Below are positions 1 to 34,323 of a stretch of 34,323 nt of DNA, piece by piece. The position numbers and the translations under genes were made by a program. The stretch spans positions 1 to 34,323 of the forward strand of contig DAIDIP010000027.1 of NCBI GenBank assembly GCA_027451745.1. Direction: 5' to 3'. The DNA is from Candidatus Melainabacteria bacterium. Its GTDB lineage: Bacteria > Cyanobacteriota > Vampirovibrionia > Obscuribacterales > Obscuribacteraceae. Under the pieces are notes generated by a model. The model saw only the letters and a list, made by a program, of their open reading frames with translations, ran no database searches and was not told the origin of the DNA. Within the stretch, counting starts at the first letter, position 1; every line of letters begins with the position of its first letter.

Positions 1-183
1 GGACTTTATCAAAGTCTCATAAAAGCCTGTGTATACGCCATTCCAATCAGCTATCCTGCTCTAACGCGATAGGTATGGGGGGATTCGATTTGTTGACAGC
101 ATGGTTGCCGCGTGTTGCGCGGTAATGCATAAAGACTCACTATTGTTTTTAGAAAAGGAAATTAAGGGAGAAAAAGAAACGAA

Positions 184-220
184 GGTCCAAGACGACGTTG
201 GCGAGCCGTCGTCTTGGACC
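184..220 (-). terminator. Intrinsic terminator of the 163-aa gene
   Basis: A perfect 13-bp inverted repeat (GGTCCAAGACGAC at 184-196, GTCGTCTTGGACC at 208-220) encloses an 11-nt loop. Read on the minus strand it follows the stop of the 163-aa gene by 12 bp and is followed by a T-rich run (TTCGTTTCTTTTTCTCCC), the classical rho-independent form. Confidence 0.85.
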
Positions 221-232
221 TATCGAATAGAG

Positions 233-724
233 TCACTGCGGCTTGGCGGCGACGACTGTGATGTGCCAGTGCCAGTTGGGGGGACGACTTGGAACAATAG
301 AAAGCCTCCATCCTTCAGCGCTGAGAGCAAAAGTGGCAAGCTGTGCCGTCAGGCTGTTGGGTTCAGCGATGGTTGTGACGATCACTTCGTCGGGATGCCC
401 AGGCTCAACTGCCTGATCACGGTATACACGCACGGCTTGGGACAGGATGTTGATGAGTTTTCCAAGAGCCGCGTACTCATCTGGCTGTACTGTTGGCTCT
501 TTAATACCCAAGGAAGGGTCCGGCAGGCACATACATTGGACGAGGGCGTGCACGCCCGAAGTGCATTCCCACTGTCCATTGCGAATGGCCGCATGCGCGT
601 ATGCTGCGACGCCATGAGCAAGTTGGCGTAAAAAAACATTGACAGTGGTGTGCTCACCACCGTTGATGATGTCCGTCGAACTGAACGCTGTCTGGTCTAG
701 CGTTGGAGAGGCTGTCTCAGTCAT
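233..724 (-). CDS. Hypothetical protein, 163 aa, GC-rich patch
   Basis: I do not recognise this protein. It starts at an ATG with AGGGAG six bases upstream and ends just before a strong intrinsic terminator, which supports it as a real, probably monocistronic, gene. It has no signal peptide and no membrane segment. The middle (about residues 25-60) is His/Ala/Cys-containing and probably helical; the C-terminus has a Trp-His-Trp-His cluster (around residues 151-155) followed by a short beta-like stretch. Base composition and codon use (third positions mostly G or C) match the HD gene upstream and differ sharply from the AT-rich genes after 4577. The next gene upstream is the HD protein on the same strand, but about 300 bases and a perfect hairpin separate them, so they are probably transcribed independently. 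Overlapping frames at 101-631 (+) and 382-660 (-) look like shadows. Confidence 0.65.
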   Translation of the reverse strand: MTETASPTLDQTAFSSTDIINGGEHTTVNVFLRQLAHGVAAYAHAAIRNGQWECTSGVHALVQCMCLPDPSLGIKEPTVQPDEYAALGKLINILSQAVRVYRDQAVEPGHPDEVIVTTIAEPNSLTAQLATFALSAEGWRLSIVPSRPPNWHWHITVVAAKPQ

Positions 725-1031
725 GGTTGTCTCCCTGATTTTGAAGCGAGGGGTCCCTTCATCTCCAAGGGCGCGTCCTGGAAATGCGGATGGATCTGGG
801 CTGGAGAGTCAGAACAGGTAAGCGGCGGAAACAAGGACTGTCCGCTTCCCATCATCTGAGCGGCATTGACGAAGTGCAGCGTGTTGGCTGGACAGGCGGT
901 ACCTTACCTGCTGCGGCAATCTATCGCGTCCGACGGTTTCAATCTCTTGTGAGTGCGTTTGTCCGTCCAAGAAAATCTCCTCTCATGCTATGAGGCAGGT
1001 AGTCAAAATGACTACCTGCCTCCGTTTGAGT
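725..1031. other. Gene-free leader between two GC-rich genes
   Basis: No convincing coding sequence. It would be the 5' leader of the 163-aa gene plus the 3' end of the HD gene. Near its HD-gene end it contains the perfect inverted repeat at 992-1022. A small plus-strand frame (784-993) has no ribosome binding site or protein-like composition. Confidence 0.5.
992..1022 (-). terminator. Perfect 14-bp inverted repeat after the HD gene
   Basis: GAGGCAGGTAGTCA (992-1005) and its exact complement (1009-1022) enclose a 3-nt loop, 9 bases past the stop of the HD gene. There is no T-run on the minus-strand exit side, so it may be a weak or factor-assisted terminator, or an mRNA 3'-end stabiliser. 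The position after a gene end is the main support for a terminator. Confidence 0.55.
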
Positions 1032-2447
1032 TCAGCTAACGACGACCTCGGACTGAAGTCCGAGAATCTGTACCGCCGTTTTAAAGCCGTCGAAGTAAAC
1101 GGCTTTAGTTTCAATGATGAAATCCCTGCTGGCAGCCGCCGGGTCTCTGTGGCAGATGAGCCGGATTTTCTGAGGGTTGACTGGGCCCATCACGAACCTG
1201 ATGGCTCGCGGCGGGGTTTTGATGGCATCCAACAGGATGTTCGTAAGCCCCAGCTCGTCAGCAGCGAGTGCGTGTCCGAAGAGCCCGTTCTCTCCTTCAC
1301 GAGCTTGTTGCATCGGAATGGGCGAGCCGGTTTTCGGGTCGCGCTTGACGCGTTGGATGAGAACCTCCACCAGCTTTTCGCCGGGGCGGCCCTCAATCTG
1401 AACTACGGTACACGGAATGGAGAAATCCGCACGGTCATGGTCCGAGATCTCGACTCGATCACGTGTGATGATCTCATCGAGTCCCACCTTGCGAAAGGCT
1501 CTGGCGTCTTGGCGTCGTTGACGCGCTTGCTCCTGCAGGGCCCGTGCCCGCCTGCCGTTTGCCCGTTTTTCCAACACTTCTTCCCGCCGAGACGAATGCT
1601 TCCCTCGCTTGGCGCCGACCGTCGCAGCCATTAACGGTTTAGCGGGCGCGAGCTGTCGTGATTGCTCGGACAGCAGATGTGCTTCGCGCAGGATCTGCTC
1701 GGCCTCCACTCTTCGTGCGAAGGACTGCTCACGGCAGGGTTCGAGTACCCGCAGCGACTTGCCGCGCACTCGAGTGAAGCCGATGTCGGGAGCATCAGCC
1801 AGCACGACAAGCGCAAGCATGATTAGCATGGGAATTCCTTGCTCAGCCAGGGCAAGGAATTCGATGACGTCCTGGTTCTCGAATGGCTCAGAGGATTCGA
1901 CATGTCCGACGACATCGCGAAGTGATTCGTCTCCTCGCAAGCATTCGAGGATAGTCTCCTGTCTTGGGTTGATGGTTTTGGCCATCACCAGGAAGTCTTC
2001 CACCCGATGCCAGCGCACCAGGCAGCAGATAATCTTGATCACGAGCGGCTCAACATTAAGGCGTTCGAGCAGCTCGCGCGCCTTGCGAGCTCCGTTGGAG
2101 GCATGGGACTTTCTTCCTTCCACGAGTCCGCAGTCGTGAAGGAGCATGGCAATCTCGACGATGAGCCCCCAGTTGAGGGTACCGCCGGAGATATGCCAGC
2201 CAAGTGTCGGCAGCAGAGCATGCAGAGCTGTCCTACCGAACATCCAAACAAGGGCAATGTGGATCCACCCGTGGTGGGTGATTTTCTTCACCTCCTGATT
2301 GGCGTTGGCGTCGCGGTAGAGCTTTCGAAGCTCACCGTTGCCGACCAGCAGGTCTCGTACCTCCTCAAGTTTAAGGTTGACGCGGGGGATGTCCGTGGTG
2401 TCGATCTTCATGCTGTCAATGATGATGTCCGAGGCGTCGATGCTCAT
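1032..2447 (-). CDS. HD-domain phosphohydrolase-like protein, 471 aa
   Basis: The N-terminal half carries an HD metal-dependent phosphohydrolase signature: a His in WIHIALVW (about residue 63), the His-Asp pair in LLHDCG (104-105), further His residues at about 115 and 147, and an Asp in VLADA (about 218), spaced as expected for the H...HD...H...D metal site. Residues about 235-330 are strongly basic and Arg/Gln/Ala-rich, probably a helical or coiled linker. The remaining 140 residues look like a separate alpha/beta domain I do not recognise. HD proteins typically hydrolyse phosphate esters or nucleotides; the substrate here is unknown. No signal peptide is seen. The ATG has AGGA-type sequences upstream. 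Composition is GC-rich like the 163-aa gene downstream. Confidence 0.75.
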   Translation of the reverse strand: MSIDASDIIIDSMKIDTTDIPRVNLKLEEVRDLLVGNGELRKLYRDANANQEVKKITHHGWIHIALVWMFGRTALHALLPTLGWHISGGTLNWGLIVEIAMLLHDCGLVEGRKSHASNGARKARELLERLNVEPLVIKIICCLVRWHRVEDFLVMAKTINPRQETILECLRGDESLRDVVGHVESSEPFENQDVIEFLALAEQGIPMLIMLALVVLADAPDIGFTRVRGKSLRVLEPCREQSFARRVEAEQILREAHLLSEQSRQLAPAKPLMAATVGAKRGKHSSRREEVLEKRANGRRARALQEQARQRRQDARAFRKVGLDEIITRDRVEISDHDRADFSIPCTVVQIEGRPGEKLVEVLIQRVKRDPKTGSPIPMQQAREGENGLFGHALAADELGLTNILLDAIKTPPRAIRFVMGPVNPQKIRLICHRDPAAASRDFIIETKAVYFDGFKTAVQILGLQSEVVVS

Positions 2448-3197
2448 GTCGTTGTCCTATCCTGAGATGGCTCGCCAGAACTTCTCTGACAAGCAAATGC
2501 CTGCACAGAATCTAGCTCTTCTTGAACCTACCCATTCACGAGCTGAACTCGAAGCTAACTCGTCAACACCTACGTCGGTATTGCTAACAAATTGGGTAGT
2601 ATCAAGTAGCTGCCAAAAGACAAGGCAAATTACAATCTGTTTGGTGGTTGTGATTGTATTTTTGCCTGAAGTCTCCTCAAAAAATTTCTGTAGAAGTTAT
2701 CTAAGTCATAGGACTTCTTGGTGATCAATTTCAACATAGACAAAGTAAAAATTAAAATGGTTTAGAGTTCTAAACGAGTCAAAATATCGGACTTTGGCAG
2801 TTTGAAGCCCCATTAGAACGACTTTCTTACAGTTAATCCATATCTTACTAATATAAAAAACGAAAATTGATTATCAAACTTTATTCTTTGCGCAACACCT
2901 AGCGCAGCTACGCGAGGTATTGCGCAAAGCTAAAAACTGATCATAATTGCCAGATGTAGGCAGTGAAGAGATTAGACATTTTAAATAGCTCTTAATCTAT
3001 CTGATTTTGGTTGATTTTATGTCAGCAAAAGTAATAGGTTCTAAATAACTTCTTGAAAATTCATCCTTGGTAAAAAACAACACAAGTAACAAAGCCACAC
3101 TATATAGATAAACTTGCCGCAATCATATTCGGTGATTGTTTTGAATGTTGGTATCGTTTCGCGACAGACCATGAACTTTCTCAAACAGGAGACGAAG
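2448..3197. other. AT-rich gene-free region between two GC-rich patches
   Basis: About 750 bases without a credible gene. GC drops from about 2500 onward and rises again at about 3170. It must hold the promoter of the leftward HD gene and that of the rightward GT4 gene. The only striking structure is the palindrome at 2886-2929. Short frames here have no ribosome binding site or family features. Confidence 0.6.
2886..2929. repeat. Large interrupted palindrome in intergenic DNA
   Basis: CTTTGCGCAA (2886-2895) pairs with TTGCGCAAAG (2920-2929), then after one opposed base ACCT (2897-2900) pairs with AGGT (2915-2918), leaving a 14-base GC-rich centre (AGCGCAGCTACGCG). It is far from any gene end (over 430 bp from the HD start, about 270 bp from the GT4 start). 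It could be a host-type terminator of a lost gene, a small RNA element or a protein-binding palindrome. The hairpin at 11511-11535 shares the GCGCTAG/CGCGAG flavour. Confidence 0.6.
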
Positions 3198-4373
3198 ATG
3201 ATTCGCTCTGTATGCCCCGCTCCGTCCAACAAGTCCTACCGTCGCCCGCTCTCGCACACACCCCATCTGGTGGTCGTGTGCGACCCGCCGGTGGACTCAA
3301 GGTCCATTTCCATCGGCGGCACCATGGGGGCCGCTTACCATCGCACAAACTGGGCTCGCCGGCTCGGGTATGAGGTTACTCTGCTCACCGGGCCAGAATT
3401 TCCCCGCGAGCCCAGGGACCAGTGGACGTCCTTATGCCAGCGCCTCGCTGCCCTGGACGCCGATTATATTCACATCGTCACCCAGTCCATCCTCGGGTGC
3501 CTCACGCTCCACTACTGCCTGTCCAGGAAGATTCCGGTCACGGCGGACTATCATACACTTTACCCTGAGTGGCTGCAGTCCCGCCACGGGTGGAACACCC
3601 TGGTGCCGTACAGTTACATTAGCTGGTTCCTCAACCGCACTGCTCGAGCTATGCCGCCGACCCAGTCGGTGGCACAGCTCCTCGTCAAAAATGGCGTCAA
3701 GCCCGACAAGGTGGAGGTGGTGCCATACGGATTGGACCACGATCGCTTCAGCCTGGAGGGTCACTCAGCCCCGGAGTTCGCCGACCTGCCTCGACCCATC
3801 TGGCTCAACGTCGGACAGATCAGCGAAAACAAGGGCACCAAGGACTTCTTGGAACTCGATCTGCCTGGAACAAAGGTGGTGATCGGGGAAGGCAGCCTGC
3901 GCCCTCGATTCACCAAGGATTACCCGAACGTTCATTTCCTCGGTCCCAAGCCACAGGAGGACCTGCCACCCTACTATCGAGCGGCTGATGTTTTCGTCTT
4001 CCCGAGTCGAGCCGACTCTTGCGGCATGGTGATGCTCGAGGCGCTTGCCTGCGGTACTCCGGTCGCTGCCTATCCGGTCATGGGTCCAATCGATGTTATC
4101 ACCGACAGCCGCGCCGGCTTCATGAAGAAAGACCTCGGCGAGGCTTGCCAATATGCCCTCAACAAGACCACGCGGAAAGGATGCCGCGACTTCGCCATGG
4201 ATTGGCCATCGTGGGAAAAGTCGACCCAGGACTGGCTTGCCAGCATGGTCCGTGTCGACGAACAGCCGCGCAACTTCGGTCCTGTCAGGCAGGCAATGAC
4301 GGCTTACAATCCTGCTACCTTGGCTATCAACGCTGGGGTGCGCAAGGCCGAGCACGTGCTGTTCGGTCGCTAA
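3198..4373 (+). CDS. GT4-family glycosyltransferase, 391 aa
   Basis: A GT-B fold, GT4 (glycosyl transferases group 1) enzyme. The N-terminal domain begins PHLVVVCDPP and includes a Gly-Gly loop (SIGGTMGAAYHRTN) and YHTLYPEW, features of GDP-mannose-dependent alpha-mannosyltransferase-like and SqdX-like GT4 proteins. The C-terminal nucleotide-sugar domain has LNVGQISENKG, VVIGEGSLRP, HFLGPKP, and the retaining-GT EX7E region in FPSRADSCGMVMLEALACG. I start it at 3198 because AGGAG at 3187-3191 lies six bases upstream; the frame is open further back to 3114 through AT-rich leader. The acceptor is unknown; a cytoplasmic or membrane-associated role in glycolipid or polysaccharide assembly is likely. 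Composition is GC-rich, unlike the GH31 gene that follows, and the gene has its own terminator, so it is an isolated, probably acquired unit. Confidence 0.88.
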   Translation: MIRSVCPAPSNKSYRRPLSHTPHLVVVCDPPVDSRSISIGGTMGAAYHRTNWARRLGYEVTLLTGPEFPREPRDQWTSLCQRLAALDADYIHIVTQSILGCLTLHYCLSRKIPVTADYHTLYPEWLQSRHGWNTLVPYSYISWFLNRTARAMPPTQSVAQLLVKNGVKPDKVEVVPYGLDHDRFSLEGHSAPEFADLPRPIWLNVGQISENKGTKDFLELDLPGTKVVIGEGSLRPRFTKDYPNVHFLGPKPQEDLPPYYRAADVFVFPSRADSCGMVMLEALACGTPVAAYPVMGPIDVITDSRAGFMKKDLGEACQYALNKTTRKGCRDFAMDWPSWEKSTQDWLASMVRVDEQPRNFGPVRQAMTAYNPATLAINAGVRKAEHVLFGR

Positions 4374-4390
4374 CAGTTGTTGGTCGTCCC

Positions 4391-4435
4391 AAGGGGCAGA
4401 AAATCGGTGCTCCGGTACCGAATTTTCTGCCCCTT
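4391..4435 (+). terminator. Intrinsic terminator of the GT4 gene
   Basis: AAGGGGCAGAAAATCGGT (from 4391) pairs with ACCGA-ATTTTCTGCCCCTT (4417-4435), an 18-bp stem with one bulged A and an 8-nt loop, followed by GATTCTTTTTCCTTTTTATTTTC. It lies 17 bases past the GT4 stop codon. The GC-rich patch ends here. Confidence 0.9.
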
Positions 4436-4576
4436 GATTCTTTTTCCTTTTTATTTTCTTTCTTGGCACATATTTACTTCACTGTCTGCAAGCATCAATT
4501 ACTTTTAATGTGCAATGAAAGCTCTGCAGATACTATTTTGTATAAGCATACAAACTGGTTGACAAAGGAGCGCGCA

Positions 4577-6772
4577 ATGAAACTGCCTATGGGATTTGTT
4601 TTTGACTGGACCAAGGGTCGTCAAAAAGGTAGAAAATGGCAGCCGCACTCTCCAATAAACAATATTTTCAATGGCAAATTTTTCTGGGATAAGTACAGAC
4701 TGGACAACATAGACATACATAGACTTTCGATCTTGCCAGCAGAAATATCAACCATAGCTAATTCATTTACGGTTATTGCAACAGATACAGAATGGTCAAA
4801 AACAGAAAAGCCCAAGTTGCCATTTGACTTTAATTGGCAACAATCACTACCTGGCCGTTTTGATTTTTATTTCAAACTTGCTGAAGGGCAAAAATGCATG
4901 GGTCTTGGTGAGCGCTATTCAGGACTGAATGTACGGGGAGAAAAACATACGATTGTTACTACAGATGATCCTCATCATTCTGAGTCCATGCAGGCAATGT
5001 ATAAAGCAATCCCATTTCTCCTTACTGGCAAGGACAATCAATTTACCGGCATATACATAGATACAGGTGCACCCACTCGTTTTGATCTTGATAGTGAATT
5101 AACCGGGCAAGGACGGATTGAAGTACTCACCCGGCGAGGTTTTCACGTTTATATTATTGGCTCAAGCTCAATGCCCAATATAGTAAAAGCTTTTACTCAT
5201 TTAGTTGGCAGATCCAAACTGCCCTCCCTTTGGTCTTTAGGACATCAACAAAGCAGGTGGAGTTATTTTAACGAAGAAAGCGTAATTGAAGTTGCCGGTG
5301 AAATTCGCCGCCGAAAAATTCCTTGTGACACGATAGTATTCGATCTCGATTTTATGGATGAATACAGAGTGTTCACCAGATCGCCAGAGCGTTTTCCTAA
5401 TTTTAATAAAATAGTAGCCGATCTTTCTAGCGACAATTTTAGAGTAGTTACATCTGTCGATCCTGGGGTTAAAGAAGATCCAGAATATGGACTTTACAAG
5501 GAAGGAAAAGACAAAAACATGTTCTGCAAAACACCCGACGGAGAGCTCTTTGTAGAAAAAGTATGGCCGGGGCGCTCAGTTTTTCCTGATTTTCTCAGAG
5601 ATGATGTGCGCAAGTGGTGGGCAGAAAAGCAAGCATTTTTAAGTGAGGCTGGTGTAACTGGCATATGGAATGATATGAACGAACCGGCATTCTTTGATGT
5701 AAGTGAAGTGTTTCCAGAAAAGCTAGAGGAAATGTCTCCAGCAAAAGAGCAACTATGTGTTCATCAAGCCGAAGACGGCACTATTCCGCACTTAGAAGCA
5801 AGAAATGTTTATGGTTTGCTTATGTCACAAGCGGCTTATGAAGGGCTCTTAGCTAAGCGTCCTAATGAAAGACCTTTTGTCCTCAGTCGTTCAGGAGCGG
5901 CTGGTATTCAGCGTTATGCAGCAGTGTGGCTTGGCGATAATAAGTCGTGGTACGAGCATTTAAACAAAAGTATTCCCATGCTCTTAAATATGGGGCTCTC
6001 GGGGGTTCCTTTTGCGGGTGTCGATATCGGTGGATTCTGGCACGATTGCTTGCCCGAACTTCTTGTGCGTTGGTACGAAGTAGGTATTTTCTATCCGTTC
6101 TTCCGCAATCACACCAGCCTTGGAAGCAGAGCGCAAGAAATATTTTCATATGTACCTAAAATCGAAGAAATGGGACGCAAGCTAATCGAAACACGCTATA
6201 GTCTTTTGCCTTACATTCGCAACTTATTCTGGGAACATATTCGAACTGGAGCGCCTTTAATGAGACCGCTGTCATGGCATTATCCATTAGATTCTATTGC
6301 TGCAGACATTGATGATCAATTCATGTTTGGGCAAGATATTTTAGTTTCACCTATTCTTAGTCGCGGACACGATTATAGGCCTGTATATTTGCCAGAGGGA
6401 AATTGGTATCGATTCGAGACAGGTGAAAAATTTGCTGGCAATAGCACTTATACAATCAGATTCCCTCTTGGTTCTGTTCCGGCTTTTGTTCGAGAAGGAG
6501 CAATTCTTCCTATCATCGAACCAATGCAGCACACTAATGAATATCATTCGAAATCAATCATTTTCAAAATTTTCGCAGATGAAGCAGCTTGTTCATACTT
6601 CGAGGATGACGGTATTTCGTTTGACTATGAAAAAGGTGCTTACAATGAATATCTAATTTCTTACAGTAAGGGAAAGCTTAATACCACTACTGTAAAGAAG
6701 GGGTATGCTTCTGAACATAAATATAGTTATCAAAAGATGGGAGAAAGTAAAGTACAGCCACTGGAACTGTAG
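4577..6772 (+). CDS. GH31 alpha-glucosidase-type glycosidase, 731 aa
   Basis: A glycoside hydrolase family 31 enzyme, which releases alpha-linked glucose (or xylose and related sugars) from oligosaccharides with retention. The catalytic nucleophile is the Asp of GIWNDMNEP (D366 from the chosen start); the acid/base is the Asp of WLGDN (D454), preceded by the family SRSG(A) motif at 437-440. The N-terminal beta-sandwich (about 1-210) has the GLGERYSG loop and the barrel begins near LPSLWSLGHQQSRWSY (216-230); GVPFAGVDIGGF (476-487) is another family block. C-terminal beta domains follow from about residue 590. No signal peptide is visible, suggesting cytoplasmic action, perhaps on glycogen or maltodextrins. 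The start at 4577 has AAAGGAG six bases upstream; the open frame upstream to 4019 crosses the GT4 gene and terminator and is spurious. The gene is AT-rich, in contrast to its upstream neighbour. Confidence 0.92.
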   Translation: MKLPMGFVFDWTKGRQKGRKWQPHSPINNIFNGKFFWDKYRLDNIDIHRLSILPAEISTIANSFTVIATDTEWSKTEKPKLPFDFNWQQSLPGRFDFYFKLAEGQKCMGLGERYSGLNVRGEKHTIVTTDDPHHSESMQAMYKAIPFLLTGKDNQFTGIYIDTGAPTRFDLDSELTGQGRIEVLTRRGFHVYIIGSSSMPNIVKAFTHLVGRSKLPSLWSLGHQQSRWSYFNEESVIEVAGEIRRRKIPCDTIVFDLDFMDEYRVFTRSPERFPNFNKIVADLSSDNFRVVTSVDPGVKEDPEYGLYKEGKDKNMFCKTPDGELFVEKVWPGRSVFPDFLRDDVRKWWAEKQAFLSEAGVTGIWNDMNEPAFFDVSEVFPEKLEEMSPAKEQLCVHQAEDGTIPHLEARNVYGLLMSQAAYEGLLAKRPNERPFVLSRSGAAGIQRYAAVWLGDNKSWYEHLNKSIPMLLNMGLSGVPFAGVDIGGFWHDCLPELLVRWYEVGIFYPFFRNHTSLGSRAQEIFSYVPKIEEMGRKLIETRYSLLPYIRNLFWEHIRTGAPLMRPLSWHYPLDSIAADIDDQFMFGQDILVSPILSRGHDYRPVYLPEGNWYRFETGEKFAGNSTYTIRFPLGSVPAFVREGAILPIIEPMQHTNEYHSKSIIFKIFADEAACSYFEDDGISFDYEKGAYNEYLISYSKGKLNTTTVKKGYASEHKYSYQKMGESKVQPLEL

Positions 6773-6891
6773 AAAAATTCTCAATTGTTCTAGCAAAAAA
6801 GCTTTTTAATTGCATGAATACTGCTCCTTCTCATGGATGAGTCGCTGGTTGTTTACAGCTCCTGCATTGATTCCAGACAGCTTTTAGTGCG

Positions 6892-7671
6892 TTAAATAGA
6901 CAATATAGCTTGTTTCAATATAACGTCTAAGCGTTGGGAGGCCGCTTGGGCAGCAGCTACAACTTCTAAATGGCTGTGGATTTTCGCATTATTCCAGGAA
7001 TTTGTAATTACTGATATAGCTGCGGCTTTTATGTTAGTCGTCGCCGCTGCTTGTAATTCTGGAATAGTTGACATACCAACAACATCTGCGCCAAGCTTTT
7101 TGAACATTTGCACTTCAGCCAAAGTCTCATAACAAGGTCCAAGTACACCGGCATAAACACCACGTCTTAACGAGTGGGCATTGATCATTGCAGTCAATTC
7201 GTTCTCACAGTTAACGACTGGAGCCTTTACTGCTTGCAGCCCGCCTGCCTCTTTCCACTTAGGACTCATATGATCACGGTAACCGGTTATTAACATCAAA
7301 TCGCCAACCGAAAAATCAGCATTAATAGCACCGGCTGCATTGGTTAAATATAGTCGAGGTACACCCCAACGAGCGAGACTTAATGTAGGCAAAGTCACAG
7401 TCTCAAAATCATGACCTTCATATAAATGAAAGCGTCCACGAAAAACGGCTATCAATTTTCCGCTTAATCTGCCCAATTCTAAAGACCCTTTGTGTCCCTG
7501 CACAGACGGGGCTATGCCAAAAAGTTCTTTATACGAGTACGATTGGCTTTCACTCAAATTATTGAGCACGTCTACGCCGGAACCAAGAATTACCGCAGCC
7601 TCTGGAGCAACAGCGGAAATCTTGTTTAATCTATTTTGCGCTTCCGATAATAAATTTGCTGCTTTGTTCAT
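6892..7671 (-). CDS. Purine nucleoside phosphorylase, 259 aa
   Basis: A family 2 (trimeric, PunA/mammalian-type) PNP, which cleaves purine nucleosides with phosphate to base and ribose-1-phosphate. Visible motifs: AVILGSGV (phosphate site, residues 26-33), H60 in VQGHKG, RGRFHLYEGH (78-87), LTNAAGAIN (109-117), GPCYETLAEV with the base-binding Glu at about 185, VGMSTIPE (198-205) and the purine-specificity Asn in VITN (224). The usual DHINLxGxNPL segment is replaced by DHMSPKWKEAGG, while the upstream partner gene keeps it. Its ATG overlaps the TGA of that upstream PNP-like gene (ATGA), so the two are translationally coupled. The 3' end faces the GH31 gene across 119 bases. Confidence 0.92.
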   Translation of the reverse strand: MNKAANLLSEAQNRLNKISAVAPEAAVILGSGVDVLNNLSESQSYSYKELFGIAPSVQGHKGSLELGRLSGKLIAVFRGRFHLYEGHDFETVTLPTLSLARWGVPRLYLTNAAGAINADFSVGDLMLITGYRDHMSPKWKEAGGLQAVKAPVVNCENELTAMINAHSLRRGVYAGVLGPCYETLAEVQMFKKLGADVVGMSTIPELQAAATTNIKAAAISVITNSWNNAKIHSHLEVVAAAQAASQRLDVILKQAILSI

Positions 7672-8177
7672 AGAGCCATTTCCTTAACGCCTTGCGTTAT
7701 TTTTGTTATAACAGTCTCGTCGAAAGCAGTGCTTCCAAATGTAAGGATAGCCAATACCCGCAATCCGGCATGAGCTGCTACTATACTTGTAGGCACCACA
7801 TTATAGGACCAGCAATCGGCTCCGATTGAGGTCAATTTGGATATATCATTAGCATCCGGCTTAATAGTGTCTTTTATGCCGGCAGTGATACATTTCCCTA
7901 AACCATCACATTCAGTAATATAAAGATCGGTCATTTTAAAAAAGCGTGGTCCACAAGAATGATTTTCTCCATTGAGTGGATTATCGCCCGTTAGATTGAT
8001 GTGATCCATTACTAAACAAATATTTCCGTCCGGCAATCCCCACCCTTTGTCTATTACAACTACAATCTTTGCCTGACAGTTATCGCGGATAAGATCAATA
8101 ACATCTTGGTTAAAGCTGTCAAAATTGTGAAAGTCGTTTTGTTTTTGCCCAAAGCTAATCTTTAAAATATTGTCCAT
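7668..8177 (-). CDS. Truncated, degenerate PNP-like protein, 169 aa
   Basis: This short protein matches the C-terminal two thirds of a family 2 purine nucleoside phosphorylase but lacks the N-terminal phosphate-binding Gly loop. It retains GNICLVMDHINLTGDNPLNG (51-70), RFFKMTDLY (78-86) and an IGADCWSYNVVPTSIVAAHAGLRVL region (118-142) that aligns with the family lGADaVGMSTVPEvivArhaGlrV. The catalytic positions are altered: no FETxAE glutamate, GMSTVPE became SYNVVPT, and the TN asparagine is missing. It should be inactive alone. Because it is intact as a frame and its stop overlaps the start of the complete PNP by four bases, it may be a non-catalytic partner subunit rather than debris; that is inference. 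Confidence 0.8.
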   Translation of the reverse strand: MDNILKISFGQKQNDFHNFDSFNQDVIDLIRDNCQAKIVVVIDKGWGLPDGNICLVMDHINLTGDNPLNGENHSCGPRFFKMTDLYITECDGLGKCITAGIKDTIKPDANDISKLTSIGADCWSYNVVPTSIVAAHAGLRVLAILTFGSTAFDETVITKITQGVKEMAL

Positions 8178-8435
8178 TTATCAATAGTATTGGCTTTTGC
8201 TAAAAGGGATTCAGAATTGGCACTATCTCATGAATAAGCAAATTGATCGACAAATTTTTGCCCCATGTAAAATATAATCCCTTCTAGCTTCACTGTTCGA
8301 CAAGCATTTGGGTAGACAAGGAAATTGACAGTATCATTGAAAGAACAGCGGCTAAGCGTCATTTTAATAGGATGCTTATTTATAAATTTACTATTACCGT
8401 TGCCAAGCGTGTCCTTTGATATTAGGGAGCAAAAT

Positions 8436-8909
8436 ATGCCAGCAAAAAAAGTCGCCAAGAAAAAAACCACCGTAAAAAAGTCGGCTACGACCAAAAAAAC
8501 TAGCAAATCTAAAAGCAATGCGCTTCCCTATAGAAAGTCGACTGTCAAGACCACCAAACAAGCTGGCGTAAAAAAGACAGTAAAAAAGGCAACTGTTAAG
8601 TCTTCTACCAAAAAACAAAATGTTGCTAAAAAGACTTCTACTAAAAAGCCAGCAACAAAAAATGTTGCTAAAAAAAGTAACGTTAAAAAGACTGTCGCCA
8701 AAAAATCTACAGTAAGCAAAAAGCCGGTAGCTAAAAAGCCCGGGGTTAAAAAATCAGCAGCAAGCAAAAAACCTGTTGCCAAAAAATCTATTAAAGCTAA
8801 AACAGTCAGTGCTAAGAAAGTAACAACTAAAAAGCCTGTAAGTGCTGTAACGCCTAAAGCTGTTGAAACAAAGGCAGTTAAAAAAGTTGAGACAACTAAA
8901 CGCACGCTA
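8436..8909 (+). repeat. Lysine-rich low-complexity coding repeat
   Basis: Degenerate A-rich tandem repeats encode the 158-residue KKxAKK/TKK tail of the M1 peptidase; about one residue in three is Lys. The repeat is in frame throughout. The opposite strand shows long open frames here only because of the composition. Confidence 0.85.
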
Positions 8910-11501
8910 GCAAAGGACAATTATCGTTTGCCGCAAACAGTATGGCCAGATCATTATCAAATAACATTGCAACCAGATTTGGAAAGCAAAACTTTTACAG
9001 GCAATGTAGAAATTGATATACGTGTGCTTGAACCAACAAATACAATTACTTTAAATACAAAAGAAATTGAAATACAAAAAGCGTCTGTTGAATTGGCTAA
9101 TGGCGGCGAAGAACAGGAAGTCAAAACCATAAAATATGACAAAGACAAACAATTTGCCATATTGTCTTTTGCCAAACCACTTAGTGTAGGCAATTGGAAA
9201 ATTTCTTCTTCTTTTAGCGGTGTTTTAAATGAAAAATTGAAAGGTTTCTATTATTCAAGCTGGTCCGACGAAGCTGGTAATAAGCATCCCCTAGCTGTGA
9301 CACAATTTGAGTCTACTGATGCCAGGCGCGCTTTTCCTTGTTTTGATGAGCCTGAGTTCAAAGCCACATATGATGTAGCGTTGGTAGTGCCTAAAAACCT
9401 TGCCGCTTTGTCTAACGGACGCGCTATAGCAGAAGATTTTGATCCTGCTACAGGTTTAAAAACAGTGCGCTTCAAAAAGACTATGAAGATGTCTACTTAT
9501 CTTCTTGCCTTTTTAGTGGGTGATTTTGTTTCTTCAAAAGCAGTGACAGCAAATGGCATTGAGTTGCGAGCGTGGACTGTTCCAGGCAGAGAAAACCTTA
9601 CTAAATTCTCTCTGGAAGTAGCGGCTTTCACAATAGATTATTTTGAAAAATATTTTGGTGTAGATTATCCGGCACCAGATAAATGTGATTTAGTTGCAAT
9701 ACCAGATTTTGCAGCTGGCGCCATGGAAAATAAAGACTGTATTACTTTTCGTGAAACAGCTCTGTTGGTGGATGAAAAAACAGCTACACACAGTGAATTA
9801 GAGCGTGTAGCTGAAGTAGTAATGCATGAATTAGCCCATATGTGGTTTGGCGATCTTGTCACTATGCGTTGGTGGAATGGTTTATGGCTAAATGAGGCTT
9901 TTGCTACATTCATGGAAATGAAAGCTTTAGATACTTATAAACCAGAGTGGAAAGTGTGGGATAAATTTGGTTTGAGTAGAGCAGCTGCTTTTAGGGTAGA
10001 CTCGCTTAAGAGTACACATCCAATAGAATGTCCTGTACACAGAGCCGAAGAAGCACAAGAATTGTTTGATGTTATTTCATATCAAAAAGGTTGTTCTGTT
10101 CTTTATCAAATCGAACAATTTATTGGCGAGAATGTTTTTCAAAAAGGTATCAATTATTATTTAAACAAACATTCCTATGGCAATACCGAAACTCATGATT
10201 TGTGGGATGGCTTGGAGTGGGGTTGCAAAAATTCTGGTTCTGAAACACCGGTTAGAAAAATAATGGACAATTGGGTGTTTACTGCTGGGCATCCAATATT
10301 AACTGTGAGTGAAGGCAAAGATAATAATTCACTTGAAATAGGTCAAAAGCTTTTTAGATTTTTAGCCCCTAAAACAAGCAATGAAATTTATCAAGTTCCT
10401 GTAACTATGAAACTTGTATTTGCAGATGGCGAAAAGAAAACAGAAAAGTTTGTTCTCAACAAAAAGAATGAAACTATCATATACGATAAGCCAATTAAAT
10501 ATGTAGTGGTGAATGCGTCCGGTAGCGGTTTCTATAGGGTTAGTTATTCTCCGGCATTAGTTAATAAGTTATTGTCTTCACCAAAAGAAAATCTTTCTGT
10601 AATTGAAAGATTCAATTTAGTAAACGACAGTTGGGCAGCTACTAAAGCTGGCTTTATGACTGCTTCTAATTATTTAGATATGGTCAAATTGTTTGTTGAT
10701 GAAGATGATGTAAGTGTTTGGCAAATAATAACTTCTTCATTGAATAGTCTAAGATTTCTAACTTCAGGGGAGTCCAGGCAAGAATTTAAACATTTTGTCA
10801 AAACTTTGTGCAAGACAAAAGCCAAAGAATTAGGCTGGACACCTGGTGCCCACGAATCCTCCCAAACAAAACAATTGCGTGCTGTTTTAATTGAAGCCTT
10901 GGGAATGATGGCTGAAGATCAAGAAACTTACGAAGATGCTCAAAAAGCGTTTGCTTCCTGGAAGACAGACAAAGCTTCTATTGATAGCAATCTTTTGCCA
11001 GCAATAGTAAATATTCTTGCTTATCACGGTGATGAGAAGCTTTATGATGAATATTTGAGCATCTCAAAACATGCAAAAACGCCACAAGAAACATTACGTT
11101 TTCTCTATGCCCTTGCCCAATTTCGCAACCCCCATTTGCTGGACAAAACAATGACCAGCTGTGTAAATGGTGATGTGCGTACACAAGATGCGCCTTTCTT
11201 GTTCATTATGATAGCGAATAATGAAATAGCTATTCCTGCCGCTTGGAAGTTCTTACAAAAGAATTGGGAAGCAATGATAAAAGCTTATCCAGACACTGGT
11301 GTTGTACGTTTGTGTTCTAGTGTTATTCCCACTCTCGATAAAGAAAACTTAGAAAGAGAAGCGCAACAATTTTTTGCTAAGCATAAAGTAAAGTCTGGCG
11401 ATATGGCTATTTCACAAGCTCTAGAAATGTTGCGAGTAAATGTGCTCTTCAGAGAAAGAGAAACAAAAAATATTGCTCGATATTTAGAAGTACAGAAATA
11501 A
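8436..11501 (+). CDS. M1-family aminopeptidase with lysine-rich N-terminal tail, 1021 aa
   Basis: A zinc M1 metallopeptidase that removes N-terminal residues from peptides. From residue about 160 it has the M1 N-terminal beta domain (YRLPQTVWPDHYQITLQPDL), the exopeptidase motif GAMEN (428-432), the zinc site HELAH (464-468) and the third ligand Glu 19 residues later in NEAF (E487). The C-terminal helical ERAP-like domain follows to the end, so the catalytic part is full length. Residues 1-158 are an added tail of Lys/Ala/Thr/Ser/Val repeats (AKK, TKK, KKPVAKK) resembling histone-H1-like bacterial DNA-binding tails. I choose the ATG at 8436 because AGGGAG lies about seven bases upstream; the longer frame from 8325 would add a hydrophobic stretch without a good ribosome site. 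No secretion signal precedes the tail, so a cytoplasmic, possibly nucleoid-associated enzyme is inferred. Confidence 0.93.
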   Translation: MPAKKVAKKKTTVKKSATTKKTSKSKSNALPYRKSTVKTTKQAGVKKTVKKATVKSSTKKQNVAKKTSTKKPATKNVAKKSNVKKTVAKKSTVSKKPVAKKPGVKKSAASKKPVAKKSIKAKTVSAKKVTTKKPVSAVTPKAVETKAVKKVETTKRTLAKDNYRLPQTVWPDHYQITLQPDLESKTFTGNVEIDIRVLEPTNTITLNTKEIEIQKASVELANGGEEQEVKTIKYDKDKQFAILSFAKPLSVGNWKISSSFSGVLNEKLKGFYYSSWSDEAGNKHPLAVTQFESTDARRAFPCFDEPEFKATYDVALVVPKNLAALSNGRAIAEDFDPATGLKTVRFKKTMKMSTYLLAFLVGDFVSSKAVTANGIELRAWTVPGRENLTKFSLEVAAFTIDYFEKYFGVDYPAPDKCDLVAIPDFAAGAMENKDCITFRETALLVDEKTATHSELERVAEVVMHELAHMWFGDLVTMRWWNGLWLNEAFATFMEMKALDTYKPEWKVWDKFGLSRAAAFRVDSLKSTHPIECPVHRAEEAQELFDVISYQKGCSVLYQIEQFIGENVFQKGINYYLNKHSYGNTETHDLWDGLEWGCKNSGSETPVRKIMDNWVFTAGHPILTVSEGKDNNSLEIGQKLFRFLAPKTSNEIYQVPVTMKLVFADGEKKTEKFVLNKKNETIIYDKPIKYVVVNASGSGFYRVSYSPALVNKLLSSPKENLSVIERFNLVNDSWAATKAGFMTASNYLDMVKLFVDEDDVSVWQIITSSLNSLRFLTSGESRQEFKHFVKTLCKTKAKELGWTPGAHESSQTKQLRAVLIEALGMMAEDQETYEDAQKAFASWKTDKASIDSNLLPAIVNILAYHGDEKLYDEYLSISKHAKTPQETLRFLYALAQFRNPHLLDKTMTSCVNGDVRTQDAPFLFIMIANNEIAIPAAWKFLQKNWEAMIKAYPDTGVVRLCSSVIPTLDKENLEREAQQFFAKHKVKSGDMAISQALEMLRVNVLFRERETKNIARYLEVQK

Positions 11502-11510
11502 CGCTTATTT

Positions 11511-11535
11511 AAGCTCGCGCTAGGCGCGCGAGCTT
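11511..11535 (+). terminator. Hairpin after the M1 peptidase gene
   Basis: AAGCTCGCGC and GCGCGAGCTT form a perfect 10-bp stem with loop TAGGC, nine bases after the stop codon. No T-run follows (TGAAGTGG), so the terminator call rests on position and stem strength. Confidence 0.6.
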
Positions 11536-11711
11536 TGAAGTGGTGATTAAATATTACCAACTTCTTCGATTGATTGACTTTGATACGTACTTTCAAAGTA
11601 ATGCTTGTTTTATTGCGGTTAACAAAGCTTGCTTGCAGCCCTTGATTTGTCCTAGGTTGTAATCAGGTCTTAGATATAATCTCTAGTTCGGAAACAAGCA
11701 ACTACACACAC

Positions 11712-11762
11712 TTTCCCCATTTGCTAAATGCAACTATTCACATTGTTTGTGAATAGGGGAAA
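11712..11762 (+). promoter_or_regulatory. Two-part stem in the leader of the EamA gene
   Basis: CTATTCACA (11734-11742) pairs exactly with TGTGAATAG (11748-11756) around a 5-nt loop. Immediately outside, TTTCCC (11712-11717) pairs with GGGAAA (11757-11762), leaving a one-sided 16-nt bulge. It lies about 100 bases before the EamA start. It could be a leader RNA structure or an operator; no known riboswitch class is recognised. Confidence 0.4.
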
Positions 11763-11861
11763 TTGGTGTTTGCTATATGGCCTTCCTAGAGACACCGCTA
11801 TGATTGAGGACGGGCTCTTCATACAGAACTCACCGAACACCACCTCACAGGATGAGTCTCC

Positions 11862-12914
11862 ATGCTCAAGTTCGCCCATCTTAGTCTTGCTCAAGCGTGC
11901 AACATCTTTGCCGCTGTGATCGCCATCGTCGGTCGTATGTGGCGGAGATACAAGCTCGTCATTCTCGCCGCCTTGGGGTGGTCATTTGTCGGTGTTCTCA
12001 CCAAGAGCATCCGTTACGATCCACTCCCAATGACCTCGGTTCGCTCCTGTCCTTACGTCCCCCTTGGACTGTTGCTCATCGCAAGAACACTGTTCAGGCG
12101 TCAGGAAGTGACACAGAAAAAATCCTGGGGCGATTCTCTTGCCCTGGCATGCAGACATGTTTACTTCTCGCGCGACGGCATTCACTGGTTGTGTGCCTTT
12201 TGCTCGTGTGGTAGCTTGATCTGCATGACACTCGCCTTCCTGAATTCTGCAGGGGGCTTTGCTACTTTCGTCAACTCGGGATCGCTCTTCCTGGTTCTGC
12301 TTCTTAGCGGACCAGTACTCGATCATTGGCCAACGCGGAAGGAGGCAGCTATCGTCTGCCTAGGCTTCATAGGCGTTTGCGTGCTCGCTTACGCTGGCTG
12401 GAGCCGTGGTGAATTGTCTGGCATCCTTTGGGGTGCTACTAGCGCCGTCTGTCTCACGGTAGCGCTGTTGGCACAGAAAAAACGATCAAGAGGCAGTCGA
12501 GGAACAGAGGCGCTTGAATCCTGGACGCTGGCTTCGACAATCACCGCGCTGGGGTTTGCACCCTGGATGCTGTGGACAACTCCTCCTCAAATTCCCGACC
12601 TCCTCCTCATTGGGGTACTGGGAATCTTCGCCACGTTTATTCCAGATGTATCCTATGTGCGGGCTATTAGTGGCCCGACTGGGGTACCACTGCTGCACGC
12701 AATGGTCGTCTCGCGGATCAGCCCCATCCTCACACCCGTGTGGGTGTGTTGGAAATTGGGTGAAATTCCATCGAAATGGTCATTCGTCGGCGCAGCCATC
12801 GTCATCGTGGCGGTCTTCCTTCTTGCCGCTGTGCAGAAGGACGACAGTGATACCGAGCAAAAACTACGTATCTCCAAACGGGGGACATCTCAACTTTTAC
12901 TGGAGGGAGGGTAG
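11862..12914 (+). CDS. EamA-family (DMT) permease, 350 aa, GC-rich patch
   Basis: A ten-helix drug/metabolite transporter: two EamA repeats of about five helices each, the first beginning LVILAALGWSFVGVLTKSI (about residues 32-50) and the second LSGILWGATSAVCLTVALLAQ. The end of the last helix (WSFVGAAIVIVAVFLLAAV) is followed by a charged cytoplasmic tail (QKDDSDTEQK...). Substrates of the family are metabolites, amino acids or drugs and cannot be predicted here. The start at 11862 has AGGATGAG upstream; an internal ATG at 11937 begins directly at the conserved region and is the alternative. Codon use is GC-rich, unlike the genes before and after, and the gene is followed by its own strong terminator. 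Confidence 0.85.
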   Translation: MLKFAHLSLAQACNIFAAVIAIVGRMWRRYKLVILAALGWSFVGVLTKSIRYDPLPMTSVRSCPYVPLGLLLIARTLFRRQEVTQKKSWGDSLALACRHVYFSRDGIHWLCAFCSCGSLICMTLAFLNSAGGFATFVNSGSLFLVLLLSGPVLDHWPTRKEAAIVCLGFIGVCVLAYAGWSRGELSGILWGATSAVCLTVALLAQKKRSRGSRGTEALESWTLASTITALGFAPWMLWTTPPQIPDLLLIGVLGIFATFIPDVSYVRAISGPTGVPLLHAMVVSRISPILTPVWVCWKLGEIPSKWSFVGAAIVIVAVFLLAAVQKDDSDTEQKLRISKRGTSQLLLEGG

Positions 12915-12940
12915 TCCGATGACTTTGCCTTCCCCAACGA

Positions 12941-12981
12941 CCGGGCGCATCGGACAATACCGATGCGCCCGGTTTTTCTTT
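12941..12981 (+). terminator. Intrinsic terminator of the EamA gene
   Basis: CCGGGCGCATCGG (12941-12953) and CCGATGCGCCCGG (12960-12972) form a perfect 13-bp stem with a 6-nt loop, followed at once by TTTTTCTTT. It lies 26 bases past the EamA stop. Confidence 0.95.
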
Positions 12982-12995
12982 CGAGGATAACAGCT

Positions 12996-13274
12996 ATGGT
13001 ATTCGAATCGGCAGCGCAAGCAGTAGAGGCATTCATTGACCCCTGGGGCAAGCCTGCTTCCGCCCTGAGGAAGCTCATTGAGCTGCACAGCGGTGAGTAC
13101 TTTCTCTCCACAGGACTTCCAGGATTGAGGCGGATCACCCAAGACCTCTGGTTTCCCAACAGCAAAAAGCGCATTAAGTCCCTCGCGGCTCGATGCGCTT
13201 TTTCTTTTTTGTTTGAAAATAGTTTTTATGGCAATGTTCTAAAGTGCTATTTAGACTTCCATGTGTTCTACTAA
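12996..13274 (+). CDS. Possible small protein, 92 aa, running through a terminator
   Basis: I do not recognise it. The first 60 residues (MVFESAAQAVEAFIDPWGKP...) look protein-like, and GAGGA lies about nine bases before the ATG. However, the frame runs without a stop through the hairpin and T-run at 13164-13210 into AT-rich DNA, where it becomes Phe/Tyr-rich. If the gene is real, its original 3' end was probably lost or moved at the patch boundary; alternatively this is non-coding DNA. Confidence 0.35.
   Translation: MVFESAAQAVEAFIDPWGKPASALRKLIELHSGEYFLSTGLPGLRRITQDLWFPNSKKRIKSLAARCAFSFLFENSFYGNVLKCYLDFHVFY
13164..13210 (+). terminator. Intrinsic terminator at the right edge of the third GC-rich patch
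   Basis: AAAAAGCGCAT (13164-13174) pairs with ATGCGCTTTTT (13193-13203) around an 18-nt loop that may itself fold (CGAGCC-type pairing with CGCGGCTCG), followed by CTTTTTT. GC content falls immediately afterwards. Confidence 0.8.
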
Positions 13275-13312
13275 TCCGCTAATATCTTATTGATTTTGAT
13301 TGGACAAAAATA

Positions 13313-14647
13313 TTGAATCACATTACTAACACTACAGTTAAGTCAATATGGACAGATTTGCTGAATAGAGTTTCGCTATTTGGCCCATTTGGTTTATTTA
13401 CTATTTTAATCTTAGTTGGGACTACTTTTCGATTTTTATATCCTTTTTTTTCCCATCCGCTCGATCATCTTTATTCTGATCCGCTTCGGCATTATCTAAA
13501 TGCTACATCGCTTTTTAACACATACATTTATTCTTGGCTCGATCCACCATTGCCGCAATTATGGTCACGGGCCATGCTCTCTTTGTTTACTAATACTCGC
13601 TTGGGCATAGCTACATATTTCGGTTCGCTCAGCGCAATAACACCTTGGTGCTGGTATTTATGGGGGCGAAAGCTTTTTGACAGTAAAGAAAAAGCGATTG
13701 TATTTTTGACAGCAATTATTTGGTTGCCGTCTTGGTTAGGTATCTTTGGATACTTTATGGATGAAACGCTTCTATTACCTGTATTAGGAATTGCTCTTTG
13801 GTTGAGCTGGGAAGCTAAAGAGAAAAATACAGCTTTTAGTTTATTGATTGCCATAATAGCTTGGGCAATAGCAATTGGTATCAAAATGAGTGCGCTATTT
13901 GAGTTGGCTATTGTATTGCCCTGGTTATTTTTCTATTTTCTTAAGAAGAACGATTATAAATTGCGCTCTTATATTGTTATAGCTACATCTTTGCTTATCC
14001 TTGCGGCAGTATATTTAGCTTATCCTCTTTGGGTTTATCAAGGGTTAGGTTCAACCTGGTTATATCCGCCCGGGATGGGGGCAATGACAAAAGCTTTTTA
14101 TTTAAGTGGCGCAGCCGGACATTCAACAGCTTTTATGAAGCATGGGCGCCCTTTTACAGCAACTTGTGAATTTGGTTCAAATACTCTTTTAACTAAATCA
14201 TTGGAACCCTTTAGCGATTGGCAAACATGGCGCAAAGGAGTGTATCACCTCATCTTAAATTGCGACAACAAAGTAGTTCTAATGCCTCCTATGCCTCATT
14301 TATCTTTTGAAAAACGGTTGCTTTATATCTTTGAAGGCACAGTGCATTTTTTCTTTAGCAGGTCATGGCCGGAGGAAAGGGGTGATGACTTAATCCATAT
14401 TGCCCAAGTAGAAACTCGCTGGATTTGGTCAATTCTCACTCTTTCCATAATTGTTATGGCCTGGCAAAAGAATCGATTTAGAGATTTCATTGTTGTTCTT
14501 TGTTTAGGAACAATATTTCTTTATGCAATCAATGATTCAGCGCCTGTAGAAGGACGTTATCGTAAGCCGTGGGAAGGAATAGCTATTGCTGCATTTATCT
14601 ACTTATTTAATGCCCAAACTCTTTCTTCATCTAAATCAGAATCTTAA
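13313..14647 (+). CDS. GT-C-like polytopic membrane protein, 444 aa (paralogue 1)
   Basis: A multi-spanning membrane protein with about ten hydrophobic segments. The first periplasmic loop contains DHLYSDPLRHYLNAT, resembling the Asp-containing first loop of GT-C glycosyltransferases that use lipid-linked sugars; the C-terminal GRYRKPWEGIAIAAFIYL is also typical of such membrane enzymes. A large extracytoplasmic segment with Cys, Trp and Pro (about 250-360) sits between helices. The protein is clearly homologous over its whole length to the one at 16697-18025: shared blocks include AITPWCWYLWGR, GIFGYFMDETLLLP and YQGLGSTW. The likely start is TTG at 13313; no strong ribosome site is seen and no ATG occurs near the N-terminus. 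The function as a glycosyltransferase is inference. Confidence 0.72.
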   Translation: MNHITNTTVKSIWTDLLNRVSLFGPFGLFTILILVGTTFRFLYPFFSHPLDHLYSDPLRHYLNATSLFNTYIYSWLDPPLPQLWSRAMLSLFTNTRLGIATYFGSLSAITPWCWYLWGRKLFDSKEKAIVFLTAIIWLPSWLGIFGYFMDETLLLPVLGIALWLSWEAKEKNTAFSLLIAIIAWAIAIGIKMSALFELAIVLPWLFFYFLKKNDYKLRSYIVIATSLLILAAVYLAYPLWVYQGLGSTWLYPPGMGAMTKAFYLSGAAGHSTAFMKHGRPFTATCEFGSNTLLTKSLEPFSDWQTWRKGVYHLILNCDNKVVLMPPMPHLSFEKRLLYIFEGTVHFFFSRSWPEERGDDLIHIAQVETRWIWSILTLSIIVMAWQKNRFRDFIVVLCLGTIFLYAINDSAPVEGRYRKPWEGIAIAAFIYLFNAQTLSSSKSES

Positions 14648-14659
14648 GCACTAAATACA

Positions 14660-16648
14660 TCATTCTATTAAGATGTTGATTTCTTTTGTAGCGCTATAGA
14701 GGGTTGTATTATCTTTACCAACAACTTTTATAGAGATAGTATGCTTCCCTGGTTTTAGATCAGTTGTGGGAATTAGTAGCCCGAACCCGCTAAAGCGGTA
14801 TTTTTCATCGGCCATTTGTTTAACTGCAGCATTATTTTCTAAACCATAATTTGCTTGATACATTTTATTGTGGTCTATAAAAAGTAAAACATTTGACGCT
14901 AGCGATTCATTGGGAAAGTCTATGGCCCAACCTTCTACCCCAATCTCTTTTCCCGCCGGTGATGCTAGATAATAGGGTCCGTGAAAGGGCGCGCGATCAA
15001 AAGTAGGGTATACGTTCATGTAATACAGTGCTTCTACAGAACATGAGGCCCCAATTGGGGAGGTCCTTAGCTGTTGGAGGTTTATGGGCGCACTTTCATG
15101 AGCATAATATCTGTTTTTAATGCAGCCAATTGCATAATAGCTTCCCACTAAGGAATAAAGTATCCAGGCTGAAGTTATAGATACAAAAAATATTTTTCTT
15201 GCTTTACGGGAAGGGAAAATACTAGGAGCATAACCTGCTGCGCAAAGAACAATCGGTAGCATCAAAGGATACCAGTGGCGTCCCTGACCAGAAAATGATG
15301 GATAAACAATTATATTGAATGAAAAGAGCAAAAGCACAAATACGAAATAGCTGTTCATGACAGGATTTGCGCATGCAAAATAAATTGCTCGCCGCCATTT
15401 TCCTTGTCGCACAAAATGGGAGAATAGAAAAATTCTTTTTCCCAAGCTTGCTAGGGTCAGCGCAATAATGATCCAAGTAGCAAGAATAAGAATGGATCTA
15501 AGCAAGTGATCGAAGTCCGGTGAAATTATCACTAGGGGGGTGTCCAGCCAACCAAAATTTCCCCAGAAGCTGTTAAAAGTTTGTCCGTTTAATGTGTATG
15601 TTGTTTGGGCTTCGTCTGCCAAAGCATTCCATATTTGATTGCTCAAGGCTTGTCCGCCGTGTTTTAGAGCAAAGTGAGATTCTGTATCTACAGGAAACCA
15701 GTGCCAATGTTTTACATCTATGCGTGGCAGACTGCACTCACCTGATATCCAATACTGCAAGATAGCTGCCAGCATAGAGGGAAAAAGAAGAATAGCCATA
15801 GTTACTATCGTTTTGCCAAGAGAAGTTTTTAAATATATTTCTCTTGTCACAATCATCGTCAGTATGGCAATACTTGTGCAGCCAAAAAATTGATATTTTG
15901 TCAGAAGAAGGCAGGACAAAGATATGCTTAATGCCCAAATAAATTTGCTTTCTCTGGTTTTTTGCCAACGCAGGGCAAAGATGAAGCAAGCGCTTACTGC
16001 AATAAGACTAAGATTATCAGGCTGCATATACGAAGCAATAAAAGAAGTAAGAGGGAAAAAGGCAATAACAGCAAGAACTAAATAACGTTGCCAGCACTGC
16101 AATCCTAGTTCTTTCATGGTCAGATAGGTAAGAGTTAGTCCAATGCCCAGCAAGAGCACCGACAATATGCGGGCTGAAAAAAATAAAAAAGTAATCGAAT
16201 GACTGAAGTTGCTCATCAGTCCAAGCCAGATGGCTGTTAGAGCATAATAGCCAACAGGATAAATTAGAACCATAATCGGATTTGTATAACCCTTAGTGTG
16301 CGGTTGCATCTTGGGTACTTCACGATCCAGTTTGGAAAAAAATTGTTTTGTGCCATAGTCGGTTGGCACTTTTACAAAATACCGATGTTTTATTTTTTCG
16401 CCATATACTGCTTGTGTCAAATAAAGACAAATGGGATGCGACATTAAAGCCAGGGGTGCCTCTTTGCCCTGAATTAGCCTCCCATGCGTATAAAGACTAA
16501 ATACATAATCAGCATGAATATCTTCATCAGGTCCTTGAAATATTGGTATAAAAAAGGCCCAAAAACAAGCGATGCTCATGGAGCAAATTATTAGAAAGGC
16601 TGGAAGCGTTCTTTTTAATAGTGAAATGATTGTGGGGTTGCTATTCAT
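14660..16648 (-). CDS. DUF2142-like polytopic membrane protein, 662 aa
   Basis: The N-terminal helix is followed by FIPIFQGPDEDIHADYVFSLY, the P-x-x-G-P-D-E-x-x-H motif seen in DUF2142 and related GT-C membrane proteins, where the Asp-Glu/His loop is the probable catalytic site. About 11-12 membrane segments follow to about residue 500, then a soluble C-terminal beta-rich domain of about 150 residues (EGWAIDF..., ending KVVGKDNTTLYSATKEI) likely outside the membrane. A role in transferring sugars from lipid carriers to surface polymers is plausible but unproven. It converges with paralogue 1 (12 bases between stops) and diverges from paralogue 2 (48 bases between starts), so the short gap at 16649-16696 must hold promoters in both directions. 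Confidence 0.72.
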   Translation of the reverse strand: MNSNPTIISLLKRTLPAFLIICSMSIACFWAFFIPIFQGPDEDIHADYVFSLYTHGRLIQGKEAPLALMSHPICLYLTQAVYGEKIKHRYFVKVPTDYGTKQFFSKLDREVPKMQPHTKGYTNPIMVLIYPVGYYALTAIWLGLMSNFSHSITFLFFSARILSVLLLGIGLTLTYLTMKELGLQCWQRYLVLAVIAFFPLTSFIASYMQPDNLSLIAVSACFIFALRWQKTRESKFIWALSISLSCLLLTKYQFFGCTSIAILTMIVTREIYLKTSLGKTIVTMAILLFPSMLAAILQYWISGECSLPRIDVKHWHWFPVDTESHFALKHGGQALSNQIWNALADEAQTTYTLNGQTFNSFWGNFGWLDTPLVIISPDFDHLLRSILILATWIIIALTLASLGKRIFLFSHFVRQGKWRRAIYFACANPVMNSYFVFVLLLFSFNIIVYPSFSGQGRHWYPLMLPIVLCAAGYAPSIFPSRKARKIFFVSITSAWILYSLVGSYYAIGCIKNRYYAHESAPINLQQLRTSPIGASCSVEALYYMNVYPTFDRAPFHGPYYLASPAGKEIGVEGWAIDFPNESLASNVLLFIDHNKMYQANYGLENNAAVKQMADEKYRFSGFGLLIPTTDLKPGKHTISIKVVGKDNTTLYSATKEINILIE

Positions 16649-16696
16649 TGACCTTAGTTTTATAGTACGGCTGTTAGTAAAGAGGTTTTCAGCATA

Positions 16697-18025
16697 GTGC
16701 TAATACTGGGTGAGATCGAAAAAAAGTGGCAAGGCAAAGGTTATATTTTTGGCAAATACGGCTTTCTATCTATACTAATAATTACTGGGACAATCTTTCG
16801 CTTTTGTTATCCTTTTTTTTCCCAACCGCTTGATCATTTTTATTCAGACCCTGGCAGACATTATACAAATGCTACTTCTGAATTTAATCAAACAATCAAT
16901 TCCTGGCTAGATACTCCTTTGCCACAGGTTATTTTAAGAACAGCCTTGGCTATCTTTTCCAATACCCGTCCTGGCACATCAACATATTTAGGCTTGTTGT
17001 GCGCCATAACGCCTTGGTGCTGGTATTTATGGGGTCGTCAGCTTTTCAACAGCAGAAAAAGGGCTTTGGTTTTTTTGGCGGCAATAACATGGTTACCGTC
17101 CTGGATAGGTATTTTCGGATATTTTATGGACGAAACTCTTTTGCTGCCAGCTTTAGGAATAACTTTATGGTTGAGCTGGAAGGCGAGCAAAGAAAATACC
17201 GCTATGTCTTTTCTTTTGGCTATTTTGGGCTGGGCGTTTACATTAAGTATAAAGCTAAACTCGCTCCTGGAGCTGATTATTGTTGTTCCTTGGTTATTGT
17301 TCAATTTTATAAAACATAATGGACGTAGTCTCCGTTCTTACGGAATTGCGGCAGCGGGAGTTTTTATATTGACTGCGACATATTTAGTCTATCCTTGGTG
17401 GGTTTATCAGGGACTTGGATCTACTTGGATTTATCCTGCTGGGATGGGGGTAATGACAAGGGCATTTTATTTAAGTGGTGCTTATTCAGTTTCAGCTCAA
17501 TTTATTTTACATGGCCGAACTATTGCTCATATGGGTCCCTATGAATGTGATTCTATGCAGTTGAAGTCTTTTGAACCTTTCAGTGACTGGCGCACCTGGC
17601 GTAAAGGTTATTATCCTCTTATTGTTAATTGCGACAAGAAGCTAGTTTTTACGCCAGACATGCCGCATTTATCGCTTCCTAAGCGATTGCTTTTAATTAC
17701 CGAGGGAGCTGTCTATTTTTTCTTTAGTCGTTCGTGGCCTGATTTAAGAGAAGACGACATAATACACATTGCTCAAGTTGAAATGCGCTGGATTTGGTCT
17801 CTTTTAACAATTGCTGTTATTGGTTTAGCGTGGCAAAAAAAGCGATTTAAAGATATGGTGGTTGTGTTGTGTCTTGGAACTGCCCTGCTCTATATTTTAT
17901 GTGATGGCACAACTATGACCGGTCGTTATCGCAAACCTTGGGAAGGCATTGCCATAGCTGCCTTTGTTTATTTGTTCAATGCACCAGCCAAAAAACGATC
18001 AGACTTAATAAATGAAACAACCTGA
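16697..18025 (+). CDS. GT-C-like polytopic membrane protein, 442 aa (paralogue 2)
   Basis: Full-length homologue of the protein at 13313-14647. It shares the DHFYSDPGRHYTNAT first-loop block, AITPWCWYLWGRQLF, GIFGYFMDETLLLP, YQGLGSTWIYPAGMG, FEPFSDWRTWRKG and GRYRKPWEGIAIAAF. About ten membrane helices are predicted. It begins with a GTG at 16697. The strict conservation of the extracytoplasmic Asp/Arg/His loop and of the C-terminal RYRKPWEG motif between the two paralogues suggests these are functional sites. Likely role by analogy with GT-C enzymes: membrane glycosyltransfer from a polyprenyl carrier; not proven. Confidence 0.72.
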   Translation: MLILGEIEKKWQGKGYIFGKYGFLSILIITGTIFRFCYPFFSQPLDHFYSDPGRHYTNATSEFNQTINSWLDTPLPQVILRTALAIFSNTRPGTSTYLGLLCAITPWCWYLWGRQLFNSRKRALVFLAAITWLPSWIGIFGYFMDETLLLPALGITLWLSWKASKENTAMSFLLAILGWAFTLSIKLNSLLELIIVVPWLLFNFIKHNGRSLRSYGIAAAGVFILTATYLVYPWWVYQGLGSTWIYPAGMGVMTRAFYLSGAYSVSAQFILHGRTIAHMGPYECDSMQLKSFEPFSDWRTWRKGYYPLIVNCDKKLVFTPDMPHLSLPKRLLLITEGAVYFFFSRSWPDLREDDIIHIAQVEMRWIWSLLTIAVIGLAWQKKRFKDMVVVLCLGTALLYILCDGTTMTGRYRKPWEGIAIAAFVYLFNAPAKKRSDLINETT

Positions 18026-18170
18026 ATTGCTGCGAACTATTGCTGCTTAAGGCATTGTTGGATATCTTTGGGAGATATCTTTATTCTCTTCCATTAAATT
18101 ATTTCGCCAACTAATGAAAGTTCGCTTGGCAGCATATATTATTGCGTTGGCATTTGCTGGAGGTTTCATA

Positions 18171-18647
18171 ATGATTTTTGGCTCAAAAAAGATAATATTT
18201 CTTTGCGCGATAGTTGGTTGCAACTCTATGCTTCCTGCTGTTTTTGCTTCTACAACAACTACTACAAATAAACAATTGAATGGTGGCGTCAAAAAGACAA
18301 CTGTTTCAAGCAAAGCATCATGGGGCCAACGGCATCCTAAAGAGAAAGTTGCTCTTGTAAGCGGTGGAATAGGTGCTGCTGCTGGTGGCGCTACGGGATT
18401 GTTGACCGGAAGAGGTCTAGTAAGAGGAGCCGCAATTGGTGCTGGCACAGGAGCTGGTATAGGTGTGGCACGCAAAACTGCCATAGCGCAACGGCATCCT
18501 ATTGCTAGCGATGCTCTTACTGGTACTGCGGCTGGTTTAGGTTTAGGACTAGCAAGTGGTCGTGAACATAAAGCTGCAGAAGGCGCTTTGATTGGCGGAG
18601 TCGCTGGACTTGGTGTGGGACTATGGAAACATAGAAAAGATCTGTAA
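18171..18647 (+). CDS. Exported glycine-zipper protein, 158 aa
   Basis: A signal peptide (MIFGSKKIIFLCAIVGCNSMLPAVFAS) is followed by a Thr/Lys linker and then two long Gly/Ala-rich stretches, for example GGIGAAAGGATGLLTG and AAIGAGTGAGIG, typical of glycine-zipper transmembrane or oligomerising segments. Two copies of a (Q)RHP motif (GQRHPKEK and AQRHPIAS) precede the Gly blocks, showing an internal duplication. GGAGG at 18159-18163 with a seven-base spacer fixes the start at 18171; the longer frame from 18114 lacks such a site. It probably sits in the cell envelope; no partner is evident. Confidence 0.75.
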   Translation: MIFGSKKIIFLCAIVGCNSMLPAVFASTTTTTNKQLNGGVKKTTVSSKASWGQRHPKEKVALVSGGIGAAAGGATGLLTGRGLVRGAAIGAGTGAGIGVARKTAIAQRHPIASDALTGTAAGLGLGLASGREHKAAEGALIGGVAGLGVGLWKHRKDL

Positions 18648-18712
18648 CCTATGGTCTACAAAAAGCACAAGACATTATCTTAATTGCATCTTGACATCTA
18701 AAGCTTTTGCTT

Positions 18713-19885
18713 TTAACTGAGGCTTTGTTCCAGAATAACTGGAGAAACTATATTGACTGTCTGTAAAGGCTTTTTATTCTGGGCAAAGAATTGATGAGTT
18801 ACCTCTATCACAAAATCAATTTGTTCGTCGGTCAATTCAGGATACATTGGCAAACTTAAAATACGTTTGGTTATGTGTTCTGTAACTGGTAGAGTACCTG
18901 GCTTGTATCCTAGATACGAATAGGCTTTTTGCATATGTGCTGGTGTTGGATAATGAATAAGCGTTTGAATGCCTTTTTCTAACAAATGGGCTTGCAATTG
19001 ATCACGCTCTTCTACTTGGATAACAAATAAGTGGAAAACATGTTCATTGTCTGGATGTGTTGTGGGGGCTTTTAATACATTTGTCAGATCTTTAAAGCCA
19101 GCAATATACTTTTGGGCTATTTCTTGTCTTCTAGAATTCCATTGTTTTAAATAAGGCAATCGACATTGCAGAATAGCTGCTTGTATTTCATCCAAGCGAC
19201 TGTTTATGCCGACTATATCATGATGGTATCTTTTGGATTGGCCATAATTGCGCAGCATAAGCAGTTTTTCGAAACGTTCTTTACTCTTGGCAAATACAGC
19301 ACCGCCATCGCCAAAAGCACCAATATTCTTACTGGGGTAAAAGCTGTAAGCACCAAGCTCACCTAAAGTGCCAGCAATGGCTCCTTTATAGGTTGCTGCT
19401 GTTGCTTGAGCGATATCTTCGATGACCGGTAATTTATGCTTAGCGGCTAATTTTAAAAGAGGTTGCATATCAACCATTTGACCGTACAAGTGCACTGGTA
19501 CTATGGCTTTTGTTTTTGGACCAATTGCAGCTTCTATTTGATTAATGTTCATGACATAAGTATCAGTGTCTATATCAACAAAAACTGGTGTTGCACCTGT
19601 CATGGATATAGCGGAAATAGTTGGTACAGCTGTATGGGCAACTGTTATGACTTCATCGCCATTTGATACATCACAAGCAGCCAATGCCAAATAGACAGCT
19701 TCTGTACCAGAAGCGCAACCAATGGCATAACCTTGTCCATGCAGAACAGCAAATGCTTTTTCAAAATTTTCTAATTCATTACCCAAAATATACTGACCAC
19801 TTTCCAATACTCTATGGACAGCTTGATCAATCTGGTTTTTATATTGATTGTAATGTGTTTTAAAATCACCAAAAAGTACTTTCAT
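18713..19885 (-). CDS. DegT/DnrJ/EryC1 sugar aminotransferase, FdtB/QdtB-like, 390 aa
   Basis: A PLP-dependent nucleotide-sugar aminotransferase. Seen motifs: GCASGTEAVYLAL (cofactor phosphate site, 56-68), VIEDIAQA with the PLP Asp at 157, and the Schiff-base Lys in SFYPSKNIGAFGDGG (K186). Length is normal. Together with the FdtA-type ketoisomerase divergently encoded next to it, it would aminate dTDP-3-keto-6-deoxyhexose to dTDP-3-amino-3,6-dideoxyhexose (the Fuc3N/Qui3N pathway). The start has AGGA about six bases upstream. The FdtB-type assignment over other DegT enzymes rests mainly on the neighbour. Confidence 0.9.
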   Translation of the reverse strand: MKVLFGDFKTHYNQYKNQIDQAVHRVLESGQYILGNELENFEKAFAVLHGQGYAIGCASGTEAVYLALAACDVSNGDEVITVAHTAVPTISAISMTGATPVFVDIDTDTYVMNINQIEAAIGPKTKAIVPVHLYGQMVDMQPLLKLAAKHKLPVIEDIAQATAATYKGAIAGTLGELGAYSFYPSKNIGAFGDGGAVFAKSKERFEKLLMLRNYGQSKRYHHDIVGINSRLDEIQAAILQCRLPYLKQWNSRRQEIAQKYIAGFKDLTNVLKAPTTHPDNEHVFHLFVIQVEERDQLQAHLLEKGIQTLIHYPTPAHMQKAYSYLGYKPGTLPVTEHITKRILSLPMYPELTDEQIDFVIEVTHQFFAQNKKPLQTVNIVSPVILEQSLS

Positions 19886-20025
19886 TTTTTCCTGTTTTTA
19901 CTAAAATGCAATCTGAGGGAAGCTTATTGGTATGATAATAGAATTCAAAGCGCTGTAAATTAAGACCCCTTTATTTCTTAAATTTGCATCGATTGGCGAA
20001 TACGTTTGCTAATAGTTAGAAGACA

Positions 20026-20475
20026 ATGCCGTTACTTTATACAATAAATGATTGCCGTCTCATCCAGCTAGATAAGAATAGCGATTCTAGAGGGAATTTG
20101 ACCCATATTGAAGGAAAGGAACATGTTCCTTTTGATATTCGGCGGGTTTATTACATCTATGATGTGCCTGCGGGTTCTCAAAGAGCTGGGCATGGGCATA
20201 AGAATTTATTCCAAGTTTTGATCGCTTTAGCAGGCAGTTTTGATGTGCATTTGGATGATGGCAAAAACAAAAGAACAGTTTTATTGAACAGACCTTATGA
20301 GGGTTTACTTATTACCCCACAAATATGGCGTGTCATTGATAACTTTTCTTCTGGTGCTGTTTGCCTGGCTCTTGCCAGTGATCGTTATGATGAATCGAGT
20401 TATTATCGCGACTACGATCAATTTCTGGAAGCAAGAAAGGCTATCGATCCTGCTGGTGGCATTCTTATTAAATAG
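20026..20475 (+). CDS. dTDP-6-deoxy-3,4-keto-hexulose isomerase, FdtA/QdtA-type, 149 aa
   Basis: A small cupin of the WxcM-like/FdtA family, which isomerises dTDP-4-keto-6-deoxyglucose to the 3-keto sugar. It shows the family N-terminus (CRLIQLDKNSDSRGNLTHIEG), FDIRRVYYIYDVPAG, and the catalytic His pair in RAGHGHK (H56, H58), then the LLNRPYEGLLITPQIWRVIDNFS block. Length is typical. The gene is divergent from the aminotransferase (140 bases between starts) and convergent with the acyltransferase at 20479. Whether the product has galacto (FdtA) or gluco (QdtA) configuration cannot be told from the sequence. Confidence 0.9.
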   Translation: MPLLYTINDCRLIQLDKNSDSRGNLTHIEGKEHVPFDIRRVYYIYDVPAGSQRAGHGHKNLFQVLIALAGSFDVHLDDGKNKRTVLLNRPYEGLLITPQIWRVIDNFSSGAVCLALASDRYDESSYYRDYDQFLEARKAIDPAGGILIK

Positions 20476-20478
20476 CAA

Positions 20479-21477
20479 TTATAGTTTGATTTTGTAAAAT
20501 TCATACGCAGAACCACAAGCACCAAATTCGCTTTTGTACGTATACAAAGTATTGTTCAAGTAGGAGCCTTGCTTATCCGTACTAATGCCAAAATCGTAAT
20601 AACGTTTTCCTGCCTTTTTTGTTTTTTCTATTGAATGCTCTATAACCATATCTAAAGCGCCCATTTCGCGACCTCTTGCAGTGGAAGCAAAGTATTGAGC
20701 ATGAACAAGAGTAGGACAATAAAACAACAATGAGCCGGCCAGTAATTCTTTTTGATCAAAAACAGTTATCAATTCAATATGATCGGGAAATCGTTCTTTG
20801 AGTGTATACAACTCAGGAAGTGAGTGTACTGGCGTTTTTTCATGCTTGTCTTTTAAATTATTAGCTAAGATCTGCCAATAGCTGTCAATCATATTGAAGT
20901 CTTCGCTAATGGTGAGATTCCCTTTTATAGCTTTTTTTAAAGAGCGGTTTCTTCTATCACTTGGCGGTAAGCGTTTTGTTATATCTATAGTGGTGGACAA
21001 ATCTACACGATAGCGTTCTGCTTTAAGTTTAAAGAGAGCATAAATATCGTCCTGGGCAGGAGATCTGTGATACATAGCCGGCATAGCTTTATAAATCATC
21101 TCTTTAAAGCCAGCGCTGGCATAATATTCAATTATCTGGGTCAATGCGTCTATGGCTCGCTGTCCATATAACCAGCCATCATGTAACAAACCACCATACG
21201 TAATACCTGGGTGACTAATAACAACACTTTTGTCGGAAGGGTCTTGTGCGGCTGGAAAAACAGCACGCAGAATATTGTTTGTGTCATAAATTAGTATAGA
21301 TTGGTCGTTAAATTTGTTTCCATGATAAGAGAGGAATTTGCGGGTATGCAAAAATGTGCCTGTTAACGAAGCTGCTACCATATTTTCCCAGGGCGCAAGT
21401 AATGATTCAGTGTATGGGGTTAAGCTATAGTCATTGCTTGCTTTTTCAGTTTGTATGTTTGAAGAAATTAGAGTCAT
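20479..21477 (-). CDS. GNAT-fold (FemAB/BioF2-like) acyltransferase, 332 aa
   Basis: It resembles the GNAT-superfamily proteins with two tandem GNAT folds (Acetyltransf_6, FemAB-like) common in polysaccharide clusters. Features: an N-terminal half with YGGLLHDGW, a middle DRRNRSLKKA segment, and a C-terminal half with the beta strand ELLAGSLLFYCP, HAQYFAS, GALDMVIEHSIEKTKKAGKRYYDFGIS and the terminal GSYLNNTLYTYKSEFGA. It probably transfers an acyl or aminoacyl group to an amino sugar, acting on the product of the aminotransferase. It is the last gene of a leftward cluster of four (23939 to 20479) and is separated from the gene upstream by 18 bases. Confidence 0.78.
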   Translation of the reverse strand: MTLISSNIQTEKASNDYSLTPYTESLLAPWENMVAASLTGTFLHTRKFLSYHGNKFNDQSILIYDTNNILRAVFPAAQDPSDKSVVISHPGITYGGLLHDGWLYGQRAIDALTQIIEYYASAGFKEMIYKAMPAMYHRSPAQDDIYALFKLKAERYRVDLSTTIDITKRLPPSDRRNRSLKKAIKGNLTISEDFNMIDSYWQILANNLKDKHEKTPVHSLPELYTLKERFPDHIELITVFDQKELLAGSLLFYCPTLVHAQYFASTARGREMGALDMVIEHSIEKTKKAGKRYYDFGISTDKQGSYLNNTLYTYKSEFGACGSAYEFYKIKL

Positions 21478-21495
21478 CAGAATATACTCATCGCC

Positions 21496-22209
21496 CTATT
21501 TAATAGTGCTATTGTATTTTGTATTAGTCTGGGCATTACTTTGCAGTTTAAAGAACTTATGAGTATCAACTATTGATGGTTGGCTTTCAGCTGCTGGAAA
21601 AAGACTTTGAGCAGGAGCATCTTTACTTATAATAGTTGCTGGACCAAGCCAACAATCATTGCCGATATTAATACTATTGGCAATGGTCGAATTTACGCCA
21701 AAAAAGCAATATTCGCCTACAGAAACAAATCCCGATACAACCACATGGGAAGAGACAAAGCAGTGTGAGCCAATTTTGCTGTGATGACCAATGTGATTGC
21801 CGCTCCAAAGAATTACATTGTCGCCAATTTGAGAATAAGGTTGAATAACGTTGTTTTCGAAAACAAAACAATGTTCGCCAATCTTTGCTTCTTTAGAAAC
21901 AAACGCATAAGGACTTATATAAGACGCTAAGCTATAGCCCAATGTTTTTGCTTCATTCATCAGGCGGGTGCGCAAACGATTTAATTGACCATAAGTTACA
22001 GCAACAAAAACATCGTGCTCTTTTGCCGCAAAAGTTTTTGTCAATTCATCAAAAGGAATGACCGGCAAATCAAAAAGTTGTTTGTTTATCAGAAATTCTC
22101 GCTCTACAGAAAAACCAATAACTTTGTAATCAGTATCGTCAGTAAAATAGTGATAAGCAATTTGAGCAAATGCGCTGTCGCCAATAATAATTAGGTTGCG
22201 ATTTTTCAC
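21496..22209 (-). CDS. NeuD/PglD-like sugar N- or O-acyltransferase, 237 aa
   Basis: N-terminal Rossmann-like subdomain (NLIIIGDSAFAQIAYHYF) followed by a left-handed beta-helix built of hexapeptide repeats (IGEHCFVFENNVIQPYSQIGDNVILWSGNHIGHHSKIG...), the layout of PglD, NeuD and related acetyl-CoA-dependent acyltransferases. The His in GNHIGHHSKIG is the probable catalytic base. In this cluster it is a good candidate for acylating the 3-amino group made by the aminotransferase. It starts with GTG only three bases after the stop of the methyltransferase, so the two are co-translated. Confidence 0.87.
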   Translation of the reverse strand: MKNRNLIIIGDSAFAQIAYHYFTDDTDYKVIGFSVEREFLINKQLFDLPVIPFDELTKTFAAKEHDVFVAVTYGQLNRLRTRLMNEAKTLGYSLASYISPYAFVSKEAKIGEHCFVFENNVIQPYSQIGDNVILWSGNHIGHHSKIGSHCFVSSHVVVSGFVSVGEYCFFGVNSTIANSINIGNDCWLGPATIISKDAPAQSLFPAAESQPSIVDTHKFFKLQSNAQTNTKYNSTIK

Positions 22210-22212
22210 TAA

Positions 22213-22980
22213 CTAAGTCCTCTCAACTAAAATGTCTTCGCGTCTATTGCCCATGGGTAAATGATCTGGCTGCGGCAATATGTAGGCGTTAAAGCCTTTA
22301 TCGCGAATACGCTTCACTAAGGACAAAATTAGCGAATCATCAAAAATACTATTAGGTGGTTGGTTTTTCATGGGATCAGCATTTGTATTATTCTTAGCTA
22401 TATATTCTAAATGGGCTTTTTTACCGGCTATCGAATTAAAAAACCTTGTACGTTTAGAGTAATTTGGCAAATCGCCAAATAATATTTGTCCCCCTTCAGC
22501 TAATAATTCTAGACAACATTCTATAAAATGCCAAACATTATCCTCTCCAAAAACATAATGCAGAACACTGTAAACAATAATGGTATTTACTTTGCCTGTG
22601 TACGTGCCTAGTTTCTGCCTGCACCCAGGGAATGGTCCTTCTATTTTGCTAATGTATTGTTCGTCAGGCAGCTGTGAAAGCATTTCTTTGCTATCACAAA
22701 GAATTACTTTTGATTTTTTCTTTTTTGCTAGATCTAATAGAAAATGCGGCAATTCACTGCAGCCAGGGCCTATGTCTAAAATTATTTGTTCGGCTAAAGC
22801 AAGATTGCTCATTTTGTTTTGTATATCTTGCCAAATTAGCGGCTCTTTGCCGCCACGGTAAGAGCCTGGAAAGCCAACTTTTTCATGAGGCAATAAGTTT
22901 GGATCGAGTGCCAATTGCTTGAACTGTTCGTAGTCCAGATTTTCGAATTTACTTATATATTCTAAATTGCTCTCTTTCAT
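22213..22980 (-). CDS. SAM-dependent class I methyltransferase, 255 aa
   Basis: A Rossmann-fold methyltransferase: motif I is ILDIGPGCSELPHFLLDLA, the acidic end of strand 2 is VILCDSKEMLSQL, and the family post-motif strands are TIIVYSVLHYVF and LLAEGGQILFGDLPN. It has no signal peptide. I start it at 22980 (MKESN...), five bases after the stop of the glycosidase-like gene; the frame is open further upstream only through overlap with that gene. The substrate is probably a nucleotide sugar or glycan in this cluster, but this is inferred from the neighbours. Confidence 0.82.
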   Translation of the reverse strand: MKESNLEYISKFENLDYEQFKQLALDPNLLPHEKVGFPGSYRGGKEPLIWQDIQNKMSNLALAEQIILDIGPGCSELPHFLLDLAKKKKSKVILCDSKEMLSQLPDEQYISKIEGPFPGCRQKLGTYTGKVNTIIVYSVLHYVFGEDNVWHFIECCLELLAEGGQILFGDLPNYSKRTRFFNSIAGKKAHLEYIAKNNTNADPMKNQPPNSIFDDSLILSLVKRIRDKGFNAYILPQPDHLPMGNRREDILVERT

Positions 22981-22985
22981 AGAAA

Positions 22986-23939
22986 TCAGCCCGCCAACAT
23001 ATTCGGCGATAGAAGAGCATAGCCAAAGCCGGTACGACCACAATCATTGCCGTTATAAAACATATAGGTTTTATTTTCCCACTTAAAGATGCTGGCATAG
23101 GCCATTATCTGACTATCCCATCCGGTTTCGGACACATCAATATCTATTTTGTCGTCTAGCCTTTGCCAACTTAGACCGTCTTTTGATTCTGCATAGCCTA
23201 AGCGGTAGCCTTTAGAATGAGTGCGTGACGAAAGAAACATTTTGTAAGTATCATTTTCTTTGTATACCCATGGGCGTCCGACAACATGCTCATCTTTGTT
23301 TTTAAAATCCAGACAAACTTTACCTTTTCCAGTCCAATTGACACCGTCTAATGATTCTAAATAGCGCATATTGTAGACAGGTAACGATTTACCGTTTACT
23401 TCAGTCCACTCATTGCCACCTACGTACCACATACGAAAACGTCCGTTTTCGTAAATAACAAATGGAGCAGTACGATTCAATGCTTCTCCATCTATCCTGT
23501 CAATGATTGGTGTTTCTTGGGCGCGATAAAAACTATTGCCACCATCGTCGCTAATTGCTAGTCCGCCAAATTGATAATATCTAACTTTCTGCCCTAATTG
23601 ATAACCAACATAGTACATGTATATTTTGCCATTTGACGAAAGGATGGAACTAGCAATTAAGCCATTTTCGTCAAAGCGACCTGGTTTACCAATATCTAAA
23701 ACGGGGTGGCTGGCAATATCTAGAATGTGCTTTGGATTGTTTGGATCAACATCTACATAGCCCACACGCCCAATCATAGATTCATCGCAAAAAGAAACAA
23801 ATATGCGTAAGCGCTTAGGAGCAATCAAGAATGGTATGGGCAATGAAGCATATTGTTTTGCCCAAGGATTAGACCCATCAGGACAATAAATTAAGCCCTG
23901 CTTTTCCCATTTCATTGGGCCAATGGCTGTTTTAGGCAC
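22986..23939 (-). CDS. Five-bladed beta-propeller glycosidase-like protein, 317 aa
   Basis: Sequence repeats of the type (I/R)MYYVG..., MWYVGG, MFLSSR and MFYNGND mark the blades of a GH43/GH32/GH130-like beta-propeller. Asp residues in the blade loops (for example SDDGGNSF, SLDGVNW, SKDGLSW) match the bacterial 'glycosidase-like' repeat proteins. No signal peptide. Enzymatic activity cannot be assigned: an inactive sugar-binding role is possible. The start is GTG at 23939 with GGAG eight bases upstream; an ATG eight codons later is the alternative. It is the first gene of the leftward four-gene cluster and is divergent from the FkbM gene. Confidence 0.75.
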   Translation of the reverse strand: MPKTAIGPMKWEKQGLIYCPDGSNPWAKQYASLPIPFLIAPKRLRIFVSFCDESMIGRVGYVDVDPNNPKHILDIASHPVLDIGKPGRFDENGLIASSILSSNGKIYMYYVGYQLGQKVRYYQFGGLAISDDGGNSFYRAQETPIIDRIDGEALNRTAPFVIYENGRFRMWYVGGNEWTEVNGKSLPVYNMRYLESLDGVNWTGKGKVCLDFKNKDEHVVGRPWVYKENDTYKMFLSSRTHSKGYRLGYAESKDGLSWQRLDDKIDIDVSETGWDSQIMAYASIFKWENKTYMFYNGNDCGRTGFGYALLSPNMLAG

Positions 23940-24032
23940 CTAAATAACTCCAACGGAACCGCTCTTGCCAACTACCGGGCTCTGGCTTTGCTATTTCTAG
24001 CGCATATATCAAATAAACGCTATCATATTTGA

Positions 24033-25178
24033 ATGAATTTTAATAACTCTCCACTCGATAAGCGTTCTGAGAATTGGTTGCCGACACTTGAAAAACAGAC
24101 ACATGACCAGTTTGCCAAACAAGTTAGCCATAAGAAAAATATTGTTCTCTATGGAGCTGGTACTTTAGGAAAACAGGTACTGGCTGGATTACAGCAAAAG
24201 GGTTTTCAGCCAGTTGCTTTTGTTGAAGATTGCGAAGAAAAACGTTTTGTTGCCGGCTTGCCTGTTCTGCCATTACCAGAAGCACACAACCTGTATAGAG
24301 ACGAGTCTCTGTATATTATTAGCATTTTAAATGCCAATTTTTCTTATAAGCAGGCGGTGAAGAAATTAGCCAAACTAGGACTCAAAAATGTTATGTCTTT
24401 TATGGCTTTCTATGCGGCCTTTCCAGAAAGTTTTTTGCCTTATTATTGTATTGGCAGGCCAGAAATTTTATCGGCTGCAGCCGATAAAATTCATACTGCA
24501 ATTAACTTATTGTCCGACAAGCAATCACGAGATGAGTTTTTAAGCCATATGCATTTTCGACGTGATTTACAGTTTTCTGTCTTGCCCGAACCCTCAACAC
24601 CAGCATATTTTCCCTCAGATCTATTTCCTAAGCTTGCAAATGATATTAGCTTTGTTGATTTAGGTGCCTTTAACGGAGATACTGTGAAATTATTTTTGCA
24701 GCGCACACAGAATAAGTATGGAAAAATCTGGGCGCTTGAGCCAGATGCAAAAAACTTTACTGCCTTACTTTCTTTTGCAGAAAGTTTAGACGGAAAGGAT
24801 AAAGAAAAAATCAGTTGTTTGAATTTAGCTATTGGTGATCAAGTTGGCGAAATCGGCTTCCACTCCGAAGGCAGCGAGGGATCTTGTTATAGTGCCGATT
24901 CTGGTGAAAAAGTACAAACCATTACTCTTGATTCATTCTTTTTGGATAAAGCTGTGTCTTTTATCAAATTTGATATAGAGGGAATGGAGATGCAGGCGCT
25001 TGCAGGCGGACAAAAGTTGATCGCTAGCAAAAAACCTGTCTTGGCTGTGGCAGCTTATCATAAGCCCGAAGACCTTTGGGAGATACCAATTTATATCAAA
25101 TCATTAAATCCTGGTTATCGCCTATATCTTCGTACTGAAGGATATGATGGCATGGGACTTGTTTATTATGCTGTTTAG
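24033..25178 (+). CDS. FkbM-family methyltransferase with N-terminal Rossmann-like domain, 381 aa
   Basis: The C-terminal 180 residues are an FkbM-type methyltransferase: SFVDLGAFNGDTV (motif I), IWALEPDAKNF, NLAIGD, then the family signature TITLDSFF...FIKFDIEGMEMQAL, and PVLAVAAYHKPEDLW. The N-terminal 120 residues form a separate Rossmann-like domain beginning NIVLYGAGTLGKQVLAGL, as in PglD and some sugar-modifying enzymes. It probably O-methylates a sugar in a surface glycan. The gene ends three bases before the stop of the convergent GT61 gene. Confidence 0.85.
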   Translation: MNFNNSPLDKRSENWLPTLEKQTHDQFAKQVSHKKNIVLYGAGTLGKQVLAGLQQKGFQPVAFVEDCEEKRFVAGLPVLPLPEAHNLYRDESLYIISILNANFSYKQAVKKLAKLGLKNVMSFMAFYAAFPESFLPYYCIGRPEILSAAADKIHTAINLLSDKQSRDEFLSHMHFRRDLQFSVLPEPSTPAYFPSDLFPKLANDISFVDLGAFNGDTVKLFLQRTQNKYGKIWALEPDAKNFTALLSFAESLDGKDKEKISCLNLAIGDQVGEIGFHSEGSEGSCYSADSGEKVQTITLDSFFLDKAVSFIKFDIEGMEMQALAGGQKLIASKKPVLAVAAYHKPEDLWEIPIYIKSLNPGYRLYLRTEGYDGMGLVYYAV

Positions 25179-25181
25179 TTT

Positions 25182-28100
25182 TTAGAGAATTTGATCAAAG
25201 CAATAATCCAGGTCTTTTTCATCAATTTCAAAATCGAAATTGGTCCAGATCCAATAAGGATGTGGTCGAGCATAACTAATGCCGGTAACAGACCAGCTTT
25301 CTTGTCCGATGGCGCAGGCAATACTAGTAAATGTCTGACACAAAATGTGACTGGAGCCAAGGGTAAGCACTCTAGCTCCTGGCGGCGAAAATACTATATT
25401 TGTTAATCCGGCACCTCCAGCACCAGCAATTACTTCTGCATCGGAGAATATTTCTATCTGCTCTTTAAGGGATAAAGTGCCCGGATCAATGATTTGAAAG
25501 TTGTTCTTTTTAAGTTTGTCGATAATATTTTTGTAGTTAAGCATGCCGCGCCCAGGAGTATTGGCTCGGCACACATAAATACGTTTGCCAGACCTTGGTT
25601 TTACATTCGTGGCTGGTAGGAGTTTTTCGCGAATATACGATACAGCTTGAGGGTGAGCAATCATATCTCTAGATAGGCGTGAAGGCAGTATAAGATTTTT
25701 GAAAGACAAAGGGCGACAAAAATCCACTCTACACAGTCTTTCTTGTCCTATACCAAACATAGACAGCAGTTCATATTGCCATTTAGAAGCTTTCTCATCT
25801 ATTAATATTGGTGATTCAGGAAAAAGATTGGTTTTTTCGAGAAGCTGCAGTCTTGGTAATTCTTCAATCAACCAATGGTAATAGTTATTGTTCAAGCCGA
25901 TGTGGATGCAGTTTTCTTTTTCAAATTCTTTAGATTTCAAAGAAAACAAGAATGCATTCTTTCCAGTAACGTTTCTAATGCTTGAAGTAAATACGGGAAA
26001 ATGGCATTGTTTAACATGTGCTGTTTCTTTAAGTAATAAATTGTCAGCGGTCACTACCATGCCATATTCAGGAAGTATTTTTGCTTCTTCTAAAAATGAT
26101 GTACTTCCTTCGTCAAAATGAATCTTGTTCTCTGAGATAATAGCTTCTTTGTTGCGCACGCCATTGGAGCGTAAGACAAGATCTGTCGCTTCTATTGTGA
26201 CTGCTTTTTCGATAGTATTAGAAAGGGGAAGATCTTTTACACTAGCAATTTTAAGATTGGCTATTTCGTATTTTTCTGACCATGAACCAAGATATTCCTT
26301 GCACAAGGCTATAGAAACATTAGGGTCCTTGGCGAATTTTGCTTGGGCTCTAAATAAGTTGCTTTGAAAAGTTCTTGGTCCCCGGTATAGCTCTTTTAAT
26401 GCACCAGATTGTGTGTTAGATGACCTTTGTCCTGCATAAGCTAATAGCCAGTTCGCGTCTGGATTATTATTGGTCCTGAGAGATTGCTCAAGTATTGTGA
26501 TTGCCTCATACAGTGTACGGCTATGCCAAGTTTTATATTTACTCGTCGTGAGAGACTTGGCTAATAAATTTAGCGCGATTCCTTCTTCAGCATATGCTTC
26601 AAATTCATAAGCCCAGTTTGCTTGAACTAAAAATAAGTCACCTAAACTGGCTAAGGCAAGGCCGCTTATATTTTCATTCTGAGCGAGCTCCGTCAAAATA
26701 TATTCGGCATCAGCAAAAAATCCTTGTGTCTTCAAGACATTCGCAAAATAAAGACCAGTGCAAGCGATCGGATATTTGACAAAACTGTCCAAATGACTTT
26801 GTGACTGTTCAATACGAATGGGTTGGTTTAAATATGTTGGTATGCTCATCTTAATCTGGGATCCCTGCCCTTGGAAAAATCTTTTTAGGGCTAGAGAGAT
26901 AAACTTGGTTTTTGAAAATCTGTGATCGCAGTTTATCGATTCAGGTATCTGATTGCGCTTGCTGGCATATATAAAACAGAAAAGAAAAAATATTATGCTT
27001 CGAAACACTAATTGCAGACTTTCCGGCAGCGGCAATTTAATTGTTTGACTTTTATCAGGCTTACTAGATAAACCATTCTTTTTGCCAATTTCCAAATAAT
27101 GTGTAAGTGCATTTTCGGGAGCTATTGGATAGAGGGCGCTTAGATAATATAAAGTGTCAAATTCACCGCTTGGGGAGCGGCCTTCTCTAGCTCCTCGCCA
27201 GGCAAAATGCACAAAAGGATTCATGCTTGATTTTTTTATATCTGGATTATTTGTCAAATAATAGCGACTATCAAATAGGGGGTGAGGGGAGCATAGATTT
27301 TTTTTCCCATTTTTCAAAAAATGGATCAATAAATTACTTGCCCCTTTTTCATTGTCTGAAATTTGCGCTTCATAGAAGCCTGTATCAAACAAAGGATGAG
27401 GACTTAAATTGTTTTTTGTTCCATGTAAAACAAAATGTTTCAGGGGATTATCGTTGACATCTAGGCTGCTTGCTTGTTTTCTATAATGAGCAATATCAAA
27501 AAGTGGGTGGGGATTATAGCTTAATTTAAATCCTTCATGCAAAAAGTGTAATAGGGGATTATCGCCTATACTTTTTGGATCTGGTGCCATATCGCGATAA
27601 TAGGAGCTATCAAATAAGATATGAGGCGAGCGTCCCTCTTTTGCCCCATATTTTACATAATGCAGCAATGGATTGATGCCTGTTTTTTTTACATCTGGAT
27701 TATGTTCGAGATAATAAGTAGTATCAAATAATGGATGTGGGCTTAGTTTTAATTGACTACCATATTTTAAAAAGTGCAGAAATGGATTTTCGTCGCCAAG
27801 CAATTCTGCTGCATGTTGGCGATAATATTGTGAATCAAACAAAGGATGAGGGCTGCGAAATTGCTTATTATCAGCAGTCAAAAAATGTTTAAGGGGATTT
27901 TCATCTGTTTCAATATCGCCTATCTGTGCTTTGTAATAGGCAATATCAAATAGTGGATGCGGGTTGAGTCCTTTTCTAAAACCTTTTTTTAAAAAATGCT
28001 CAAGGGGATTTTCATCTGTTTCTTTCAATTCTGGTACTAGCTCATAATAATAAGAGCCATCAAATAAAATATGCGCACAGCGCCCTTCTTTGGCTCCATG

Positions 28101-28268
28101 TCTTAAAAAGTGCTCTAAAGGATCCAATTTGCGACAAGCTACATCTTTATAAGTGGTCAAATAAAAAGAAGAATCAAACAGCCAATTGCTTTCACTCGAT
28201 TCTTCGGACGGCCTTTTAAAACTGTCCTTTTTAATTGAAAGTGCTTCTGATTGCTTTTTTTGACTCAT
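25182..28268 (-). CDS. GT61-type glycosyltransferase with ten tandem N-terminal repeats, 1028 aa
   Basis: Residues 28-404 are ten repeats of 36-40 residues with the pattern LFD-x-x-YY...NP(L/F)xHF(L)xxGxxxxxSPHP, a module known from polysaccharide-related glycosyltransferases. A hydrophobic segment at about 417-435 (LVFRSIIFFLFCFIYA) follows, then a helical, TPR-like stretch (about 490-650). The C-terminus is a GT61 (DUF563, EOGT-like) domain with NNYYHWLIEELPRL (YYHW at 796-799), IYVCRANTPGRG, and IAGAGGAGLTNIVFSPPGARVL (GAGGAG at about 949-954). GT61 enzymes transfer pentoses, GlcNAc or related sugars. The repeat region could anchor the enzyme to a glycan or partner. No N-terminal signal peptide is visible. 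Starts of this gene and the GT2 gene diverge across 132 bases. Confidence 0.85.
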   Translation of the reverse strand: MSQKKQSEALSIKKDSFKRPSEESSESNWLFDSSFYLTTYKDVACRKLDPLEHFLRHGAKEGRCAHILFDGSYYYELVPELKETDENPLEHFLKKGFRKGLNPHPLFDIAYYKAQIGDIETDENPLKHFLTADNKQFRSPHPLFDSQYYRQHAAELLGDENPFLHFLKYGSQLKLSPHPLFDTTYYLEHNPDVKKTGINPLLHYVKYGAKEGRSPHILFDSSYYRDMAPDPKSIGDNPLLHFLHEGFKLSYNPHPLFDIAHYRKQASSLDVNDNPLKHFVLHGTKNNLSPHPLFDTGFYEAQISDNEKGASNLLIHFLKNGKKNLCSPHPLFDSRYYLTNNPDIKKSSMNPFVHFAWRGAREGRSPSGEFDTLYYLSALYPIAPENALTHYLEIGKKNGLSSKPDKSQTIKLPLPESLQLVFRSIIFFLFCFIYASKRNQIPESINCDHRFSKTKFISLALKRFFQGQGSQIKMSIPTYLNQPIRIEQSQSHLDSFVKYPIACTGLYFANVLKTQGFFADAEYILTELAQNENISGLALASLGDLFLVQANWAYEFEAYAEEGIALNLLAKSLTTSKYKTWHSRTLYEAITILEQSLRTNNNPDANWLLAYAGQRSSNTQSGALKELYRGPRTFQSNLFRAQAKFAKDPNVSIALCKEYLGSWSEKYEIANLKIASVKDLPLSNTIEKAVTIEATDLVLRSNGVRNKEAIISENKIHFDEGSTSFLEEAKILPEYGMVVTADNLLLKETAHVKQCHFPVFTSSIRNVTGKNAFLFSLKSKEFEKENCIHIGLNNNYYHWLIEELPRLQLLEKTNLFPESPILIDEKASKWQYELLSMFGIGQERLCRVDFCRPLSFKNLILPSRLSRDMIAHPQAVSYIREKLLPATNVKPRSGKRIYVCRANTPGRGMLNYKNIIDKLKKNNFQIIDPGTLSLKEQIEIFSDAEVIAGAGGAGLTNIVFSPPGARVLTLGSSHILCQTFTSIACAIGQESWSVTGISYARPHPYWIWTNFDFEIDEKDLDYCFDQIL
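27057..28187 (-). repeat. Ten tandem ~114-bp repeats encoding the LFD-YY module
   Basis: In-frame repeats encode ten units of 36-40 residues; each starts LFD (LFDSSFY, LFDGSYY, LFDIAYY, LFDSQYY, LFDTTYY, LFDSSYY, LFDIAHY, LFDTGFY, LFDSRYY, EFDTLYY). The repeats are diverged at DNA level, so they are old. Units 5 and 9 keep the longer NPDVKK/NPDIKK and REGRSP/KEGRSP forms. Confidence 0.9.
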
Positions 28269-28400
28269 GCCTTTTGCACAGAGGGGTTCTATTTTTCACG
28301 CTATGGTTAAGTATTGCCAAAACAAATGATATAGACCTTTAAAAATGTTCATCTACTTATCAAAGTTTAGTTGTGAGTTTTGGCTTAGAATGGTTCGACC

Positions 28401-29552
28401 ATGCCCAAAGTAAGCATTTTATCGCCAACTTATAATCATGAAAAATATGTCACACAAGCTATAGAAAGTGTGCTGGCACAGACTTTTACTGATTTTGAAT
28501 TGATTCTTACTGACGACGCTTCAACTGATAGAAACATTGACCAGATTTCTAAAATCAAAGATAAGCGAATTACATTACTGCGTAACGACAATAATCAAGG
28601 CACTACATCGGCATCAAGAAAGTGCTGGGAGTATTCTTCTGGACAATATATCATTGGTCTAGCCACAGACGATATATATGAGCCTCATTTGCTTGAGATA
28701 CTGGTTGATTATTTAGACAATCATCCTGAGGCTGTCGGTGTATTTGGTATGGCTCGTTTTATTGATGATGACAGCAATTTGCTTGCTGACGAATGGACCC
28801 AAGTAGGAATAGGTCAAGATCGTTTCAGTCATTTGCGCCAATTGTTCAATTTGCAACATCCCTTTTGTCCTGTTACTGGGATGTTTCGTCGTACTATTCT
28901 AGAGAAAGTTGGTTATTTTCCATCCTATTTGAGGCAAACAAATGATATGGCGCAGTTTATCAGACTGCTATTCCAGGGCGAAATGCCTATTTTGCCAGAA
29001 AGGATTTTGCGCTATCGCTGGCGAGCTAATAACGCCAATGTTAGTTCCAGAACTCCAGAGAATGACTCAAGACTAGACTTCGAGCTATTCGAAATTCTTG
29101 ATCTTTATAGAGAAAATATTGATTCGCCTCAACTATTGAGAAAAATATTTCCAGAAGCAGAACAACACCGATGGCCTTTGGATAAAGATCTCCTTTCTTT
29201 TCATTTAGCACATTTAGCAATTGCTTTTAATTACACATCGCATAGACTCTATGGTATGCATCTTCTCTATTCACTGCTAAAAGACGAGGTAACTGCTAAG
29301 CATTTGCAAGAACGTTGCAATTTTAGCTATACAGATTTTTTCAGACTAGCAGGAGAATACCCTTTAATAATGAACAAAGCTCTGCGTGATGAGAGTGTTT
29401 GGTTGAAATCGGAAAATATTTCTCTAAAAAATACAGTTGAAGAATTAGGCAAAGAAATACAAGCTATGCGTTCTTCGTATTTTTCTTCTCTACGCTATAA
29501 AATAAGAAGTAAGTTTAGATTTATAGAACCTTTTTTGAATGCATTAAAGTGA
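28401..29552 (+). CDS. GT2-family glycosyltransferase, 383 aa
   Basis: An inverting GT-A glycosyltransferase of family 2: N-terminal VSILSPTYNHEKYVTQAIESVL, the nucleotide-binding ELILTDDASTD, and GLATDDIYEPHLLE as the metal-binding DxD-like segment; PFCPVTGMFRRTILEKVG is the acceptor-site block. The last 120 residues are helical with a basic C-terminus, which may be membrane-associated. No ribosome site is obvious at the ATG. The donor and acceptor sugars are unknown. Confidence 0.9.
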   Translation: MPKVSILSPTYNHEKYVTQAIESVLAQTFTDFELILTDDASTDRNIDQISKIKDKRITLLRNDNNQGTTSASRKCWEYSSGQYIIGLATDDIYEPHLLEILVDYLDNHPEAVGVFGMARFIDDDSNLLADEWTQVGIGQDRFSHLRQLFNLQHPFCPVTGMFRRTILEKVGYFPSYLRQTNDMAQFIRLLFQGEMPILPERILRYRWRANNANVSSRTPENDSRLDFELFEILDLYRENIDSPQLLRKIFPEAEQHRWPLDKDLLSFHLAHLAIAFNYTSHRLYGMHLLYSLLKDEVTAKHLQERCNFSYTDFFRLAGEYPLIMNKALRDESVWLKSENISLKNTVEELGKEIQAMRSSYFSSLRYKIRSKFRFIEPFLNALK

Positions 29553-29557
29553 TGACT

Positions 29558-30376
29558 TTATAATTTGTTTTTCTCAAATTTGCGAGCCCGCCATTCAGTA
29601 ACAGATCTGCCTGTCTCGCTATCATAACCAAGAAATTTGTTTAGAAAAGCATCGTCAGCATATTTGCCATTCAACATAGCCGGAAAACTGATTTGTTGTT
29701 TTATAATTGGCAGACAGTACATATGATTAATGCCCCGTCTAACATTCACTGAACTGTTATAGCCAGCGCGATGAAATAACATTGAATCCATGACTAAGGC
29801 TGATCCAGCTTTAGCGATAATATTTTTTTCGTTGTTTTTTATAAACTGCTCAGAAGGAAAAGCTTCAATTTTGTGAGAACTTGGCAGTACACAGGTGCCG
29901 CCAGTTTCGAGAGAAAAATCATCAATACATACAAGTATGCTTATTGCCAATGGTCTGCTACTTGTAAAATGCTGATAGTTTAAGTCGCGATGCCAGGATA
30001 TTTGATAGTTATTTTGATTCGGTAAATTTATAATGGCGTTTTGCATTTGCAAAATAAAGTAATCGCCAAGCAATCGTTTTACTAAATCTAAAAATATTGG
30101 CTGAGTGGCTAAATTTAGAAAAATCTCGTCATAAGCCAATAGTGCTCTGCCTATATTGGCATCATTTATGTCTGCCAAATCACCACAGTACTCTATCTCA
30201 CTAGCCTGAGTTTCATATACTTGGTCAACTTTGTCTCTTATAGTTGGCAGCAAGTCTCTAGATACAACATCTGACAGGATGGTGAATCCATTTATTTTTA
30301 TATCTTCAACGTAATTATCAATTGCTGACTCTGTCTTAGCAAATTCTTTAATGCCGTAGTGTTGAATTTTTTGCAT
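29558..30376 (-). CDS. Phytanoyl-CoA dioxygenase (PhyH) family protein, 272 aa
   Basis: A non-heme Fe(II)/2-oxoglutarate oxygenase. The metal triad is visible: H129 and D131 in SWHRDLNYQ, and the distal H202 in SMLFHRAGYN; R213 in NVRRGINHMY is the likely 2-oxoglutarate anchor. Length is normal for the family. It is convergent with the GT2 gene (five bases between stops). In sugar clusters PhyH proteins can hydroxylate or epimerise; the substrate here is unknown. Confidence 0.87.
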   Translation of the reverse strand: MQKIQHYGIKEFAKTESAIDNYVEDIKINGFTILSDVVSRDLLPTIRDKVDQVYETQASEIEYCGDLADINDANIGRALLAYDEIFLNLATQPIFLDLVKRLLGDYFILQMQNAIINLPNQNNYQISWHRDLNYQHFTSSRPLAISILVCIDDFSLETGGTCVLPSSHKIEAFPSEQFIKNNEKNIIAKAGSALVMDSMLFHRAGYNSSVNVRRGINHMYCLPIIKQQISFPAMLNGKYADDAFLNKFLGYDSETGRSVTEWRARKFEKNKL

Positions 30377-30633
30377 AATATCATCACTTTATCATTCTTT
30401 TTCTTGATTGATCAGCAAATCGATCAGCAACTTGTCAGCATTACTTGGCATCAATAAAAGAGGCCATATTCTGCAGAAAAAATGAAAACAGCAAAAGCAA
30501 GCATTAAAAGTTTTCTACCTGAGACGACCGGCTCCTGCGAATGATTGTTTACTAATAAATCAGCCCTGCCTAATTTATAACTTGTCTGTTTGTTGATTAT
30601 GTTGATTTTTTAGTCAGTCTGTAGCATAGCCAG

Positions 30634-30918
30634 CTAATTACTGACTATTTGTGAGTCGCTCAATAACTTTTTCGAGCCGATTTTTAAATTCTGGCAGCTT
30701 ATCTTCAATTGCTTCCAAGACCAATCTATATCAGCATTTTCTCTGGTACATTCTGCACTCAGCTCTTTTACAGCGTCACCTATCACCTGAAAATTACGCA
30801 GCACAGCATCTTGGCACATATGATTGTTCATAAACCAATCTTCGCCTTTAGCCGTGTACTGCTCAATCCATTCCAGACACTCTTTAATTTTTGTCAGGCG
30901 GCCATAATCGTCTTTCAT
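30634..30918 (-). pseudogene. Broken HepT (HEPN/DUF86) toxin, internal deletion and frameshift
   Basis: Residues 1-67 match the HepT/DUF86 N-terminus (TKIKECLEWIEQYT..., TQDAVLRNF-type block seen here as CQDAVLRNFQVIGDAVKELS, then DIDW). After the Trp-Ser at about 30723 the annotated frame becomes non-family. One base out of frame, the DNA from about 30719 to 30638 reads LEAIEDKLPEFKNRLEKVI ERLTNSQ-stop, the usual HepT C-terminus. The expected block between them (R-x4-6-H, the RNase active site) is missing. So roughly 20 residues were deleted with a net frame change, leaving a probably inactive toxin. It starts at ATG 30918 overlapping the MntA stop by four bases. Confidence 0.82.
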
Positions 30919-31214
30919 AGAGGAATTGCTTCTTTTAGTGCTTTTTCTCGCATTTTGCCCTTCATGGCTTCTTCCTGCACTACATCAACTCGCTTACCCA
31001 GAAGCTTTTCTAAGTCTTGTTCCAAATGTAACCAGTCAAACAACTTGCATCTCGGTTCTAATTGAACCAAAAAATCTACATCGCTGGTTTCAGTTGCGCT
31101 GCCTCTGACCGTTGACCCAAAGATGCGCACATTATAAGCACCATACTTAGCAGCAATTTCCAATATTTGCTTGCGTTTTTCTTTTACTGTTTGTTCTATC
31201 ATCATCGTCAACAC
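30915..31214 (-). CDS. MntA-like nucleotidyltransferase antitoxin, 99 aa
   Basis: A minimal nucleotidyltransferase (MNT). The polymerase-beta-like signature GSTVRGSATETSDVDFLV (GSX10DXD) is complete, and RVDVV carries the third acidic position. In known MNT-HEPN systems MntA AMPylates HepT to neutralise its RNase activity. The annotated start is GTG at 31214; ATGs follow at 31205 and 31202. It overlaps the broken HepT by four bases, the normal operon arrangement, so MntA has outlived its toxin here. Confidence 0.87.
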   Translation of the reverse strand: MLTMMIEQTVKEKRKQILEIAAKYGAYNVRIFGSTVRGSATETSDVDFLVQLEPRCKLFDWLHLEQDLEKLLGKRVDVVQEEAMKGKMREKALKEAIPL

Positions 31215-31436
31215 TGAAAACGTCTAGTATCTTAGATACATTATAAAACAGATGGCAAGTTCTTGCTGCCCAATCATAATATCTACAATGTGCTACGCAA
31301 ATATTTTGGGATTACAAAATTAGTATGGTCTCCCACACGCATCATGGTCGGTGCCTCTTATGCCGTAGGAGGGGGTATATGGGGGTCTTTTTTAGAATTA
31401 ACTATTAGGTTTTTGCAGACAACGATATCATTCTGT

Positions 31437-31455
31437 TGCCTACACTGTGCCTACA
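31437..31455 (-). repeat. Paired octamer TGTAGGCA-N3-TGTAGGCA
   Basis: On the plus strand TGCCTACA (31437-31444), CTG, TGCCTACA (31448-31455). On the minus strand this reads TGTAGGCA twice with an 11-bp period, matching the pair at 31677-31695 except for one base per unit (R = A or G). Candidate integrase arm site. Confidence 0.6.
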
Positions 31456-31525
31456 TGAATACTTTTAGTCTTTTTGATTCAATTTTAATCAAAACCGGAA
31501 ACGCTTATCTGGTAAGGCTTTTAAA

Positions 31526-31574
31526 TGGCGGGGCCGACGGGGCCCGAACCCGCGACCTCCTGCGTGACAGGCAG
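31526..31574 (-). other. 3' fragment of tRNA-Asp(GTC): probable attachment site
   Basis: Read on the minus strand, this is the 3' two thirds of a tRNA: anticodon stem-loop CTGC-CTGTCAC-GCAGG with anticodon GTC, a short variable region, the T arm (GCGGG-TTCGGGC-CCCGT), acceptor strand CGGCCCC, discriminator G and encoded CCA. The 5' third (acceptor 5' strand, D arm and first anticodon-stem base) is absent: homology stops at position 28. The T-loop has G instead of the universal A58, as expected of a remnant. Such a fragment is the usual relic of site-specific integration into a tRNA gene. In this orientation the intact tRNA should lie to the right, beyond the window. Confidence 0.85.
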
Positions 31575-31676
31575 TTGGCAAGTTGACAGGTTATTGATTA
31601 GCATTTGGCTAGAATATAAGCTGAGCTTGTGTTTAATGACCTGACTAAAAATCTGCCTACTTGACGAGTTTCCTTA

Positions 31677-31695
31677 TGTAAGCACTGTGTAAGCA
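31677..31695 (+). repeat. Paired octamer TGTAAGCA-N3-TGTAAGCA
   Basis: TGTAAGCA (31677-31684), CTG, TGTAAGCA (31688-31695), an 11-bp period. It is inverted relative to the pair at 31437-31455 and lies on the other side of the tRNA fragment. A further single related octamer, TGCCTACT, is at 31654-31661. Confidence 0.6.
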
Positions 31696-31890
31696 GTTGA
31701 ATTGCAAATTCTTCACAGTGATAATTTGGCGTTGAAATAATTATACTGCACTAATGTCTTTTTACTTACAGATTAACCATGAGCTGCATACATTCTCGAT
31801 ATTAGCCTGAACTATCTTTGCAGATTTTTCGTCTAATTAACTTGAGACAATTGTCAGGCAGGGTAAACTTATAGACAGGGAGGGATGCTT

Positions 31891-33048
31891 ATGGTCGAAC
31901 GAGTAGAGGCAATAGTGAAACCTGAATTATTAGCCTGGGCTCGCAAAAGTGCTGGCCTAGATTTGCCTTTGGCAGCAAAAAGAATAGGCACTACCGAAGA
32001 GCGTTTATCAAACTGGGAGAACGGCGAGCGGCGCCCTACGATTACCCAGCTAAGAAAAATGGGCGAAGTTTATAAAAGACCAATAGCTGTATTTTATTTG
32101 CCTCAACCTCCAAAAGGTTTTGACCCAATAAAAGATTTTCGGCGAATATCTGAAAAGCACACCCAGGAATATAGTCCTGCCTTGGTGTACGAAATTAGGC
32201 GTGCCTATAGTCGTCGAGATGCAGCAATAGAGTTACGCAAAGATTTAGACGGTACCGTGCCACTGCCTGCACTACCAAAATACATTGGCAACGATCCTGA
32301 AAAAATGGGACATATAATACGAGAATTTCTTGGCATAACTTTTGAAAAGCAGATGCACTGGCATGATGATCGTGAATCCTTCAATGGTTGGCGAATTGCT
32401 ATAGAGAATAAAAACATATTAGTTTTCCAAGCAAGCCGTATACCTGTTGAAGAAATGCGGGGTTTTTCAATTACGAAAGCTCCTTTTCCTATAATCATGG
32501 TGAATAATCGAGACGCCGTGGTGGCTCGCACATTTACACTCCTACACGAACTGGCGCATGTCATTATGGGTAAAGAAGGGGTTTGCGACCTAGGTGGCCA
32601 TGCGGATATTGAAGTAGCATGCAATGCAATAGCGGGTTCTGCTTTAGTGCCTCAAAAACTACTTTTTGCAGAACCTGAATTTCAAAATAAAAAATCAACA
32701 TCTAGGTGGACAGATGATGAAATCAGCGATCTTGCAAATCGCTATAAGGTCAGCCGAGAAGTTATCTTGCGTCGATTGCACACCGTGGGTAGCATCTCTG
32801 CAACGTTTTACAAAAACAAGAGCAATGAGTATAAAGAGCTGTGGATAAAGCAACTGAAAAAAGCAAAGCAAGATAAGAAAGGATTTGCACCACCAGACAA
32901 AATGGTTGTGAGTTCTCTTGGCAGATTATTTTCTCGGCTAGTTTTGGATAGCTATCATCAAGAAAAGATAACAGCTGCTGATGTGTCCGATCTCTTGTCG
33001 GTTAAGCTGAATTATTTGCCCAAAATTGAAATGGCTGTATTTGGTTAG
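31891..33048 (+). CDS. XRE-ImmA/IrrE fusion: HTH regulator with zinc peptidase, 385 aa
   Basis: Residues about 13-68 are an XRE-type helix-turn-helix (LAAKRIGTTEERLSNWENGERRPTITQLRKMGEVYKRPIAVFYL); the middle and C-terminal part is an ImmA/IrrE (COG2856, M78) peptidase with the zinc motif in TFTLLHELAHVIMG (H219-E-L-A-H223). ImmA-type proteins cleave repressors or antitoxins. The start at 31891 has AGGGAGGG at 31877-31884, six bases upstream; an ATG at 31885 abuts it and is less likely. It overlaps the PIN gene at its stop, an arrangement found in known XRE-ImmA/DUF4411 pairs, which are toxin-antitoxin-like and often in mobile or defence loci. Confidence 0.9.
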   Translation: MVERVEAIVKPELLAWARKSAGLDLPLAAKRIGTTEERLSNWENGERRPTITQLRKMGEVYKRPIAVFYLPQPPKGFDPIKDFRRISEKHTQEYSPALVYEIRRAYSRRDAAIELRKDLDGTVPLPALPKYIGNDPEKMGHIIREFLGITFEKQMHWHDDRESFNGWRIAIENKNILVFQASRIPVEEMRGFSITKAPFPIIMVNNRDAVVARTFTLLHELAHVIMGKEGVCDLGGHADIEVACNAIAGSALVPQKLLFAEPEFQNKKSTSRWTDDEISDLANRYKVSREVILRRLHTVGSISATFYKNKSNEYKELWIKQLKKAKQDKKGFAPPDKMVVSSLGRLFSRLVLDSYHQEKITAADVSDLLSVKLNYLPKIEMAVFG

Positions 33049-33062
33049 TGCGAGTAATTACG

Positions 33063-33530
33063 GTGAAATACAGCCTGGATACAAGCGCTTTAATAGATGG
33101 CTGGGTTAGAAATTACCCTATCAAAAGTTTTCCTGGTGTCTGGGAAAAGTTGGCTGCATTGATAGGGGAAGGACACGCTAAGGCAAGTGATGAAGTACGG
33201 CGTGAGCTAGAAAAACAAGCTGACGATTTAACGGTCTGGTGCAACCACCAAAGCAACTTATTTGTAACAATGGACGATGAAATTCAAATTCTGGTAGCAG
33301 AAATACTAAAAAATTACCCACGGCTAGTTGAATCTGGCGGGCGCAGATCTGGTGCCGATCCATTTGTCATTGCTTTAGCAAAAATTCACAAGAGCACTGT
33401 AGTAACTGCTGAGGTTAGAACTAATAATCTAGACGGCCGCGTCAAGATACCAGATGTCTGCAATTTTATGGATATCAAATGTATAAATTTGCTTGGGTTA
33501 ATTAATGAGCAACGTTGGGTTTTTGGCTGA
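33063..33530 (+). CDS. PIN-domain (DUF4411-like) nuclease, 155 aa
   Basis: A PIN-like ribonuclease of the DUF4411 type: the N-terminal acidic site is YSLDTSALIDGW, the middle has the conserved SDEVRRELEKQADDL, and the C-terminal pair of acidic residues lies in GADPFVIALAKIHKSTVVTAE. It is paired with the XRE-ImmA gene: a frame from GTG 33048 overlaps the upstream stop by one base (TAGTG). I prefer GTG 33063 because the family usually begins M-K-Y-x-L-D; if 33048 is used the protein is five residues longer. Likely toxin of a two-gene module. Confidence 0.85.
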   Translation: MKYSLDTSALIDGWVRNYPIKSFPGVWEKLAALIGEGHAKASDEVRRELEKQADDLTVWCNHQSNLFVTMDDEIQILVAEILKNYPRLVESGGRRSGADPFVIALAKIHKSTVVTAEVRTNNLDGRVKIPDVCNFMDIKCINLLGLINEQRWVFG

Positions 33531-33614
33531 GATGACGTGCTTTTTAAACAGATGGGCGTAGAAATTTGATGCAATTTTAGAATAAAACTGTTTACCAAAT
33601 TAGGTAATCAAGTC

Positions 33615-34082
33615 TTATGCCTGTTGCGATGATTTCAGTTGGCATCTTTGTTCAAAATACGCTTGATAAACAATAGCCATGGTTACAACAAAGCATCCTA
33701 TCATTGCAGTTGCTGATGGATATTCGCCAAGAGCGAGAAGAGTCCAAACGGCTGTTAACACCGGATCAAATAATCCCAAAATAAGGGCGCGAAAGACTGG
33801 AACATATTTGATACCTATAGTGTACAGAACATCCGGTATCCCCCATGGAATTATGCCCAGAAGAACTAAAAAGAACAATTCGTGCAGCGGTGGTATGTTG
33901 CTTTGCAGTAATGACAGAACTATAAATGGTAAGCCAATTATAGTCATTAACAAATTGGCAAGGATTACGTTTTTGAGAGCACCAAAACCAGATGTGTCCT
34001 GCTGAACCCTAACTCCAAGACAAATCTGATCTATGGTAAACGTCAATCCACAAAAGAGTCCTAATGGGACATTAACAAAATT
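33615..34082 (-). pseudogene. C-terminal half of an EamA permease, cut by an insertion sequence
   Basis: About 150 codons encode a second EamA repeat: NVPLGLFCGLTF, then helices ANLLMTIIGLPFIVLSLL, FLVLLGIIPWGIPDVLYTIG, VFRALILGLFDPVLTAVWTLLALGE and IGCFVVTMAIVYQAYF. A full EamA protein has two such repeats (about 290 residues). The first repeat is missing: the frame meets an in-frame TGA at 34085-34083 where transposase-side sequence begins. The TTG or GTG-type starts inside the fragment are probably not used. It is AT-rich, unlike the EamA at 11862. Confidence 0.75.
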
Positions 34083-34148
34083 TCAGGCCAAATGATGGCA
34101 AAAAGATCATACTGGGCGGTTGTTACCTGTAGCACCACCGGTGGGATC

Positions 34149-34323
34149 ATGAAAGAAACAGTTCCAGAAGCGATGCCAAAATTTTTTGAATCTTTTTGCA
34201 GTAAATTCGAGGATGTACTGGGTCGGGAAGCCCAGCGAAGAAATTTCCGGATGTATTTAGCTGGTTTGCTAGGTGACAGTGAACGTAAAAACATTTGGGC
34301 AATGGCTGAGGGCACTGTAGAAG
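34149..34323 (+). mobile_element. Start of an IS701-like transposase, truncated by the window edge
   Basis: The plus-strand frame open to the window end encodes MKETVPEAMPKFFESF..., then GREAQRRNFRMYLAGLLGD and SERKNIWAMAEG, matching the N-terminal region of IS701-family DDE transposases (FxxxF...R....YLxGLL....RKN...AE). The frame is open back to 34092, but the ATG at 34149 is the likely start. The left end of the element should lie between about 34082 and 34149, next to the severed EamA fragment. No terminal repeat could be confirmed because the right end is outside the window. Confidence 0.75.

Follow-up and report, generated by a model that had tools for sequence, protein, structure and literature searches.

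Lambda-type integrases exchange strands at a core sequence while their N-terminal domain holds arm DNA, and in the P4-type enzymes the arm-binding domain is Arm-DNA-bind_3. Among the closest described systems, the tandem arrays of SGI1 arise by repeated integration at one site, which leaves an internal attP between copies (PMC2297512), and the attL of KplE1 (IntS) at the tRNA gene argW provides an example of a tyrosine integrase with arm-type sites close to a tRNA 3' end (PMC2951348). The window analysed here, which comprises the entire contig C27 (34,323 nucleotides) of a Candidatus Melainabacteria genome, contains towards its right end a tRNA-Asp 3' fragment set between two octamer pairs, an arrangement that is very probably an integrase attachment site.

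The tRNA-Asp fragment, its octamer pairs and the flanking genes

Inspection of the window confirmed the primary observations of the earlier note, namely two octamer pairs, each exact and lying on the strand and at the positions reported, and between them a tRNA-Asp 3' fragment beginning inside the anticodon stem (Table 1). The fragment, which was called neither by ARAGORN nor by Rfam at its gathering score, forms part of a 67-bp repeat extending from the anticodon stem through 18 bp beyond CCA. The putative P' arm starts 71 bp beyond the 3' end of the fragment, in a position and orientation that are canonical by comparison with public loci, and the inner ends of the two arms (31455 and 31677) are placed near-symmetrically at ~111 and ~110 bp from the anticodon (31566-31568). 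A search of the whole genome (3.0 Mb), as the earlier note had proposed, detected the octamer pair at these two sites only, even with one mismatch allowed.

Table 1. Features of the putative attachment site and its flanks, in window coordinates
Feature	Position	Strand	Remarks
HepT-like toxin	30634..30918	(-)	PF01934 2e-8, profile 1-51 of 120 (first half); below NCBIfam cut-off
MntA-like nucleotidyltransferase antitoxin	30915..31214	(-)	first gene on E2 side; PF01909 1.8e-12; NCBIfam MntA below cut-off
Putative P' arm, TGTAGGCA-CAG-TGTAGGCA	31437..31455	(-)	would be first arm of left island (E2); exact pair
Inverted repeat TTTTGATT...AATCAAAA, possible terminator	31472..31494	(-)	between tRNA 3' end and P' arm; read from sequence
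Attachment core, 67-bp repeat common to intact tRNA-Asp locus	31508..31574	(-)	97% vs C23:125-191
tRNA-Asp 3' fragment (CTGCCTGTCACGCAGG...), 49 nt	31526..31574	(-)	from one base inside anticodon stem to CCA
Putative P arm, TGTAAGCA-CTG-TGTAAGCA	31677..31695	(+)	would be arm of right island (E1); inverted relative to P'
XRE/ImmA antitoxin-like gene (HTH + Peptidase_M78)	31885..33048	(+)	PF06114 5e-14, PF01381 2.6e-9
DUF4411/PIN toxin-like gene	33048..33530	(+)	PF14367 2e-39
EamA transporter remnant, apparently truncated	33615..34046	(-)	PF00892, profile 31-131 of 135
IS701-family insertion sequence, left end	34065..34323	(+)	common to C1 and C51; contig breaks here

Because brief motifs and tRNA remnants invite over-interpretation, the possibility was weighed that a stray fragment and two coincidental octamer pairs had simply come together by chance. 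This is scarcely credible: with up to two mismatches allowed, only 0.16 octamer-pair matches would be expected in the window as against the two found, both without mismatch, and the explanation is refuted by a copy of the site in G001, a second genome of the same genus, the double-armed layout with exact arms (spaced 221 and 222 bp apart) being confined to these two among 382 genomes of the class.

The first operons to either side of the site, MntA/HepT and XRE-ImmA/DUF4411 in the window, AbiE and Phd/VapC in G001, are toxin-antitoxin-like in all four cases and point away from it. The XRE/ImmA gene occupies the place expected for an integrase; no integrase with PF13356 and PF00589 was found in the E1 and E2 flanks of the window, and the integrase or recombinase which the earlier note had proposed to seek to the right is missing from both sides of the fragment. 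Elsewhere in the window, two copies of one gene (13417-14613 and 16786-17982; 67% DNA identity) are separated by an unrelated gene, and internal repeats with ~66% identical copies occupy positions 27203-28113 within a long gene (25182-28268).

Occurrence of the octamer pair in public loci

Viral contigs yielded 18 stretches with the pattern TGTARGCA-CWR-TGTARGCA and genome contigs at least 118, as against ~30 expected, an estimate from base counts. An intact tRNA lay within 150 bp of 69 of the 138 sites (random positions in the same loci, 4%) and an integrase ORF within 300 bp of 51 (random positions, 11%), one or other adjoining 110 of the 138 (random positions, 15%). Those elements for which both ends are known (L096/L104, L108/L107 and L097) carry an arm at each end in the order intact tRNA, 66-76 bp, P' arm, body, integrase start, P arm, ~118 bp and tRNA fragment, the last starting at the anticodon. 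Two integrases at such arms were checked, and both contain PF13356 (Arm-DNA-bind_3) plus PF00589; the L104 integrase has no near match among named phages, and in L051/L166 the C-terminus of a tyrosine recombinase adjoins the motif at a contig end.

When 63 integrases were arranged in a tree, 40 of the 46 arm-associated enzymes fell into one group and the other six into a separate group. The main group also holds one integrase from the window's own genome (L234) and one from G001 (L236), and since L234 has other arms, it was apparent that arm sequence does not simply track the tree. No cognate integrase for the window arms was found.

Across Pseudomonadota, Thermodesulfobacteriota, Nitrospinota, Chloroflexota and the Obscuribacter group, the octamer pair thus emerges as a likely signature of P4-type integrase arms. 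The earlier note's proposal that the octamers are integrase arm sites is upheld by the recurrence of the motif at integrase attachment sites across bacteria, and those of the window are predicted to be such sites, to which an integrase would bind. A literature search, which constitutes weak evidence as subscription papers lay mostly outside it, yielded no paper naming the motif as an arm signature.

It is very unlikely that the pairs are sites of something else, such as regulators of toxin-antitoxin operons or replication iterons, with the tRNA remnant merely incidental. They do occupy the upstream region of divergent toxin-antitoxin-like operons in each genome, and TGTAGGCA repeats occur near a primase-like gene in viral contig L244, but elsewhere the pair adjoins tRNAs and integrases at fixed distances, and between the two species the flanking gene families differ whereas the pairs are the same.

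Several other loci encountered during these comparisons have unusual layouts. The L244 repeats (3440-3780; IMGVR_UViG_3300035698_004409) are of TGTAGGCA type, run in both orientations and cluster downstream of the primase-like gene, origin-like and without a tRNA; this was the only match of the viral-contig scan for an inverted double-arm layout, and was rejected as an att site, no tRNA fragment being present. The layout at L109, L126 and related Acinetobacter loci departs from the usual one in that two octamer pairs, each running against the tRNA strand, enclose an intact tRNA-Met, and an integrase adjoins one of the pairs. On contig C8 of G001 (L236, 2720-5804), the integrase nesting among the TGTARGCA-arm enzymes adjoins a P4-family primase gene, with no visible tRNA or TGTARGCA arm nearby.

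The intact tRNA-Asp, the sister genome and tandem junctions elsewhere in the genome

An intact tRNA-Asp, which the earlier note had proposed to look for to the right of the window, is present on contig C23 (143-219, minus strand; anticodon GTC), the probable link between the two contigs being a shared insertion sequence. The window ends in 259 bases that form the left end of an IS701-family element, a complete copy of which (IS701 transposase, CTAA target duplication) is located on C1, and C23 starts within the right end of the same element, the 3' end of the tRNA-Asp being at base 143; C27-IS-C23 is therefore the natural join, in which the fragment and the intact tRNA would be separated by the IS and ~2.5 kb of island. 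However, because the same IS ends also occur on C14 and C51, and because the flanking bases (CTAA on C27, TTAG on C23) do not fit one simple insertion, the join is regarded as probable rather than established.

Comparison with a related genome, another step proposed by the earlier note, showed that contig C26 of G001 carries an intact tRNA-Asp, an island and a double-armed fragment together. The order comprises dnaN, the intact tRNA-Asp, a GH3 gene, an AbiEii-like/AbiEi pair, TGTAAGCA-CTA-TGTAAGCA, the tRNA-Asp 3' fragment, TGTAGGCA-CAG-TGTAGGCA and a Phd/VapC-type pair, with 3.7 kb separating the two tRNA-Asp copies; an integrase was found neither in this 3.7-kb island nor otherwise beside the site. 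The GH3 gene is supernumerary, G001 having a 68% paralog at another locus, which fits imported cargo. Between window and G001 the arms are identical at 37 of 38 positions (P' 19/19, P 18/19), compared with 69-73% for the spacers (61-63% when shuffled) and 76% for dnaN; outside the arms likeness was no greater than shuffled, and the cargo differs on both sides. A TTGATT...AATCAA inverted repeat in G001 occupies the same place as the possible terminator of the window.

No intact P' arm was found beside the intact tRNA-Asp of either genome. In the window's own genome the DNA where it would stand is cut by the IS, while in G001 the stretch past the terminator of the intact tRNA aligned with the P' segment of E2 better than 1000 of 1000 shuffles (nearer 0.01 when corrected for the six pairs compared), and at best fits a decayed P' arm. 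A TGTCTG box 105-111 bp past all four tRNA 3' ends was considered as a shared P' sequence, but its own-genome part was dropped because the first 77 bases of C23 recur on C1 and C14 and constitute the IS end.

The P arm is inverted relative to P' in both the window and G001, whereas elsewhere the direct orientation, with P running the same way as P', is seen in 26 of 27 fragment-side P arms.

Six integrase-adjacent tRNA fragments of the window's own genome were scanned for repeat pairs of 11-bp period, the shuffled expectation being 0.23 pair matches per region. Pairs were detected on both sides of five, namely L230 and L231 (both tRNA-Val), L229b, L233 and L234 (far pair 7/8), and on the integrase side only, within the stretch scanned, of L229a. 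The P arms of L230 and L229a are matched by the far pairs of L231 and L229b, respectively, a pattern predicted for islands arranged in series.

The two tRNA-Val junctions on C1 (about 40.5 and 79 kb) have related integrases and lie ~38 kb apart; a TrbB-type conjugation ATPase gene is located between them, and the region suggests an integrative conjugative element. At L229 (C18, 66-79 kb), tandem elements occupy a tRNA-Arg-like site, a SIR2-like gene and a kinase-like gene within them match defence models, and the arm of the second element matches that past the intact tRNA-Arg on C9 (L232).

These data also bear on whether the window site might be a single attP-like module, that is, the P-O-P' of one element beside tRNA-Asp (a circle inserted otherwise, or a rearrangement) with flanks belonging to one element or to the host. 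Free attP sites whose two arms are of a single type do occur, for example in viral contig L245; the outer end of E2, sought as a third tRNA-Asp fragment, was not found; and the intact tRNA-Asp in both genomes has a terminator without an intact P' arm adjoining. This reading is nevertheless unlikely, given that an island separates the fragment from the intact tRNA upstream of it, which is the arrangement integration predicts, that in G001 the DNA adjoining the intact tRNA can be aligned with the P' segment of E2, and that tandem junctions are common in the window's own genome.

Proposed origin of the site and comparison with known systems

The window site is probably a P-O-P' junction of two tandem P4-type islands that are without their integrases. 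It has a core repeat with an intact copy, arm pairs on both sides, and P on one side and P' on the other of one fragment, but lacks the integrase gene beside an arm and the P arm direct with P' that would be expected of a P4-type island. The earlier note's suggestion that two islands abut here is favoured by the G001 parallel, the unique arms and the intact tRNA; given the absence of an integrase, the missing outer end of E2, the inferred contig join and the inverted P arm, it is nonetheless the best inference rather than a demonstration.

On the two-island reading, islands would have inserted into the dnaN-adjacent tRNA-Asp gene of an Obscuribacter-family bacterium, within the 3' half of the gene, the integrase exchanging strands in the anticodon loop with its N-terminal domain on the octamer pairs. 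When another island then integrated there, a 3' tRNA fragment would have been left flanked by arms of different islands, P on one side and P' on the other. The right island, E1, would thus start at the P arm (31677) and extend in the direction of the intact tRNA-Asp of C23, and the left island, E2, would begin with the P' arm at 31455. Both would now be without an integrase near the site, having kept toxin-antitoxin-type genes there.

A further and doubtful possibility is that the double-armed, integrase-less site is under selection in this genus as a landing pad with inverted symmetric arms, where integrases supplied in trans exchange the toxin-antitoxin cargo to either side; the better preservation of the arms than of the spacers would fit this, as would the wholly different cargo of the two species. 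On the preferred reading of a junction between two islands, the site would illustrate the loss of integrases from tandem islands at a single tRNA, with toxin-antitoxin genes remaining in place. The octamer pair could in addition allow fossil sites and the ends of islands to be recognised from sequence alone where the integrase has been lost.

In common with P4-type (Arm-DNA-bind_3, PF13356) islands and prophages, the site has a core running from the anticodon stem to the tRNA 3' end, arm pairs of 11-bp period on both sides, a P' arm ~70 bp beyond the tRNA, and an octamer sequence that many of them use; it differs in having no integrase at either arm, an inverted P arm, and toxin-antitoxin-like cargo at both. 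Whereas the SGI1 copies are identical, carry int and target thdF, the putative islands of the window differ from one another, are without int and target a tRNA (PMC2297512). In KplE1 the P' arm sites have the motif TAAA in common and an integrase gene is retained, under regulation from attL (PMC2951348), unlike the window site, which has none beside it. The junctions elsewhere in the window's own genome (tRNA-Val on C1; C18, C13, C20) exhibit the same layout, arm pairs of 11-bp period flanking a tRNA fragment, but there the arm sequences are other than TGTARGCA, and an Arm-DNA-bind_3-like integrase is present and abuts one of the arms.
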